From: Streptomyces sp. NBC_00536
GTDB taxonomy: Bacteria; Actinomycetota; Actinomycetes; Streptomycetales; Streptomycetaceae
Direction of reading: 5' to 3'
Length of the DNA stretch: 64,000 bases
Assembly (NCBI RefSeq): GCF_036346295.1
Contig: NZ_CP107819.1
Span: forward strand, 5,270,001 to 5,334,000
The stretch's first letter is position 1. Every line of letters starts with the position of its first letter. Shown here piece by piece: positions 1-64,000 of this stretch. The translations under genes and the position numbers were made by a program. The notes beneath the pieces were generated by a model, which did no database searches, had not been told where the DNA came from, and saw nothing but the letters and a program-made list of their open reading frames with translations.

Positions 1-1309
1 ACAGCTGGGTGCCGGTGACGGTGCGGGTGAGCGACTGGTTCCCGAACGGAAGCACCGCGTACGCGTCCCCGGCCACCAGGTCGTAGGGGCCGGACCCGGT
101 CCGCCGCAGCGTCTTGTCGGCCGGCTGGTAGGTCGAGGGGAGGGAGGCGCGGATGCCGCCGCCGTTGGTGAAGGCGATCTGGGTTCCGTACGTGGTGCGC
201 AGCGCGTCCGTGGTCAGGTCACCCAGCGCGGTCTCGCGGACCCGGTCGACCTCGCCGCTCTGGTCGAAGAGTCCCGTCGCCACGGCGATCTTGCCGTCGT
301 AGCGCTTCGACAGTTCGTCGCGGTACGGCTTGAGCATCGCCACCACCTCGGGGTCCGGCGTGACCTTGTCCGACAGCGGGACGACGAACTCCGAGGCCGC
401 CGCCACGACGTGGCCGCCGCGCCGGCGGTCGTACTTCAGCGTGGTCTTCGCGTAGGTCGCGCCCTTGCTGAGGTTCTCCAGCACCAGGGCGCCGTTGATC
501 TCGCTCTTGTACTGGACGTCGGTGTGGTCGCCCAGGACCAGATCGAAGCCGTGGACGGCGTGCGCGAACTCGGTCAGCGGGCCGGTGGGGCCGCCCTGGG
601 CGTCCGTTCCCTCGATGCCCAGGTGCCCGAGGGCGATGAACACCTTCGCCCCGTGCCGGGCCGCCTCCTCGCGGGCCCGCATCGCGGCCTTCGCCGGGTC
701 GGTCACCTTCATCGAGCCGAAATTGCCCGGCGCGACCAGGGTCGGAGCCTCCGGGTTCGTCACGCCGATGATCGCGACTTTCACGCCGTGGACGGTCTTG
801 ATCGTGTACGGGCTGACGTCGTGCAGGTTGCGGTTCAGGTTGGTCAGGTTCGCCGACACGTAGGGGAAGTCGGCGGCGTCGATCTGGGACTGGAGATGAG
901 CGAGTCCCTTGTCGAAGTTGTGGTTGCCGAAGGTGTTGGCGGAGAAGCCCGTCTGGTTCATGAACTTCACGGTCGGCTCGTCGTCGAAGAAGCCGGAGAC
1001 CGGCACGCTCGCGCCGACCGTGTCACCGGCCGACATCAGCAGGGTGTCGGGGTTGGCCTTGCGGTCGGCCTTCCAGTACGTGCTCAGCGCCGCCGCACCG
1101 CCGACGTTCCCGACGCCGCGGATGTTCAGCGGGTCGAGCTGGCCGTGGAAGTCGGAGACGTTCAGCACCTGGATGTCCACGACGTCCTGGCCGTGCGGGC
1201 TCTGCCACAGCGGCTCCGCGGCCGAGGCCGGGACGAGGCCGGACGCGGCGGCGGTCGCGGCGGTGGCCGTGGCCAGTGCGAGCAGCGCGAAGCGAAGCGG
1301 GGGTTTCAC
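1..1309 (-). CDS. Secreted 5'-nucleotidase / bifunctional metallophosphatase (3' end beyond window)
   Basis: About 436 residues are visible and the C-terminus runs off the left edge. The start is a GTG at 1309 preceded by GGAGAACC. The first ~35 residues form an Ala-rich Sec signal peptide ending near ASAAEP. The mature part opens with LNVSDFHGQLDP, followed by SAGDTVGAS and FGNHNFDKG. These are the metal-binding DxH, GDxxGxS and GNH(E/N)FD motifs of the calcineurin-like 5'-nucleotidase family (UshA/YhcR type). The family hydrolyses extracellular nucleotides or related phosphoesters using two metal ions. It lies downstream of the fumarase gene on the same strand but a terminator-like hairpin separates them, so it is probably transcribed alone. 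Substrate range cannot be read from the sequence. Confidence 0.9.
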   Translation of the reverse strand, partial: MKPPLRFALLALATATAATAAASGLVPASAAEPLWQSPHGQDVVDIQVLNVSDFHGQLDPLNIRGVGNVGGAAALSTYWKADRKANPDTLLMSAGDTVGASVPVSGFFDDEPTVKFMNQTGFSANTFGNHNFDKGLAHLQSQIDAADFPYVSANLTNLNRNLHDVSPYTIKTVHGVKVAIIGVTNPEAPTLVAPGNFGSMKVTDPAKAAMRAREEAARHGAKVFIALGHLGIEGTDAQGGPTGPLTEFAHAVHGFDLVLGDHTDVQYKSEINGALVLENLSKGATYAKTTLKYDRRRGGHVVAAASEFVVPLSDKVTPDPEVVAMLKPYRDELSKRYDGKIAVATGLFDQSGEVDRVRETALGDLTTDALRTTYGTQIAFTNGGGIRASLPSTYQPADKTLRRTGSGPYDLVAGDAYAVLPFGNQSLTRTVTGTQL

Positions 1310-1395
1310 GATGGTTCTCCTGGGAAATCAGTGTCGCGCCAGGGGCACGGTAGGCGGCTCAGGAGAACGGCGTGTGGCGGGCCGGAGACAGCACT

Positions 1396-1427
1396 TCGCC
1401 CCGCCGAATACCGATTCGACGGGGCGA
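1396..1427 (-). terminator. Hairpin downstream of fumarase
   Basis: 14-bp arms (1396-1409 and 1414-1427) with one mismatch and a 4-nt loop lie 29-60 nt after the fumarase stop codon. It resembles an intrinsic Streptomyces terminator without a clear U-tract and separates fumarase from the 5'-nucleotidase gene. Confidence 0.65.
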
Positions 1428-1455
1428 GTTAACCGGTCTGACCGACTGCCTCAGG

Positions 1456-3120
<1,665 letters not shown>

Positions 3121-3211
3121 CGTGTGGCCATTCCTCACTCGGCAGACAGCGCTGACGCCCATTTGGCAGCGCAGTCCTCCAGCGTAGGACCTCTTCCACC
3201 GGCTCTGTCTG

Positions 3212-3230
3212 TGAGGTAAGGCTCACTGGG
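3212..3230. promoter_or_regulatory. Iron-box-like palindrome (DmdR/IdeR type candidate)
   Basis: TGAGGTAAGGCTCACTGGG agrees at about 13 of 19 positions with the DmdR/IdeR iron box as I recall it (TTAGGTTAGGCTCACCTAA). GTGAG/CTCAC arms are at 3211-3215 and 3222-3226. It sits in the divergent promoter region between fumarase and the DUF1707 gene. The right half deviates, so it is a candidate only. Confidence 0.35.
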
Positions 3231-3302
3231 TCATTCGCCGGGCCCTCACTCGCCCCGCGCTCAGCAGTATCGCGATCTATCGTGTCTCGCTATGCTGGGT
3301 GC

Positions 3303-3998
3303 GTGGACCTCGAAAAGCACCCCGCCGCGCCCGCGCCCGCCGCCGAATCCGGGCCCGCGCCCGTCGCGCTGCGCGCCTCCGACGCCGACCGCGACCGCAT
3401 CGCGCAGATCATCGGCGACGCCCTCGCCGAGGGACGGCTGACCGCCGAAGAGCACTCGGAGCGCCTCGACGCCCTCTACGCCGTCAAGACCGTCGGTGAA
3501 CTGGAGGTGCTGGTCCGGGACCTCCCGGCCGCCCAGGGCACTGCCTACGCCGCACCCGCGCCCGCTTCCGGTCCCGCCTGGCCGGTTTCCGGCCCGCCCG
3601 GTGGCGGTTACGCCGAGAACGTGGTGGCGGTGTTCAGCAGCTCCGCCCGCAAGGGCCGCTGGCGCCCGGCGGCCCGTACCCGGGCCGTCTCGGTCTTCGG
3701 CGACATCACCATCGACCTCACCGAGGCCGTCTTCGAGCAGCAGGTCACCGAGATCAACGTGACCTGCGTCCTCGGCAACGTCGAGATCCACGTCCCGGAG
3801 AACGTCACCCTGCGGGGTTACGGCAGCGGGGTCCTCGGCAACTTCGAGGTGCGCGGCGAGGGCGAGTCCACCAGCGAACCGCAGGCGCCCGTCGTGATCG
3901 TCCGCGGGTTCACGGTCCTCGGCAACATCGAGGCCCGCCGCAAGCGGGGCGCCCGCCTCGTCGACCTGGCGGACAAGTTCCGCAAGCGGCTGGGCTGA
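3303..3998 (+). CDS. DUF1707 / LiaF-like C-terminal domain protein
   Basis: The protein has 231 residues from the GTG at 3303 (VDLEKHPAAP); an in-frame GTG at 3282 is possible but less likely. Residues ~20-70 form a DUF1707 domain (RASDADRDRIAQIIGDALAE, then GRLTAEEHSERLDALYAVKTVGELEVLVRDLP). A Pro-rich linker follows. The C-terminal ~110 residues form a beta-rich LiaF-like (cell-wall-active antibiotic response) domain with repeated VFGDI, VLGNV and VLGNF turns. No membrane segment is evident. The family is widespread in actinobacteria, and LiaF relatives act in envelope-stress sensing. The specific function here is unknown. Confidence 0.85.
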   Translation: MDLEKHPAAPAPAAESGPAPVALRASDADRDRIAQIIGDALAEGRLTAEEHSERLDALYAVKTVGELEVLVRDLPAAQGTAYAAPAPASGPAWPVSGPPGGGYAENVVAVFSSSARKGRWRPAARTRAVSVFGDITIDLTEAVFEQQVTEINVTCVLGNVEIHVPENVTLRGYGSGVLGNFEVRGEGESTSEPQAPVVIVRGFTVLGNIEARRKRGARLVDLADKFRKRLG

Positions 3999-4196
3999 AG
4001 CGCTTCGGCAGTGATGCCGGAGGGTCGGGGCGGCCGCGCCGACTCCGATCAAGGCCGAATGGTTCCGCTTGGCTTCCGCATACGGCGGATTCCGGTCGAA
4101 CTTCCCCCGGATGGCACACAGTGCATAGGGGGACGTACAGCGGGTAGGGACAGGTGCATCGTCTCTCGCTCGCGAATACGTCGTCAGGAGTAGACC

Positions 4197-4583
4197 GTGC
4201 AGCATCCGCCGCATCAGTCCCTGCAGGTAGCCACCGTGCAGAGCGTCCGGGGCATCCCGGGCCCACGGACGCCCGCGAGGGAAGAGGACGGCCCATGGCA
4301 CGCGGAGGCGGTGTGCCGCAGGGATGAGGCGGGCCTCTTCTTCGCCCCCTCCAAGGAACCGACCGCGGCCCGCCTGGCCCGCGAGGAGGCGGCCAAGCGG
4401 GTCTGCGCCCGCTGTCCCGTGATGGTCGCCTGCCGGGAGCACGCGCTGCTCCAGCCCGAGCCGTACGGCGTGTGGGGCGGGCTCACCGCTGCCGAGCGCC
4501 GGGTGGTGCTGGCCCGTCGGCGGCGCCGGGCGGCCGAGCTGCGGCAGGGGCCGGGGGCCGAGCCGGTCGCTGCCGCGGGCTGA
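4197..4583 (+). CDS. wblI: WhiB-like iron-sulfur transcription factor
   Basis: 128 residues from a GTG preceded by CAGGAG. The WhiB domain occupies residues ~33-112 and has the four cluster cysteines (AVC, then RVCARC and ACRE), the GVWGG turn and a basic tail (ERRVVLARRRRRAAEL) for DNA contact. WhiB-like proteins bind a redox/NO-sensitive [4Fe-4S] cluster and act with primary sigma factors. The ~35-residue N-terminal extension is Gln/Pro-rich. The position between the DUF1707/fumarase genes and glpX matches, from memory, wblI (SCO5046) of S. coelicolor; the symbol rests on that synteny. Convergent with glpX, with a strong hairpin between. Confidence 0.85.
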   Translation: MQHPPHQSLQVATVQSVRGIPGPRTPAREEDGPWHAEAVCRRDEAGLFFAPSKEPTAARLAREEAAKRVCARCPVMVACREHALLQPEPYGVWGGLTAAERRVVLARRRRRAAELRQGPGAEPVAAAG

Positions 4584-4612
4584 GTGGTCCCGTCTGGCGC
4601 GGCGCCGCTGCC

Positions 4613-4659
4613 GGGGGCTCCGCCCCCGGACCCCCGCGCCTCAAACGCCGGCGGGGCTG
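4613..4659. repeat. Dispersed GC-rich repeat element (copy 1)
   Basis: This copy has an internal GGGGGCTCCGCCCCC hairpin followed by CGCGCCTCAAACGCCGGCGG. The same ordered blocks recur at 33219-33261, and in inverted orientation at 33144-33186. Flanks on both sides (GCGGCGCCGC before, TTTGGCCGG after) are also shared. It lies in the 3' region between convergent genes. Confidence 0.8.
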
Positions 4660-4665
4660 ATTTTG

Positions 4666-4710
4666 GCCGGAGGGGCGGTCACCGCCGCACGCGGTGACCG
4701 CCCCTCCGGC
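4666..4710. terminator. Bidirectional terminator between wblI and glpX
   Basis: A perfect 20-bp inverted repeat (4666-4685 and 4691-4710) with a 5-nt CGCAC loop, between the converging stop codons of the WhiB-like gene and glpX. Confidence 0.85.
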
Positions 4711-4726
4711 TGCGCCGGCCGCAGGC

Positions 4727-5758
4727 CTACTGCGCGCGGTCGAAGTCGATCGCGCTGTACGCCCGCAGCTTCGACAGGCGGTGGGTGGAGTCGATCTGCC
4801 GGATCGTGCCCGACTTCGAGCGCATGACCAGCGACGAGGTGGTCGCGGTCTCCGAGCGGTAGTGGACGCCGCGCAGCAGCTCGCCGTCCGTGATGCCGGT
4901 CGCGACGAAGAAGACGTTCTCGCCGGAGACCAGGTCGTTGGTGTGCAGGACCCGGTCCAGGTCGTGGCCCGCGTCGATGGCCTTCTGGCGCTCGGCCTCG
5001 TCCTTCGGCCACAGCTTGCCCTGGATGGTGCCGCCGAGGCACTTGATGGCACAGGCCGAGATGATGCCCTCGGGGGTGCCGCCGATGCCGAGGAGCAGGT
5101 CGACGCCGGTGCCCTCGCGCACCGCCATGACCGAGCCCGCGACGTCGCCGTCCGAGATGAACTTGATGCGGGCGCCGGTCTCGCGGATCTCCTTGACGAT
5201 GCCCTCGTGACGGGGGCGGTCCAGGATGACCACGGTGACGTCCTCGACGGCCATGTTCTTCGCCTTGGCGACCCGGCGGATGTTCACCGAGACGGGGGCG
5301 TTGATGTCGACGAAGTCGGCGGCCTCGGGGCCGGTGACCAGCTTCTCCATGTAGAACACCGCGGACGGGTCGAACATGGTGCCGCGGTCGGCGGCGGCCA
5401 GGACGGCGATCGCGTTCGGCATGCCCTTGGCGTTCAGGGTGGTGCCGTCGATCGGGTCGACGGCGATGTCGACCTCGGGGCCGGTGCCGTCGCCGACGCG
5501 CTCGCCGTTGAACAGCATGGGGGCCTCGTCCTTCTCCCCCTCGCCGATGACGACGACGCCGTTCATCGAGACGGTGGAGATCAGGGTGCGCATGGCGTTG
5601 ACCGCGGCGCCGTCGGCGCCGAGCTTGTCACCGCGCCCGACCCACCGGCCCGCGGCCATGGCGGCGGCCTCGGTGACCCGGACGAGTTCCAGGGCGAGGT
5701 TGCGGTCGGGTGCCTCCGGAGAGACTTCGAGCTGGGGCGGCAGGTTGTGCTCGGTCAT
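4727..5758 (-). CDS. glpX: Class II fructose-1,6-bisphosphatase GlpX
   Basis: 343 residues, the usual length for actinobacterial GlpX. It hydrolyses fructose-1,6-bisphosphate in gluconeogenesis using divalent metal. Visible motifs are [25 protein letters not shown] (metal-binding Glu), [13 protein letters not shown] (the DPxDGT phosphatase signature) and [11 protein letters not shown]. The start ([12 protein letters not shown]) follows AAAGGTG at 11 nt. The reading frame stays open upstream without protein character, so the long N-terminal extension was rejected. It is divergent from the DUF4245 gene; the 226-bp space (5759-5984) must hold both promoters. In most actinomycetes this is the only FBPase. 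Confidence 0.96.
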
Positions 5759-5984
5759 CGGAGCGCACCTTTCTGTACGGCGACGGCCGGGAAGTGAGGG
5801 TGCTGGAACTCTATCGGTACGTCGATAAATTGAGCAGGGCGGGGCACGTATGAGCGGTATATCGGTCAGCGGATTGGCCTGAGCGGACGGATGGGGGCCG
5901 GATCGCGGACCGATCGGGGCCGCCGCCCGCCCCTCCGGGCGACCCTGGTGATGATCGCGTACCGCGATGCGGGACGATGGTCCC

Positions 5985-6512
5985 GTGGCAGGCATGAAAG
6001 GCAAGCAGACGATCTGGGACATGGTCCGGTCGCTGGCGATCATCGGCGTGGTCGCGGGGGGTATCTACCTGGCCGTCCCGCACGACGACAAGGCCGATCC
6101 GACCCATGTCGTCGACTACCGGATCGAGACCATCACGGCCCGCCGCGCGGCTCCGTACCCGGTGGGTTCGCCCGTCGGGCTCAAGGAGGAGTGGCGCGCG
6201 ACCTCGGTGACCTACGACCGCAAGGCCGGCAACGCCTGGCACCTGGGCTTCCTCGACCCGCGGCAGCAGTACGCCGCGGTGGAGCAGTCGAGCGACACCT
6301 CGCCGAAGTACCTGGAGAAGGTCACCCAGCAGGCCAAGGCCACCGGGTCGACGCAGCGGGTCGGCGACCTGTCCTACGAGCGCTGGGAGGGCCCGAAGTA
6401 CCGGGCCCTGGTCCGTCAGGAGCAGGGGCACGTGACCGTGGTCACCGGCACCGGATCCTTCGGCGAGCTGAGCGAGCTGGCGGCCGCGCTGGAGTTCAAG
6501 CAGGGCGCCTGA
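5985..6512 (+). CDS. DUF4245 membrane-anchored protein
   Basis: 175 residues from GTG 5985 ([10 protein letters not shown]); an ATG at 5994 is an alternative. One N-terminal membrane segment (residues ~11-30) is followed by an extracytoplasmic domain with [27 protein letters not shown] and AWHLGFL. These are hallmarks of DUF4245, a family always single-pass and exported. It starts next to glpX (divergent) and ends at a very strong bidirectional terminator. No function is known for the family. Confidence 0.88.
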
Positions 6513-6525
6513 GCCGCCGGAATCG

Positions 6526-6584
6526 GTATGTGAAGAAGGCCGCCCGCCCCGGGGAAACCGGGGCGGGCGGCCTTCTTCACATAC
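6526..6584. terminator. Very long perfect bidirectional hairpin
   Basis: 27-bp perfect arms (6526-6552 and 6558-6584) enclose the 5-nt loop GGAAA. It lies between the convergent DUF4245 and nitroreductase genes and carries A/T-rich ends on both sides (TATGTGAAGAAGG and its complement), so it can terminate in both directions. Confidence 0.9.
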
Positions 6585-6597
6585 CCTTGTGCGGGGC

Positions 6598-7188
6598 TCA
6601 GACGGTCGTGACGACCTGGTCGAAGTCCAGGCGCGGGGAGCGCGGGTACCAGGCGTTCTCGCCCGGCTTGCCGATGTTGACGACCATCAGCGGGGTGTGG
6701 TCGTCGTCCAGGAACTCCTTCTGGACACCGGCGAAGTCCAGGCCCGTCATCGGACCGGCGGCCAGACCGGCGGCGCGGACGCCGACGATGAAGTACGCGG
6801 CCTGGAGGGCCGAGTTCACCAGTGCGGAGTGCTCGCGGACCGGGCGCTCGGTGAAGAAGAGGTCCTTGGCCTGCGGGAACCCGGGGAGCAGGGCCGGCAG
6901 CTCCTCGTGGAACTCGTTGTCCGCGGAGAGGATCGCGACCAGCGGGGCGGCCAGGGTCTTGGCCTGGTTGCCCTCGGCCATGTGCTTCACGAGGCGCTCG
7001 CGGGCCTCGGGGGAGCGGACCAGCGTGATGCGCAGGGGCGTCTGGTTGAAGGCCGTCGGGCCGAACTTGACGAGGTCGTAGATCGCCTGGACCTGCTCTT
7101 CGGTCACCGGCTCGTCGGAGAACGAGTTGGCGGTACGGGCCTCGCGGAACAGGAGGTCCTGAGCGGCGGAGTCGAGAACGAGGGACAT
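6598..7188 (-). CDS. Nitroreductase-family flavoprotein (RutE-like malonic semialdehyde reductase)
   Basis: 196 residues from MSLVLDSAAQ, with GAAGG upstream. It has FMN/NAD(P)H nitroreductase features: TANSFSDEPVTEEQ, KFGPTAFNQTPLRI, SALQAAYFIVGVRAAGLAAGPMTG arranged along the chain, and a C-terminal NIGKPGE segment. This subgroup is annotated as malonic semialdehyde reductase (RutE in E. coli pyrimidine breakdown). Here there is no rut cluster, so the physiological substrate is open. A 23-residue N-terminal extension to an earlier ATG was rejected because the ribosome site belongs to the internal ATG. An AT-rich palindrome lies 57-64 nt upstream. Confidence 0.85.
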   Translation of the reverse strand: MSLVLDSAAQDLLFREARTANSFSDEPVTEEQVQAIYDLVKFGPTAFNQTPLRITLVRSPEARERLVKHMAEGNQAKTLAAPLVAILSADNEFHEELPALLPGFPQAKDLFFTERPVREHSALVNSALQAAYFIVGVRAAGLAAGPMTGLDFAGVQKEFLDDDHTPLMVVNIGKPGENAWYPRSPRLDFDQVVTTV

Positions 7189-7241
7189 CGGAAAGCCTTC
7201 TTCCATACGTGGGTGAAGCGATGTCCCGACCGTACGCCGAA

Positions 7242-7260
7242 GAGATTTAAATTTCAACTA
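7242..7260 (-). promoter_or_regulatory. AT-rich palindromic tract upstream of nitroreductase
   Basis: It contains the perfect palindrome ATTTAAAT (7245-7252). Read on the minus strand it is TAGTTGAAATTTAAATC, like a half-degenerate MarR-type operator. It stands out sharply in DNA of >70% GC and lies 57-64 nt before the start codon, suiting a promoter or operator. Confidence 0.4.
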
Positions 7261-7310
7261 CATGGCCATTCCGGTGACGGGCCTCACAGTCGACGCCCCG
7301 TGACCTCGGG

Positions 7311-7535
7311 CTATTCGTCGCCCGCGCCGTCCCCGTCCCGCCCCGCCAGCGCCGAGTCCAGCCGGGCGCGGGCGCCCTCCAGCCAGTTCCGGCAGACCTT
7401 CGCCAGCTCCTCGCCGCGCTCCCAGAGGGCCAGTGACTCCTCCAGGGAGGTGCCGCCCGCCTCCAGCTTGCGCACGACCTCGATCAGCTCGTCCCGCGCC
7501 TGCTCGTACCCCAGCGCCGTACCGGCCTCAGTCAT
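7311..7535 (-). CDS. xseB: Exodeoxyribonuclease VII small subunit
   Basis: 74 residues. The XseB pattern is clear: [20 protein letters not shown], then [20 protein letters not shown] and a coiled helical tail. Several copies of XseB coat the extended helical part of XseA in the nuclease that degrades single-stranded DNA in both directions. It lies 76 nt downstream of xseA on the same strand. The short gap contains a weak CAAC/GTTG inverted repeat (7564-7577). Confidence 0.93.
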
Positions 7536-7611
7536 TCCCCGCTCCGATCGTATCTGCGTAGTACAACGAAATTGTTGCCGGAGTGTGTCGCTCGTAGCCA
7601 GTGGCCACCGG

Positions 7612-8838
7612 CTACTCGGCGCCCGCCGCGGGTGCGGTGACGCGCACGGCGAACTCGCCCTCCGCGACCCGTGCCCGCAGCACCTCGTCCGCCCCCAGCC
7701 CCTCCGGCGAGCGCACCACGTGCCCGTCCGCCCGTTGGAGCACCGCGTAACCGCGCTCCAGCGTCGCCGCCGGGGACAGCGCCACCACCCGGGCGCGGGT
7801 GTGCGCCAGCTCCGACTCGGCCCGGTCCAGCAGGTGGCCCAGGGTCCGCCGGGCCCGCGCGAGCAGGGCGTCCAGCTCGGCCTCCCGGGTCTCCACCATC
7901 CGCTGCGGGTGTACGAACACGGGCCGCGCCAGGGCGTGCGCGAGGCCCCGCTCCTCCCGGTCCAGCAGGGCGCGCACCGCGCGCAGCCCCCGGCCCTGGA
8001 GCTGGCGCACCCGCTCCAGCTCCTCGCCGACGTCCGGGACCACCTTCTTCGCCGCGTCCGTCGGCGTGGACGCCCGTACGTCGGCGACCAGGTCCAGCAG
8101 CGGGGAGTCCGGCTCGTGCCCGATCGCCGAGACCACGGGGGTGCGGGCCGCGGCCACCGTCCGTACGACTTCCTCGTCGGAGAAGGGCAGCAGGTCCTCC
8201 ACGCTGCCGCCGCCGCGCGCCACGATGATCACGTCGACCCCGGGCAGCGCGTCCAGCTCCTTGACCGCCTCGATCACCTGGGGCACCGCGTGCACGCCCT
8301 GCACGGCGACATTGCGCACCTCGAAGCGGACCGCCGGCCAGCGGCGGCGCGCGTTCTCCAGTACGTCCCGCTCGGCCGCCGAGGCCCGCCCCACCACCAG
8401 CCCGATCAGCTGCGGCAGGAACGGCAGCGGCTTCTTGCGGTCCAGCGCGAACAGGCCCTCCGAGGCCAGCGACCGCTTGAGCTTCTCCAGCCGCGCCAGC
8501 AGCTCGCCGATGCCCACGGGCCGTATCTCGGTGGCCCGCAGCGACAGCTGCCCGCGCGGCGCGTACCACTCGGGCTTGGCGAGGACGACGACCCGCGCGC
8601 CCTCCGACACCGAGTCCGCGACCTCGTCGAACACCTGCCGGAAGCAGGTCACGGCCACCGAGATGTCGTGCGACGGATCGCGCAGGGTCAGGAACACCAC
8701 CCCGGCCCCCGGCCGCCTGGAGAGCTGGGTGATCTGCCCCTCGACCCACACCTGACCGAGGCGGTCGATCCAGCCCCCGATCAGCCGGGACACCTGACCG
8801 ACCGGCAGCGGCGTCTCCGGCGATGAATTCAGACCCAT
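7612..8838 (-). CDS. xseA: Exodeoxyribonuclease VII large subunit
   Basis: 408 residues. An N-terminal OB-fold (residues ~15-105: [20 protein letters not shown]) is followed by the catalytic Exonuc_VII_L domain with [31 protein letters not shown] and [20 protein letters not shown]. The long helical C-terminal part binds XseB. The length fits actinobacterial XseA. It is followed by xseB in the same direction and preceded by the permease gene, only 9 nt away, so the three may share transcription. Confidence 0.95.
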
Positions 8839-8847
8839 GCACGCAGG

Positions 8848-10302
8848 CTAACGGCCGCGACCGACAATGCCGTCGGGTCCGCCGGGCGTCGCGTCGGCGG
8901 GTCCGCCGGGCCCGGAGCCCGGGTGCCGCCCCCGCCGTCCCTTCTGTGCCAGCAGCACCGCCAGCCCCACCGCCAGCCAGAGGGCGCCCACCCACTGGGC
9001 GGTGTGCGAGGCCTCGACGATCACCGCGACCGTCACCGCCGCGCCCAGCACCGGGACCACCAGGTGCTTCCACCAGCTCGGCGGCCCCTCGGCGCGGCGC
9101 ACCACGAACCAGCCGACCACGGAGGCGTGCAGCAGGGTGAAGGCCACCAGCGCCCCGATGTCCACGACGGAGACCAGGTGGTCGAGCCCGTCGTCGCGCC
9201 GGGCCGCCCAGACGGCCGCGACCAGCGTCACCGTCGCCGCGACCAGCAGCGCCGGGCGCGGGGTGCCCCCCGAGGTCCGCGCGAGGGCCCCCGGCAGCCG
9301 CCGGTCCCGGGCCATCGCGAACAGCAGCCGCCCGGCCGCCGCCTGCCCGGCCAGCGCCGCGAAGGCCGCCCCGATCGCCTTGCTGGCCGCGACCAGGTCG
9401 TGCAGCCAGGAGCCGACGGCCGATTCGACCGTGGTGTAGAAGGCCGGGCCCTGGAGCCCCGGATCCGCCGCCAGCTCGGCGGCGGAGAACGGGGCCAGCA
9501 GCGCCGCCAGATAGGTCTGCGCGATGAAGAGCACCCCGGTCAGCGCCAGACAGAAGAGCACCGCCCGCGCCACCTTGGCGCTGCCTCCCGTCACCTCCTC
9601 CGCGAAGGAGGCGATCGCGTCGAACCCCAGGTAGGAGAGGACCGCCACCGACACCGCGCCGAGCACCGCGCCCGTCGAGAAGCCGAGCGAGCCGTCCCCG
9701 GTCAGCGGGGACAGCCAGCCGCGCCGCGCGCCGTCCTGGACCAGTACGGTCACGGCGGCGACCAGGAACACCAGCAGGACCAGGATCTCCAGGGCCAGCA
9801 CGGCGAAGCCCACCCGAGCCGCCGCCCGTACGCCCCACAGGTTCAACGCGGTGGTCACCAGCACGGCCAGCGCCGTCCACACCCAGCGCGACACCTCGGG
9901 CACCAGCGCGTGCATCGCGATCCCGGAGAAGAGGTAGGCCACCGCCGGGATCAGCAGGTAGTCCAGCATCGCCATCCACCCGGCGATCAGCCCGGGCCCC
10001 TCGCCGAGGCCCTTGCGGGCGTAGGTGAAGACCGAACCGGCCTGCGGCGCGACCCGGACCATCTGGGCGTAGGAGAAGGCGGTGAAGGCCATCGCGACGG
10101 TGGCGGCGAGGTAGACCAGGGCTACAGCGCCGTGCGACTTCGCGTCGAGGGTGCCGAAGATGCCGACCGGGGCCATCGGCGCGATGAACAGCAGCCCGTA
10201 GACGACCAGGTCACGGAAGCCGAGGCTGCGCCGCAGCCGTCCTCCGGGGGCGGCCGCGGCCGACGGACCGGCCTCCGTACCGGGATCCGTATCGGACACC
10301 AT
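8848..10302 (-). CDS. APC-superfamily amino acid permease
   Basis: About 484 residues with roughly 12 hydrophobic segments. The first has [20 protein letters not shown] and the second [35 protein letters not shown] segment is typical of APC/YeeF-type transporters, and the MARDRRLPG loop is family-typical. It imports an amino acid or polyamine by cation symport; the substrate cannot be told. Start: ATG 10302 or GTG 10299, both just after GGAGGG; a further ATG at 10329 has a weaker site. Divergent from ispH, with <90 bp between. Confidence 0.85.
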
Positions 10303-10388
10303 CCGCCCTCCGAGCGACGCAGTGGACATGCTTTCGGTCCAGTTTGTGCCGAACGGGGTACGTCCGGCCTGTTGGACACCCCCGTACG

Positions 10389-11390
10389 ATGGACGCCATG
10401 ACTGCTGCCGCCGCTCCCGCTTCCCGCCGTGTCCTGCTCGCCGCCCCGCGCGGCTACTGCGCGGGCGTCGACCGAGCCGTGATCGCTGTCGAGAAGGCTC
10501 TCGAGCAGTACGGTGCGCCGGTCTACGTCCGACACGAGATCGTCCACAACAAGTACGTCGTCCAGACGCTGGAGAAGAAGGGGGCCATCTTCGTCGAGCG
10601 GACGGAAGAGGTCCCCGAGGGCTCCATCGTGATGTTCTCGGCGCACGGCGTGGCCCCCGTCGTCCACGACGAGGCCGCCGAGCGCAAGCTCGCGACGATC
10701 GACGCGACCTGCCCCCTGGTCACCAAGGTGCACAAGGAAGCCGTCCGGTACGCGAACGAGGACTTCGACATCCTCCTCATCGGCCACGAGGGCCACGAAG
10801 AGGTCATCGGCACCTCCGGCGAGGCCCCCGACCACATCACGATCGTCGACGGCCCCGAGGACGTCGCCAAGGTCACCGTCCGCGACGAGTCCAAGGTGGT
10901 CTGGCTGTCGCAGACCACGCTCTCGGTCGACGAGACGATGGAGACGGTCGACGCGCTGAAGACCAAGTTCCCGCTGCTCGTCTCGCCGCCCAGCGACGAC
11001 ATCTGCTACGCCACCTCGAACCGGCAGGCCGCCGTCAAGGTGATGGGCGCCGACTCCGACCTCGTCATCGTCGTCGGCTCGAAGAACTCCTCGAACTCGA
11101 TCCGGCTGGTCGAGGTCGCCCTGGACGCGGGCGCGTCCGCCGCGTACCTCGTCGACTTCGCGAGCGAGATCGACGAGGCCTGGCTGGAGGGCGTCACCAC
11201 GGTCGGCCTGACCTCGGGCGCCTCGGTGCCGGAGGTCCTGGTCGAGGAAGTGCTGGAGTGGCTGGCGCAGCGCGGCTACGCCGACGTGGAGATCGTCAAG
11301 ACGGCCGAGGAATCGATCGTCTTCTCCCTCCCGAAGGAACTGCGCCGCGACCTGCGGACCGAGGCCGCGAACCTGCTCGCGGGGAAGTAG
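10389..11390 (+). CDS. ispH: 4-hydroxy-3-methylbut-2-enyl diphosphate reductase
   Basis: 333 residues (ATG 10389, or ATG 10398 with almost no change). This is the last enzyme of the MEP isoprenoid pathway, reducing HMBPP to IPP and DMAPP with an iron-sulfur cluster. The three cluster cysteines are visible in [28 protein letters not shown] and [13 protein letters not shown]. Active-site signatures RHEIVHN, SAHGV and [10 protein letters not shown] are intact. It is divergent from the permease and followed 73 nt later by ppgK, as in S. coelicolor. Confidence 0.96.
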
Positions 11391-11463
11391 TCCACGGGGA
11401 AGTCCACGGGCGAGTGGGCCGGGTCGCGCCCGCCGCTTCGGGGTCTTTTCGTACGGTGAGTCC

Positions 11464-12210
11464 ATGCAGATCTTCGGTGTGGACATCGGCGGTTCCGGGA
11501 TCAAAGGCGCTCCCGTGGACCTTGACCGCGGCGACCTGGCGCAGGAGCGCCACAAGGTACTGACACCGCATCCGGCCACCCCCGACGGGGTGGCCGACTG
11601 CGTTGCGGAGGTCGTACGGAACTTCGACTGGAGCGGCCCCGTCGGCGTCACCTTCCCCGGGGTCGTCACGGGCGGCATCACCCGCTCCGCCGCGAACGTC
11701 GACAAGGGCTGGGTCGGCCTCGACGCGGCCGGACTCCTCTCGGAGCGCCTCGGCGGCCTCCCGGTCACGGTCCTGAACGACGCGGACGCGGCGGGCGTCG
11801 CGGAGATGACGTACGGAGCCGGCCGCGGCCGCGCCGGTACGGTCATCCTCCTGACCCTCGGCACCGGCATCGGCAGCGCCCTCTTCACGGACGGCCGCCT
11901 GGTCGCCAACAGCGAGCTGGGCCACCTGGAACTGCGCGGTCACGACGCGGAGACGCGGGCCTCGGTGAAGGCCAAGGAGGACGGCGACCTCAGCTGGGAA
12001 CGCTGGGCGCACCGCTTGCAGAAGTACCTCGCCCACGTGGAGATGCTGTTCTCCCCGGACCTCTTCATCCTGGGCGGCGGGGTGAGCCGCAAACCGGAGA
12101 AGTTCCTGCCGCTGATCGAGGGCATCCGCGCCGAGATCGTCCCCGCGGAGCTTCAGAACAACGCGGGGATCGTGGGCGCGGCGATGGCGGCGCGGCCCGC
12201 TTCTCCTTGA
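11464..12210 (+). CDS. ppgK: Polyphosphate glucokinase
   Basis: 248 residues, ROK-fold kinase that phosphorylates glucose using inorganic polyphosphate (and usually ATP). It has the phosphate loop [17 protein letters not shown], the sugar-site [24 protein letters not shown] and the polyphosphate-glucokinase block [19 protein letters not shown]. No zinc-binding CXCGXXGC of general ROK kinases is present, as expected for PpgK. Ends 6 nt before the convergent stop of the DUF6542 gene. Confidence 0.94.
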
Positions 12211-12216
12211 CGTCGC

Positions 12217-12756
12217 TCAGGCGATGCGGCGGGGGACGGTCCGCCGCCGTCCGATGAGCACGGCCTTGCGCACCACCGTGATCAGCCCGGCGATCAGGGT
12301 CCCGGCGTACAGCCACCCGGCGTGCAGGGACAGCGCCGTGACCACACCCATCAGCTGACCGCCGAAGCCGCCGGAGCCGCCCGCGATGGGCCACACTCCG
12401 GCGGTGAAGGCGATGGGCGCGGCGATCGGCGCGGTGATCAGGTCGGCGGGGCGTACCCAGAGCGCGGTGGCGGCGGCGACGGGCATGAAGAGCAGCCCGT
12501 AGCCGAGCAGCGACGCGTCGAAGATCAGCCAGTCGATCCCGGAGGCCAGCGCCATCGCGGCGCAGGCGAACAGCCCGCCGCCGAGGCCGGTCAGCTTGGG
12601 CCGGGGCAGCCGCCGCGCCAGAGCCGGCCGCGGCCGGGGCCGGGGTCGGGCCGGGGGCGGGGTGCCACCGCCCTGCGGGGGTACGGCGGCGGGCCGCCGG
12701 GCCGCCTCCGGCTGTCGCTGCGGGTGATATGCCGATCGCATCCTGTCTCGCTCCAC
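12217..12756 (-). CDS. DUF6542 membrane protein
   Basis: 179 residues, or 174 from the ATG at 12741. The first ~50 residues are Pro/Arg-rich and low complexity; four hydrophobic segments follow (GLFACAAMALASGIDWLIF, LLFMPVAAATALWV, ITAPIAAPIAFTAGV, AGWLYAGTLIAGLITVV). It ends in a basic tail. This matches the DUF6542 family found beside ppgK and ychF in streptomycetes. Function unknown. Divergent from ychF with ~130 bp between starts. Confidence 0.8.
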   Translation of the reverse strand: MERDRMRSAYHPQRQPEAARRPAAVPPQGGGTPPPARPRPRPRPALARRLPRPKLTGLGGGLFACAAMALASGIDWLIFDASLLGYGLLFMPVAAATALWVRPADLITAPIAAPIAFTAGVWPIAGGSGGFGGQLMGVVTALSLHAGWLYAGTLIAGLITVVRKAVLIGRRRTVPRRIA

Positions 12757-12889
12757 TGGACCAAGCTAGGCGGAGCCGACCCCGGATGGGTGCCTGGACA
12801 CGCGTACATCCACCGGCACGCATCGGAAAGTAAACTGTCCGATGGCCCGTACCCGGGCCACCCCCCTCCAGCTACGGGAAGTCGCCAAC

Positions 12890-13978
<1,089 letters not shown>

Positions 13979-14022
13979 GCGGCGAAGTGACGCCACGTCG
14001 TTGACATGGCAAACATGCGGGT

Positions 14023-14060
14023 CAGATGGGGCCGGACGCTGTCGAGTCCGGCCCCATCTG
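14023..14060. terminator. Bidirectional terminator between ychF and Uma2-like gene
   Basis: 15-bp perfect arms (14023-14037, 14046-14060) with an 8-nt loop, between converging genes. Confidence 0.85.
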
Positions 14061-14089
14061 CATTCCCGTGCTGACTTGGTGCTGACCTT

Positions 14090-14671
14090 TCAGCTGCTTC
14101 GGGGCGGGGTGAGCTTGTCGAGGTCGAGGGTGATTTCGAAGGGGACCGGGCGCTTGAGGGTGCCGCGGAAGATGCCGGCGGGCGCGTAGGAGCTGGTCGG
14201 TTTGTCCAGCTCGTAGACGTGGACCACGGGCGCGCCGTCCTCGTCCTCGATGCACCAGTAGTGCGGGATCCCGGCTTCTGCGTACTTGCGGAGCTTGACC
14301 GTGCGGTCGCGGTGGGCGGACTCGGGGGAGACGACCTCGACGACGAGTCGGACCTCCTCGGGGGCGAACCAGGTCCGGTCGTCGTCGTACGCGGCCGTTG
14401 TCACCAGGAGGTCGGGCTCGGGGCGGTTGCGCGGGTCGAGCTTGATGGTCATCTCGCGGCCGACTCTGCTGTCGGCGGGTACCTGCTCCATGAGTGCGAC
14501 CGTGAGCATGGTGACGAGGTGGCCGTGCCACCACCGCTGGGGCGACATCATGAAGACGAGGGCTCCATCGATCAGCTCGGTGTGGCGGGGCGCCTCGGGG
14601 AGGCGGTCGAGGTCCTCCGCGAACCAGCCTTCCGCGCGCGGCGGGCGCATCCAGTCGGGCAGTGCGGTCAT
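14090..14671 (-). CDS. Uma2-family putative endonuclease (DUF820)
   Basis: 193 residues. The Uma2 fold of the PD-(D/E)xK superfamily is suggested by YTELIDGALV-like TELIDGALVFMMSP, REMTIKLDPRNRPEPDLLVT, VRLVVEVVSPESAHRDRTVKL RKYAEAGIPHYWCIE order and the closing DLDKLTPP. The acidic D in PEPDLLV and E-V-V in VVEVVSPES are the likely catalytic residues. The family is abundant in actinobacteria and cyanobacteria, often in variable regions; its targets are unknown. It lies 85 nt downstream of the lanthipeptide synthetase on the same strand, but nothing ties it to that pathway. Confidence 0.8.
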   Translation of the reverse strand: MTALPDWMRPPRAEGWFAEDLDRLPEAPRHTELIDGALVFMMSPQRWWHGHLVTMLTVALMEQVPADSRVGREMTIKLDPRNRPEPDLLVTTAAYDDDRTWFAPEEVRLVVEVVSPESAHRDRTVKLRKYAEAGIPHYWCIEDEDGAPVVHVYELDKPTSSYAPAGIFRGTLKRPVPFEITLDLDKLTPPRSS

Positions 14672-14756
14672 GGCTTCACGGTAGCGGCCCGCGGCTCAGG
14701 CCGGAGTGCCAACGGTCCAACGGTCCCGGCCGGATCGTTTCGGCGGCATGGTGCCC

Positions 14757-17279
14757 TCAGTCGAGGAGGCCCAGGCGGGGGGAGTGGGGGGTGTGGAGGC
14801 GGCGGAGGTGGGAGAGGGCGCCTGCGGAGCCGGTGGACCAGGTGGCGGTGGCGGTGGTGAGGGTGGTGTCCGGGAAGGTGGGGCGGGTGGCGGGGCCGCC
14901 GGTGCGGGTCAGGGTGATCAGGGCGGTCCGGATCGCCGCTTCGTGGAACTCTTCCGAGTGGGAGGCGGTTGCCACGTCCAGGAGGAAGTCGCCCACGCCC
15001 GACAGGCCGCAGCACTGGCCGGTCAAGGGCATGCGGGGGGCGAGGGTGGAGCAGGTGCGGGCCGCCTGCTGGGCGAGGGTGAGGTACGCGGGTTCGTTCA
15101 GGCGGGTGGCGGCTCGGACGAGGACCGTGCCGATGCCTGCGAGGCCGCGGCACCAGGAGGCGTAGCGGCGGGTCGCCGCCGGGGTGCTCGCCGCCGCGAT
15201 GATGCCCGGGGTGAGGGAGGCGAGGCGGGCGCAGGCCTGCCGGGAACGGGCGATGGTGTGCGGGTCGCCCGTCGTGGCCCCGTGTTCCAGGAGGAAGTAC
15301 GCGACGCCCGCCTCGCCGTGGGCGATGCCTTGGTCGAGGGCGGCATTGCCGGGGGAGGCGGATGCCGTGGCCGTCAGCCGGGCCTCGCCGGAGGTCAGCA
15401 GGCGGGCGCACTCGGCGGCCGCGGCGAGGTGGGCCGCATCCCCGGTGTGCCGGGCCAGGAGGAGGTGGCCGAGGCCGATGCCGGCCGCGCCCTCGATCAG
15501 GTCGGCTTCCGGAGGACCCCCGTCCGGGGTGCGGGACGGGAGGAGGGGGTGGGGGACGGCCGGGTGGGGCGTGTGGGGTGTGTTCGCCTGGGTCAGGAAC
15601 AGTTCCACGCCCGTGTGGCCCGAGTAGAAGCCCGGTGACATGTTCTTGGACCGGGGCTGTGCGGCGGTCCACTGGGCCAGGGCGGTGACGGTCTCGCGCA
15701 CGTCCGGGCGGTGCAGGTGGTGGAGGAGTTCCAGGCCGAGGCCGGAGGTGCCGCCGTAGACGTCGATCGGCGTCGGGACGCTGAGGCGGGCGGCGCGCAC
15801 CGGGTCGATGATGCGCTGCGCTTCGGCCACGCAGAACGTGAGGGTGTGGTCGGTGATCTCCCGGAGGCGGTCCGCCTCCAGGCGAGGGCCGGGGCCGGGG
15901 CGGGGGCGTGGGCGGGAGATGGCGGGGGTGCCCGTGCGGAGGTGGCTCGCGGTGGACGTCCGTACGGTCGCGTCCAGGCTCATCAGGCCGCTGATCATGG
16001 ACCGGATCCCGTGGTGGCCGGGGTCCGGGAGGACCCATGACAGGGCGTCGAGGGTCCGCTCCCGGTTGACCGCGGGGTCGGGGTCGATGATCACCGGGTC
16101 CAGGCCGGTGGCGGCGAAGTACAGGGTGGCGCCCAGAGCGTAGTGGTCGTCGGCGGGCCGGGCCGGTCCGCTCGCGCGCAGGACCGGGGCGCTGTAGCCG
16201 GGGGTCGCGCCGCCCGGGCCGGTGCCGTCGCGTTCGCTGGTCCCGAAGTCGATCAGGAAGCACCGGCCCTCGGGGTCCAGGACCACGTTGTCGGGTTTGA
16301 GGTCGCGGATCACCACGGAGTGGGTGTGGATCTCGTCGATGATGCGGAGGAGGCGGGTGGCCAGGTCCGTGAGGGCGCGCGCCGGGTACGGGCCGTGGTC
16401 CTGGACCTGCCGGCGCAGGTTCCGGTCGCCGCAGTCGGTCATCACCAGGTACTCGTCGGGTTCGTGCCGGAAGTAGTCCAGCCCGCGCGGTACGCCCGCG
16501 ACGGAGCCGAGCGCGGCGAGGACCGCGCGCTCGTTGCGCAGCCGGTCGCGGGTGTCCGTACCGCCGGCTTCCTCGGATACGAAGGCACGCGCCTGCTTGA
16601 TCACCACGAGCCGTCCGGATGCCCGGTCGAGGGCGCGGTAGACGTTCCCCTGGGGCTTGCGGACGATTCCGGCCGTGAGCGTGTAGCGGCCGCCGCCCAC
16701 GCCGAAGGCGGGCCGAGGACCCTTTCGCCGTGGTTCCGGGTCCGGCGCGAAGGGGTCCTGGGCCCAGGGCGGGCAGCGGTACGCGCCGCTCGCCAGCCCG
16801 TCGAAGAGCTGCCCGTCCGGTCCGGTCATGACCGATTCAAGCCGTCCGCCGCGCCCGGTCCGGTAGTCGCCGGTGAAGGGTCCGTAGCGGTAGTAGACGG
16901 GGGCGTCCGGGTCGACCCGCCGGTCGCTGACGACCCGTGGTCCCTCCCGGCCGCGCAGGACGGTCACGAGTTCCGCGGCGAGGGCGGCGAGGACGCCGGG
17001 GCCGGGGCCGGGGTAGACCGTGATCGCCTTGCCGACGATTCCGGGGCCGGCGGTCCCGGAGTTGATAGTGCGCAGGGTCTGCGGATTCTTGGCGAACTTC
17101 GCGTGGCACACGTGCCGTCGCAGCACCGGAAGGACCAGGGCGACCACGGCGTCGAGTTCGCCGGGACGGGCGGAAACGTGCAGCTTCCAGCCGTGGTCCA
17201 TCGCCGGCATGCGCGGGTCGTTCAGGTACGACCACGTGTCATCGGACCATCCGCGCCGGCCGACGATGGACCCGGTCAC
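14757..17279 (-). CDS. Three-domain lanthipeptide synthetase (LanL/LanKC, class III/IV)
   Basis: About 840 residues from the GTG at 17279; a GTG at 17327 is in frame but overlaps the precursor gene more deeply. Residues ~1-200 form the lyase domain (HGWKLHVSARPGELDAVVAL, KFAKNPQTL). Residues ~205-480 are a Ser/Thr kinase-like domain: Lys near 226 (VVIKQARAF), VIRDLKPDN near 325 (Ile replaces the His of HRD) and LIDFGTSE near 348. The C-terminal ~330 residues are a LanC-like cyclase with GIAHGEAG (~649), SWCRGLAG (~706) and GQCCGLSG (~754). The retained Cys ligands favour class IV (LanL) over zinc-less class III. The enzyme phosphorylates and dehydrates Ser/Thr of the precursor and closes thioether rings. 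The gene begins 2 nt after the precursor stop codon, so the two are probably co-translated. Confidence 0.9.
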   Translation of the reverse strand: MTGSIVGRRGWSDDTWSYLNDPRMPAMDHGWKLHVSARPGELDAVVALVLPVLRRHVCHAKFAKNPQTLRTINSGTAGPGIVGKAITVYPGPGPGVLAALAAELVTVLRGREGPRVVSDRRVDPDAPVYYRYGPFTGDYRTGRGGRLESVMTGPDGQLFDGLASGAYRCPPWAQDPFAPDPEPRRKGPRPAFGVGGGRYTLTAGIVRKPQGNVYRALDRASGRLVVIKQARAFVSEEAGGTDTRDRLRNERAVLAALGSVAGVPRGLDYFRHEPDEYLVMTDCGDRNLRRQVQDHGPYPARALTDLATRLLRIIDEIHTHSVVIRDLKPDNVVLDPEGRCFLIDFGTSERDGTGPGGATPGYSAPVLRASGPARPADDHYALGATLYFAATGLDPVIIDPDPAVNRERTLDALSWVLPDPGHHGIRSMISGLMSLDATVRTSTASHLRTGTPAISRPRPRPGPGPRLEADRLREITDHTLTFCVAEAQRIIDPVRAARLSVPTPIDVYGGTSGLGLELLHHLHRPDVRETVTALAQWTAAQPRSKNMSPGFYSGHTGVELFLTQANTPHTPHPAVPHPLLPSRTPDGGPPEADLIEGAAGIGLGHLLLARHTGDAAHLAAAAECARLLTSGEARLTATASASPGNAALDQGIAHGEAGVAYFLLEHGATTGDPHTIARSRQACARLASLTPGIIAAASTPAATRRYASWCRGLAGIGTVLVRAATRLNEPAYLTLAQQAARTCSTLAPRMPLTGQCCGLSGVGDFLLDVATASHSEEFHEAAIRTALITLTRTGGPATRPTFPDTTLTTATATWSTGSAGALSHLRRLHTPHSPRLGLLD

Positions 17280-17281
17280 CG

Positions 17282-17473
17282 CTAGGAGTTGTTGTCGCAG
17301 GCGAAGCGGGTGGTGGCGGTCACCCACGGGTCGGCGAGACAGGCGGTGTGCTCGCGGTCGCTGCGGTCGTCGTCCTCGAAGGCGATCATCTCGTCATCGA
17401 TCAGCAGCGGGCCCGCGTCGAGGAACTCGTCGAGCTTCGGAGCGGCCGTGCGTGCGGCTGTGGCTGTGGGCAT
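17282..17473 (-). CDS. Lanthipeptide precursor peptide
   Basis: 63 residues, ATG 17473 with GGAGG 8-9 nt upstream. Residues 1-12 are Thr/Ala-rich. Residues 13-40 form an acidic leader (LDEFLDAGPLLIDDEMIAFE). The C-terminal ~22 residues (from about HTACLADPW) look like the core: Thr43, Cys45, Thr52, Thr54, Thr55, Cys59 and Ser63. Two cysteines allow at most two (methyl)lanthionine rings. The leader has no double-glycine cleavage site and no recognisable protease or exporter gene lies nearby. The call rests on size, composition, strong ribosome site and direct linkage to the synthetase. Exact leader/core boundary unknown. Confidence 0.85.
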   Translation of the reverse strand: MPTATAARTAAPKLDEFLDAGPLLIDDEMIAFEDDDRSDREHTACLADPWVTATTRFACDNNS

Positions 17474-17556
17474 GTGGTGCCTCCGTGTCGTGTCGTTCGT
17501 GTCGTCCTGTCGTACGTGCCGTCAGGCATGGGCCTGATTCCCCGAAGGTAAGGAGG

Positions 17557-17576
17557 CCCTGTCCGGCCGGACAGGG
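17557..17576 (-). promoter_or_regulatory. 20-bp perfect palindrome before the lanthipeptide operon
   Basis: CCCTGTCCGGCCGGACAGGG is a perfect palindrome between the SMP-30 stop and the precursor gene. On the minus strand TTGACC (a possible -35 box) overlaps its left end. It could be an operator for the lanthipeptide operon or the terminator of the SMP-30 gene, whose stop codon is 26 nt away. Confidence 0.5.
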
Positions 17577-17602
17577 TCAAAAGCGCAGGCTCCGCGGCAC
17601 CG

Positions 17603-18610
17603 TCAGAACCCGCGGACCGAGGCGATCGTGAAGCTGGCCGGGGTGCTGCTGCCCGTGGGGTCGAAGGGTCCGCCCTTGTCGAACTGGGAGCGGACCACCA
17701 GGGTGCGGCCCGGGACGTGGGCCAGGGTGGTGGGGATCTGCAGCGACGGGTCCGTCAGGGTCCGCTCCAGATGGGCCCGGGTGCCGTCGGCGGAGACCTG
17801 CCAGCGCGTCAGGGTGTTGTCGCTGTTCTGGGCCACCCGCAGGGTGCCGTCGGGGGCGAGGTCCAGGCCGTCGGCGTGCGTCAGGGCCGGACCGTCGAGG
17901 GTGACGCGGCGTACGGCCCCGGTGCGCAGGTCGACGCGGTAGAGGTCGCCCGCCGCCATGTCGACGGTCAGCAGGTAGCGGCCCGCGCGGTCGGAGGCGA
18001 TCCCGTTCAGGGTGAAGGTGCCCGCGGGCCGGGGGGCCAGGGCGGAGTTCAGGTCGTACGCCGTTTCCAGGGTGCCGGTGCCCGCGGCGAGCTGGGCCGG
18101 GGTGACGCGGTGGATCACGGCGCGGACGCTGTCCGTCAGGTAGGCGGTGCCGTCCGGGGTGATGGTCAGGTCGTTGATGAAGGACGGGCCGGTGCCGCCG
18201 GTCTCGAAGTGGGCCAGCCGGGCCCCCGTACGCGTGTCGTAGACGGCGACCCCGGCGGTGGAGTCCGTCACCCACAGGCGGCCGCGGTCGTCGACGCGCA
18301 GGCCGTTCGCCGTGTGGCGGCCGTCGGTGCCCGCGGGCAGGAAGACCTCGGCGGTGCGCTGTCCGGGGCGGGCGCGGTAGACGGTGCCGTCCGCGTACGA
18401 GCCGACGTAGACCGCGCCGGTACGCGCGTCCGCGGCGATGCCTTCCGGATAGACCTTGGCGCCCGGCAGGTCGAACGCCGTCGTGACGCGGGTGCGTTCC
18501 TGGGAAGGGGAAGGGGAGTCGGCCTGGGCCGCCGGGGCGGTGGTCGTGAGCGTGGCCAGCACGGCGGCCGCCACGGTCAGCGTGGCCAGGGGCAGGTGGG
18601 TGAGCTTCAT
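17603..18610 (-). CDS. Secreted SMP-30/gluconolactonase-like beta-propeller protein
   Basis: 335 residues, ATG 18610 with GGAAGG upstream. A Sec signal peptide (MKLTHLPLATLTVAAAVLA..., cleavage near AQA) precedes a six-bladed propeller built of repeated blocks: VYPEGIAADARTGAVYVG, ANGLRVDDRGRLWVTD, INDLTITPDGTAYLTD, LNGIASDRAGRYLLTVD, ADGLDLAPDGTLRVAQ. These carry the Glu/Asn/Asp metal-binding residues of SMP-30 proteins. Likely a lactonase or other esterase outside the cell. Divergent from a marR gene, so probably that regulator's target. Confidence 0.85.
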   Translation of the reverse strand: MKLTHLPLATLTVAAAVLATLTTTAPAAQADSPSPSQERTRVTTAFDLPGAKVYPEGIAADARTGAVYVGSYADGTVYRARPGQRTAEVFLPAGTDGRHTANGLRVDDRGRLWVTDSTAGVAVYDTRTGARLAHFETGGTGPSFINDLTITPDGTAYLTDSVRAVIHRVTPAQLAAGTGTLETAYDLNSALAPRPAGTFTLNGIASDRAGRYLLTVDMAAGDLYRVDLRTGAVRRVTLDGPALTHADGLDLAPDGTLRVAQNSDNTLTRWQVSADGTRAHLERTLTDPSLQIPTTLAHVPGRTLVVRSQFDKGGPFDPTGSSTPASFTIASVRGF

Positions 18611-18639
18611 GGTGTGTGGCCTTCCGTGTGTCAGGGCGA

Positions 18640-18674
18640 TTCTTGTCGTGTAGGCAGTTCTTGTCATGTAGGCA
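18640..18674 (-). repeat. 17-bp direct repeat upstream of SMP-30 gene
   Basis: TTCTTGTCGTGTAGGCA (18640-18656) and TTCTTGTCATGTAGGCA (18658-18674), one mismatch, 18-bp period. They lie between the SMP-30 start and the MarR-type operators. Confidence 0.85.
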
Positions 18675-18676
18675 TG

Positions 18677-18696
18677 AACATATGTTAGAGGTCTAA
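18677..18696. promoter_or_regulatory. Likely MarR operator
   Basis: Two overlapping palindromes in the 114-bp divergent region: AACATATGTT (18677-18686) and TTAGAGGTCTAA (18685-18696, arms TTAGA/TCTAA). An AT-rich pair of this kind between a marR gene and a divergent target is the normal MarR operator layout. Confidence 0.55.
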
Positions 18697-18724
18697 TGAT
18701 TGGCAAGGGTCGTAGGATGCCGAC

Positions 18725-19162
18725 ATGACCTCCATGCCCCCGGGCGAGCGCATCGGCTCCCACATCAAGCGGGCCGAACAGTCCCTGCTCGCGACGAAGC
18801 ACGCCGTGCTGAAGCCCGCCGGAGTAACGGTTCCGCAGTACTCCGCCCTGCTCTGGCTGGCCGAGAACCCCGGCATCTCCGCCGCGGCGCTCGCGCGGCT
18901 GTGCGGGGTGACGCCGCCGACCATGAACACCGTGCTGAAGAACCTCCAGGAGCGCGGGCTGATCGAGCGGAGCCCGCACGAGTGGCACCGCAACGTCCTG
19001 GAGACCCGGCTGACGGACGAGGGGCGGGCGGTGGTCGCCGTGGCCGACGCCGCCGCGGTGCGGGTGGAGCGCAAGCTCGCCGCGGAGTTCAGCGCGGCGG
19101 AGCGGGAGCAGCTGATCGCGCTGCTCGGGCGGTGCGCGGCCCTGCTGGACCAGGAGCGCTGA
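18725..19162 (+). CDS. MarR-family transcriptional regulator
   Basis: 145 residues. The winged-helix core is visible: QYSALLWLAENPGISAAALA (helix-turn), RLCGVTPPTMNTVLKNLQER (recognition helix) and IERSPHEWHRNVLETRLTDEG (wing). Flanking helices provide dimerisation. It is divergent from the SMP-30 gene and has two palindromes at its own start, suggesting autoregulation and control of the neighbour. Effector unknown. Confidence 0.9.
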   Translation: MTSMPPGERIGSHIKRAEQSLLATKHAVLKPAGVTVPQYSALLWLAENPGISAAALARLCGVTPPTMNTVLKNLQERGLIERSPHEWHRNVLETRLTDEGRAVVAVADAAAVRVERKLAAEFSAAEREQLIALLGRCAALLDQER

Positions 19163-19311
19163 CCGGATCGGTGTCAGCCGCGCGGCGACTTGGCGAGATT
19201 CAGGTCATTTTTTTGCCTGAACTTGAAACCTCTTGGGCGATTCGGTCATCAGGAAAGGCGAGGGAGTCAAGCCGTTCTGCCCGGTAAGGGCAGTCATGAC
19301 CGTTCGGAGCG

Positions 19312-20484
19312 ATGTCCGTGCACGAGTACCCGCAGACCCCGCCGCCCCAGCCCGGCGGCCCGGGCGGCCCGGGCGGGCCCGGCCGTTCCGGCCGGCGCAA
19401 GCCGCGCGAGCGGTCCCGGCGCGCGGTGTGGATCAGCGCGGCCCTCGCCGTCGTACTGGTGGCGGGCGGCGGCGGCTTCGCGGCCTGGAAGCTGGACTGG
19501 TTCTCCGGCGACGGCGACCCGGTGAGCTTCGGCAAGGCGCCGGCCTCGGCCCCGGCCCCGGCCCCGGCCACGGGCGGCGGTGCCGCCCCCGGCGGCGGCC
19601 AGTCGGCGAAGCCCAGCGGTGACCCGGACGTGCAGCTGCCGACCGGCCCGAAGGCGGAGTTCAAGCAGACCGGCAGCCTCGACGACGGCACGAAGATAGC
19701 CAAGACCCGGCTGACCGGGGCGAAGTCCGGCTTCACGGGTGACGTGTGGGTGTGGGCGCCGAAGGAGTACGACGACCCGAAGTACGCGAAGAGCGCCTTC
19801 CCGGTGATGATCGCGCTCCCCGGCGGCAACGGCTTCCCGAACAACTACTGGTCCGACCGCAGCCTCGGCCTCCAGAAGGCCATCAGCGAAGGCGTCGAGG
19901 CGGGCACCAGCCTGCCGTTCGTGCTGATCATGCCGGTGCTGAACCCGGACGAGAAGAACTACTACGACGGCTCCGACATCCCGGGCCAGCCCAAGATGGG
20001 CACCTGGATCGCCGATGACGTCCCGGACTTCGCCCGGGCCAACTTCCGTACCTACAAGTCCCGCGACGGCTGGGCCTTCATGGGCTCCTCCTCCGGTGCC
20101 TTCGTCGGCCTCAAGCAGGTGCTCCAGCATCCGGACCGGTTCAAGGCCGTGATCGCCAGCGGTGGCGAGATCGTTCCCGATTCCCCGCTGTGGAAGGGGG
20201 ACACCGCGCTGATGGACGAGAACAACCCCCGCAAGCTCGCCCAGAAGCTGATCGACGCCAAGGGCCCCGAGGTCTACGTCAACTTCCAGCTCGGGACCAA
20301 GGAGAAGGACCGGGCCCGGATGGAGAAGTTCCAGACCGAGTTCGGCAAGGGTCCGATCAAGGTCACCATCCGGGACATCCAGAACGGCGAGCACAACGGC
20401 TGGCACTACGTGCGCGGCATGAAGGAAGGCTCGCTGGAGTGGATCAGCAAGGCGATGAAGGGCCCCAAGCCCGCCGAGGGCTGA
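19312..20484 (+). CDS. Membrane-anchored putative esterase (esterase D / mycolyltransferase-like fold), copy 1
   Basis: 390 residues, ATG 19312. A Pro/Gly-rich cytoplasmic N-terminus with a basic stretch precedes one membrane segment (residues ~43-63, AVWISAALAVVLVAGGGGFA). A Pro/Ala linker then leads to a PF00756-like alpha/beta hydrolase: SGFTGDVWVWAPKEYDDPKY, LPGGNGFPNNYW, nucleophile elbow GSSSGAF and late EHNGWHYVRGM supplying His. It is 60-65% similar by eye to the next gene and the pair is clearly a tandem duplication. Likely acts on an ester outside the membrane; substrate unknown. Confidence 0.85.
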   Translation: MSVHEYPQTPPPQPGGPGGPGGPGRSGRRKPRERSRRAVWISAALAVVLVAGGGGFAAWKLDWFSGDGDPVSFGKAPASAPAPAPATGGGAAPGGGQSAKPSGDPDVQLPTGPKAEFKQTGSLDDGTKIAKTRLTGAKSGFTGDVWVWAPKEYDDPKYAKSAFPVMIALPGGNGFPNNYWSDRSLGLQKAISEGVEAGTSLPFVLIMPVLNPDEKNYYDGSDIPGQPKMGTWIADDVPDFARANFRTYKSRDGWAFMGSSSGAFVGLKQVLQHPDRFKAVIASGGEIVPDSPLWKGDTALMDENNPRKLAQKLIDAKGPEVYVNFQLGTKEKDRARMEKFQTEFGKGPIKVTIRDIQNGEHNGWHYVRGMKEGSLEWISKAMKGPKPAEG

Positions 20485-20647
20485 TGCGCGGCACGCGCGG
20501 CTGATCCACGGCACGCGCGGCTGATGCACGTCACACGCGCCCCAGGCAACCCGACCCGCCGTTCATCCCTCTCATAGGGGTGTAAGGGGGACCAAACGGT
20601 CCTGCCCGCCTCCGCCGCGGGCGCCGGAAAGGAATCGGGACGCTTCC

Positions 20648-21865
20648 GTGCAGCATGACCACGACCAGGACCACGACCAGGACCACGACCAGCAGCACGA
20701 CCGGCAGCACCCGGCGAAGAAGCCGCCGCGGCGCGGCCGCCGCCGTCTGATCGGCGGCGCGCTCGCCCTGGCCCTCACCGCCGGGGGCGGCGCGGCGGCG
20801 TACGGCTTCGGGCTCTTCTCCGACATAGGCCACCCGATGTCCTTCGGCCAGGTCCAGGACACCGCGAGCGAAGCCACCGACGTCAGCGCCGGCACGGGCG
20901 CGCGGAACGGCGTACGGATGCCCACCGGCCCCAAGGCGGTCTTCCAGCGCACCAGCCGGCTCCCCGACGGGACCGAGATCGGCAAGACCACCCTGGCCGG
21001 GAAGAAGTCGGGCTTCACGGGTGACGTGTGGGTGTGGGCGCCGAAGGAGTACAACGACCCGCGCTACGACAAGAGCGCCTTCCCGGTGCTGATCGCGCTG
21101 CCCGGCGGCCGCGGCTACCCCACCAACTACTGGGGCACCGGACCCGGTCTCGGCCTCCAGCAGGCCGTGACCGACGGGGCGAAGTCGGGCCGGAGCCTGC
21201 CCTTCCTCCTGGTCATGCCGGTGATCAACGCCGACACGAAGCACCACTTCGACGGCTCGGACATCCCGGGAGAGCCCAGGATGGGCACCTGGATGGCCGA
21301 TGACGTGCCGGATTTCGTGAAGGCCAATTTCCGCACCTTCACCTCCCGTGACGGCTGGGCCTTCATGGGGTCCTCCTCCGGCGGTTTCGGTGCCTTCAAG
21401 CACGTCCTGAAGTACCCGGAGCGGTTCAAGGCGGTCATCGCCAGCGGTGTCGACTTCGTGCCCGATTCCCCGCTGTGGAAGGGGGACACCAAGGCGATGG
21501 ACGAGAACAACCCGGAGAAGCTGGCTGAGAAGCTGATCGCGGCGGGCGGTCCCGACGTCTACATCAACTTCCAGATCGGCACCAAGGAGAGCGGCCGGGA
21601 CAAGGCCGAGAAGTTCATGCGGGATTACACCAGGGGCCCCGTGCACACCCGCCTCCAAGTGATCCAGGATGGTGAGCACAATGGGAAGTCCTACATCCGT
21701 GGCATGAGGGAGGGTTCGCTGGAGTGGATCAGCAAAGTACTGCTGCCCCCGACCCCCGGCCCGAGCGGGTCGGCGAGCCCGGGGACCAGCCCGTCGGCGG
21801 CTCCTGGAACGAAGCCCGCCACGAAGCCCACCACGACCCCCGCTCCCGTCTCCGCCGCGCGATGA
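20648..21865 (+). CDS. Membrane-anchored putative esterase, copy 2 (His/Asp-rich tail)
   Basis: 405 residues, GTG 20648 with AAAGGAA ~17 nt upstream. It repeats the layout of copy 1: N-terminal tail, one membrane segment (LIGGALALALTAGGGAAAYG), linker, then an alpha/beta hydrolase with SGFTGDVWVWAPKEYNDP, GSSSGGFGAF nucleophile elbow and GEHNGKSYIRGM. Its distinguishing features are an N-terminal stretch of His, Asp and Gln (HDQDHDQDHDQQHD) and a Pro/Thr/Ser-rich C-terminal tail. Its TGA overlaps the ATG of the protease gene (ATGA), implying coupled translation. Confidence 0.85.
   Translation: MQHDHDQDHDQDHDQQHDRQHPAKKPPRRGRRRLIGGALALALTAGGGAAAYGFGLFSDIGHPMSFGQVQDTASEATDVSAGTGARNGVRMPTGPKAVFQRTSRLPDGTEIGKTTLAGKKSGFTGDVWVWAPKEYNDPRYDKSAFPVLIALPGGRGYPTNYWGTGPGLGLQQAVTDGAKSGRSLPFLLVMPVINADTKHHFDGSDIPGEPRMGTWMADDVPDFVKANFRTFTSRDGWAFMGSSSGGFGAFKHVLKYPERFKAVIASGVDFVPDSPLWKGDTKAMDENNPEKLAEKLIAAGGPDVYINFQIGTKESGRDKAEKFMRDYTRGPVHTRLQVIQDGEHNGKSYIRGMREGSLEWISKVLLPPTPGPSGSASPGTSPSAAPGTKPATKPTTTPAPVSAAR
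20657..20692 (+). repeat. 12-bp tandem repeat coding for DHDQ
   Basis: Three perfect copies of GACCACGACCAG encode the acidic/histidine tail of the second esterase. In-frame expansion of this kind is prone to copy-number change. Confidence 0.9.
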
Positions 21866-22656
21866 GGCGGCCGGTGGTGAAGGGCGCGTCCGTCGCGGCC
21901 GCGGGGCTCGCGGCGGTCGTCGCCGTGGCGGTCTTCGACTCGGCGAGCGCCGACAAGCCCGAGGCGATGCCCTTCCCCACCGTCGGCGTGCTCATGGCGA
22001 ACGGCGAGCACTGGTGCACGGCCAGCGTGGTCGACAGCCCCAAGGGCAATGTCGTCGCCACCGCCGCGCACTGCGTGGCCCCGGCCGGTGAGGACGGCTC
22101 GCCCGGCGAGGTGGCCCACGACGGGCTCGCCATCGGCGAGCTGTCGTTCGCCCCCGCCTTCACCGGCGAGGGCAGCGGCTCGCAGCCACTGGGCCGCTGG
22201 AAGGTCAGCGCCATCCATGTGGACGAGCGCTGGACGAAGTGGGGCGACGACACCGCCGACTTCGCCTTCCTGACCATCGAGCCCGACAAGAGCGGCCACA
22301 CCGTCCAGCAGGCGGTGGGCCACGGTGAGGCCCCGACCCCCGACTGGGCCTCCGGCTACGAGCGCGACGTCACCGTGGTCGGCTATCCGGACTCGGCGTT
22401 CAACCCGAAGAACAAGCCGGTCTCCTGCACCACCCAGACCACGCACGACTCCGACGACCCGAACATGCTCTACATCAGCTGCGCGGGCTTCTGGACGGGC
22501 ACCAGCGGCAGCCCCTGGATCGCCGACCGGGGCGGCCCCGGCTCGCCGGGCCGGATCATCGCGGTGCTCAGCGGCGGGGACACGGACGTGGACTCCACGG
22601 CCGCGCTCTTCGACGGGCGGGCGAAGGCCCTGTACGAACAGGCCGCGCGCGGCTGA
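21862..22656 (+). CDS. Secreted trypsin-like serine protease
   Basis: 264 residues from the ATG at 21862, which overlaps the preceding stop (ATGA). An upstream in-frame GTG (21724) lies within the esterase gene and would bury the signal peptide, so it was rejected. A signal peptide (~30 residues, ending near DSASA) is followed by a chymotrypsin-fold domain with the full triad: His in ATAAHCV, Asp in DDTADFAFL, Ser in GTSGSPW. Cys pairs (WCTA/AHC, SCTT/SCAG) fit two disulfides. No long propeptide is seen. Confidence 0.88.
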   Translation: MRRPVVKGASVAAAGLAAVVAVAVFDSASADKPEAMPFPTVGVLMANGEHWCTASVVDSPKGNVVATAAHCVAPAGEDGSPGEVAHDGLAIGELSFAPAFTGEGSGSQPLGRWKVSAIHVDERWTKWGDDTADFAFLTIEPDKSGHTVQQAVGHGEAPTPDWASGYERDVTVVGYPDSAFNPKNKPVSCTTQTTHDSDDPNMLYISCAGFWTGTSGSPWIADRGGPGSPGRIIAVLSGGDTDVDSTAALFDGRAKALYEQAARG

Positions 22657-22709
22657 CCGGTCCCGCGCGCGGCCGCCCGTTCGCGGCCCCCTCGTGCACC
22701 CTCGGCCGG

Positions 22710-23528
22710 TCAGCCCTTGAACAGGGAGTTCACCTCGCCGTAGGACAGGGACCCGGAGAGCGCGCCGTACGTGCCGCCCGCGAGCAGCTCCTCGGTCGCG
22801 CGCCGGACCACGGCGTACGCGGCCTCCGCGACCCACGAGCCGAGGCTGACCCGGGCCACGCCCAGGGCGCCCAGCGCGGCGACGTCCGGCGCGTCGGGCC
22901 CGACCAGGACGTTCAGCGGGGCGTCGATCCCGCGGGCCAGCTCGGTCACGGTCGCCGGGTCGTACACCCCGGGCACGAAGACGCCGCTGGCCCCGGCCTC
23001 CAGGTAGGCGGCGGCGCGGGTCAGGGTCTCCTCCAGGCGGGCCGGACCGGGCTCGCCGAGGCCGAAGAGGTAGGTGTCCACCCGGGCGTTGATGTAGAGC
23101 GGGACCCCGAGGGCATCCGCGGCCGCGCGGGCGGCGGCGAGGCGCTCGGCCTGCTCGGCCGGGTCCCGGACGCTGTCCTCGATGTTGACCCCGACGGCTC
23201 CGGCGGCCAGTACCCCGGTGACGGTCTCGCCGACCCCGGCGGCGTCGGCGCCGAAGCCGCCCTCGATGTCGGCGGTCACCGGGACGTCCACCGCGCCCAC
23301 CACGCGGGCGATCAGGTCGAGGGCCCGGTCCCGGGCCAGGGAGTCCCCGTCGGGGGAACCGAGGGACCAGGCGACACCGGCGCTGGTGGTGGCGACGGCC
23401 TTGGACCCGGCGGCCTCGACGAGCCGGGCGCTCGCGACGTCCCAGGCGTTGGCGAGGGCGAGGGGGGCCGCGGGGGTGTGCAGTGCGTGGAAGGCGTGGA
23501 CGCGGGAAAGGTCAACTGTCTTGGTCAT
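22710..23528 (-). CDS. Isocitrate lyase / PEP mutase superfamily enzyme
   Basis: 272 residues of the phosphoenolpyruvate mutase/isocitrate lyase fold: ALANAWDVASARLVEAAG, ATTSAGVAWSLGSPDGD, VPVTADIEGGFG (metal-binding Asp/Glu) and VGVNIEDSVRD. The KKCGH motif of true isocitrate and methylisocitrate lyases is missing, so it belongs to the uncharacterised branch often labelled PEP-mutase-like; an oxaloacetate or 2-oxoacid C-C lyase activity is possible. No phosphonate genes are nearby. Convergent with the protease gene. Confidence 0.85.
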   Translation of the reverse strand: MTKTVDLSRVHAFHALHTPAAPLALANAWDVASARLVEAAGSKAVATTSAGVAWSLGSPDGDSLARDRALDLIARVVGAVDVPVTADIEGGFGADAAGVGETVTGVLAAGAVGVNIEDSVRDPAEQAERLAAARAAADALGVPLYINARVDTYLFGLGEPGPARLEETLTRAAAYLEAGASGVFVPGVYDPATVTELARGIDAPLNVLVGPDAPDVAALGALGVARVSLGSWVAEAAYAVVRRATEELLAGGTYGALSGSLSYGEVNSLFKG

Positions 23529-23637
23529 GCGGGCATTTCATCAGAAGGGGGTGGCCGGGGGCTGGCGATAATCGGACATCTGCGGAGACCGGAGCCATGG
23601 GCGCCGGGGGCGGGGCGTCCTCCGGCCCCGCTCGTCG

Positions 23638-24768
23638 CTAGGGAGCCAGCCCCGTCTTCGCCCCCGCGCCGCAGAGGGGGACCACGGCCGAGCGGCCCGC
23701 GAGGGGGTCGCCGGGCGCGTCCGGGCCGACGGCGGCCCAGCACGCCACACCGGTCGGCTCGACGAACAGCCCCCGCGCCGCCAGGTCCCGCTGGGCCGCG
23801 CGGAGCCGGTCCTCGGTCACCGTGAGGAAGGTGCCGCCCGACTCCCGTACCGCCGCCAGGATCTGCCGGGCCCGTGGCGGGGCCGGGATCGCGATCCCCT
23901 CGGCCAGCGTCGCCGCCGGCTCCGGGGCCGGGCCCGCCGGTTCGCGCTCCCCGGCGGCGAAGGCCCGCGCCAGCGGAGCCATGGCCGCCGCCTGGACGGC
24001 GATGAGCGCGGGGGCCCGTACGCCCGCGCGCGCCAGTTCCCGGGCGGCCAGCGCCGCGCCGAGCAGCAGCGTGCCGTTGCCCACGGGCACCACCAGCACC
24101 TCGGGCAGCTCGCCGCCCAGCTCCTCCCACAGCTCGTACACATAGGTCTTCGTGCCGTGCAGGAAGTACGGGTTGAAGACGTGGCTCGCGTAGAAGACGC
24201 CCGGCTCGTCGGCCGCGGCCCGCGCGGCCCGGGCCGCCGCCTCGCGCCCGCCCGGCACCACCCGGACCCGCGCGCCGTGCGCCCGCATCTGTTCGGTCTT
24301 CTTCTCCGAGGTGCCCTCCGGTACGAAGACCTCGCAGGCGAGTCCGGCCCGCGCGCAGTAGGCCGCGACCGAGGTCCCGGCGTTGCCGCTGCTGTCGGCC
24401 ACCACCCGGCGCGGACCGAGGCGGCGCGCCAGCTCGGCGAGCATCACCGCACCCCGGTCCTTGAACGACAGGGTCGGCATCAGGAAGTCGAGTTTGGCGG
24501 AGATCCGCCCGGTCAGCGGGACCAGGGGGGTGCGGCCCTCGCCGAGGGTCACCGCGGGCGCTCCCGGCAGCGGCAGCGCGGGCCCGTAGCGCCACAGCGA
24601 GTTCGGCGCGGCTCCGGGATCCGGGGCCTTCGGCGGGTCCGGGGTGAAGTCGAGGTCCCAGGGGCCCGCACAGACGGGGCAGCACCAGGGGGCGGTGCGG
24701 ACGTCGGCGCGGGCGCCGTCGTCGGGACAGACGTAGCCGGGCAGTCCGTGCGTCGTTCCGTGCGTCAT
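23638..24768 (-). CDS. Threonine-synthase-like PLP enzyme with N-terminal zinc ribbon
   Basis: 376 residues from ATG 24768 (MTHGTTHGLPGYVCPDD). Four cysteines at the N-terminus (YVCPDDG, WCCPVCAG) form a zinc-ribbon-like module. A fold-type II PLP domain follows: TPLVPLTGRISAKLDF, the Schiff-base lysine in TLSFKDRG, the SSGNAG phosphate/carboxylate loop and VVPVGNGTLLLG glycine loop. It resembles the threonine synthase-like proteins found away from thrB; whether it uses O-phosphohomoserine is uncertain. Upstream in-frame ATG at 24951 lies in non-conserved sequence. Divergent from the next gene with ~208 bp between. Confidence 0.85.
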   Translation of the reverse strand: MTHGTTHGLPGYVCPDDGARADVRTAPWCCPVCAGPWDLDFTPDPPKAPDPGAAPNSLWRYGPALPLPGAPAVTLGEGRTPLVPLTGRISAKLDFLMPTLSFKDRGAVMLAELARRLGPRRVVADSSGNAGTSVAAYCARAGLACEVFVPEGTSEKKTEQMRAHGARVRVVPGGREAAARAARAAADEPGVFYASHVFNPYFLHGTKTYVYELWEELGGELPEVLVVPVGNGTLLLGAALAARELARAGVRAPALIAVQAAAMAPLARAFAAGEREPAGPAPEPAATLAEGIAIPAPPRARQILAAVRESGGTFLTVTEDRLRAAQRDLAARGLFVEPTGVACWAAVGPDAPGDPLAGRSAVVPLCGAGAKTGLAP

Positions 24769-24976
24769 GCGGGGCGCCTCCGCTTCGTGGCCCGTACGCG
24801 GGCTCGTGCGCCGCCGCCGGGCCGGTCTCCGTGACGGATCGTATGTGAGGGGTGGCTCAGGGGAAGGGCCGCGGGGGCGACCGGGCCGGGAACCGTTGCC
24901 CTTGCGTACTATTCGCGCAGTCGTTCGCCACACCCCGCCCGCACCCCGCACCCCGCCTGATGGAGCAGCTCACGCC

Positions 24977-26170
24977 GTGAGTACCCCGCCACCGCCCCAG
25001 CCGCCGCCGCACGATCCGTGGGCCGCCCCGCCGTCGGGGCCCGCCTACGGGTACGGGTTCCCGGGCGCCCCGGCCCCCGGCGGGCCGCAGCTGCTCAACG
25101 GCTTCGCCCTGGCCTCGCTGCTGGTGGGCCTGCTCTGCTTCCCGCCGCTCGGGGTGGTCTTCGGGATCGTGGCCCTGGTCCAGATCTCCGCGCGCGGGGA
25201 GCGCGGCAAGGGCCTGGCGGTCGCCGGGCTGGCGGTGTCCGTGCTGATGTCCGGGGCGCTGGCCCTGGTCGCCGTGGAAGCCGTGGGTCCGGTCGGCGAG
25301 CGGCTGGCCCGGGCGGCCGGGCAGGGCGCGGGCGGTACGGGCGGTGCGGGCGCGGCCCGCGAGGTGGAGGGCGATCCGGTGGACCTGGAGGAGGTCCGGG
25401 CCGGGGACTGCTTCAACGTGCCCGGCGCCGACCTGCTCGCCGAGGCGCCGTTCGTCTTCAAGGTGGCGTGCACCCGTCCGCACCACGGCGAGATCACCGC
25501 GTCCTACCTCGCGGACCCGGGCGCCTTCCCGGGCGACGAGGCGCTCGCCGGGCGGGCCGAGGAGCGGTGCTGGCAGGCGCAGGACGCGTACGCGATGGAC
25601 ACGTGGGCGCTGCCGGAGTTCGCGGAGATGTACTTCTTCGCGCCGACCGCGGACGAGTGGGACGGGGGCCGCCGCACCGTGCTGTGCGTGCTCGGCACCA
25701 CGGAGGGCGAGCAGCGGGGGAGCCTGAAGCGGGACGCGACGATGCTGACGCCCGGCCAGGTGACCTTCCTGAGCGCGGCGAACCGGCTGGACTCCGCGCT
25801 GACGGCCGCGCCGGTGACCGAGCTGAAGACCTCGCTGCCCGAGTACCGGGCGTGGGCGGCCAAGGTGGAACCGGCGATGGCCGCCGAGGCGGCGGCGCTG
25901 CGCGAGTCCGCCGCGGGCGCGCCGGCCGAAGCGCTGCTGAAGGAGGTCGAGGCGGCCCGTACGCACTGGCAGACGGCGGCGCGGGCGCAGCGGCCGGAGG
26001 ACTTCCGCGCGGCGTGGAGCCGGGCGGTGGACGCGACCTCGGTCGACACGGAACGGGGGCTGCGCGGGGCGCTGGGGCTGGCGACGAAGGTGCCGTCCTG
26101 GCTGGAGGACTCGGATGGTTCGGACACGGGCTGGCTCGACGGCCAGGGCTCCGGGTCGCAGTCGGTGTAA
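24977..26170 (+). CDS. DUF4190 plus septum-formation-like membrane protein
   Basis: 397 residues from GTG 24977 (VSTPPPPQPPPHDPWAAPP). A Pro-rich head of ~35 residues, two adjacent membrane segments of DUF4190 (NGFALASLLVGLLCFPPLGVV, GLAVAGLAVSVLMSGALAL) and an exported domain of the Septum_form type (EVRAGDCFNVPG, VACTRPHHGEI, RCWQAQDAYA). The last ~130 residues are Ala/Glu-rich and helical. The upstream in-frame ATG overlaps the divergent gene and was rejected. Septum_form proteins are linked by annotation to division, but this assignment is by domain only. Confidence 0.82.
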   Translation: MSTPPPPQPPPHDPWAAPPSGPAYGYGFPGAPAPGGPQLLNGFALASLLVGLLCFPPLGVVFGIVALVQISARGERGKGLAVAGLAVSVLMSGALALVAVEAVGPVGERLARAAGQGAGGTGGAGAAREVEGDPVDLEEVRAGDCFNVPGADLLAEAPFVFKVACTRPHHGEITASYLADPGAFPGDEALAGRAEERCWQAQDAYAMDTWALPEFAEMYFFAPTADEWDGGRRTVLCVLGTTEGEQRGSLKRDATMLTPGQVTFLSAANRLDSALTAAPVTELKTSLPEYRAWAAKVEPAMAAEAAALRESAAGAPAEALLKEVEAARTHWQTAARAQRPEDFRAAWSRAVDATSVDTERGLRGALGLATKVPSWLEDSDGSDTGWLDGQGSGSQSV

Positions 26171-26241
26171 CGCACGGTAACGGGTTTTGGTGACCTGGCT
26201 TCATCACTTCGAGTGAAACTTTGGCCCTTGCTTGCGGTGTA

Positions 26242-26254
26242 CAACCGTGGGTTG
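26242..26254. promoter_or_regulatory. Candidate GntR operator
   Basis: CAACC-GTG-GGTTG, a perfect 5-bp inverted repeat 40 nt upstream of the gntR start codon; the position suits autoregulation. Confidence 0.45.
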
Positions 26255-26293
26255 CCAGGCTGTAGCTGTCTGTCAACCTGATGGGAGTGGCTA

Positions 26294-27046
26294 GTGACTT
26301 TCGGTGAGCAGCCGGCCTATCTTCGCGTCGCCGGCGACCTGCGACGGAAGATCGTCGACGGGTCCCTGCCCCCGCACGCGCGGCTCCCCTCGCAGGCCCG
26401 GATCCGCGAGGAGTACGGAGTCTCCGACACGGTCGCCCTGGAGGCCCGCAAGGTCCTCATGGCGGAGGGGCTGGTCGAGGGCCGCTCCGGTTCGGGGACC
26501 TACGTACGGGAGCAGCCGGTGCCGCGCCGGGTGGCCCGGGCCGGGTACCGCACGGCCGGGGCCTCGACCCCCTTCCGGCAGGAACAGGCGGACACGGGCA
26601 GCCGCGGCACCTGGGAATCCAGCAGCGAGCAGACCGGGGCACCGGCCGAGGTCGCCAAGCGGCTGGGCATCGAGCCCGGCGACCGGGTGATGCGCACGCG
26701 CTATGTGTTCCGCGACGCGGGCGAGGCGATGATGCTCTCCACCTCGTGGGAGCCGCTGGCCGTGACCGGCCGGACTCCGGTGATGCTGCCCGAGGAGGGG
26801 CCGCTGGGCGGGAGCGGGGTCGTGGACCGGATGGCCGCCATCGATGTCGTCGTGGACAACGTGGTGGAGGAGGTCGGCGCCCGGCCGGGGCTGGCGGAGG
26901 AGATCCTGGCGCTGGGCGGAGTCCCGGGGCACGTGGTGCTGGTGATCGGGCGGACGTACTTCGCCTCGGGCCGGGCCGTGGAGACGGCGGACGTGGTGGT
27001 ACCGGCCGACCGCTACCGGCTGGCCTACCACCTCCCGGTGCGCTGA
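26294..27046 (+). CDS. GntR/HutC-family regulator with UTRA domain
   Basis: 250 residues from GTG 26294, with GGGAG upstream. An N-terminal winged helix (YLRVAGDLRRKIVDGSLPPH, LPSQARIREEYGVSDTVALE, RSGSGTYVR) is followed after residue ~75 by a UTRA effector domain (GDRVMRTRYVFRDAGEAMML, VVVDNVVEEVGARPGLAEE). HutC-type regulators respond to sugars, amino acids or nucleosides. The next gene, an NCS1 permease in the same orientation 122 bp away, is a plausible target. Confidence 0.9.
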   Translation: MTFGEQPAYLRVAGDLRRKIVDGSLPPHARLPSQARIREEYGVSDTVALEARKVLMAEGLVEGRSGSGTYVREQPVPRRVARAGYRTAGASTPFRQEQADTGSRGTWESSSEQTGAPAEVAKRLGIEPGDRVMRTRYVFRDAGEAMMLSTSWEPLAVTGRTPVMLPEEGPLGGSGVVDRMAAIDVVVDNVVEEVGARPGLAEEILALGGVPGHVVLVIGRTYFASGRAVETADVVVPADRYRLAYHLPVR

Positions 27047-27074
27047 GGCACTCCCCAGGCCTGCGTGGGACGGC

Positions 27075-27116
27075 GTAACCCCGTGGTCACGTGGGGGCCC
27101 GGGGCGTAACCCCGGG
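27075..27116 (+). promoter_or_regulatory. Two GTAAC-n6 boxes (GlnR-like candidates) before the permease
   Basis: GTAAC-CCCGTG-GTCAC (27075-27090) and GTAAC-CCCGGG-GCAAT (27106-27121) are 31 bp apart and 48-94 nt upstream of the permease ATG. The spacing fits the GTnAC-n6-GaAAC GlnR pattern loosely; the second half-sites deviate. Confidence 0.35.
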
Positions 27117-27168
27117 GCAATGCCGTGAGGCGGCGGGCCGTCACGCGGACGGCCTAGCCTCGGCGCGC

Positions 27169-28878
27169 ATGACGGACACCGCCACCACACCCGCCACCAC
27201 CCCCGGGTCCCCGGAGCCGACGCGCCGCTACGCCCGGCTCGCCGCCGACGAGAGCCGCGAGGACTTCTCCCTGCGGTACGCGCCGCACTCCTACCGCCGT
27301 TGGGCTCCCGCCACCGTCGCCGGGACGGCCCTCGGCGGCATCGCCTACCTCGCCGACTTCGCGATCGGCGCCTCCATCGTCTTCGCCTACGGTTTCACCA
27401 GCGGGCTCGCCGCGATCCTGACCGCGGCCACGGTCATCTTCCTCACCGGCATCCCGATCGCCCGCGCGTGCGCGACGTACGGATTGGACATGGACCTGGT
27501 CACCCGGGGCGCGGGCTTCGGCTACTTCGGGTCCACGCTCACGTCCCTGATCTACGCGTCGTTCACGTTCATCTTCTTCGCCCTCGAAGGCTCGATCATG
27601 GCCCAGGCCATGCACCAGGCCTTCGGGCTGCCGCTGCAGATCGGCTACCTCCTCACCACCCTGATCGTCATCCCCATCGTCTTCCGCGGGATGGGCGCGC
27701 TCACCAAGGTGCAGGCCTGGACCCAGCCCGTCTGGCTGATCGGCCTGGTGCTGCCGTTCCTCGTGCTCGGCTTCGAGGACCCCGGCGTGTTCGGCGCGTT
27801 CACGCACTTCGGCGGGACGGAGGGCGCTGGGTCCGGCTTCTCCTGGATCGGCTTCGGATTCGGTACCGGAATCGCCCTGTCCCTCATCGCACAGATCGGC
27901 GAACAGGCCGACTACCTGCGGTTCATGCCCGCCAGGACGCCCGCCACCAGCCGCCGCTGGAAGCTCGCCGTGCTCGCCGCCGGGCCCGGCTGGGTGGTCA
28001 TCGGCGCGGCGAAGCAGCTCGGCGGGGCCCTCCTCGCCTTCGCCGCCCTCGAAGCGGTGGGCAAGACCCACGCCCTGGAACCGATCGCCCCGCAGATCGA
28101 GGCGCTGCGCCCCTGGCTCGGCGGCCTCGCGCTGCCCGCCGCCGCGCTCTTCGTCATCGTGTCCCAGGTGAAGATCAACGTCACCAACGCCTACAGCGGC
28201 TCGCTGTCCTGGTCGAACTTCTTCTCCCGGCTCACCCACCGGCACCCCGGCCGGGTCTGGTACATCTTCCTCAACCTCGCCATCGCGCTGACGCTGATGG
28301 AACTCGACATGTTCGCGATGCTCGGCAAGCTGCTGGGCTTCTACTCGAACGTCGGGATCGCCTGGATCGCGGCCGTCGCCGCCGACCTGGTCATCAACAA
28401 GCGGCTCGGACTGAGCCCGCCGTACATCGAGTTCAAGCGCGCCTACCTCTACGCCGTCAACCCGGCCGGGTTCGGCGCGATGGTGATCGCCTCCACCGTC
28501 TCGATCCTGGCCTTCTTCGGGCTGTTCGGGACGTACGCCGAGGCCTTCTCCACCTTCATCGCGGCCTTCCTCGCCCTCGCGCTGTGCCCGCTGATCGCCT
28601 GGGCGACCAAGGGGAAGTACTACCTGGCCAGGCCTAACACCCTGACCGGGCCGGGCGTCGTGGTCGCGGACATCACCGCCACCCACACCTGCGGGGTCTG
28701 CGAGAGCGCGTACGAACTCCCCGACATCGCCGACTGCCCCGTCCAGGCGGGGCCGATCTGCTCGCTCTGCTGCTCGCTCGACGCCACCTGCGGAGACGTC
28801 TGCCGCAAGGGCGCGGGCGGGGCGGCCGGGGCCGGGGGCGCGGTGGTGCTGCCGATGCCGACGGTGCGCCGGTCCTGA
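27169..28878 (+). CDS. NCS1 purine/cytosine-type permease with cysteine-rich C-terminal tail
   Basis: 569 residues from ATG 27169. Twelve membrane segments of the nucleobase:cation symporter-1 family cover residues ~45-490: YRRWAPATVAGTALGGIAYL, GFGYFGSTLTSLIY, TKVQAWTQPVWLIGL, QVKINVTNAYSGSLSWSNFF. After the last segment a ~70-residue cytoplasmic tail carries eight cysteines in the order TCGVCE...DCPV...ICSLCCSLDATCGDVC, resembling a metal- or cluster-binding module. Such a tail is absent from CodB-type cytosine permeases. Substrate: probably a purine, pyrimidine or hydantoin. Upstream GTAAC boxes and the adjacent GntR gene suggest nitrogen- or ligand-dependent control. Confidence 0.85.
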   Translation: MTDTATTPATTPGSPEPTRRYARLAADESREDFSLRYAPHSYRRWAPATVAGTALGGIAYLADFAIGASIVFAYGFTSGLAAILTAATVIFLTGIPIARACATYGLDMDLVTRGAGFGYFGSTLTSLIYASFTFIFFALEGSIMAQAMHQAFGLPLQIGYLLTTLIVIPIVFRGMGALTKVQAWTQPVWLIGLVLPFLVLGFEDPGVFGAFTHFGGTEGAGSGFSWIGFGFGTGIALSLIAQIGEQADYLRFMPARTPATSRRWKLAVLAAGPGWVVIGAAKQLGGALLAFAALEAVGKTHALEPIAPQIEALRPWLGGLALPAAALFVIVSQVKINVTNAYSGSLSWSNFFSRLTHRHPGRVWYIFLNLAIALTLMELDMFAMLGKLLGFYSNVGIAWIAAVAADLVINKRLGLSPPYIEFKRAYLYAVNPAGFGAMVIASTVSILAFFGLFGTYAEAFSTFIAAFLALALCPLIAWATKGKYYLARPNTLTGPGVVVADITATHTCGVCESAYELPDIADCPVQAGPICSLCCSLDATCGDVCRKGAGGAAGAGGAVVLPMPTVRRS

Positions 28879-29038
28879 ACCGGCGCGCACGGCGCACTCG
28901 CACACATGGCCGGATGAGTACGCCTGCGAGGTACCTCTTCGTGAAAAACCGTATCCGCTGAGTAAAGGTCGGGCGTAGGCTCGGGCATATGCGCAATGCG
29001 GTTTCCTGGGCGGGTACATCGGCGGAGGGTGAAGCGCG

Positions 29039-29230
29039 ATGAACGACGGCGGCGGTGCCCTGCTCCCATGGCTGGTCATACGGCAGGACGACAACGGCAA
29101 CCGCTACCGGGTGGGCCGTTACCCCACGCGCGCCGAGGCCCAGAAGGTCGTCGACAGCCTCGACGACCGTGGACACAAGCAGCTCTACTGGGTCGAGCGG
29201 ATCGGGCAGAGCGCCACCACGATGAACTGA
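29039..29230 (+). CDS. Small SPOR-like conserved protein
   Basis: 63 residues, ATG 29039 with GGAGG 9 nt upstream. The sequence LVIRQDDNGNRYRVGRYPTR followed by AEAQKVVDSLDDRGHKQLYW has the alternation of a SPOR-like beta-alpha-beta fold. There is no signal peptide or membrane segment, so it is not a typical septal SPOR protein. It is short but has a strong ribosome site and codon bias like its neighbours. Function unknown. Confidence 0.75.
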   Translation: MNDGGGALLPWLVIRQDDNGNRYRVGRYPTRAEAQKVVDSLDDRGHKQLYWVERIGQSATTMN

Positions 29231-29257
29231 GAGTTGAACTGACATAGGCTCCGCCCC

Positions 29258-29674
29258 ATGACTGAACGCGTGGTCGTGGGCGGAGCCCTTTGTCATGACG
29301 GGCGCCTGCTGGCCGCCCGGCGCAGTGCCCCGCCCGAGCTGGCCGGCCGCTGGGAGCTGCCGGGCGGGAAGGCCGAACCGGGTGAGTCCGTCCCCGAGGC
29401 CCTGGTGCGGGAACTGCGCGAAGAACTGGGCGTGGAGAGCGAAGCCCTGGAGCGGATCCCGGGGGAGTGGCCCCTGAAGCCCGGCCTGGTGCTGCACGTG
29501 TGGACCGCGCGGCTGCTCTCCGGCGAGCCCGCGCCGCTGGAGGACCACGACGAGCTGCGCTGGCTCGGACCGGACGAGCTGGACACGGTGGACTGGCTCG
29601 ACCAGGACCGCCCGGCCGTGGCCGAGGCCGGCCGCCGGCTGCGCGCGGCGGCGGCGGCGGTCACGGGAGCGTAG
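29258..29674 (+). CDS. Nudix hydrolase (MutT-like)
   Basis: 138 residues. The Nudix box is complete: G-K-A-E-P-G-E-S followed by REL-REELGV (GGKAEPGESVPEALV, then RELREELGVESE), with the metal-binding glutamates in place. LAARRSAPPELAGRWELPGG is typical of MutT-type 8-oxo-dGTP diphosphatases, which clean the nucleotide pool. The small size is normal. It begins 27 nt after the SPOR-like gene and may be co-transcribed. Confidence 0.9.
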   Translation: MTERVVVGGALCHDGRLLAARRSAPPELAGRWELPGGKAEPGESVPEALVRELREELGVESEALERIPGEWPLKPGLVLHVWTARLLSGEPAPLEDHDELRWLGPDELDTVDWLDQDRPAVAEAGRRLRAAAAAVTGA

Positions 29675-29790
29675 GCCGGTCGGGTCGGCGCGGGAGCGCG
29701 GGGGCGCGTACGGCTCACGGTGTAGGCCAGGTGCACCACAGTGCGCCGGTGCCTGGGGGGTCGGATGGTACGACGCCGCGAATATCGGGT

Positions 29791-30294
29791 ATGTCGCTAT
29801 TAGTCCCTATCTCGTCCCTCCTCGTCGCTGACGAACCGGACTGGGGTCCGCTGCTGGCCCGGGAAGTGATCGGCGTGATCGACACAGATGGTGAATGTGC
29901 CGAATGGGACTTCCCTGCCGAGCCCGGCGCCGTCCGCACCGCCCGCCACGCCGTGCGCGGCAAGCTCCGGTCCTGGGGCCTGGAGTCCGTCGGCGACGTC
30001 ACCGTGCTGCTGGTCAGCGAGCTGGTCACCAACTCGCTGCGGTACGCCTCCGGCCCGATCGGGGTCCGATTGGTACGGCGCGATTCCGCCACCGACCATC
30101 CCCACACGGGCCCGGCGCTGCTCGTGGAAGTTTCCGATCCGCTTCCGGATCCGCCGCGCGAGCGGGTCGCCGACCCCGACGACGAAGGCGGCCGCGGCCT
30201 GCACCTGGTGGCCGTCTCGGCACAGCGGTGGGGCACCCGGCATGGGAAGTCGGGCAAGACAGTGTGGTTCGAATTGGCCCTACCTGGTGAGTAA
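29791..30294 (+). CDS. Stand-alone anti-sigma-type HATPase protein
   Basis: 167 residues from ATG 29791. A short N-terminal segment precedes a GHKL ATPase domain like RsbW/SpoIIAB: GAVRTARHAVRGKLRSWGL, N-box LVSELVTNSLRYASG, DDEGGRGLHLVAVSAQRWG and GKTVWFELALP. Proteins of this type act as serine kinases on anti-sigma-antagonists or simply bind partners. It is strikingly like the C-terminal domain of the next gene product (SELVTNALRYG, DEGGRGLQLVG, GKTVWFELPLP), suggesting duplication. Confidence 0.85.
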   Translation: MSLLVPISSLLVADEPDWGPLLAREVIGVIDTDGECAEWDFPAEPGAVRTARHAVRGKLRSWGLESVGDVTVLLVSELVTNSLRYASGPIGVRLVRRDSATDHPHTGPALLVEVSDPLPDPPRERVADPDDEGGRGLHLVAVSAQRWGTRHGKSGKTVWFELALPGE

Positions 30295-30443
30295 CAAGGT
30301 GAAGGGTCTCTGACGATCACCTGGCGTGGCTCGAAACGAACGAGACCGTGCTGTGATCGTGAACGCCGTGCCGAGCGTGCCCGTGGTGCTGAATACTGCG
30401 GACATGGCCGGTCCGGTTGCGGTGAGCTGGAGGGGACGGTCGC

Positions 30444-33074
30444 GTGAGCGAAATACCTGCGCAGGCACATCAGGCCCATGTGACAGGGGAGGCATGGCAT
30501 GACTCCCTGTGGCACAGCAGCCCGCCTGGCTCGATATATGACTACATAAAGGTCGCATCCTTCTCGATCGGGCCCGACGGTCTCATCGACCAGTGGAGTC
30601 TGCGCGCCGAGGAACTCTTCGGGCTGACCGCCGCCGAAGCGGTGGGGCGCGATCCGGTCGACGCCTTCATGCCCCCGGAACTGCGCCCCGGCGCGCACCG
30701 CAGAGTCGCCGAGATCCTCGATGGCAAGGAGTGGACCGGCCTGATCCCCTTCCGCATCCCCGATGGTGACGGCGCACACGGCGTGGCCGAGATCTATGTG
30801 ATGCCCACCGAGACCGCGACCGCCGAACGGGCCGCGCTCTGCGTCGTGGTCGACGTACGCGCGCTGCACCGGATCGAATCCGATCTGGCGGCCTCGCAGG
30901 CGATATTCGGTCAATCTCCCTTCGGCTTCCTGCTCTTTGGTACGGACCTCACCGTGCAGCGCGCCAACCGCCGCTTCGCCACCGTCTTCGGCGGCGGCGT
31001 CGAGGAACACCGCGGCCGCACCGTCCACGACTACCTGCCCCCGCACGAGGCCGACCGGATGAGCGAGGCCCTGCGCCGCGTCCTGGAAACCGGCGAATCG
31101 GTCACCGACCTGCGCATCACCGGCGCCGCCCCCGGCAGCCGCGACAACCGCCACTGGTCCATCAACCTCTACCGGGTGCACGGCGGCAACGGGCAGCCCA
31201 TCGGCGTCGCGGGCCTCGGCACCGACGTCACCCGCCGCCACCTCGCCGCCCGCGAAGCCGCGGGCGTACGCCGCAACCTCGCCCTCCTCAACGAGGCGGG
31301 CCACCGGATCGGGAACTCCCTCGACCTGGAGACCACCGCCCGCGAACTCCTCGACGTCACCGTCCCCGGCTTCTGCGACCTGGCCGCCGTCGACCTCTAC
31401 CAAGGGCTGCTGCTCGGCGACGACGACCGCGACCGCCCCGCCCGGCCGCACGGCCCCGGGGTCCCCTCGCTCCCCGGCGGCGGCCCCGGACGCGCACCCT
31501 CCGCACCCCTGCGCCGGGTCGCCTTCGCCTCCGCCGTCTCCGACGCCCCGCTCTCCGGACCCGGCCCCGCCGCGCTGGTCTCCGTGGGCGAGGTCCACCG
31601 CTACCCGCCCGGCTCCCCCGGCACCCTCGCCCTGCGCACCGCCCGGCCCCGGCTGCTGGAGGGCGCCGGACCCGAGGACCTCATCCAGTCCACGCTCGTC
31701 GTCCCGCTCGTCGCCCACGACACGGTGGTCGGCCTGGCCCAGTTCTCCCGTACGAAGGGCAGCGAGCCCTTCGGCGAGCGCGACCGGGCCGTCGCCGTCG
31801 AACTCGCCGCGCGGGCCGCCGTCTGCATCGACAACGCGCGGCTCTACCGGCGCGAACACGAACGCGCGCTGATACTCCAGCGCAGCCTGCTGCCCCCCGG
31901 CGACCCGGCCGCGGCGGGCCTCGACATCGCCTGCCGCTACCTGCCCGGCAACGCGGCGACCGAGGTCGGCGGCGACTGGTTCGACGTCATCGAACTGCCC
32001 GGCCACCGCACCGCGCTCGTCGTCGGCGACGTGATGGGCCGCGGCCTGCGGGCCGCCGTCGCCATGGGTGAACTGCGCACCGCCGTACGGACCCTGGCCC
32101 TGCTCGACCTGGAACCGGCGGAAGTGCTCACGGCCCTGGACGAGGTCGCCCGGGGCCTGGGCACCCCCGGCGGCTCCCAGCAGTCCTCGCGGGCGGCCCT
32201 GCAGTCCCGGGACGCCGACCTCTCCGAGGTCTACCTCGCGACCTGCGTCTACGCCGTCTACGACCCGGTGACCAGGCGCTGCACCATAGCCAACGCGGGC
32301 CACATGCCGCCCGTCCTGGTCGAACCCGCCGAACCCGGGGGCCCGCCCCGGCCCGCCCTGCTGCTGGAGGTGCCGCCCGGCATGCCGCTCGGGGTCGGCG
32401 GCGAACCCTTCGAGGAGGTCGAGGTGGAACTCCCCGAAGGGGCACTGCTCGCCCTGTATACGGACGGCCTCGTCGAATCGCGCGACCACCCGCTGGAGGA
32501 GGGCCTGCGCGGGCTGCGGGAGGCGCTGGCCGATCCGGTCCGGCCGCTGGAGGACGTCTGCGACCACGTGCTCGCCACGCTGCACACGCGGCACGGCGAG
32601 GACGACATCGCGCTGCTGATGGCCCGCGTCCAGGGCCTGCCGGTCGACGCGGTCGGCGACTGGCAACTGCCGCGCGAGGCCCGGTCCGTGGGCCGGGCCC
32701 GGGAACTGGCCCGGGCCAAGCTGCCCGCCTGGGGCCTGGAGGGCCTGCTCGACACGACGGAACTGCTGGTGAGCGAGCTGGTCACGAACGCGCTGCGGTA
32801 CGGGGAGGGCGAGATCAGGCTGCGGCTGCTGCTGGACCGGACGCTGGTGTGCGAGGTCTGGGACGGGAACCTGGTCCAGCCGCGGCGGCGGCGGGCGCGG
32901 GACACGGACGAGGGCGGGCGCGGACTGCAACTGGTCGGACTGCTGTCGGCCGGGTGGGGGACGCGGCGGACCCACCGGGGGAAGACGGTGTGGTTCGAGC
33001 TGCCGTTGCCGGGGGTGGCGGGGGAGGCCGTCGCCGAGCTGTCGGCGGAGCAGCTGCTGAGCATGTACGGGTAG
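30444..33074 (+). CDS. PAS-PAS-GAF-PP2C (SpoIIE)-HATPase signalling phosphatase
   Basis: 876 residues from GTG 30444. Order: PAS (~35-130, GLIDQWSLRAEELFGLTAAE), second PAS (~150-255), GAF (~275-460), SpoIIE-type PP2C phosphatase (~475-705; VGGDWFDV near 507, GDVMGRG, NAGHMPPV, TDGLVES, DDIALLMA) and C-terminal HATPase (~740-860; SELVTNALRYG). The manganese-binding Asp residues are all present. In Streptomyces such proteins dephosphorylate anti-sigma-factor antagonists in response to a PAS/GAF-sensed signal. Cytoplasmic. Its 3' end meets the pspA gene head-on with a repeat-rich terminator region between. Confidence 0.93.
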   Translation: MSEIPAQAHQAHVTGEAWHDSLWHSSPPGSIYDYIKVASFSIGPDGLIDQWSLRAEELFGLTAAEAVGRDPVDAFMPPELRPGAHRRVAEILDGKEWTGLIPFRIPDGDGAHGVAEIYVMPTETATAERAALCVVVDVRALHRIESDLAASQAIFGQSPFGFLLFGTDLTVQRANRRFATVFGGGVEEHRGRTVHDYLPPHEADRMSEALRRVLETGESVTDLRITGAAPGSRDNRHWSINLYRVHGGNGQPIGVAGLGTDVTRRHLAAREAAGVRRNLALLNEAGHRIGNSLDLETTARELLDVTVPGFCDLAAVDLYQGLLLGDDDRDRPARPHGPGVPSLPGGGPGRAPSAPLRRVAFASAVSDAPLSGPGPAALVSVGEVHRYPPGSPGTLALRTARPRLLEGAGPEDLIQSTLVVPLVAHDTVVGLAQFSRTKGSEPFGERDRAVAVELAARAAVCIDNARLYRREHERALILQRSLLPPGDPAAAGLDIACRYLPGNAATEVGGDWFDVIELPGHRTALVVGDVMGRGLRAAVAMGELRTAVRTLALLDLEPAEVLTALDEVARGLGTPGGSQQSSRAALQSRDADLSEVYLATCVYAVYDPVTRRCTIANAGHMPPVLVEPAEPGGPPRPALLLEVPPGMPLGVGGEPFEEVEVELPEGALLALYTDGLVESRDHPLEEGLRGLREALADPVRPLEDVCDHVLATLHTRHGEDDIALLMARVQGLPVDAVGDWQLPREARSVGRARELARAKLPAWGLEGLLDTTELLVSELVTNALRYGEGEIRLRLLLDRTLVCEVWDGNLVQPRRRRARDTDEGGRGLQLVGLLSAGWGTRRTHRGKTVWFELPLPGVAGEAVAELSAEQLLSMYG

Positions 33075-33087
33075 GCCCGGGCATCTC

Positions 33088-33157
33088 CAGCCTCGCCGGG
33101 CCCATTTCAGCCTCGCCGGCACCCTCAGCCTCGTCGGCACTTCCAGCCTCGCCGGCG
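33088..33157 (+). repeat. Degenerate tandem repeat of CAGCCTCGCCGGC
   Basis: Four copies begin at 33088, 33108, 33126 and 33144 (periods 20, 18, 18), directly after the stop codon of the SpoIIE-type phosphatase. The last copy is the start of the 43-bp inverted repeat. Confidence 0.8.
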
Positions 33158-33261
33158 TTTGAGGCGCGGGGTTCGGGGCGGAGCCCTGAGAAGCGGCGCC
33201 GCCGCAGGTCGCCCACTGGGGCTCCGCCCCAGACCCCGCGCCTCAAACGCCGGCGGGGCTG
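33144..33261. terminator. 43-bp inverted repeat, second copy of the dispersed element
   Basis: Arms 33144-33186 and 33219-33261 pair with three mismatches around a 32-nt spacer. Each arm contains CGCCGGCGTTTGAGGCGCGG or its complement, the same element as at 4613-4659. Located between convergent genes, it is probably a bidirectional terminator as well as a mobile-looking repeat. Confidence 0.8.
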
Positions 33262-33279
33262 GGTTTGGCCGGCCTGGGG

Positions 33280-34005
33280 CTAGGACGCGCCCACTTTCAG
33301 CGCGGCCAGGCGGGCTTCGATTTCCGATTGCTTGCCGAGGTCGTCCAGGGCTTCGAACTGGGCGTCCAGGGTGGAGGCGGCCAGTTCCTGCTTGCCCAGG
33401 GCCATCGCCTCCTCGCGGCGGACCTTGTCCTCGAAGCGGGCCAGGTCGCTCGTCGGGTCCATCACGTCGATGTTCTTCACCGCGTCCATCATCGTGTTCT
33501 GCGCCTGGGCCGTCTTCGCGCGCGCCACCAGCTCGTCCCGCTTCGCCTGGAGTTCCGTCAGCTTCGTCTTCATCGAGGTCAGACCGGCCTTGAGCTTCTC
33601 CACGACCTCCGTCTGGGCGGCGATCGTCGGCTCCGCCGTCTTCGCCTCCTTCTCCGACTGCATCTGGCGGCCCAGCGCGACCTTCGCCAGGTTGTCGAAC
33701 TTGTCCGCGTCCGCCGCCGTGCCCGGAGTGCCCTCCGTGCGCAGTTCGTCGGCCTTCCGGCTCGCCGCGAGGGCCTTGGTCCCCCATTCGGCGGCGGCGT
33801 CCACGTCCTCCGTGTGGTCCGCCTCCAGCATCCGCAGGTTGCCGATCGTGGTGGCGACCGCCTGCTCCGCCTCGGAGATGTTGTTCGTGTAGTCCCGGAT
33901 CAGCTGGTCCAGCATCTTCTGCGGGTCTTCCGCCTGGTCCAGCAGGGCGTTGATGTTCGCCTTCGCGAGCTGGGTGACGCGGCCGAGGATGGTCTGCTTG
34001 CTCAT
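33280..34005 (-). CDS. pspA: PspA/IM30-family membrane stress protein
   Basis: 241 residues, almost wholly helical coiled coil: ILGRVTQLAKANINALLDQA, EDPQKMLDQLIRDYTNNISE, KLKAGLTSMKTKLTELQAKR. PspA/Vipp1 proteins form ESCRT-III-like rods and rings on damaged membranes and preserve the proton gradient. The N-terminal amphipathic helix is preserved. It lies 43 nt downstream of the TPM-domain gene on the same strand, so the two are likely one operon. Confidence 0.94.
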   Translation of the reverse strand: MSKQTILGRVTQLAKANINALLDQAEDPQKMLDQLIRDYTNNISEAEQAVATTIGNLRMLEADHTEDVDAAAEWGTKALAASRKADELRTEGTPGTAADADKFDNLAKVALGRQMQSEKEAKTAEPTIAAQTEVVEKLKAGLTSMKTKLTELQAKRDELVARAKTAQAQNTMMDAVKNIDVMDPTSDLARFEDKVRREEAMALGKQELAASTLDAQFEALDDLGKQSEIEARLAALKVGAS

Positions 34006-34048
34006 GGGTGTCTGCTCCTGGTGGGAAGGGGTGGGGTGGACGAGTGGG

Positions 34049-36202
34049 TCAGAAGCGGCCGCCGCCGCCCATGCGGCCCCGGGTGCCGCCGCCGCCGAAG
34101 GAACCCGGGCCGCCGCCGAAGCCCCCGCCCCCGCCCCCGCCGCCTCCGCCGAAGCCGCCGTAGCCGCCGCCCCGGCCGCCCCGGCCGCCGCCGAGGATCT
34201 CGCCGAGGATGATCCCGCCCAGCACCGCGCCGCCCATGCCGCCCTGCTGCGAGCGGCGGCCGCCGCCTCCGTACGGGTCCTGGTAGGCGCGTACGTCCGC
34301 CTCCGCGAGCTGCTGCGCCTGCCGGGCGAGGGAGTCCGCCTGCTGTGCCTCCGCCAGCGCGGCCGCCGGGTCCGAAGTGGTCACCGACACCGACCGCTCC
34401 AGGTGCCGCTGCGCCTCCGCCAGCCGGGTGCGGGCCTGGCTGCCGACGGCCCCGCGGCTGGTGGTGATGTAGTCCGCGGCCGCGCCGATCGCGCTGCGGG
34501 CCGACAGCAGGGCCTGGTCCAGCAGGGCCGCGGCCCGCTGGCGGCCCGTTTCGCGTTCCCGGGCTCCGGCGAGCGCCTCGTCCAGGGCCGCGTCGGCCTC
34601 CTCGATCCGGCGCAGGGCGTCGATCGGGTCGTACCGGCCCGCGCCCTGCTCCGCCCGTACGTCGGCCAGTACGGACTCCGCCCGCCCGATCCGGCCGCGC
34701 AGGTCCGCCGTGGAGACCCCTTCCGCGGTCCCGGTCAGCAGCCCGCGGGCGTCGGCGAGGTCGGTCTCGGTCTCGTTCAGGGCGCCGGTCAGTTTGCCCG
34801 CCGCCTCCGCCAGCTCCTGCGCGCGCCGCTCCACCGCGTCCACCAGGGTGGCCGCCTGGTCGACGGCCCCCTCGGCGGCCCGTACGTGCACGGCCGCCTT
34901 GCCGTTGTCCCCGCCGTCCACGGCCGCGCGCGCCTCGCCGAGGCTGGTGGTGGCGAACAGCAGCCGGTCCTGGGCCTGTTCGGCGTTGGAGGCCACGGGC
35001 GCGGACGCGGAGTCGGCGTACCGCTGGGCCAGCGCGGTCAGGGTGGCCTGCGCCGTCGTGGTCCGGCCGGTCAGCGCGCGGAAGTGCGCCTGTACGGTCT
35101 CCAGCGCCTGCGGGGCGTTCTTCTCCAGCGCGCGCAGCCGGTCGAAGTCGGCCGATTCGGCGTCCAGGCGCCTGCTGGCCTCCGTGCAGCGGGCCACGAT
35201 CTCGTCCAGCATCCGGCGCCGGGTCGCGTCGTCCTCGGGATAGGCGTCGTCGAGCTGCTGGCGCAGCCGGAAGGCGTGCGTCAGCTCGTCCTTGGCGTAG
35301 GCCAGGGCCTCGGTGAAGGGGCCCACGGCCGCCTCGCCGAACTGGGCCGAGGCGAAGCCGAGTTCCTCGGTGCTGGTGCGGACCGCGTCGTCGGTCTCCA
35401 CCAGCAGGGCCTTGGCCTTGGCGTCGAGTTCGGCGAGCGGCAGCCGGGGCGGGCCCTGGTCGCCCCAGCCCGAGCTGACGGTCGTACCGCGGCCGGCCGG
35501 TCCCTTGCGCTTGCGGCGGCTGTAGGCGTACACGCCGAGCGCGCCCGCGGCGCCGACCGCGACCACGGGGAGCACGAAGTCGCCCACCCCGTTCTCGGCG
35601 TCGGCCTTGTCCCCGCCGGGATCCGCGATGCCCGGGGTGATCGCCGGGACCGGTACCGGCCGCCCGGCGAGCACGGCGTCGTAGCCGTTGGCCGCGCCGA
35701 TCGCCGCGCCCGCCCAGTCGTTCTCCTTCAGGGCGGGCTCGATGGCGCTGCGGGCGACGGCCGCGAGCTGTTCCTTGGTGAAGCCGGAGTCGACGTCGGC
35801 CGAATACGCGTACTGCCGGGCCCCGGTCGCCACCGCGAGCAGGACGTCGTTCTGCCCGAGGCCGCTGCGCTGCGCGGTGGCATCGGCCCAGCTCTGGGCG
35901 GAGCGGCCGGAGAAGTCGCGCACGTACGCCACGAACAGCTGGATGCGCCGGTCGGTGTACAGCTTGTCGAGGGCGGCGGCCACGGCGGGCTCGCGGTCGC
36001 CCAGGGCGCCGACCCGGTCGGTGATCTGGCCCTGCTGCGACAGGGTGACGGGATCGTCGGCCCGGGCGGCCGGGGCCCCGGCCGCGCCCTGGACGCCGAG
36101 CGCGAGCAGCGCGGCGGCCAGGGCGAGGGTGGCCCGCAGGGGTATCCGGGCGGTGGCGCTCGTCTTCGTCCTGCTTCTCGGCCTGACTCTCAGCGGGATC
36201 AC
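34049..36202 (-). CDS. TPM-domain membrane protein with coiled coil and Gly-rich tail
   Basis: About 717 residues from GTG 36202; a GTG at 36238 would add 12 residues through a tRNA-arm-like palindrome and is less likely. A signal peptide (LALAAALLALGVQGAAGA) precedes a TPM domain (residues ~40-165: QITDRVGALGDREPAVAAAL, LLAVATGARQYAYSADVD). One membrane segment (VLPVVAVGAAGALGVYAY) follows, then ~400 residues of helical coiled coil. The last ~45 residues are Gly/Arg/Phe-rich, as in YgcG/TPM proteins. The TPM domain faces outward, the coiled coil inward. Linkage to pspA implies membrane-stress work. Confidence 0.85.
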   Translation of the reverse strand: MIPLRVRPRSRTKTSATARIPLRATLALAAALLALGVQGAAGAPAARADDPVTLSQQGQITDRVGALGDREPAVAAALDKLYTDRRIQLFVAYVRDFSGRSAQSWADATAQRSGLGQNDVLLAVATGARQYAYSADVDSGFTKEQLAAVARSAIEPALKENDWAGAAIGAANGYDAVLAGRPVPVPAITPGIADPGGDKADAENGVGDFVLPVVAVGAAGALGVYAYSRRKRKGPAGRGTTVSSGWGDQGPPRLPLAELDAKAKALLVETDDAVRTSTEELGFASAQFGEAAVGPFTEALAYAKDELTHAFRLRQQLDDAYPEDDATRRRMLDEIVARCTEASRRLDAESADFDRLRALEKNAPQALETVQAHFRALTGRTTTAQATLTALAQRYADSASAPVASNAEQAQDRLLFATTSLGEARAAVDGGDNGKAAVHVRAAEGAVDQAATLVDAVERRAQELAEAAGKLTGALNETETDLADARGLLTGTAEGVSTADLRGRIGRAESVLADVRAEQGAGRYDPIDALRRIEEADAALDEALAGARERETGRQRAAALLDQALLSARSAIGAAADYITTSRGAVGSQARTRLAEAQRHLERSVSVTTSDPAAALAEAQQADSLARQAQQLAEADVRAYQDPYGGGGRRSQQGGMGGAVLGGIILGEILGGGRGGRGGGYGGFGGGGGGGGGGFGGGPGSFGGGGTRGRMGGGGRF

Positions 36203-36271
36203 ATTTGGGAGGTTATGGGGGGTTCGATCCCCCCGCACCCCGAGCCCGCACCCGAGCCTCGCCCCGCGGGA

Positions 36272-37042
36272 TCACTCCTTGCGGCGGGAGATCTTCGAGC
36301 CCAGCCAGACCAGCGGGTCGTACTTGCGGTCCACCGCCCGCTCCTTCAGCGGGATCAGCGCATTGTCGGTGATCTTGATGCCCTCGGGGCAGACCTCCGT
36401 ACAGCACTTGGTGATGTTGCAGTAGCCCAGCCCGTGCTCCTCCTGGGCCGTCCGCTTGCGGTCCAGCCCCTGTTCGGCGGCCGCGTCCAGCGGGTGCATG
36501 TCCAGCTCCGCCACCCGCATCAGGAACCGCGGCCCCGCGAAGGCGGCCTTGTTCTCCTCGTGGTCGCGCACCACGTGGCAGGTGTCCTGGCACAGGAAAC
36601 ACTCGATGCACTTGCGGAACTCCTGCGAGCGCTCCACGTCCACCTGCTGCATCCGGTACTCGCCCGGCGCCACCCCGCGCGGCGGGACGAAGGCCGGGAC
36701 CTCGCGCGCCTTCGCGTAGTTGAAGGACACGTCCGTCACCAGGTCCCGGACCACCGGGAACGCCCGCAGCGGGGTGACCGTGATCGTCTCCTCGCGGGAG
36801 AAGGTCGACATGCGGGTCATGCACATCAGCCGCGGCCGCCCGTTGACCTCCGCGCTGCACGAGCCGCACTTGCCCGCCTTGCAGTTCCAGCGGACCGCGA
36901 GGTCGGAGGCCTGGGTGGCCTGGAGCCGGTGGATGATGTCGAGGACGACCTCGCCGTCGTTCACCTCGACGGTGAAGTCCCGCAGTTCACCGCCCTCGGC
37001 GTCGCCCCGCCAGATCCGGAAACCGGCTTCGTAGCTGCTCAC
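36272..37042 (-). CDS. sdhB: Succinate dehydrogenase iron-sulfur subunit
   Basis: 256 residues from GTG 37042, overlapping the sdhA stop by 4 nt (GTGA). The N-terminal ferredoxin domain has the [2Fe-2S] ligands CKAGKCGSCSAE and LMC; the C-terminal domain has CIECFLCQDTCH and CCTEVCPEG for the [4Fe-4S] and [3Fe-4S] clusters. It carries electrons from the flavin to the quinone site in the membrane. Length and spacing match the Sdh1-type operon of mycobacteria. A longer upstream frame was rejected because of the GTGA overlap. Confidence 0.94.
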   Translation of the reverse strand: MSSYEAGFRIWRGDAEGGELRDFTVEVNDGEVVLDIIHRLQATQASDLAVRWNCKAGKCGSCSAEVNGRPRLMCMTRMSTFSREETITVTPLRAFPVVRDLVTDVSFNYAKAREVPAFVPPRGVAPGEYRMQQVDVERSQEFRKCIECFLCQDTCHVVRDHEENKAAFAGPRFLMRVAELDMHPLDAAAEQGLDRKRTAQEEHGLGYCNITKCCTEVCPEGIKITDNALIPLKERAVDRKYDPLVWLGSKISRRKE

Positions 37043-38967
37043 GCGTGGAGCTCCTCTTCGGAGAGGTACTTGACCAGCTCTTCCTTCTCGAAGAGCGCGA
37101 GCAGGTCCGGGCGGACGGGCTCGGTCCGGGTGTGTTCCAGGGCGATCCGGTCGGCCGCCGGGTCGGCGGGGACGGCCGGATCCACCGGCACCGGGCGGCA
37201 CAGCAGGTTCACCGGGCGCCAGGACCGTTCCATGGCCGGGCAGTCCTCCCGGGTGTGGCCGCCGCGGCTCTCGGTGCGCTCCAGGGCGGCCCGGGCCACG
37301 CACTCGCTGACCAGCAGCATGTTGCGCAGGTCCAGGGCCAGGTGCCAGCCCGGGTTGAACTGGCGGTGCCCCTCCACCCCGGCGCGGGCCGCCCGTACGC
37401 GCAGCCCCGCGAGCCGCTCCAGGGCCTCGGCCATCTCGCCCGCCCGCCGGATGATCCCGACCAGGTCGTTCATCGTCTGCTGGAGTTCCTGGTGGAGGGT
37501 GTACGGGTTCTCCGCGCCCTCCTCCGCGTGGAAGGGGGCCAGCGCCTCCGCGGCCGCCTCGTCGACCTCCCGCTGCGAGACGGCGGGCAGGGCGGCGGCG
37601 AGCCCGGCGGCGTACCCGGCCGCGTGCAGCCCGGCCCGGCGGCCGAAGACCAGCAGGTCGGACAGGGAGTTCCCGCCGAGCCGGTTCGAGCCGTGCATCC
37701 CGCCCGCGACCTCGCCCGCCGCGAACAGCCCGGGCACCCCGAGGGTGGCCGCGGTGTCCGACTCGACGGCGATGCCGCCCATCACGTAGTGGCAGGTCGG
37801 GCCGACCTCCATCGGCTCCGCGGTGATGTCGACGTCCGCCAGCTCCTTGAACTGGTGGTACATCGACGGCAGCCGCCGCTTGATCTTCTCGGCCGGCATC
37901 CGGGTGGACACGTCCAGGAAGACCCCGCCGTGCGGGGAGCCGCGGCCCGCCTTGACCTCGGAGTTGATCGCGCGGGCCACCTCGTCGCGGGGGAGCAGCT
38001 CGGGCGGGCGCCGGTTGTTGTCCGGGTCCTCGTACCAGCGGTCGCCCTCCGCCTCCGATTCGGCGTACTTCTCCTTGAAGACGTCCGGGACGTAGTCGAA
38101 CATGAACCGCTTGCCCTCGCTGTTGCGCAGCACCCCGCCGTCACCGCGCACCGACTCGGTGACGAGGATGCCCTTGACCGAGGGCGGCCAGACCATGCCG
38201 GTCGGGTGGAACTGCACGAACTCCATGTTCAGCAGCGGCGCCCCGGCGAGCAGGGCCAGCGCGTGGCCGTCGCCGGTGTACTCCCAGGAGTTCGAGGTGG
38301 TCTTGAAGGACTTGCCGATGCCGCCGGTGGCCAGCACCACCGCGGGGGCCTCCAGGACGAAGAAGCGGCCGGTCTCGCGCTCGTAGCAGAAGGTCCCCGA
38401 GACCCGCTGCCCGTCCTTGAGACTGCGATCTTTCAAAACCCTGGTCACCGTGCACTCCTGGAAGACCTTGAGCCGGGCCTCGTGGTCCCCGTACTCCTTG
38501 AAGTCCTCCTGCTGGAGCTGGACGATCTTCTGCTGGAGGGTCCGGATCAGCTCCAGGCCCGTCCGGTCGCCCACGTGCGCGAGGCGCGGGTACTCGTGGC
38601 CGCCGAAGTTGCGCTGGGAGATCTTCCCGTCGGGCGTCCGGTCGAAGAGCGCCCCCCAGGTCTCCAGCTCCCAGACCCGGTCGGGCGCCTCCTTGGCGTG
38701 CAGCTCCGCCATCCGCCACTGGTTCAGGAACTTGCCGCCGCGCATCGTGTCGCGGAAGTGGACCTGCCAGTTGTCGTGCTCGTTGACATTGCCCATGGAG
38801 GCGGCGATGCCCCCCTCGGCCATGACCGTGTGGGCCTTGCCGAAGAGGGACTTGCAGATCACCGCCGTACGGGCGCCCCGCTCGCGGGCCTCGATCGCGG
38901 CCCGCAGTCCGGCGCCGCCCGCACCGACCACGACCACGTCCCACTGCTGCCGGTCGACTTGAGCCAT
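37039..38967 (-). CDS. sdhA: Succinate dehydrogenase flavoprotein subunit
   Basis: 642 residues from ATG 38967. Rossmann FAD site VVVVGAGGAGLRAAIEA, flavin-linking His in GKAHTVMAEGG, substrate-binding FVQFHPTG, and FAAGEVAGGMHGSNRLGGNS. It oxidises succinate to fumarate, feeding the fumarase at the other end of the window. The start is 1 nt after the stop of the membrane-anchor gene, and the stop overlaps sdhB, so the three are translated together. Between residues ~140 and 210 it has the non-SdhA-typical insert common to Sdh1/fumarate-reductase-like actinobacterial proteins. Confidence 0.95.
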   Translation of the reverse strand: MAQVDRQQWDVVVVGAGGAGLRAAIEARERGARTAVICKSLFGKAHTVMAEGGIAASMGNVNEHDNWQVHFRDTMRGGKFLNQWRMAELHAKEAPDRVWELETWGALFDRTPDGKISQRNFGGHEYPRLAHVGDRTGLELIRTLQQKIVQLQQEDFKEYGDHEARLKVFQECTVTRVLKDRSLKDGQRVSGTFCYERETGRFFVLEAPAVVLATGGIGKSFKTTSNSWEYTGDGHALALLAGAPLLNMEFVQFHPTGMVWPPSVKGILVTESVRGDGGVLRNSEGKRFMFDYVPDVFKEKYAESEAEGDRWYEDPDNNRRPPELLPRDEVARAINSEVKAGRGSPHGGVFLDVSTRMPAEKIKRRLPSMYHQFKELADVDITAEPMEVGPTCHYVMGGIAVESDTAATLGVPGLFAAGEVAGGMHGSNRLGGNSLSDLLVFGRRAGLHAAGYAAGLAAALPAVSQREVDEAAAEALAPFHAEEGAENPYTLHQELQQTMNDLVGIIRRAGEMAEALERLAGLRVRAARAGVEGHRQFNPGWHLALDLRNMLLVSECVARAALERTESRGGHTREDCPAMERSWRPVNLLCRPVPVDPAVPADPAADRIALEHTRTEPVRPDLLALFEKEELVKYLSEEELHA

Positions 38968-38968
38968 G

Positions 38969-39790
38969 TCAGAAGATCCTCGGGTCGTCGAAAGCACCGC
39001 TGGCCAGCAGGTACACGTAGAAGTCGCAGAGCGCGACGCTGATCAGGGAGGCCCAGGCCAGCTGCATGTGGCGGGAGTTGAGCCTGCTCACCCAGCCCCA
39101 CAGCCGGTAGCGCACCGGGTGCTTGGAGAAGTGCTTGAGCTTGCCGCCCATGATGTGGCGGCAGGAGTGGCAGGACAGCGTGTAGGCCCAGATCAGCGCG
39201 ATGTTGGCGACGAAGAGCAGGGTGCCGAGGCCCATGTGCCCCCACGCGTAGTGCTCGTCGCGGAAGGTCAGCACGGTGTCGTAGGTGAGGATCCCGGCGA
39301 CCGGGACCGCCGCGTAGAAGAAGTACCGGTGCATGTTCTGGAAGATCAGCGGGAAGCGGGTCTCGCCGGAGTACTTCGCGTGCGGCTCGGCGACCGCGCA
39401 GGCCGGGGGCGAGGCCCAGAAGCCCCGGTAGTAGGCCTTGCGGTAGTAGTAGCAGGTGAGCCGGAAGCCGAGCGGGAAGACCAGGATCAGCAGGGCGGGG
39501 GAGAGGCCCCACCAGCTGCCGAACAGATCGAGGTTGGGGCCGCCGCGCATCGTCTCGCAGTTCTCCGCGAGACACGGGGAGTAGAAGGGGGAGACGTAGG
39601 GGGCCGCGTAGTAATCGGCGTTGGAGAAGGCCCGCCAGGTCGAGTAGACGATGAAGGCGAGCAGCCCGGCCGCGGTGCCGGCGGGGGCCAGCCACCACCG
39701 GTCGGTGCGCAGGTGCCGGGCGGCGATCGCGGCGCGGGAGGCACCGTGCACGCCGGTCAGGGGTCGGGATGGTTCCGTGCCTGTGGCCAA
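38969..39790 (-). CDS. sdhC: Succinate dehydrogenase membrane-anchor subunit (Sdh1 type)
   Basis: 273 residues with about five membrane segments: APAGTAAGLLAFIVYSTW, LSPALLILVFPLGFRLTCYY, AAVPVAGILTYDTVL, LGTLLFVANIALIWAYTLSC and a C-terminal one. Histidines at the start of helices (NMHRYFF, SCHSCRHIMGG) could bind heme. It is unlike E. coli SdhC/SdhD but like the single-subunit anchor (Rv0249c type) of mycobacterial Sdh1. First gene of the operon sdhC-sdhA-sdhB. Confidence 0.85.
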   Translation of the reverse strand: MATGTEPSRPLTGVHGASRAAIAARHLRTDRWWLAPAGTAAGLLAFIVYSTWRAFSNADYYAAPYVSPFYSPCLAENCETMRGGPNLDLFGSWWGLSPALLILVFPLGFRLTCYYYRKAYYRGFWASPPACAVAEPHAKYSGETRFPLIFQNMHRYFFYAAVPVAGILTYDTVLTFRDEHYAWGHMGLGTLLFVANIALIWAYTLSCHSCRHIMGGKLKHFSKHPVRYRLWGWVSRLNSRHMQLAWASLISVALCDFYVYLLASGAFDDPRIF

Positions 39791-39892
39791 AGGGGACTCC
39801 GGGAGGAGTGGAGGGGTGGCCCAGGAGACCCGGCCGCCGTCGCTGGGGGCGGGGCCGGGTCCGGTGGGGTGTGCGCGGAGCGTAGCGCTGTG

Positions 39893-40114
39893 TCAGGGAG
39901 CGCGGCGGTCGCGGGCGCCGAGGCCCTCGTCGTCGGAGTCCGTCCACAGCGAGCTGTCGTACGGGGTGTCCGGGACGGTGACCATCGCGTCCCGGCCCGG
40001 AGGCTTGGAAGCGGCCGGTGTCTGCCGGGCGACGTCCTTCTCCAGCTGCTCCACCGAGCGGACCAGCTCGTTCAGATTGCGCCGTACGGCGGTCAAATCG
40101 TCTTGCAGGGACAT
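39893..40114 (-). CDS. Small coiled-coil hypothetical protein
   Basis: 73 residues, ATG 40114 with GAGGG 7 nt upstream. Residues 1-32 form one amphipathic helix (LQDDLTAVRRNLNELVRSVE); the rest is Pro/Asp-rich and disordered. It sits upstream of the sdh operon in the same direction, ~100 nt from sdhC. Such a small upstream gene accompanies the sdh operon in other Streptomyces as far as I recall. Function unknown. Confidence 0.7.
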   Translation of the reverse strand: MSLQDDLTAVRRNLNELVRSVEQLEKDVARQTPAASKPPGRDAMVTVPDTPYDSSLWTDSDDEGLGARDRRAP

Positions 40115-40473
40115 GACTTGCCCTCACTTCCGCTGGGTGCGGTGGCAACGCTCATGTGCGCCTGCGAGTGTCGCGCCTCCCGTCCCCGGTTGTGAAGGGA
40201 CGTGCAGCGATTGCGGGCGCGCAGGCGCGAACTGTGCGCCCCTCCCTGCACCCCATTTTCATCCCTCTTACGGGGGAACGCGCGCCCGGACGGCACGACC
40301 GATTGGTCCGCACGGGTGGGGTTCGCGGCGTGGCGAGGGGCGGCTGCGGAAGCTGCGGCAGGTGGTCGATTTCAGTGGGCTCATCACCAGTGTGATCAGC
40401 TCCATATACCCCCAAACGTGATCATGCCACCCCGAGTCCCGCCCCGCTCAGCCCCGCCCCGGAGGTACCACCC
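40115..40473. promoter_or_regulatory. 359-bp divergent control region
   Basis: No gene seen. Contains an inverted repeat ATCAC-CAGT-GTGAT (40383-40396) and two direct GTGATCA copies (40392-40398, 40418-40424), all within 50-90 nt of the binding-protein start. TTCATCCCTCT (40258-40268) matches 20562-20572. Confidence 0.5.
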
Positions 40474-43011
40474 ATGTCCCAGAGAAGGCGCAGGTCCTTG
40501 GCGCTCCTGACCTCGGGAGTCCTCGCACTGCCGCTGCTGACGGGCTGCGGGGCCGATGACGAGGGCGGCCCGGCCGCCGCCGGTCAGGACATCTCCGCCA
40601 CCACGCGCGACCTGGTGGCCGACGGCGGGTCGGTGCGCTGGGCCGTCGACGCGCTGCCCGAGACCCTCAACACCTTCCAGGCGGACGCCGACGCCACCAC
40701 CGCGCGGATCGCCGGTGCCGTCCTGCCGCAGCTCTTCCTCATGGACGCCAAGGGACGGCCCGCCGCCAACCCCGACTTCCTGGAGAAGGCCGAGGTCATC
40801 CAGCGCGAGCCCAAGCAGGTCGTGCTCTACAAGCTCAACCAGAAGGCGGTGTGGAGCGACGGCCGCGAGGTCGGCGCACCCGACTTCGTCGCCCAGTGGC
40901 GGGCCCTGAGCGGCAAGGACTCCGCGTACTGGACGGCCCGCAACGCCGGGTACGACCGGATCGAGAAGATCGAGCGCGGCGCCAATGACCTCGAAGTCAA
41001 GGTCACCTTCGCCAAGACCTACACCGACTGGCGCTCCCTGTTCAGCCCGCTCTACCCCAAGCAGGTCACCGGCAGCCCCGAAGCCTTCAACGAAGGCGCG
41101 CGCGGCGCCCTCAAGGTCACCGCCGGCCCCTTCAACCTCGGCGCCGTCGACAAGAAGGCCGGCACCGTGGCCCTCTCCCGCAACCCGCGCTGGTGGGGCC
41201 GCCCGGCCAAGCTCGACTCCCTCGTGCTGACCGCCGTACCCCGCGCCGAGCGGGCCGCCGCGCTGGCCGCGGGGAAGCTGGACCTGGCCGAGATCGACCG
41301 CGGCGGCGCCGACCGCATCGCTCTGGCGCACCGGGACGCCGCACAGCCGCACGGCGCCGCGCCCGCCCACGGCCCCGGCGCCGCGGTGACCGCCGCCCAG
41401 GCCACGCTCTCCTGGGCGGTCGCCTTCGGCGCCGACGAGGGCAAGGCCAGGGACGAGCAGGAGACGCGCAAGAAGAACGCCGAGGCGGCCGCCGCCTACG
41501 CCGCCCAGCAGAACGCCCTGCGGGGCTTCGCCGTGCGCAAGTCCCTGGAGCCCGCCTACACCCAGCTCGCGCTGAACGGGGCCTCCGGACCGCTGGCCGA
41601 CGAGCGGGTCCGCCGGGCGGTGGCCCGCGCGCTGGACCGCCAGTCCCTCACCGACATCGTGCTGAAGCCGCTGGGCCTGCCCGCGAAGCCGGTCGGCAGC
41701 CACCTGGCCCTGGAGGGGCAGCGCGCGTACGCCGACAACAGCGACGCGCTGGGCGGCCAGGACACCCAGGCCGCCCAGGCCCTCCTCGCCGACGCGGGCT
41801 GGCGCAAGGGCGGCAAGCTCTCGGACCCGGCGGCCAAGGCGGGCTCCGAGAGCGACAAGAAGGACGACGGGAAGACCCCGGCCCGCCCGGGAGCCGCGGC
41901 CCCCGGCGCCCAGGCCGCGGCTCCCGCCGATGGCGACGGCACCGGCTGGGAGGGGAAGTTCGTCGTGGGCGAGGACGAGCGCAACGGCGCCCGCCCGCCC
42001 GCGGGTCTGAACCCGGCCCTGCGCCCGGCCCTGCGCCCGGCCCTGCGCCCGGCCCCGCTGCCCGGCCTGCGCCCCGGCGACCGCCCGGCCCGCCCGGGCG
42101 ACGAGAGCGCCCACCGGCCCGAGGGCCCGGTCGAGCAGCGCGCGGGCGGCCTCCCCGAGGGCGACTACCGCTACGCCCCCGACGGGGAGATCGTCGACGC
42201 CGACCGCTTCGCCACCGGGGCGAACCGGCCCTCCCCGGTGCTGGCGGCCGTACCGCTCGCCGAGCAGCAGGAGGCCGCCCTCCTCGCCCAGGCCGCCGCG
42301 GTCGACGACGGCAAGCGCAATCCGGCCCTGGACGCCGGGTCGGCGCCGGCCGAGGAGCAGGGCGAGAAGGCCAGCCCGGCGCCCGCGCCCGCCAAGCACG
42401 CCGTCCGCACCTCCGGCGCGATGCTCGCCAAGGACGGCAAGCCGCTCACCCTGCGCTTCGTGCTCCCCTCGGGCCCCGGTTCCGAGGCCCTGCGCACGGT
42501 CGGCGAGCGGATCTCCCAGATGCTGCAGAAGGTCGGCATCCAGACCGAGCTGACCAAGGTCGCCGACGCGAGCTTCTTCAAGGACCACATCGCCTCGGGC
42601 CAGTACGACCTGGCTCTGTACTCGTGGCCCGCGACCGCCTTCCCCGCCACGGACGCCCGGCCGATCTTCGCCAAGCCCTCGCCCGCCGCCGACGGCTCGC
42701 TGAGCGTCGAGCAGAACTACACCCGGGTCGGCACCGACCGGATCGACCAGCTGTTCGACCAGGCGCTCGGCGAGCTGGACGAGGATCAGTCCCGCGACCT
42801 GATGCGCAAGGCGGACGCCCGGATCTGGGCCGCCGCCGGGTCCATCCCGCTCTACCAGCGCCCCGAGCTGGTGGCGGCCAAGCCCAATCTGGTCAACGCG
42901 GGCGCCTTCGGTCTGGGAGCGCCCCGGTTCCAGGACATCGGCTGGATGAAGTCCCCGGCCGAGGTGAAGGCGGCGCAGGAGAAGAAGGAAAAGGCCGCGA
43001 AGAAGAGCTGA
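40474..43011 (+). CDS. Large solute-binding lipoprotein of an oligopeptide-type ABC system, with low-complexity insertion
   Basis: 845 residues. A signal sequence with lipobox (LPLLTGCG, Cys near 27) marks a membrane-tethered SBP_bac_5 protein (RWAVDALPETLNTFQADAD, GPFNLGAVDKKAGTVALSRN, RVRRAVARALDRQ, FFKDHIASGQYDLALYSW). The usual length is ~540-650. Between residues ~450 and ~645, exactly between LADAGW and DGKPLTLRFV, lies an Ala/Pro/Arg/Asp-rich insertion with a LRPA repeat. No permease or ATPase genes are adjacent, so it probably works with another system, perhaps the Opp operons downstream. Divergent from the small sdh-upstream gene. Confidence 0.85.
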   Translation: MSQRRRRSLALLTSGVLALPLLTGCGADDEGGPAAAGQDISATTRDLVADGGSVRWAVDALPETLNTFQADADATTARIAGAVLPQLFLMDAKGRPAANPDFLEKAEVIQREPKQVVLYKLNQKAVWSDGREVGAPDFVAQWRALSGKDSAYWTARNAGYDRIEKIERGANDLEVKVTFAKTYTDWRSLFSPLYPKQVTGSPEAFNEGARGALKVTAGPFNLGAVDKKAGTVALSRNPRWWGRPAKLDSLVLTAVPRAERAAALAAGKLDLAEIDRGGADRIALAHRDAAQPHGAAPAHGPGAAVTAAQATLSWAVAFGADEGKARDEQETRKKNAEAAAAYAAQQNALRGFAVRKSLEPAYTQLALNGASGPLADERVRRAVARALDRQSLTDIVLKPLGLPAKPVGSHLALEGQRAYADNSDALGGQDTQAAQALLADAGWRKGGKLSDPAAKAGSESDKKDDGKTPARPGAAAPGAQAAAPADGDGTGWEGKFVVGEDERNGARPPAGLNPALRPALRPALRPAPLPGLRPGDRPARPGDESAHRPEGPVEQRAGGLPEGDYRYAPDGEIVDADRFATGANRPSPVLAAVPLAEQQEAALLAQAAAVDDGKRNPALDAGSAPAEEQGEKASPAPAPAKHAVRTSGAMLAKDGKPLTLRFVLPSGPGSEALRTVGERISQMLQKVGIQTELTKVADASFFKDHIASGQYDLALYSWPATAFPATDARPIFAKPSPAADGSLSVEQNYTRVGTDRIDQLFDQALGELDEDQSRDLMRKADARIWAAAGSIPLYQRPELVAAKPNLVNAGAFGLGAPRFQDIGWMKSPAEVKAAQEKKEKAAKKS
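42015..42050 (+). repeat. 12-bp tandem repeat inside the binding protein
   Basis: Three perfect copies of GGCCCTGCGCCC encode the repeated LRPA unit of the insertion. Confidence 0.9.
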
Positions 43012-43327
43012 CCTGACACCCAAGTCCGGGTGAACAAGCTCAGAAGTGACTCAAGTCCCTTGCCCGCCGGTGCACCGGCGGGCAAGGTCGTACGTACCCA
43101 TTGACCCGCAGGAACACCGGCCGGGACCCCCCACCCCATCCCCGGCCCAGCAGCCCCCGCGACCCCGTCGCGGTCAGCCCTCCGGCCCCTTGACAGACCC
43201 CCCGGCGTGCGGTTCCCGCCACGCAACGTACGATGGGGTAAGGCCGTGGCAGGTTTTTCCGCCCGGCGGGCGCGCGTGCCGGACCGTACGCGACGCCATC
43301 CACGATTCCGGGAGAAGCGCCGCCAGT
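43012..43327 (+). promoter_or_regulatory. 316-bp gap before typA
   Basis: No gene seen. It contains the terminator below and the presumed typA promoter. TTGACA occurs at 43190-43195 and a TACGAT at 43229-43234, but they are too far apart (33 bp) to be one promoter. Confidence 0.4.
43058..43087. terminator. Terminator of the binding-lipoprotein gene
   Basis: Perfect 13-bp arms (43058-43070, 43075-43087) with loop TGCA, 47-76 nt past the stop codon. Confidence 0.85.
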
Positions 43328-45226
43328 ATGACCACGCGCCACGACATTCGTAATGTAGCCATCGTCGCCCACGTCGACCATGGCAAGACGACCCTCGTCG
43401 ACGCCATGCTGAAGCAGGCAGGTGCCTTCGCCGCCCACCAGCACCTCGACGACCGCATGATGGACTCGAACGACCTGGAGCGCGAGAAGGGCATCACCAT
43501 TCTCGCGAAGAACACCGCGGTCAAGTACCACCCGAAGGAGGGTGGCGCGCCGATCACGATCAACATCATCGACACCCCGGGCCACGCCGACTTCGGTGGC
43601 GAGGTCGAGCGCGGTCTGTCGATGGTGGACGCGGTCGTCCTCCTCGTCGACGCCTCCGAGGGCCCGCTGCCGCAGACGCGCTTCGTGCTCCGCAAGGCGC
43701 TCCAGGCGAAGATGCCCGTCATCCTCTGCATCAACAAGACCGACCGCCCCGACTCGCGGATCGACGAGGTCGTCAACGAGACGTACGACCTCTTCCTCGA
43801 CCTGGACGCGGACGAGGAGCAGATCGAGTTCCCGATCGTCTACGCCTGCGCCCGTGACGGCGTCGCCTCGCTGACCAAGCCGGAGGACGGCACCGTCCCG
43901 GCCGACAGCGAGAACCTGGAGCCGTTCTTCTCGACGATCCTGGCGCACGTGCCGGCCCCCGAGTACGACGAGGCCGCCCCGCTCCAGGCCCACGTCACCA
44001 ACCTCGACGCCGACAACTTCCTGGGCCGCATCGCCCTGGTCCGCGTCGAGCAGGGCGAGCTGCGCAAGGGCCAGACCGTCACCTGGATCAAGCGCGACGG
44101 TTCGCAGTCGAACGTCCGCATCACCGAGCTGCTCATGACCGAGGCGCTCACCCGCAAGCCGGCCGAGGTGGCGGGCCCGGGTGACATCTGCGCGGTCGCC
44201 GGCTTCCCCGACATCATGATCGGCGAGACCCTCGCCGACACGGAGAACCCGATCGCGCTCCCGCTGATCACGGTCGACGAGCCGGCGATCTCCATGACCA
44301 TCGGTACGAACACCTCCCCGATGGTCGGCCGCGGCGGCAGCGGCAAGGGCGCGGACGCCAAGTCCGCGGTCAAGGACCGCAAGGTCACCGCCCGCCAGGT
44401 CAAGGACCGTCTGGACCGCGAGCTGATCGGTAACGTCTCGCTCCGCGTCCTGGACACCGAGCGCCCCGACGCCTGGGAGGTGCAGGGCCGCGGTGAGCTG
44501 GCGCTGGCCATCCTGGTCGAGCAGATGCGCCGCGAGGGCTTCGAGCTGACCATCGGCAAGCCGCAGGTCGTCACCCAGCTCGTCGACGGCAAGGTGCACG
44601 AGCCGGTCGAGCGCATGACCATCGACGTGCCCGAGGAGCACATGGGCGCGGTCACGCAGCTCATGGGTGTCCGCAAGGGCCGTATGGACAACATGTCGAA
44701 CCACGGCTCCGGCTGGGTCCGCATGGAGTTCGTCGTTCCGTCCCGTGGCCTCATCGGCTTCCGTACGGAGTTCCTCACCAACACCCGCGGTACGGGCATC
44801 GCCCACTCGATCCACGAGGGCCTGGAGCCGTGGTTCGGCGAGCTGAAGACCCGTAACAACGGTTCGCTGGTCGCCGACCGCGCCGGTTCGGTCACGCCGT
44901 TCGCGATGATCAACCTGCAGGAGCGCGGCGTCCTGTTCACCGACCCCGGCACCGAGGTGTACGAGGGCATGATCATCGGCGAGAACTCGCGCGCCGACGA
45001 CATGGACGTGAACATCACCAAGGAGAAGAAGCTCACCAACATGCGTGCGGCTTCCGCGGACAACACGGAGAACGTGGTGCCCCCGCGCAAGCTGTCGCTG
45101 GAGCAGTCCCTGGAGTTCTGCCGCGACGACGAGTGCGTCGAGGTGACCCCGGAGGCCGTCCGCATCCGCAAGGTCGTTCTGGACCAGAAGGAGCGCGGTC
45201 GTACGACTTCGCGCGCCAAGCGGTAG
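43328..45226 (+). CDS. typA: Translational GTPase TypA/BipA
   Basis: 632 residues from ATG 43328 (MTTRHDIRNVAIVAHVDHGKTT). G motifs: AHVDHGKTT (G1), REKGITILAKN (G2), DTPGHADFGGEVER (G3), NKTDRPDSR (G4). Domains II, III and V follow, and the C-terminal part holds VPSRGLIGFRTEFLT and GEFKT-like features of TypA. It binds the 70S ribosome at the EF-G site and affects stress and low-temperature growth in other bacteria. It is followed by a strong terminator. Upstream in-frame sequence (from 43046) lacks conservation. Confidence 0.96.
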   Translation: MTTRHDIRNVAIVAHVDHGKTTLVDAMLKQAGAFAAHQHLDDRMMDSNDLEREKGITILAKNTAVKYHPKEGGAPITINIIDTPGHADFGGEVERGLSMVDAVVLLVDASEGPLPQTRFVLRKALQAKMPVILCINKTDRPDSRIDEVVNETYDLFLDLDADEEQIEFPIVYACARDGVASLTKPEDGTVPADSENLEPFFSTILAHVPAPEYDEAAPLQAHVTNLDADNFLGRIALVRVEQGELRKGQTVTWIKRDGSQSNVRITELLMTEALTRKPAEVAGPGDICAVAGFPDIMIGETLADTENPIALPLITVDEPAISMTIGTNTSPMVGRGGSGKGADAKSAVKDRKVTARQVKDRLDRELIGNVSLRVLDTERPDAWEVQGRGELALAILVEQMRREGFELTIGKPQVVTQLVDGKVHEPVERMTIDVPEEHMGAVTQLMGVRKGRMDNMSNHGSGWVRMEFVVPSRGLIGFRTEFLTNTRGTGIAHSIHEGLEPWFGELKTRNNGSLVADRAGSVTPFAMINLQERGVLFTDPGTEVYEGMIIGENSRADDMDVNITKEKKLTNMRAASADNTENVVPPRKLSLEQSLEFCRDDECVEVTPEAVRIRKVVLDQKERGRTTSRAKR

Positions 45227-45252
45227 TTGCCGCGAGCGTCACGTTTTGTGAT

Positions 45253-45291
45253 ACGGCCCCTTCCCCACGGACTCCGTGGTGGAGGGGCCGT
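45253..45291 (+). terminator. typA terminator
   Basis: 19-nt arms (45253-45271, 45273-45291) with one mismatch and one G-U pair, followed by TTCGCTTTTG, a weak U-tract. Confidence 0.85.
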
Positions 45292-45642
45292 TCGCTTTTG
45301 TCAACCGGATTGTCTCGTTCTTGTGTCCGTATATCGGGCATCACACTCCGGAAGGTGTACTAACCGTCCGTTTCGCGGGTGTCTGTCTAGGCTCAGTTTG
45401 TCCGTATATCGGGCTACTGACCTGTAGTGATGTTGTCAAAACGAGACCCTTTAAGTGTGGTTTACGGGTCGGCTGTACTTAATAGTTGGCACCAAGCTCG
45501 GGTCAATGGGTCACACACTGTGGGGAGTGTCGACTCACGAGCACACTGTGGGTAACTCATCGCACAAGCGCCGTCAGGGGTGTCGGCGCGCGACCGAGTG
45601 CCCCGTCTTGTTGTGACAAGTGGACTCATGAGGAGGAAACCC
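45292..45642 (+). promoter_or_regulatory. Repeat-rich control region before the first oligopeptide operon
   Basis: Gene-free. It has direct repeats TGTCCGTATATCGGGC (45324-45339, 45399-45414), direct repeats CACACTGTGG (45514-45523, 45542-45551) and AT-rich stretches. Ribosome site GAGGAGG lies 7 nt before the SBP start. Confidence 0.6.
45324..45414. repeat. Paired 16-bp direct repeat
   Basis: Two identical copies of TGTCCGTATATCGGGC, starts 75 bp apart. Each contains a near-palindromic CCGTATATCGG, suitable for a dimeric regulator. Confidence 0.85.
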
Positions 45643-47286
45643 ATGCGTGGTGCTCAGAGCGCCAAGTGGGTCGCGGGCGCGGCAATCATTGCCCTGGCCG
45701 CGACTGCCTGCGGTGGCGGCGGGGACAAGAAGGATGCGGGTGCCGCCGGCGGCACCTTCCGCCTCGGTATCACCGAGCCGGTCGCGGTCGACCCGTTCAA
45801 CGCCCAGGAGTCCGAGGGCTCCCTGGTCGCGCACAACCTCTTCACCGGCCTGTACAGCGCGACGCCGGACGGCAAGCTGAAGCCGGCTCTGGCCGAGTCG
45901 TTCACCACGAGCGACGACGGCAAGACCTGGACCTTCAAGATCAAGGCCGGCACCAAGTTCACCAACGGTGAAGTGGTCGACGCCGAGTCGTTCATCCGCG
46001 GCTGGACCCGCACCGTCGCGAAGGCCTCGGCCTCCGACGTGGCGTACCCGATGGACGGAATCGTCGGCTACAAGGAGCTCAACGGCGGCACCAGCGACAA
46101 GTTCGCCGGTCTGTCGGCTCCGGACGCCAACACGCTGAAGGTCGAGCTGTCCGCGGCTGACTTCGAGTTCGACAAGAAGACCGTTCACACCGTCTTCAGC
46201 CCCGTCCCGAAGGTCGCCGGCGCCGCCAGCAACAAGGCGTACAACGACGCTCCCATCGGCAACGGCCCCTTCAAGATGGAGGGTTCGTGGCAGCACAACA
46301 AGTCCATCACCATGGTCCGTAACGACGACTACGGCCTGGAGAAGGCGAAGCTCGCCAAGGTTGAGATCTCGATCCTCAACTCGGCCAACGCCGCGACCCT
46401 TGAGTACCAGGGTTACCAGTCGGGCAGCTTCGACTGGGCGCGCATGCCCACGCCGCAGCTCCCGGTCGCCAAGGCCAAGTACTCGGCGAAGAAGCAGTGG
46501 ATCGAAGGCGACACCTCGGGTATCAACTACCTGGTCGTCTTCAACCAGAACGCGCCGATGAACAACCCGGACGCGCGCAAGGCGATCTCCTACGCGATCG
46601 ACCGGGACGCCATCGCCAAGGGCGTCTTCCAGGGCATGCAGAAGCCCGCCACCTCCGTGCTCCCGCCGTCGTTCGCGGACACGTACACCAACAACCTCTG
46701 CACCTCCTGCATCAAGCAGGACAAGGACAAGGCCAAGGAGTACGCGGCCAAGGGCAACCTGAAGCCGGGCACCGTCCTGGACTTCGGCTACAACACCGGT
46801 GGCGGCCACGAAGAGTGGGTCCAGGCCATCGCGCAGCAGCTGAAGGACGTCCTCGGCCTCGAGGTCAAGCTGAACGGCAAGCCGTTCAAGGAGGCCCTGT
46901 CGCAGCAGCAGGACAAGGCGACCGCCGGTATCTGGCGTTCGGCGTGGGGCGCGGACTACCCGACCCCGGACAACTTCCTGTTCCCGCTGCTCGACTCGGG
47001 TTCGATCAACGAGGACCCGGCGACGGGCAAGGCCCAGGGTGACAACCGCGGCCGCTACAGCAACCCGAAGTTCGATGAGCTGATCACGAAGGCTCGCGCC
47101 ACCAAGGACCCGGCCGCTCGCGCCGCGGTCTACAAGGAGGCCGAGAAGATCGCGGTCGAGGACGACCAGGCGCTCATCCCGACGTGGAAGCGTACGCAGT
47201 ACCGCCTCGCGAACACGGACAAGTTCAGCAACATGGCGATGGACTTCTTCGAGGACCCGAACCTCGCGGAGATCTCCGCCAAGTAG
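45643..47286 (+). CDS. Oligopeptide-binding lipoprotein (first Opp/BldK-like operon)
   Basis: 547 residues from ATG 45643, with GAGGAGGAAA upstream. Signal peptide and lipobox (IALAATACGG, Cys ~23). SBP_bac_5 features: RLGITEPVAVDPFNAQESEG, LYSATPDGKLKPALAESFTT, NGPFKMEGSWQHNKSITMVR, RKAISYAIDRDAIAKGVF. It delivers peptides to the permease below and is the first gene of the operon. N-terminus closely parallels the second operon's protein (MRGAQSAKW versus MRGATHAKW). A hairpin separates it from the permease genes. In S. coelicolor the analogous BldK system imports a peptide needed for aerial growth; orthology is plausible but not proven. Confidence 0.9.
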   Translation: MRGAQSAKWVAGAAIIALAATACGGGGDKKDAGAAGGTFRLGITEPVAVDPFNAQESEGSLVAHNLFTGLYSATPDGKLKPALAESFTTSDDGKTWTFKIKAGTKFTNGEVVDAESFIRGWTRTVAKASASDVAYPMDGIVGYKELNGGTSDKFAGLSAPDANTLKVELSAADFEFDKKTVHTVFSPVPKVAGAASNKAYNDAPIGNGPFKMEGSWQHNKSITMVRNDDYGLEKAKLAKVEISILNSANAATLEYQGYQSGSFDWARMPTPQLPVAKAKYSAKKQWIEGDTSGINYLVVFNQNAPMNNPDARKAISYAIDRDAIAKGVFQGMQKPATSVLPPSFADTYTNNLCTSCIKQDKDKAKEYAAKGNLKPGTVLDFGYNTGGGHEEWVQAIAQQLKDVLGLEVKLNGKPFKEALSQQQDKATAGIWRSAWGADYPTPDNFLFPLLDSGSINEDPATGKAQGDNRGRYSNPKFDELITKARATKDPAARAAVYKEAEKIAVEDDQALIPTWKRTQYRLANTDKFSNMAMDFFEDPNLAEISAK

Positions 47287-47321
47287 GCGTACTTCTTCAC
47301 CAAAGTAGGTAGGCGAGGGCT

Positions 47322-47353
47322 GTGGGGGCCGAAGTAACTTCTTCGGTCTCCAC
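47322..47353 (+). terminator. Intercistronic hairpin, operon 1
   Basis: 13-nt arms (47322-47334, 47341-47353) with two G-U/mismatch positions, loop TAACTT. It lies between the SBP stop and the permease start, likely an attenuator or mRNA-stability element that lifts SBP over permease expression. Confidence 0.65.
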
Positions 47354-47470
47354 GGCCTTCGCTCAGTCCCGGGCGCACCCCTCATCTCTCCCGTTCCGCG
47401 CCCGGATGCGGCCAATCTCCCGATCGGATGATGCCGCCAACCCCCACGCTCAGTATGTGAAGGAGGCATC

Positions 47471-48394
47471 GTGGGCAGATATGTGATCCGGCGGCTCGGA
47501 CAGATGGTGGTCGTCCTCTTCGGTGCGACGATTATTCTCTTTGGCTGTCTCTTCGTGCTTCCGGGCGACCCGGTGGGTTCGCTCGGCGGTGACAAGGCCC
47601 GCGACCCGGCAGTGGTGCAAGCGCTCCGTGAACGCTACGGACTCAACGACCCGCTGCCGGTCCAGTACGGCAACTTCGTCAAGAACCTCGTGCAGGGCGA
47701 CCTCGGTGAGGACTTCACCCAGCGGCGCCCCGTGACCGAGGTGCTCCAGCCCAAGCTCGTGAACACCGCCGAGCTCGCGCTGCTGGCGATCGTCCTCGAC
47801 ATCGTGATCGGCCTGTTCGCCGGCCTGATCGCCGCGCTGTTCAGATACTCCTTCTGGGACGTACTGATCACGCTCCTCACCACCATGGCCGTCGGCTTCC
47901 CGTCCTTCGTGATCGGCATGGTGTTCCAGAAGATCTTCGTGATCCAGCTCGACTGGGTCCCGCTGATCTCGGACGGCACCTTCAAGTCGATGATCCTGCC
48001 CGCCTTCGTGCTGGCGATCCTCGACGCGGCGCTCGTGGCGAGGCTCATGCGCGGCACCATGCTGGAGGTGCTGCGGGCCGACTACGTCAAGACGGCCGTG
48101 GCCAAGGGTCTGCCGCGCCGGACCGTGCTGCTCAAGCACGTCATGCGGAACTCGATCATCCCGGTCGTCACGTACCTGGGTATCTCCTTCGGCGGACTGC
48201 TCGGTGGCGCACTCATCACCGAGGCGATCTTCAACTGGGACGGCATCGGCCTCGCGCTGGTGACGGCGGTTCAGCAGCAGAACAACCCGATCATCATCGG
48301 CGTGGTGACCTTCGGTGTCGCCGTGTTCGTGTTGCTCAACCTCATCGTCGACCTCTTGTACGCGGTCCTCGACCCCCGCATCCGTCTCGCCTGA
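47471..48394 (+). CDS. Oligopeptide ABC permease, OppB/DppB type (operon 1)
   Basis: 307 residues from GTG 47471 with AAGGAGG upstream. Six membrane segments; the first is YVIRRLGQMVVVLFGATIIL. The coupling (EAA) loop is DYVKTAVAKGLPRRTVLLKHVMRNS and the fold ends VDLLYAVLDPRIRLA, the standard DppB C-terminus. It forms the channel with the next gene product. Confidence 0.93.
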   Translation: MGRYVIRRLGQMVVVLFGATIILFGCLFVLPGDPVGSLGGDKARDPAVVQALRERYGLNDPLPVQYGNFVKNLVQGDLGEDFTQRRPVTEVLQPKLVNTAELALLAIVLDIVIGLFAGLIAALFRYSFWDVLITLLTTMAVGFPSFVIGMVFQKIFVIQLDWVPLISDGTFKSMILPAFVLAILDAALVARLMRGTMLEVLRADYVKTAVAKGLPRRTVLLKHVMRNSIIPVVTYLGISFGGLLGGALITEAIFNWDGIGLALVTAVQQQNNPIIIGVVTFGVAVFVLLNLIVDLLYAVLDPRIRLA

Positions 48395-48425
48395 TCCCAG
48401 GCAGCCCGTTCTAGGAGTCATACCC

Positions 48426-49355
48426 ATGACCGAGCTCACCAAGAGCACATCGGTGGGGGACGCGACCGCTGCGGCAGGGACCGCGAAGGCCGTCGAGGCC
48501 GAACCCGCGATCGCCCGTGTCACCCAGTGGGGCGAGATCCGCCACCGCTTCCTCGCCAACAAGCTGGCCGTCGTCGGCCTCGCCCTGGTCCTCGGCCTGT
48601 TCCTCGTCGCGATCTTCGCGCCGCTGATCGCGCCGCACGACCCGTACGCGCAGGACCTGACCAACACCCTGCAGGCCCCGGGTGGCGACAACCTGCTCGG
48701 TACGGACTCGCTCGGCCGCGACCAGCTCTCGCGCATCATCTACGGCAGCCGCATCGCGGTCATCGTCGGTCTCGCGTCGATCTTCCTGGCCTGCGCCATC
48801 GGCGTCGTCATCGGCGCCATCGCCGGCTACTTCGGCCGCGCCACCGACTCGGTGCTGATGCGCATAGCCGACGTCTTCTTCGCCTTCCCGCTGCTGATCG
48901 GCGCCATCGTGATCATCATCGGGATGGGCCGTGGTGTCACCCCGGTGATCATCTCGCTGGCCATCTTCTCCTGGCCGACGGTCGCCCGTCTGCTGCGCAG
49001 CTCGATCCTGTCGGTCCGCGAGGCCGACTACGTGCTGGCCGCGCGCGCCCTCGGCGCGGACACCCGACGGATCATCATCCGGCACATCCTCCCCAACTCC
49101 ATCGCCGGTGTGATGGCCTACGCCGCCTTCAGTGTCGGCGGAGCCATCGTGGCCGAGGCGTCGCTGTCCTTCCTGGGCGTCGGCGTGAGCCCCGAGGTTC
49201 CCGAGTGGGGCAACATGCTCGCCGGTGCCAAGGACTTCATGGGTGTCAAGGACTACCTGTGGACCTACCCCAGCATCGCGATCGTGCTGACGGTTCTTGG
49301 CTTCGTTTTCGTCGGTGACGGGCTCCGCGACGCCCTCGACCCGAAGCTGCGCTAG
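48426..49355 (+). CDS. Oligopeptide ABC permease, OppC/DppC type (operon 1)
   Basis: 309 residues from ATG 48426, AGGAG upstream. N-terminal 40 residues are polar; NKLAVVGLALVLGLFLVAIF starts the OppC_N region. EAA loop DYVLAARALGADTRRIIIRHILPNS; the tail GDGLRDALDPKLR is diagnostic of DppC. It starts 31 nt after the previous stop. Confidence 0.93.
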   Translation: MTELTKSTSVGDATAAAGTAKAVEAEPAIARVTQWGEIRHRFLANKLAVVGLALVLGLFLVAIFAPLIAPHDPYAQDLTNTLQAPGGDNLLGTDSLGRDQLSRIIYGSRIAVIVGLASIFLACAIGVVIGAIAGYFGRATDSVLMRIADVFFAFPLLIGAIVIIIGMGRGVTPVIISLAIFSWPTVARLLRSSILSVREADYVLAARALGADTRRIIIRHILPNSIAGVMAYAAFSVGGAIVAEASLSFLGVGVSPEVPEWGNMLAGAKDFMGVKDYLWTYPSIAIVLTVLGFVFVGDGLRDALDPKLR

Positions 49356-49370
49356 AAGGGCGGCACCACA

Positions 49371-50426
49371 ATGACTACTTCAAGCGTCACCGCAGAAGTG
49401 CCCCACCAGAGGGCATCCGACGCCGATGCGCCCGTCCTCGAAGTGCGTGACCTGCACGTCGAGTTCAAGACCCGCGAAGGCGTGGTCAAGGCCGTCAACG
49501 GCGTCAACTACAGCGTCTCCGCAGGCGAGACGCTGGCCGTGCTCGGCGAGTCCGGTTCCGGCAAGTCCGTGACCGCACAGGCCATCATGGGCATCCTCGA
49601 CTCGCCCCCCGGGCGCGTCTCCCAGGGCGAGATCCTCTTCAAGGGCCAGGACATCCTGACCCTCCCGGAGAGCGAGCGGCGCAAGCTGCGCGGCCCGAAG
49701 ATGGCGATGATCTTCCAGGACGCGCTCTCCGCGCTGAACCCGGTGTACTCCGTCGGCAACCAGCTGGGCGAGATGTTCCGCGTCCACCAGGGCATGTCGA
49801 AGAAGGACGCCAAGGCGAAGGCCATCGAGCTGATGGAGCGGGTGAAGATCCCGGCTGCCCGCAGCCGGGTCAACGACTACCCGCACCAGTTCTCCGGCGG
49901 CATGCGCCAGCGCATCATGATCGCGATGGCGCTCGCCCTGGAGCCCGACCTGATCATCGCGGACGAGCCCACCACGGCGCTCGACGTGACGGTCCAGGCC
50001 CAGGTCATGGACCTGCTGGCCGACCTGCAGCGCGAGTACAACATGGGTCTGATCCTGATCACCCACGACCTCGGCGTGGTCGCCGACGTCGCGGACAAGA
50101 TCGCCGTGATGTACGCGGGCCGCATCGTCGAGCAGGCTCCGGTCCACGAGCTGTACGCGCGCCCCGCGCACCCGTACACGCGTGGTCTGCTGGACTCGAT
50201 CCCGCGCCTGGACCAAAAGGGCGAAGAGCTCTACGCGATCAAGGGGCTGCCGCCCAACCTGCTCAAGATCCCGACGGGCTGCGCCTTCAACCCGCGCTGC
50301 CCGAAGGCGCAGGACATCTGCCGCACCGACGTCCCGGCCCTGCTGCCGGTGACCGAGCGCGACGGCATCGAACTGGTCGGCCGCGGCAGCGCCTGCCACT
50401 TCTGGGAGGAGCAGATCCATGGCTGA
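49371..50426 (+). CDS. Oligopeptide ABC ATPase, OppD/DppD type (operon 1)
   Basis: 351 residues. Walker [10 protein letters not shown]-loop FQDALSALNP, signature FSGGMRQR, Walker [14 protein letters not shown]-loop LITHDLG. The C-terminal oligopeptide-type extension has the four-Cys motif ([19 protein letters not shown]). It powers peptide import as a heterodimer with OppF. Its last 8 nt overlap the next start (ATGGCTGA). Confidence 0.94.
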   Translation: MTTSSVTAEVPHQRASDADAPVLEVRDLHVEFKTREGVVKAVNGVNYSVSAGETLAVLGESGSGKSVTAQAIMGILDSPPGRVSQGEILFKGQDILTLPESERRKLRGPKMAMIFQDALSALNPVYSVGNQLGEMFRVHQGMSKKDAKAKAIELMERVKIPAARSRVNDYPHQFSGGMRQRIMIAMALALEPDLIIADEPTTALDVTVQAQVMDLLADLQREYNMGLILITHDLGVVADVADKIAVMYAGRIVEQAPVHELYARPAHPYTRGLLDSIPRLDQKGEELYAIKGLPPNLLKIPTGCAFNPRCPKAQDICRTDVPALLPVTERDGIELVGRGSACHFWEEQIHG

Positions 50427-51567
50427 GCTGGACAAGAAGGACGACGCCGTGGATGACGCCACCCCGAGCCTGGCCGAGGTCGAGGTCGTCGACGTGGCGT
50501 CCGAGACGGCGGCCCTGGAAGCCATCGCGGCTCCCGTGGACCGCGGCGAGCCGATCCTGCAGGTGCGCAACCTGGTCAAGCACTTCCCGCTGACCCAGGG
50601 CATCCTCTTCAAGAAGCAGATCGGCGCGGTCCGCGCGGTGGACGGGGTCTCCTTCGACCTCCACCAGGGCGAGACCCTCGGCATCGTCGGCGAGTCCGGC
50701 TGTGGCAAGTCCACGGTCGCCAAGCTGCTGATGCTGCTGGAGACCGCGACGTCCGGCGAGGTGTTCTACAAGGGCACGGACATCACCAAGCTGTCGGGGA
50801 AGGCCCTCAAGGTCGTCCGCCGCAACATCCAGATGGTGTTCCAGGACCCGTACACCTCGCTGAACCCGCGCATGACGGTCGGCGACATCATCGGTGAGCC
50901 GTTCGAGATCCACCCCGAGGTGGCTCCCAAGGGCGACCGGCGCCGCAAGGTCCAGGAACTCCTGGACGTCGTGGGCCTGAACCCGGAGTACATCAACCGC
51001 TACCCGCACCAGTTCTCCGGCGGCCAGCGCCAGCGCATCGGCATCGCCCGCGGCCTCGCGCTCAACCCGGAGATCATCATCTGCGACGAGCCCGTCTCGG
51101 CGCTCGACGTGTCGGTGCAGGCGCAGGTCATCAACCTGATGGCGAAGCTGCAGGACGAGTTCAACCTCTCCTACATCTTCATCGCGCACGACCTCTCCAT
51201 CGTCCGGCACATCTCCGACCGCGTCGGCGTGATGTACCTCGGCAAGATGGCGGAGATCGGCAGCGACCAGCAGATCTACGACCACCCGACGCACCCCTAC
51301 ACCCAGGCACTGCTCTCCGCCGTGCCGGTGCCGGACCCGGGTGCCCGCGAGGGCCGCGACCGGATCATCCTGTCGGGCGAGATCCCCTCCCCGGCCAACC
51401 CGCCGTCGGGCTGCCGCTTCCGCACCCGCTGCTGGAAGGCCGAGGACAAGTGCTCCACCGAGGAGCCGCTCCTCGCGATCCCGGAGCGCTTCAAGGGCCA
51501 GGACACCCCGGCCGCGCACGAGTCCGCGTGCCACTTCGCCGAGGAGAAGGCCGTTCTGGCCGTCTGA
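50419..51567 (+). CDS. Oligopeptide ABC ATPase, OppF/DppF type (operon 1)
   Basis: 382 residues. A 38-residue acidic N-terminal extension not seen in the operon-2 paralogue precedes the ABC domain: LVKHFPLTQGILFKKQIGAV, Walker A GESGCGKS, signature FSGGQRQR, Walker [14 protein letters not shown]-terminal Cys motif [14 protein letters not shown]. Followed by a terminator. Confidence 0.94.
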   Translation: MAELDKKDDAVDDATPSLAEVEVVDVASETAALEAIAAPVDRGEPILQVRNLVKHFPLTQGILFKKQIGAVRAVDGVSFDLHQGETLGIVGESGCGKSTVAKLLMLLETATSGEVFYKGTDITKLSGKALKVVRRNIQMVFQDPYTSLNPRMTVGDIIGEPFEIHPEVAPKGDRRRKVQELLDVVGLNPEYINRYPHQFSGGQRQRIGIARGLALNPEIIICDEPVSALDVSVQAQVINLMAKLQDEFNLSYIFIAHDLSIVRHISDRVGVMYLGKMAEIGSDQQIYDHPTHPYTQALLSAVPVPDPGAREGRDRIILSGEIPSPANPPSGCRFRTRCWKAEDKCSTEEPLLAIPERFKGQDTPAAHESACHFAEEKAVLAV

Positions 51568-51580
51568 CCCCGGCGTGCTG

Positions 51581-51617
51581 AGCGCCCGGTACCGGATCAC
51601 CTCCGGTACCGGGCGCT
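51581..51617 (+). terminator. Terminator of operon 1
   Basis: Perfect 15-bp arms (51581-51595, 51603-51617) with a 7-nt loop, 14-50 nt after the OppF stop. Confidence 0.9.
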
Positions 51618-51652
51618 TCCGCGTTCCCGGGCGGCCGGGCCCGCCGCCCGGT

Positions 51653-51665
51653 CCCCTGATAGGGG
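51653..51665. promoter_or_regulatory. CCCCT-GAT-AGGGG palindrome
   Basis: Perfect 5-bp arms 46 nt upstream of the GNAT start, possible operator. Confidence 0.4.
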
Positions 51666-51710
51666 AAAACCTCGTTGCGCCGCCCCCGCCGTCCCCCCGA
51701 CAGTGGAGCG

Positions 51711-52640
51711 ATGCTGACCGTACGCCCCGCAGGGCCCGGAGACGCCGGTGACATCTGCGCACTGCTGAACACCATCGACCGGATCGAGATCGGCAGGCCG
51801 GAGACCGATCTGCGCACGGTCGAAGCCGATCTCCACCACCCCGACGTGGACCTCGCCACCGATTCCTGGCTCGCCTTCGACGGCGGGCGGCTCGTCGCCT
51901 ACGCCCTCGTGTGGACGGACTCCGGACCGGGCCGGGTCGACTCCGACCACTACGTCCTGCCCGACCGGCAGGACGCCGGGGCGCGGCTGCTGGAGCTGAT
52001 GGAGGCCCGGGCCCGGCAGATGGCCGCCGGAGCGCCGGGGGCCCGGCTGCGGCTCCAGCTCAACGTCCGGCCCACCCTGGACCTCGACCTGATCACCGGA
52101 TACGGCTGGCACCCCGTGCGCCGCTACCAGGTGATGACCCTGGACCTCACCGCGGCCCCCTGGCCCGTCCCGGCGGTGCCCGCCGGGCTGAGCGGGCTGG
52201 TCCTGCGCGACTGCGCCGCCGACCCGGCCGACCCCCGCCGGGCCCACGCCCTGGTCGAGGACACCTTCGCCGCGCACTTCGGGCACGTGGAACGCCCGTA
52301 CGAAGCCTGGCTGGACCACCTCGACGCCCGCGACCTGGACTGGTCCCTGGTGTGGATCGCGAGCCTGCCCGCGCTGGGCGACGTAGGCATCCTGCTGACC
52401 CGCGACGACCGTACGTCCATGGGCTGGCTCAGCCACATCGGCGTACGCGCGGACCAGCGCGGCCGGGGGATCGGCGGCCACCTGCTGCGCCACGGCACCG
52501 CCGTCTACGCGGCGCGCGGGCGCGACACGGTCGGCCTCGGCGTCGACACCGCCAACGAGAGCGGGGCGCTGGGCCTGTACGAGCGCCACGGCATGGGCGT
52601 GCACTTCGCCGTGGACACCTGGGAGCTGCCTCTTCGCTGA
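51711..52640 (+). CDS. Tandem-GNAT acetyltransferase
   Basis: 309 residues with GGAG upstream. Two GNAT folds in tandem: residues ~1-150 (LTVRPAGPGDAGDICALLNT) and ~160-305 (LVLRDCAADPADPRRAHALV, HIGVRADQRGRGIGGHLLRH, which holds the acetyl-CoA loop, and VDTANESGALGLYERHGM). Only the second half has a good acetyl-CoA motif. The layout recalls mycothiol synthase but active-site identity is not established. It lies alone between the two peptide operons. Confidence 0.85.
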   Translation: MLTVRPAGPGDAGDICALLNTIDRIEIGRPETDLRTVEADLHHPDVDLATDSWLAFDGGRLVAYALVWTDSGPGRVDSDHYVLPDRQDAGARLLELMEARARQMAAGAPGARLRLQLNVRPTLDLDLITGYGWHPVRRYQVMTLDLTAAPWPVPAVPAGLSGLVLRDCAADPADPRRAHALVEDTFAAHFGHVERPYEAWLDHLDARDLDWSLVWIASLPALGDVGILLTRDDRTSMGWLSHIGVRADQRGRGIGGHLLRHGTAVYAARGRDTVGLGVDTANESGALGLYERHGMGVHFAVDTWELPLR

Positions 52641-52722
52641 CACCCCCTAACCCTCCGTCCACTCGCAGGGGTGACAGGCGTCCCCCGGGCGTGCCCAATC
52701 GGGCGCGCTTGGAGTGCGGGGA

Positions 52723-52771
52723 CACCCCCATGGGGTGACATTGGGTCTCCAGTGAGTCTCGGTGAGTCTCG
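52723..52771 (+). promoter_or_regulatory. Palindrome and tandem repeat before operon 2
   Basis: CACCCC-CAT-GGGGTG (52723-52737) then GTGAGTCTCG twice in tandem (52752-52761, 52762-52771), 20-70 nt upstream of the SBP start. Ribosome site AAGGAGG follows. Confidence 0.5.
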
Positions 52772-52791
52772 GGAGCCCAAGGAGGCACTCC

Positions 52792-54420
52792 ATGCGCGGA
52801 GCCACCCACGCCAAGTGGGCCGCTTGTGCGGTCGCCGTCGCCCTCACGGCGACGGCCTGCGGCGGCGGAAGCGACAGCGGCGGGGGCGGTGGCGCCGGCA
52901 TCATCAGCTCCTCCTGGGGCGACCCGCAGAACCCGCTGGAGCCCGCCAACACCAATGAGGTCCAGGGCGGCAAGGTCCTCGACATGCTCTTCCGCGGGCT
53001 CAAGCGCTACGACCCGAAGACCGGCGAGGCCAAGAACATGGTCGCCGACAAGATCGAGACGACCGACAGCCAGAACTTCACGATCACGCTGAAGGACGGC
53101 TGGAAGTTCAGCAACGACGAGCCGGTCACCGCCCAGTCCTTCGTGGACGCCTGGAACTACGGGGCGGACGTGCGCAGCAAGCAGAACAACTCGCCCTTCT
53201 TCAAGGACATCGTCGGCTACGCCGACGTCCACCCGGAGACCGGCGAACCCAAGGCCAAGACGATGTCCGGCCTGGTGGTCAAGGATGCCAAGACCTTCAC
53301 GGTCGCCCTCAAGGAGAAGTTCTCCACCTGGCCCGACACCCTCGGCTACCAGGCGTTCTCCCCGCTGCCCAAGGGCTTCTTCACCGACCACGCCGGCTGG
53401 CTGAGCAAGCCGGTCGGCAACGGCCCGTACACGGTGGACTCGTACACCAAGGGCACGGCGATCAAGATGCGCAAGTGGGACGGCTACACGGGCGCGGACA
53501 AGGCGCAGAACGGCGGCGTGGACCTCAAGGTCTACACCGACAACAACACCGCCTACACGGACCTGATCTCCGGCAACCTCGACCTCGTCGACGACGTCCC
53601 GGCGCAGCAGCTGAAGAACGTCAAGAAGGACCTGGGCGACCGGTACATCAACCAGCCCGCCCTGATCATCCAGACGCTGACCTTCCCGCTCTACGACCCC
53701 GCCTGGGGCAAGCCCGGCATGGAGAAGGTCCGCCGCGGCGTCTCGATGGCGATCAACCGCGACGAGATCACCAAGCAGATCTTCCAGGGCACCCGCACCC
53801 CCGCCAAGGACTGGACCTCCGCGGCCCTCGGCGACAAGGGCGGCTACTCCGCCACCGCGTGCGGCGACGCCTGCAAGTTCGACCCGGCGCAGGCGAAGAA
53901 GCTGATCGAGGAGGGCGGCGGGCTGCCCGGCGGGAAGGTCACGCTCACCTCGAACGTGGACACCGGCTCGCACCGCGAGTGGATGGACGCCGTCTGCAAC
54001 AGCATCAACAACGCGCTGGGCAAGGGCGCGGTCTGCACGGTCAACCCGGTCGGCACCTTCGCGGACTTCAGGAACCAGCAGAGCGCCTTCAAGCTGACCG
54101 GCCCCTTCCGCTCCGGCTGGCAGGCGGACTACCCGCTGATCCAGAACTTCCTGGAGCCGCTGTACTACACGGACGCCTCCTCCAACTACGGGAAGTTCAA
54201 CAACAAGGACTTCGACAAGCTCGTCGACGAGGCGAACCAGGAGAGCGACACGGCGAAGGCCACGGCCAAGTTCCAGGACGCTGAGAAGATCCTCGCCGAG
54301 CAGATGCCGTCCATCCCGCTCTGGTACCAGAACGGCAGCGCGGGCTTCTCGGAGCGCGTCTCGAACGTCGCGCTCAACCAGTTCAGCGTCCCCGTCTACG
54401 ACCAGATCAAGGTCAGCTGA
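52792..54420 (+). CDS. Oligopeptide-binding lipoprotein (second operon)
   Basis: 542 residues from ATG 52792, AAGGAGG upstream. Lipobox LTATACGG. SBP_bac_5 features: SSWGDPQNPLEPANTNEVQG, GDPAWGKPGMEKVRRGVSMA-type order and RDEITKQIFQGT, WQADYPLIQNFLEPLYYTDA. Paralogue of the operon-1 protein with a similar signal peptide but a different ligand pocket, so probably a different peptide range. Confidence 0.9.
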   Translation: MRGATHAKWAACAVAVALTATACGGGSDSGGGGGAGIISSSWGDPQNPLEPANTNEVQGGKVLDMLFRGLKRYDPKTGEAKNMVADKIETTDSQNFTITLKDGWKFSNDEPVTAQSFVDAWNYGADVRSKQNNSPFFKDIVGYADVHPETGEPKAKTMSGLVVKDAKTFTVALKEKFSTWPDTLGYQAFSPLPKGFFTDHAGWLSKPVGNGPYTVDSYTKGTAIKMRKWDGYTGADKAQNGGVDLKVYTDNNTAYTDLISGNLDLVDDVPAQQLKNVKKDLGDRYINQPALIIQTLTFPLYDPAWGKPGMEKVRRGVSMAINRDEITKQIFQGTRTPAKDWTSAALGDKGGYSATACGDACKFDPAQAKKLIEEGGGLPGGKVTLTSNVDTGSHREWMDAVCNSINNALGKGAVCTVNPVGTFADFRNQQSAFKLTGPFRSGWQADYPLIQNFLEPLYYTDASSNYGKFNNKDFDKLVDEANQESDTAKATAKFQDAEKILAEQMPSIPLWYQNGSAGFSERVSNVALNQFSVPVYDQIKVS

Positions 54421-54441
54421 CGTCCCCACCAGAGCCCGGGC

Positions 54442-54483
54442 CTGCCGCCACCACCGTCACCATCAGTGATCCGGTGGCGGCAG
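54442..54483 (+). terminator. Intercistronic hairpin, operon 2
   Basis: Perfect 11-bp arms (54442-54452, 54473-54483) enclosing a smaller TCAC/GTGA stem. Occupies the same place as the operon-1 hairpin. Confidence 0.65.
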
Positions 54484-54508
54484 TCCCGCCGACACCCTGG
54501 AGGCCTCC

Positions 54509-55432
54509 ATGGGACGGTACGTGATCCGGCGGCTGCTCCAGATGATCCCGGTGTTCATCGGCAGTACGTTCCTGATCTTCTTCATGGTCTACGCGCTCGG
54601 TGACCCCGTCGCGGCGCTCTTCGGCGACAAGGCCCCCGACCCGGCCACCGCCGCCCGCATCCGCAAGGACCTCTTCCTCGACCAGCCCCTGTGGAAGCAG
54701 TACCTCCACTACATGGGCCAGATCTTCCAGGGCGACTTCGGCACCGCCTTCAACGGACAGAAGGTCACCTCCCTGATGTCCACGGCCTTCCCGGTCACCC
54801 TGCGCCTGACCATCGTCGCGATCGTCATCGAGGTCGTCGTCGGCATCACCCTCGGCGTGGTCAGCGGCCTGCGCCGCGGCAAGGCCATCGACCACACCCT
54901 GCTGGTGCTCACCCTGGTCGTCATCTCGGTGCCGACCTTCGTGACCGGGTACCTGCTCCAGTTCCTCCTCGGCGTGAAGTGGGGCTGGGTCCGGCCCACC
55001 GTCTCCCCGGACGCCCCCTTCAACGAGCTGATCCTGCCCGGCATCGTGCTCGCCCTGGTCTCCCTCGCCTACGTCACCCGGCTCTCGCGCACCTCCATCG
55101 CCGAGAACGTCAAGGCCGACTACGTCCGCACCGCGGTCGCCAAGGGCCTGCCGCGCCGCCGGGTCATCACCCGCCACCTGCTGCGCAATTCGCTCATCCC
55201 GGTCGTCACCTTCATCGGCACCGACATCGGCGCCCTGATGGGCGGCGCGATCGTCACCGAGCGCATCTTCAACATCCACGGCGTCGGCTACCAGCTCTAC
55301 CAGGGCATCCTGCGCAACAACTCCCCGACGGTGGTGGGCTTCGTGACCATCCTCGTCATCGTCTTCCTGCTGGCGAACCTGCTCGTCGACCTGCTCTACG
55401 CGGTCCTGGACCCGAGGATCCGTTATGCCTGA
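54509..55432 (+). CDS. Oligopeptide ABC permease, OppB/DppB type (operon 2)
   Basis: 307 residues, ATG 54509 with GGAGG upstream. YVIRRLLQMIPVFIGSTFLI starts segment 1; EAA loop DYVRTAVAKGLPRRRVITRH and C-terminus LLYAVLDPRIRYA. Its last 8 nt overlap the next start (ATGCCTGA). Confidence 0.93.
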   Translation: MGRYVIRRLLQMIPVFIGSTFLIFFMVYALGDPVAALFGDKAPDPATAARIRKDLFLDQPLWKQYLHYMGQIFQGDFGTAFNGQKVTSLMSTAFPVTLRLTIVAIVIEVVVGITLGVVSGLRRGKAIDHTLLVLTLVVISVPTFVTGYLLQFLLGVKWGWVRPTVSPDAPFNELILPGIVLALVSLAYVTRLSRTSIAENVKADYVRTAVAKGLPRRRVITRHLLRNSLIPVVTFIGTDIGALMGGAIVTERIFNIHGVGYQLYQGILRNNSPTVVGFVTILVIVFLLANLLVDLLYAVLDPRIRYA

Positions 55433-56438
55433 GCCCGAGCGCGAGCCCGAGCGCTACGATCCGCTGCGCCCCGGATCGGGGGAGGCCATCGCCCCCACCG
55501 GCCAGGGCGGGGCGATGGATCTCGCCCTGGAGGAAGCCGAGAGCCTGGAGAAGCCGCTGGGGCCCGCACCGGGCGCCAGGGGCCCCCAGGAGAAGGCGCG
55601 TTCGCTGTGGTCCGACGCCTGGCAGCAGCTGCGCCGCAATCCCGTCTTCATCGTCTCCGCCCTCCTGATCGCCTTCCTCGTCGTCATCGCGATCTGGCCG
55701 CAGCTGATCGCGAGCGGCGACCCGCTGCGCTGCGACCTGTCCAAGTCCCAGCAGGGCCCCGCCTCCGGGCACCCCTTCGGCTACGACACCCAGGGCTGCG
55801 ACGTCTACACGCGCACCGTGTACGGGGCGCGCGCCTCCATCACCGTCGGCGTCTGCGCCACCATCGGCGCCGCCCTCCTCGGCTCGCTCCTCGGCGGCCT
55901 CGCCGGGTTCTTCGGCGGCTGGGGCGACGCGCTGCTCTCCCGGGTCGCCGACATCTTCTTCGGCATCCCGGTCGTCCTCGGCGGCCTGGTCTTCCTCTCG
56001 GTGGTCACCAGCACCACGGTCTGGCCGGTGGTCGGCTTCATCGTGCTCCTCGGCTGGCCGCAGCTCGCCCGCATCGCCCGCGGCTCGGTCATCACCGCCA
56101 AACAGAACGACTACGTCCAGGCCGCCCGCGCGCTCGGCGCGAGCAACAGCCGGATGATGCTGCGGCACGTCGCGCCCAACGCGATCGCCCCGGTCATCGT
56201 CGTCGCCACCATCGCGCTCGGCACCTACATCGCCCTGGAAGCCACCCTGTCCTTCCTGGGCGTGGGCCTGCGCCCGCCCACGGTCTCCTGGGGCATCGAC
56301 ATCTCCAACGCCGCCTCCCAGATCCGCAACGCCCCGCACATGCTGCTCTACCCGGCGGGCGCGCTCAGCCTGACCGTGCTCGCCTTCATCATGCTCGGCG
56401 ACGCGGTGCGCGACGCCCTCGACCCCAAGCTGCGCTGA
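55425..56438 (+). CDS. Oligopeptide ABC permease, OppC/DppC type (operon 2)
   Basis: 337 residues. A longer polar N-terminus (~60 residues) than the operon-1 protein, with repeated PEREPER. Membrane segments from VFIVSALLIAFLVVIAIWP; EAA loop DYVQAARALGASNSRMMLRH; tail GDAVRDALDPKLR. Confidence 0.93.
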   Translation: MPEPEREPERYDPLRPGSGEAIAPTGQGGAMDLALEEAESLEKPLGPAPGARGPQEKARSLWSDAWQQLRRNPVFIVSALLIAFLVVIAIWPQLIASGDPLRCDLSKSQQGPASGHPFGYDTQGCDVYTRTVYGARASITVGVCATIGAALLGSLLGGLAGFFGGWGDALLSRVADIFFGIPVVLGGLVFLSVVTSTTVWPVVGFIVLLGWPQLARIARGSVITAKQNDYVQAARALGASNSRMMLRHVAPNAIAPVIVVATIALGTYIALEATLSFLGVGLRPPTVSWGIDISNAASQIRNAPHMLLYPAGALSLTVLAFIMLGDAVRDALDPKLR

Positions 56439-56450
56439 GGAGTGGGCACC

Positions 56451-57425
56451 ATGCTGCTCGAAGTCCGCGACCTCCATGTGGAGTTCCGTACCCGCGACGG
56501 GGTCGCCAAGGCGGTCAACGGCGTCACCTACTCGGTGGCGGAGGGCGAGACCCTGGCCGTGCTCGGCGAGTCCGGCTCCGGCAAGTCCGTCACCGCGCAG
56601 GCGATCATGGGCATCCTGGACATGCCCCCGGGCCGGATCGCGGGCGGCGAGATCCTCTTCAAGGGCCAGGACCTGCTGAAGATGAAGGAGGACGCCCGCC
56701 GCAAGATCCGCGGCGCCGACATGGCGATGATCTTCCAGGACGCGCTGTCCTCGCTGAACCCGGTGCTCAGCGTCGGCGCCCAGCTCGGCGAGATGTACGA
56801 GGTGCACCGCGGGATGTCCCGCAAGGACGCCCGCGCCAAGGCCGTCGAACTCATGGACCGGGTGAAGATCCCGGCCGCGAAGGAGCGGGTGGGGGACTAC
56901 CCGCACCAGTTCTCCGGCGGCATGCGCCAGCGCATCATGATCGCGATGGCGATGGCCCTGGAACCCTCGCTGATCATCGCGGACGAGCCGACCACCGCCC
57001 TCGACGTCACCGTCCAGGCCCAGGTGATGGACCTGCTCGCGGAGCTCCAGCGCGAGCTGAACATGGGCCTGATCCTGATCACCCACGACCTGGGCGTGGT
57101 CGCCGACGTCGCCGACAAGATCGCCGTGATGTACGCGGGCCGGATCGTCGAGGCCGCCCCCGTCCACGAGATCTACAAGAACCCCGCGCATCCCTATACC
57201 CGCGGCCTGCTCGACTCCATCCCGCGCCTGGACCAGAAGGGCCAGGAGCTGTACGCCATCAAGGGCCTGCCGCCCAACCTGCTGGCCATCCCGCCCGGCT
57301 GCGCCTTCAACCCGCGCTGCCCGATGGCCCAGGCCGTCTGCCGCGGCGAGGTACCGCCGCTGGCCCAGGTGGCCGAGGACCGCACGAGCGCGTGCTACTT
57401 CTGGAAGGAGTGCCTCGGTGCCTGA
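56451..57425 (+). CDS. Oligopeptide ABC ATPase, OppD/DppD type (operon 2)
   Basis: 324 residues from ATG 56451; the GTG at 56442 overlaps the ribosome site GAGGAG and was rejected. Walker A GESGSGKS, signature FSGGMRQR, Walker [14 protein letters not shown]-terminal [15 protein letters not shown]. Very similar to the operon-1 OppD. Last 8 nt overlap the next gene. Confidence 0.94.
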
Positions 57426-58485
57426 AGCGATCCTCGAAGTCACCGACCTGGTCAAGCACTACCCGCTGACCCGGGGCATCCTCTTCAAGAAGCAGGTCGG
57501 CGCCGTCAAGGCGGTCGACGGGGTGTCCTTCTCCCTGCACCAGGGCGAGACCCTCGGCATCGTCGGCGAGTCCGGCTGCGGCAAGTCCACGGTCGCCAGG
57601 ATGCTGGTCAACCTGGAACGGCCGACGGCCGGCGCGATCACGTACAAGGGCCAAGACCTCACGAAGTTGTCGGGCAAGGCCCTCAAAGCCGTCCGCCGCA
57701 ACATCCAGATGGTCTTCCAGGACCCCTACACCTCGCTGAACCCGCGCATGACGGTGGGCGACATCATCGGCGAGCCGTACGAGATCCACCCCGAGGTGGC
57801 CCCCAAGGGCGACCGGCGCCGCAAGGTCCAGGAACTCCTGGACGTGGTCGGCCTGAACCCCGAGTACATCAACCGCTACCCGCACCAGTTCTCCGGCGGC
57901 CAGCGCCAGCGCATCGGCATCGCCCGCGGCCTGGCCCTGCGGCCGGAGATCATCGTCGCGGACGAGCCGGTGTCCGCGCTGGACGTCTCGGTGCAGGCGC
58001 AGGTGGTCAACCTGCTGGAGCGGCTGCAGGACGAGTTCGACCTGAGTTACGTCTTCATCGCGCACGACCTCTCCATCGTTCGCCACATCTCCGACCGGGT
58101 CGGCGTGATGTACCTGGGCCGGGTGGTCGAGATCGGCACCGACAGCCAGATCTACGACCACCCCACGCACCCCTACACCCAGGCGCTGCTCTCCGCCGTC
58201 CCCGTCCCGGACCCGGAGGCCCGCAAGCACCGCGAGCGGATCATCCTCTCCGGCGACGTGCCCTCGCCGGCCAACCCGCCCTCGGGCTGCCCCTTCCGCA
58301 CCCGCTGCTGGAAGGCCGAGAACCGGTGCGCGCAGGAAGTGCCGCTGCTCGCGGTCCCGCTGGAGTTCCGCACCGCGGGCGGCCCGGCCGCCCACCCGTC
58401 GGCCTGTCACTTCGCGGCGGAGAAGCCGCTGACCCGGCCCGCGGCGCACCCGGAAGCGGAGCCTGCGCCACCGCCCGAAACGTAG
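57418..58485 (+). CDS. Oligopeptide ABC ATPase, OppF/DppF type (operon 2)
   Basis: 355 residues, GTG 57418. Walker A GESGCGKS, signature FSGGQRQR, Walker [13 protein letters not shown] and [14 protein letters not shown]. Lacks the acidic N-terminal extension of its paralogue. A Pro/Glu tail ends the chain. A hairpin at 58616-58645 probably ends the transcript. Confidence 0.94.
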
Positions 58486-58815
58486 CGCGCGACCCGCCGA
58501 AGAAGATCGCGCCGGGCGGGCAACCGGCTTAACATGGAGGCAACTTGACCGTCTCGGCGACGAGATCCGGGCGGGGGAATCTGATCGCCGTACGGTCCGT
58601 GCGGGTGCCGTCAGTCGTCCGGCGGGGCAGGAGCCCCGCCGGACGGTCATGTCGGGGCCCGTGCTCCTCCGTATGCGCGGCGTGCGCCCCTCGTGCTGCC
58701 GGTTCTCGATCGATGCGCTGGTACGGATAGTTATGATCCGTAGCGCACGGTGGGTATGTCTCCGCCGAGCACTACGAATCGATTCGATGTCCGCTCGACG
58801 TGGAGGTGAACCGCC
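58486..58815 (+). promoter_or_regulatory. 330-bp gap: terminator and two palindromes
   Basis: Gene-free. The hairpin is listed separately. Palindromes TACGGAT-n7-ATCCGTA (58722-58742) and CGAATCGATTCG (58775-58786) lie 74-94 and 30-41 nt upstream of the small membrane gene. TAGTTA near 58728 may be a -10 box. Confidence 0.55.
58616..58645 (+). terminator. Terminator of operon 2
   Basis: Perfect 13-bp arms (58616-58628, 58633-58645), loop AGGA, 131 nt beyond the OppF stop. Confidence 0.8.
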
Positions 58816-59010
58816 GTGGCACTCTCGATCTCGGCCGTGGTGCTACTGGGGATCGTCGTCTTCCTGCTGGTCAGGAAGTCCGGTCTGAAGGCGGGGCACG
58901 CCGTCGTCTGCGTGCTGCTGGGCTTCTACCTGTCCAGTTCCTCGATCGCACCCACCCTCAGCCAGCTCACCACGAACGTCGCGGGCATGATCGGTGGCCT
59001 CAAGTTGTAG
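58816..59010 (+). CDS. Small two-segment membrane protein
   Basis: 64 residues, GTG 58816 with GGAGGTG 9 nt upstream. Segments SISAVVLLGIVVFLLV and AGHAVVCVLLGFYLS flank a short basic loop (RKSGLK). C-terminal half is Ser/Thr-rich. No known family recognised; strong start context and neighbours support a real gene. Just upstream of mshB (23 bp gap), perhaps one transcript. Confidence 0.75.
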   Translation: MALSISAVVLLGIVVFLLVRKSGLKAGHAVVCVLLGFYLSSSSIAPTLSQLTTNVAGMIGGLKL

Positions 59011-59032
59011 GGGCGCCTCGTAGGGTGGCCCC

Positions 59033-59950
59033 ATGAACGGTCTTCCCGCCCGTCGTCTCCTCCTCGTGCACGCGCACCCGGACGACGAGTCGATCAACAA
59101 CGGCGTCACCATGGCCAAGTACGCGGCCGAGGGCGCCCACGTCGCGCTGGTGACCTGCACGCTGGGCGAGGAGGGCGAGGTCATCCCGCCCGGCCTCGCC
59201 CATCTGGCGGCCGACCGCGACGACGCGCTCGGGGCGCACCGGACCGGTGAGCTGGACGCCGCCATGCGCGAGCTGGGCGTCACCGACCACGGATTCCTGG
59301 GCGGCCCCGGCCGGTTCCGGGACTCCGGGATGATGGGCGCCGAGCAGAACGACCGCCCCGGCTCCTTCTGGTCCGCCGACCTCGACGAGGCCGCCGGGTA
59401 CCTGGTCGAGGTGATCCGCCGCGTCCGCCCCCAGGTGCTCGTCACCTACGACCCGGACGGCGGCTACGGCCACCCCGACCACATCCAGGCCCACCGGGTC
59501 GCCACCCGCGCCGCCGAACTGGCCGCGGACCCGGCGTACGGGGAGCACCTCGGCGCGCCCCACGCGATCGGGAAGGTCTACTGGAACCGGGTCCCGCGCT
59601 CGGTCGTCGAGGAGGGCTTCGCGCGGCTGCGCGCCGCGGGAACGCCCGCCTTCCCCGGCCTGGCCGCACCCGGCGACGTACCGGGCGTGGTCGCCGACGA
59701 GCGCGTCACCGCCGAGATCGGCGCCGGGGACGGGGAGCCGTACGCGGCGGCCAAGGCGGCCGCGATGCGCGCCCACGCCACCCAGATCGCCATCGACGGC
59801 TCCTTCTTCGCGCTCTCCAACGACCTGGCGCAGCCGCTGTTCACGCGGGAGTACTACGAGTTGGTGACCGGCCGCTCCGGCGCCCCGGCCGGAGAGCGCG
59901 AACGCGACCTCTTCGCGGGCGTCGCCGACGCGGCGGGAGCGGACGCGTGA
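59033..59950 (+). CDS. mshB: N-acetyl-glucosaminyl-inositol deacetylase (mycothiol synthesis)
   Basis: 305 residues of the PIG-L/LmbE fold. The zinc site is AHPDDES (His15, Asp17, Asp18 region) and [12 protein letters not shown]. MshB removes acetate from GlcNAc-Ins in mycothiol synthesis. Motifs [14 protein letters not shown] and [14 protein letters not shown] are MshB-typical. Its end overlaps the next start by 4 nt (GTGA). Confidence 0.93.
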
Positions 59951-60339
59951 GCGCGCCCCGGGTTTCCTCGGTCCCCGCCCGGACCGCCGCCCTCGCGGGA
60001 CTGCTGGTGCTCGGCGCGGTGACCGGTGTGGCGGGCTGGCTCGTGGTCGACCTCTGGTTCCCCGGCGGCCTGCTGCTCGCCCTGCTGGCCCTGCTGGGGC
60101 TCTTCCTGGCGGGCCGTCTGGTCATCGGCAGCGGACTCGGCGTGGGCGTGCCCGTCATCGGGTGGTTCCTCGCGTACGTCCTGCTCGGCGTCCCGCGCGC
60201 CGAAGGGGACTTCCTGCTCAGTTCGACCGGAATCGGGATGTATGCCTACCTGCTCGGGGGCATCGTGCTCGCTGTGATCTGCGCCACCCTCCGCGCTCCG
60301 GCCGAGCAGCCGGTTTCGGCCGTGAGGCCCGGCAGGTGA
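59947..60339 (+). CDS. DUF6113 membrane protein
   Basis: 130 residues, GTG 59947. Four membrane segments: [52 protein letters not shown] and [17 protein letters not shown]. Translationally coupled to mshB by GTGA. Function unknown. Confidence 0.82.
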
Positions 60340-60544
60340 CGTGCCGTTGGGTGCTACGGGGGGACCCGCGCCCGGGGTTGTGAAACCGCCCGGCACGCCC
60401 CCTTTGCCCCATGCGCCGGTCCCCGGAGGAATGGCGTTGCCCACGGTGGTCAGTTGCGCCCCGGCGTCGGCCAGTATGGTGGACGGGCCGCCGAGCTGCC
60501 CGCGCACGGCACGCGGGCGGCGGAGCCAACCGGGAGATCCTGCC

Positions 60545-62659
60545 TTGAGTCGTGAAACTGACAGTTCGTCCTCCGGGCCCCAGGGCCGCGGTGGAGCCGC
60601 CTACCCGTCGGGTACGCCGCCGTACGGAACCGGCCAGTATCCGTCTACGGACGCCGCGGGTAACGCCCCGGAGGAGAAGCCTGTGACCTCGAAGTCGTCC
60701 ACGCCCGCCGCGGACTCCGATGGACCCAAGACCGAAACGACGCTGACGACGCGGATCCGGATCAACATTCCGGGTTCGCGGCCGATCCCGCCCGTGGTCG
60801 TCCGCAAGCCGGTCGGCGCCACCGCCGCCGAGCCGGAGGCCAAGGACGCCCCGGCGGCGCCGCAGCGGCCCACCGGTGCGTCCGGCGGGTCCGGCGCGCC
60901 GTTCGGGCGCGCGGCCTCGGCGCCCGCGCCGTCGCCGCAGGGACCGCCGCCGGTCCCCGGCGCGCCCGAGGGGGGCGCCGAACCGGCGAGCAACTGGTTC
61001 GCCCCGCGCAAGGCCGGTCCGGGCGACGCCCCGGAGCCCGGCCAGGGCCCCGCCGCCGCCCAGGGCCCCGGCCCGGGTCAGGGGCCCGGCCAGGGCCGTC
61101 CCGGGCTGCCCGCGCGGCCCGGCCCGGTCGCCCGTACGAGCGGCCCCGGCGCGGGCTTCCCGCCCGCCCCGCCCGGCCCCCAGTCCAACGGCCAGTCCCA
61201 CGGCCAGTCCCACGGGCAGCCGGGCGGCCCGTCCGGGCACTCCAACGGCGCCGGATTCGCCGCACAGCGCCCGTCGGGCCCGCCCGCCCCGCCCTCCGGC
61301 CCGCAGTCCCACGGCGGCGGCTACGGCTACCCGGGCGGCGCGCCCGGCGGCGCCCCCGCCCCGGCGCCCGGCTACGGCGCGGGTCCCGCCACGGGCACCC
61401 CGATGCCCCCGGCCGGGCCGACCACCGGCCCCGCCCACGGCTCCGTGCCCGTCGGCGGCCCCCCGCGGCTCGACGACGACACCGCCAACTTCGCCGCCCC
61501 GCGCTGGCCCGGCCCCGAGCTGAACGGCACCGGCCCCGCGGCCACCAGCGCCTTCCCGCCGCCCGGTCCCCAGCCCGGGAGCGGTTTCAGCCCGCCGCCC
61601 GTCCACGCCGACCCCGAGGACGGGAAGGCCAAGAAGGGCAAGAAGGGCAAGCAGCCGAAGGCCCCGGCCAAATCGGCCGCGTCCAGCGGATCCGCCGCGC
61701 CCGCCAAGAAGGCCAAGAAGGGCCGCTCCAAGGTGGTCCTGCTCGGCGGCGCCCTCTTCACCCTGGTCGCCGTCGCCTACGGCGCCGGACTGCTGCTCAA
61801 CCACTCCGACGTGCCCAAGGGCACCACCGTCTTCGGCGTGGACATCAGTGGCACCCGCGACGACGCCGTGGCCAAGCTCCAGAACACCTTCGGGCCGCGC
61901 GCCGGCGCCCCGGTCAAGCTCACCGTGGGCGGCAAGCAGGTCGAGCTGAAGCCCGAGAAGGCCGGCCTGACCCTCGACAGCCAGACCACCGTCCGCAACG
62001 CCGCGGGCAGCGACTACAACCCGGTCACCGTCATCGGCTCGCTGCTCGGGCAGAAGCGGGTGGCCGAGCCGGTCATCCCGGTCGACGAGGAGAAGCTCCA
62101 GGTCGCCCTGGAGGAACTGGCGGGCACCGCGGGCTCCTCCGCCGAGGGCACGATCAAGTTCGAGCCGAACAAGGTCACGGCGGTCCCCGGCAAGGCGGGC
62201 ACCTCCCTGGACGTGGACGCCTCGGTCACCAAGGTCGTGGCGGCGTACCGCGCCCAGGTCGCCGCAGGCAAGGCCGACCCGGTCGAACTGCCGACCGCCA
62301 GCCGGGCGCCGGTCATCAACCAGGCCGAGCTGAACCGCGCGATGAAGGAGTTCGCGGAACCCGCGATGTCCGGGAACGTGACCGTCAACGCGGGCGGCAA
62401 GTCCATCGTCTACGGCCCGGCCCGGTCGCTGCCCAAGATCCTCAGCATGACCGTCGTCGAGGGCAAGCTGGTCGAGAAGTACGACCTCGAAGCGATCAAG
62501 GAACTGACGGGGACCAACTTCGACGGGGTCCTCATCCCGCGCAGCACCGGCGACAAGACCGCGGTGACCCCGCAGGACATCGTCGGCGTCCTGCGCAAGG
62601 GGCTGCGCGGCAAGACCCCGGCCGAGCGGAACGTCACGATCGACATCAACCCCAGCTGA
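60545..62659 (+). CDS. Envelope protein with disordered N-terminus and PG_binding_4-type domains
   Basis: 704 residues from TTG 60545 (LSRETDSSSS) with GGGAG 9 nt upstream; earlier in-frame ATGs give non-conserved leaders. The first ~380 residues are Pro/Gly/Ala-rich and disordered, with short repeats such as GQSHGQSHGQ and GPGQGPGQG. A Lys-rich stretch (KKGKKGKQPK) precedes one membrane segment (VVLLGGALFTLVAVAYGAGL). The exported ~280 residues resemble two VanW-N/PG_binding_4 repeats (GTTVFGVDISGTRDDAVAKL, GTIKFEPNKVTAVPGKAGTS). The VanW domain proper is absent. Likely cell-wall-associated. Confidence 0.82.
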   Translation: MSRETDSSSSGPQGRGGAAYPSGTPPYGTGQYPSTDAAGNAPEEKPVTSKSSTPAADSDGPKTETTLTTRIRINIPGSRPIPPVVVRKPVGATAAEPEAKDAPAAPQRPTGASGGSGAPFGRAASAPAPSPQGPPPVPGAPEGGAEPASNWFAPRKAGPGDAPEPGQGPAAAQGPGPGQGPGQGRPGLPARPGPVARTSGPGAGFPPAPPGPQSNGQSHGQSHGQPGGPSGHSNGAGFAAQRPSGPPAPPSGPQSHGGGYGYPGGAPGGAPAPAPGYGAGPATGTPMPPAGPTTGPAHGSVPVGGPPRLDDDTANFAAPRWPGPELNGTGPAATSAFPPPGPQPGSGFSPPPVHADPEDGKAKKGKKGKQPKAPAKSAASSGSAAPAKKAKKGRSKVVLLGGALFTLVAVAYGAGLLLNHSDVPKGTTVFGVDISGTRDDAVAKLQNTFGPRAGAPVKLTVGGKQVELKPEKAGLTLDSQTTVRNAAGSDYNPVTVIGSLLGQKRVAEPVIPVDEEKLQVALEELAGTAGSSAEGTIKFEPNKVTAVPGKAGTSLDVDASVTKVVAAYRAQVAAGKADPVELPTASRAPVINQAELNRAMKEFAEPAMSGNVTVNAGGKSIVYGPARSLPKILSMTVVEGKLVEKYDLEAIKELTGTNFDGVLIPRSTGDKTAVTPQDIVGVLRKGLRGKTPAERNVTIDINPS

Positions 62660-62683
62660 CGCCTCGGGCGCAGCCGCGGGCCT

Positions 62684-62715
62684 GAGCCCCTGTCCGGAGA
62701 TCCGGGCAGGGGCTC
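62684..62715 (+). terminator. Terminator after the envelope protein
   Basis: 14-nt arms (62684-62697, 62702-62715), one G-U pair, loop AGAT, 25 nt after the stop. Confidence 0.85.
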
Positions 62716-62746
62716 CGCCGTGCGCCCGACCCCCGCTGACCTGCCC

Positions 62747-62767
62747 TGTCATGCCAGACGCATGACA
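62747..62767. promoter_or_regulatory. Response-regulator-like palindrome
   Basis: TGTCATGC-CAGAC-GCATGACA, perfect 8-bp arms, 68-88 nt upstream of the ABC ATPase start; an extra TGTCAG half-site follows at 62770. Typical of LuxR/NarL (DesR-like) sites. Confidence 0.6.
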
Positions 62768-62834
62768 TCTGTCAGCCCGCACCCACGACACGGGACACTG
62801 CCGCCGGCACCCCTGTCCTTGGGATTCTCGATCC

Positions 62835-63764
62835 ATGACGACGACCACTGCGAAGACCACCGGGACCACCGTGGTGAGCTTCGAGAACGTGACCAAGAGC
62901 TACGGCGCGGTCCGCGCGGTCGACGGTCTCTCGCTGGAGCTGCACCCGGGCGAGACCGTCGCACTGCTGGGCCCGAACGGAGCCGGCAAATCCTCCACCC
63001 TCGATCTCCTCCTGGGCCTGCGCCCGGCGGACACCGGGTCGGTCACGGTCTTCGGCGGCACCCCCGGACAGGCCATCGCGGCGGGCCGGGTGGGCGCGAT
63101 GCTCCAGAGCGGCGGCCTGATGGAGGAGGTCACCGTCCGCGAGCTGGTCACCCTCGGCTGCGCACTGCACCCGCGGGCCTACCCGGTCGAGGAGGTGCTG
63201 ACCCGCGCGGGCATCACATCGATCGCCGACCGCAAGGTCAACAAGCTCTCCGGCGGCCAGGAGCAGCGGGTCCGCTTCGCCCTCGCCACGGCCGGGGCCA
63301 ACGACCTGATCGTCCTCGACGAGCCCACCACCGGCATGGACGTCACCGCCCGTCAGTCCTTCTGGGCGACCATGCGCGAACAGGCCGACCAGGGACGTAC
63401 GGTCCTGTTCGCCACCCACTACCTGGAGGAGGCCGACGCGATCGCCGACCGCGTCATCGTCCTCCACCGCGGCCGGATCCTCGCCGACGGCTCCGCCGCC
63501 GAGATCAAGGCCAAGGCCGGTGCCCGCAAGGTCTCCTTCGACCTCACCGAGCCCTTCGACGAGGCGCGGCTGCGCGAGCTGCCGTTCCTGACCCGGCTCG
63601 ACGTCCACGGCTCCACCGTCAAGCTCCAGTCGCGCGACGCCGATGCCACCGTGCACGCCGTCTACGGCCTGGGCCTCTACCCGCGCAACCTCGAAGTCGC
63701 CGGGCTGGGCCTGGAGCAGGCATTCATCGCCCTCACCGAGGCCGAGGAGGCCGCCGCATCATGA
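62835..63764 (+). CDS. ABC exporter ATPase
   Basis: 309 residues. Walker A LLGPNGAGKSS, signature LSGGQEQRVRFA, Walker B LIVLDEPTTGMD, H-loop ATHYLEEADA. C-terminal ~90-residue extension (KVSFDLTEPFDEARLRELPF) as in drug-export/ABC-2 ATPases. It overlaps the next gene by ATGA, and in other Streptomyces such pairs are followed by a two-component system. Confidence 0.93.
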   Translation: MTTTTAKTTGTTVVSFENVTKSYGAVRAVDGLSLELHPGETVALLGPNGAGKSSTLDLLLGLRPADTGSVTVFGGTPGQAIAAGRVGAMLQSGGLMEEVTVRELVTLGCALHPRAYPVEEVLTRAGITSIADRKVNKLSGGQEQRVRFALATAGANDLIVLDEPTTGMDVTARQSFWATMREQADQGRTVLFATHYLEEADAIADRVIVLHRGRILADGSAAEIKAKAGARKVSFDLTEPFDEARLRELPFLTRLDVHGSTVKLQSRDADATVHAVYGLGLYPRNLEVAGLGLEQAFIALTEAEEAAAS

Positions 63765-64000
63765 ACACGCTCGTCAAGCTCGAAATCACCCGCGCCCTGC
63801 GCAACAAGAAGTACCTCTTCTTCACCGTGATCTACCCCGCGGCGCTCTTCCTGATGATCGGCGGCACGCAGAGCGGCACCACCAAGGTCTACGGCACCGA
63901 ACTGACGATGCCCGCCTTCTACATGGTCGCCATGGCCTCCTTCGGCGCCCTGACCGCCGTACTCGTCGGCCAGAGCGAACAGATCGCCAAGGAGCGCGAG
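63761..64000 (+). CDS. ABC-2 family permease (cut by window edge)
   Basis: 80 residues visible, ATGA-coupled to the ATPase. MNTLVKLEITRALRNKKYLF, then a membrane segment (FFTVIYPAALFLMIGG) and a second (AFYMVAMASFGALTAVLVG) are the start of an ABC2_membrane permease. It continues beyond 64000. Confidence 0.88.
   Translation, partial: MNTLVKLEITRALRNKKYLFFTVIYPAALFLMIGGTQSGTTKVYGTELTMPAFYMVAMASFGALTAVLVGQSEQIAKERE

Follow-up and report, generated by a model that had tools for sequence, protein, structure and literature searches.

What does the short reading frame in front of a three-domain synthetase gene in Streptomyces sp. NBC_00536 encode, and does the pair belong to a described group of lanthipeptides? 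The window analysed here is a stretch of 64,000 nucleotides (contig NZ_CP107819.1, positions 5,270,001 to 5,334,000) from a genome of 9.15 Mb in 4 contigs. The two genes almost certainly form an SflA-family locus for a class IV lanthipeptide. As a combination of precursor and synthetase it is an ordinary further member of this described family, and the one point that goes beyond annotation is a proposal on the direction of the rings, which the founding SflA paper may already contain.

The features of the locus are listed in Table 1. A sequence-only reading of this DNA had described a 63-residue precursor with a strong ribosome binding site, followed after 2 nt by a lyase-kinase-cyclase synthetase. 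The start and stop codons, the GGAGG motif, the GTG start of the synthetase and its three Pfam domains bore this out, and the residues listed by that reading (Thr43, Cys45, Thr52, Thr54, Thr55, Cys59 and Ser63) matched the translation exactly. The view of the locus as a minimal one, with a lanthipeptide precursor and a single three-domain synthetase, was likewise upheld. In the mechanically produced list of open reading frames, an earlier in-frame GTG for the synthetase was present at 17327, within the precursor gene. As a GTG 1 to 2 nt past the precursor stop was found in all six loci of the close SflA clade (the window, L009, L010, L027, L028 and L029), the start at 17279 is favoured. The spacing between peptide and synthetase differed in four divergent loci (L030-L033).

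Table 1. Features of the locus and its surroundings (positions in the window)
Feature	Position	Strand	Basis
SflA-family class IV lanthipeptide precursor gene, 63 aa	17282..17473	-	ORF, NF038148, homologues
Precursor start and stop codons	ATG 17473, TAG 17282	-	read from sequence
Precursor leader (about residues 1-42) and core (about 43-63)			boundary estimated from conservation
Precursor ribosome binding site GGAGG	17480..17484	-	read directly; just 5' of ATG
Class IV lanthipeptide synthetase LanL, 840 aa, GTG start	14757..17279	-	ORF, Pfam, NF038150
RamC_N, N-terminal phospho-Ser/Thr lyase-type domain, residues 12-186	16722..17246	-	Pfam, over cut-off
Ser/Thr kinase domain (Pkinase), residues 211-443; VVIK, IRDLKPDN, DFG	15951..16649	-	Pfam, over cut-off
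LanC-like cyclase domain (LANC_like), residues 502-832	14784..15776	-	Pfam, over cut-off
Cys710 (WCRG), presumed zinc ligand	15150..15152	-	WCRG in 10/10 synthetases
Cys756-Cys757 (QCCG), presumed zinc ligands	15009..15014	-	QCCG in 10/10 synthetases and in 8car_A
TACCTT, possible -10 element	17545..17550	-	recurs upstream of precursor in related loci
Nearest neighbour, Uma2-type putative nuclease	14671-14090		Pfam
Nearest neighbour, SMP-30/NHL-repeat protein	18988-17603		Pfam
Amino-acid permease gene	10329-8848		4.4 kb beyond synthetase end

The precursor matched the NCBIfam model NF038148 ("SflA family class IV lanthipeptide") with 93.8 bits, the cut-off being 25 (E 4e-27). Against 5.8 billion proteins, a homologue search gave 45 rows, one of them the query, and 40 of the 44 homologues carried the name SflA in a source, while the other four were without it. 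A contig scan of genomes with a single protein as query, which finds close relatives only, gave two relatives. A novel precursor group was ruled out by the NF038148 score together with the naming of these homologues. The precursor had been taken for an orphan from an uncharacterised group; this claim had to be given up, since the peptide falls to the SflA family, for which NCBI has a named model and whose founding member is published. By this database match at the family level (NF038148), the peptide would count among the known lanthipeptides.

The source of SflA is Ren et al. 2020 (ACS Chem Biol 15:1642), cited here by way of excerpts of PMC8358304, PMC10885120 and PMC9576775. According to the excerpts of PMC8358304, the Streptomyces peptide SflA contains two non-interlaced thioether rings, and a table of that review names NRRL S-1022 as the producer, with no activity listed. 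The excerpts of PMC9576775 name two class IV members with an earlier characterisation, the venezuelins and SflA. In a survey (PMC7268733, in part) class IV was represented by 815 clusters and 401 precursors, and a Kitasatospora cluster was reported as fully similar to SflA (PMC11117518, in part).

Among the 45 proteins of the search, query included, Cys45-Leu46, Pro49-Thr55 and Cys59 were invariant (45/45). Position 43 was Thr in 36 of the 45, Ser in two and neither of these in seven. The comparison was widened to 95 peptides, namely the 45 search proteins, 31 locus peptides from the three genome samples described below and the 19 remaining matches of the family sample, the window's own peptide being counted in both the first and the second set. 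After merging of identical tails 79 distinct tails were obtained. The pattern Cys-x3-Pro-x2-Thr-x2..4-Thr-x3-Cys was present in 75 of them, and TATT was kept in 66. No Ser or Thr was found two residues before the first Cys in 34 of the 79 tails, nor anywhere between the FED motif and the first Cys in 15. Nine of the 79 (L061, L062, L063, L065, L066, L069, L070, L072 and L073) were PWVTYVPT-like, with one Thr per place and without Thr43 and Thr54. The partial set of 45 plus 31 peptides, which took the better-scoring half of the matches from the 200-genome sample, gave 61 tails, 16 of them without Ser or Thr at position 43 and 60 with TATT; the off-pattern tails came with the other 19 peptides.

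The conserved pattern of Cys and Thr appears compatible with two non-interlaced thioether rings. Since two non-overlapping rings, Cys45-Thr52 and Thr55-Cys59, satisfy all 75 tails, we infer these two rings for the family; Thr43 and Thr54 would then be dispensable. On balance, ring 1 of the SflA family, including the member in the window, would probably be closed "backwards", by addition of Cys45 onto Thr52 with the Cys in the N-terminal position, and ring 2 forwards, from Thr55 onto Cys59. The same two rings would be formed without Thr43 in the sister types EACLPEPFPTATTRVGCD, QACLPNPYPTATTRFDCEL and VACLADPWVTYVPTRFPC, and in the VACLADPWVTYVPTRFPC type without Thr54 as well.

In lanthipeptide rings the acceptor more commonly stands before the Cys than after it. 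This preference, and the presence of Thr or Ser at position 43 in 38 of the 45 homologues, would fit another layout within the same family, in which Thr43 and Cys45 form ring A and Thr52, Thr54 and Thr55 are left for one ring to Cys59. Such a layout is considered unlikely, however, as Ser and Thr were absent from that place in the 34 tails mentioned above, although the first Cys and both Thr were in register in 75 of 79, and as Thr52 would be conserved for no ring. Because Thr43 is common, a Thr43-Cys45 ring may nevertheless occur in members that have this residue. For the family as a whole, the rings Cys45-Thr52 and Thr55-Cys59 are the preferred assignment.

Four of the 79 tails (L076, L078, L079 and L080) were off-pattern. 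L079 and L080, found beside LanLs, contained two Cys around several Thr at a spacing other than that of the pattern. In L078 the second Cys was lost, yet a LanL stretch adjoined the peptide, while L076 had one Cys, with LanL absent from its 3-kb stretch. The cores of L078, L079 and L080 possibly have different ring layouts. One genome (G364, contig C3) contained both L076 and L069, about 5.4 Mb apart, and was the sole genome with two matches in the 200-genome sample.

Two sister groups were also observed. A divergent SflA-like group (L015, L016, L017, L018, L034-L037, L059 and L075) had cores such as EACLPEPFPTATTRVGCD and QACLPNPYPTATTRFDCEL, without Thr43 and mostly with a shorter C-terminus, and its LanLs were about 45-56% identical to that of the window. 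The second group consisted of the nine peptides with PWVTYVPT-like tails and had cores such as CLADPWVTYVPTRFPC, with one residue more between the proposed rings and with Thr54 replaced. Beside each peptide of this group stood a LanL with about 51-54% identity across the compared part.

The region upstream of the precursor was aligned with those of five related loci. The hexamer TACCTT was present in five of the six regions, and TACCGT in the sixth. In the five other regions, not in the window, TTGTCA was found about 17 nt before TACC(T/G)T. From this recurrence TACCTT may be a promoter element, while a scan of the locus for consensus sigma-70 promoters and terminators found nothing. A perfect 20-bp palindrome, CCCTGTCCGGCCGGACAGGG, was located at 17557-17576, between the end of the upstream gene and the precursor. 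As it was not found in the five other aligned upstream regions, it was not read as a family operator, and an end signal for the gene upstream is the likelier reading.

Of 150 genomes sampled from the genus, 8 contained the SflA family, as did 38 of 200 sampled from the taxonomic family, which came from 4 of 17 genera. Among 61 relatives it was detected in six, four of which belonged to another family of the same order and gave weaker scores. These samples overlap, and the source genome itself is included in each count. The count in the genus suggests that the SflA locus is often absent or has often been lost. This sparse occurrence, and the decayed-looking relatives L076 and L078, would be in line with a silent or decaying remnant. 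A remnant is very improbable, since both frames are open, the core fits the invariant positions, the catalytic motifs are kept and the upstream region has the TACC(T/G)T element in common with relatives.

The synthetase showed the residues expected of a LanL. All 10 synthetases compared retained the VVIK lysine and the DLKP core, as well as the WCRG and QCCG motifs. In place of the RD of the kinase, GD or VD was present in L030-L033, the four divergent loci, and in L010 DYG replaced DFG. Cys710, Cys756 and Cys757 were present at the expected motifs of the cyclase and are putative zinc ligands, a role which these cysteine motifs have in the LanC family. The best-scoring structure was 8car_A, a solved chain of 865 aa with the database name "Serine/threonine protein kinase", presumably SgbL, which matched residues 6-838 of the synthetase with 516 bits. 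Its WCRG/FCQG and QCCG motifs aligned with those of the synthetase, but the two proteins are substantially diverged, and the kinase motif is DFE in 8car_A and DFG in the synthetase.

The precursor group and the ring pattern of venezuelin, globisporin and streptocollin are probably unlike those of the locus in the window, and AmfS/SapB systems of class III share the lyase-kinase-cyclase order. For the former three, the class IV enzyme architecture is alike in the excerpts of a review (PMC12328550). A class III system (LanKC, AmfS/SapB-like) with an unusual leader would account for the three-domain order common to both classes, for the Pfam name RamC_N of the lyase domain and for the 339.6 bits scored against NF038151, the LanKC model of class III, but it has next to no probability and was ruled out by the curated models, as this score lies below the equivalog cut-off of 575 while the class IV LanL model NF038150 gave 880.8 bits (E 1e-264), 230 above its equivalog cut-off of 650, as the precursor fits the class IV SflA model, and as the cyclase has zinc-type cysteines, which LanKC cyclases are without according to excerpts of PMC7268733. 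The comparison of the peptide with AmfS/SapB was misplaced, because the synthetase is a class IV LanL and AmfS/SapB belong to the other class. That the leader is not of the class III LxLQ type, as had also been stated, proved correct.

The leader contained the stretch (R/L)DAGPL...FED that is conserved in the family. At residue 18 the window's peptide had Leu where 42 of 45 homologues have Arg, and its N-terminus, ARTAAPKLDEFLDAGPLL, differed from that of most relatives. The likeness to the Sfl locus of Streptomyces sp. NRRL S-1022, which is drawn via the NCBI SflA model, extends to a class IV LanL beside the precursor and to a locus in which no protease was recognised. Excerpts of PMC8358304 state that an aminopeptidase gene outside the SflA cluster can assist in leader removal, and excerpts of PMC10885120 that the SflA leader is cut behind the PDLLK Lys, and subsequently trimmed, by an AplP-like M1 enzyme from outside the cluster. 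The window leader differs from SflA in being without PDLLK as such; APK was present at residues 11-13, and 7 of 45 homologues, the window's included, had a Lys at the alignment place of the PDLLK Lys. Nine Peptidase_M1 matches were found elsewhere in the same genome, the published cleavage site not being identical in the window leader.

The standard class IV route consists of phosphorylation, elimination and zinc-assisted thiol addition. Applied to the window, the (R/L)DAGPL...FED stretch of the leader would be bound by LanL, the kinase domain would phosphorylate core threonines, and the N-terminal lyase domain would eliminate the phosphate to give dehydrobutyrines. The zinc-containing LanC-like domain would then add the two cysteines to two of these dehydrobutyrines. 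The product would have a methyllanthionine ring Cys45-Thr52 and, separate from it, a second one, Thr55-Cys59, while Thr54 would stay linear, dehydrated or not. The leader would be removed by a housekeeping metalloprotease of the M1 type encoded elsewhere, which would probably cut first near Lys13 and then trim.

Pfam recognised no protease, transporter or tailoring gene directly beside the pair among 10 flanking ORFs, four of which were without a family; some of these ORFs overlap each other or other genes, and an accessory gene may have gone unrecognised. This agrees with the sequence-only reading, and a minimal locus without a protease is explained by the leader protease of SflA being encoded outside the cluster, as described in the reviews. 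Genes of the YchF, polyphosphate glucokinase and IspH types lie between the permease gene and the synthetase. Of 50 loci of 3 kb each, among them that of the window, 49 had a LanL stretch adjoining the peptide (31/31 and 18/19).

Accessory genes were also sought among ORFs of 80 aa or longer, which were compared over the 17.0-18.6 kb surrounding the pair in nine other loci and over 18.5 kb surrounding that of the window. Beyond the pair itself, no gene family recurred in more than three of these ten loci (groups of fewer than 60 ORFs), so that precursor and LanL would most likely be the whole local cluster. L028 had flanking genes in common with the window on both sides, and L029 on one side, where a protein of the PALP pyridoxal-enzyme family is encoded at 23638-24951 of the window. 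No flanking genes common to the window and the other seven loci were found at the cut-off used. Two further genes recurred outside the window: an upstream gene of the glycosyl-hydrolase-65 type in L028 and L029, and a short ORF without Pfam family just past LanL in L031 and L032. In the window, a PEP-mutase-family protein (PF13714) is encoded at 22710-23528 (minus strand), beside several family-less ORFs in 19294-22836. Elsewhere in the genome (G000:C1), three further long ORFs with LanC-like matches were found near 7274476 (994 aa), 1288233 (1159 aa) and 665674 (903 aa), and these are probably other lanthipeptide loci.

The possible lead of an orphan lanthipeptide is closed, as the precursor, the class of the enzyme and the lack of a protease in the locus are all in keeping with a family already described. 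The useful remainder is a ring assignment from natural variants that can be tested. If the assignment is true, one enzyme fold would set both ring directions from the strongly conserved C-x3-P-x2-T..T-x3-C block, which would point to one conserved target across many actinomycetes.
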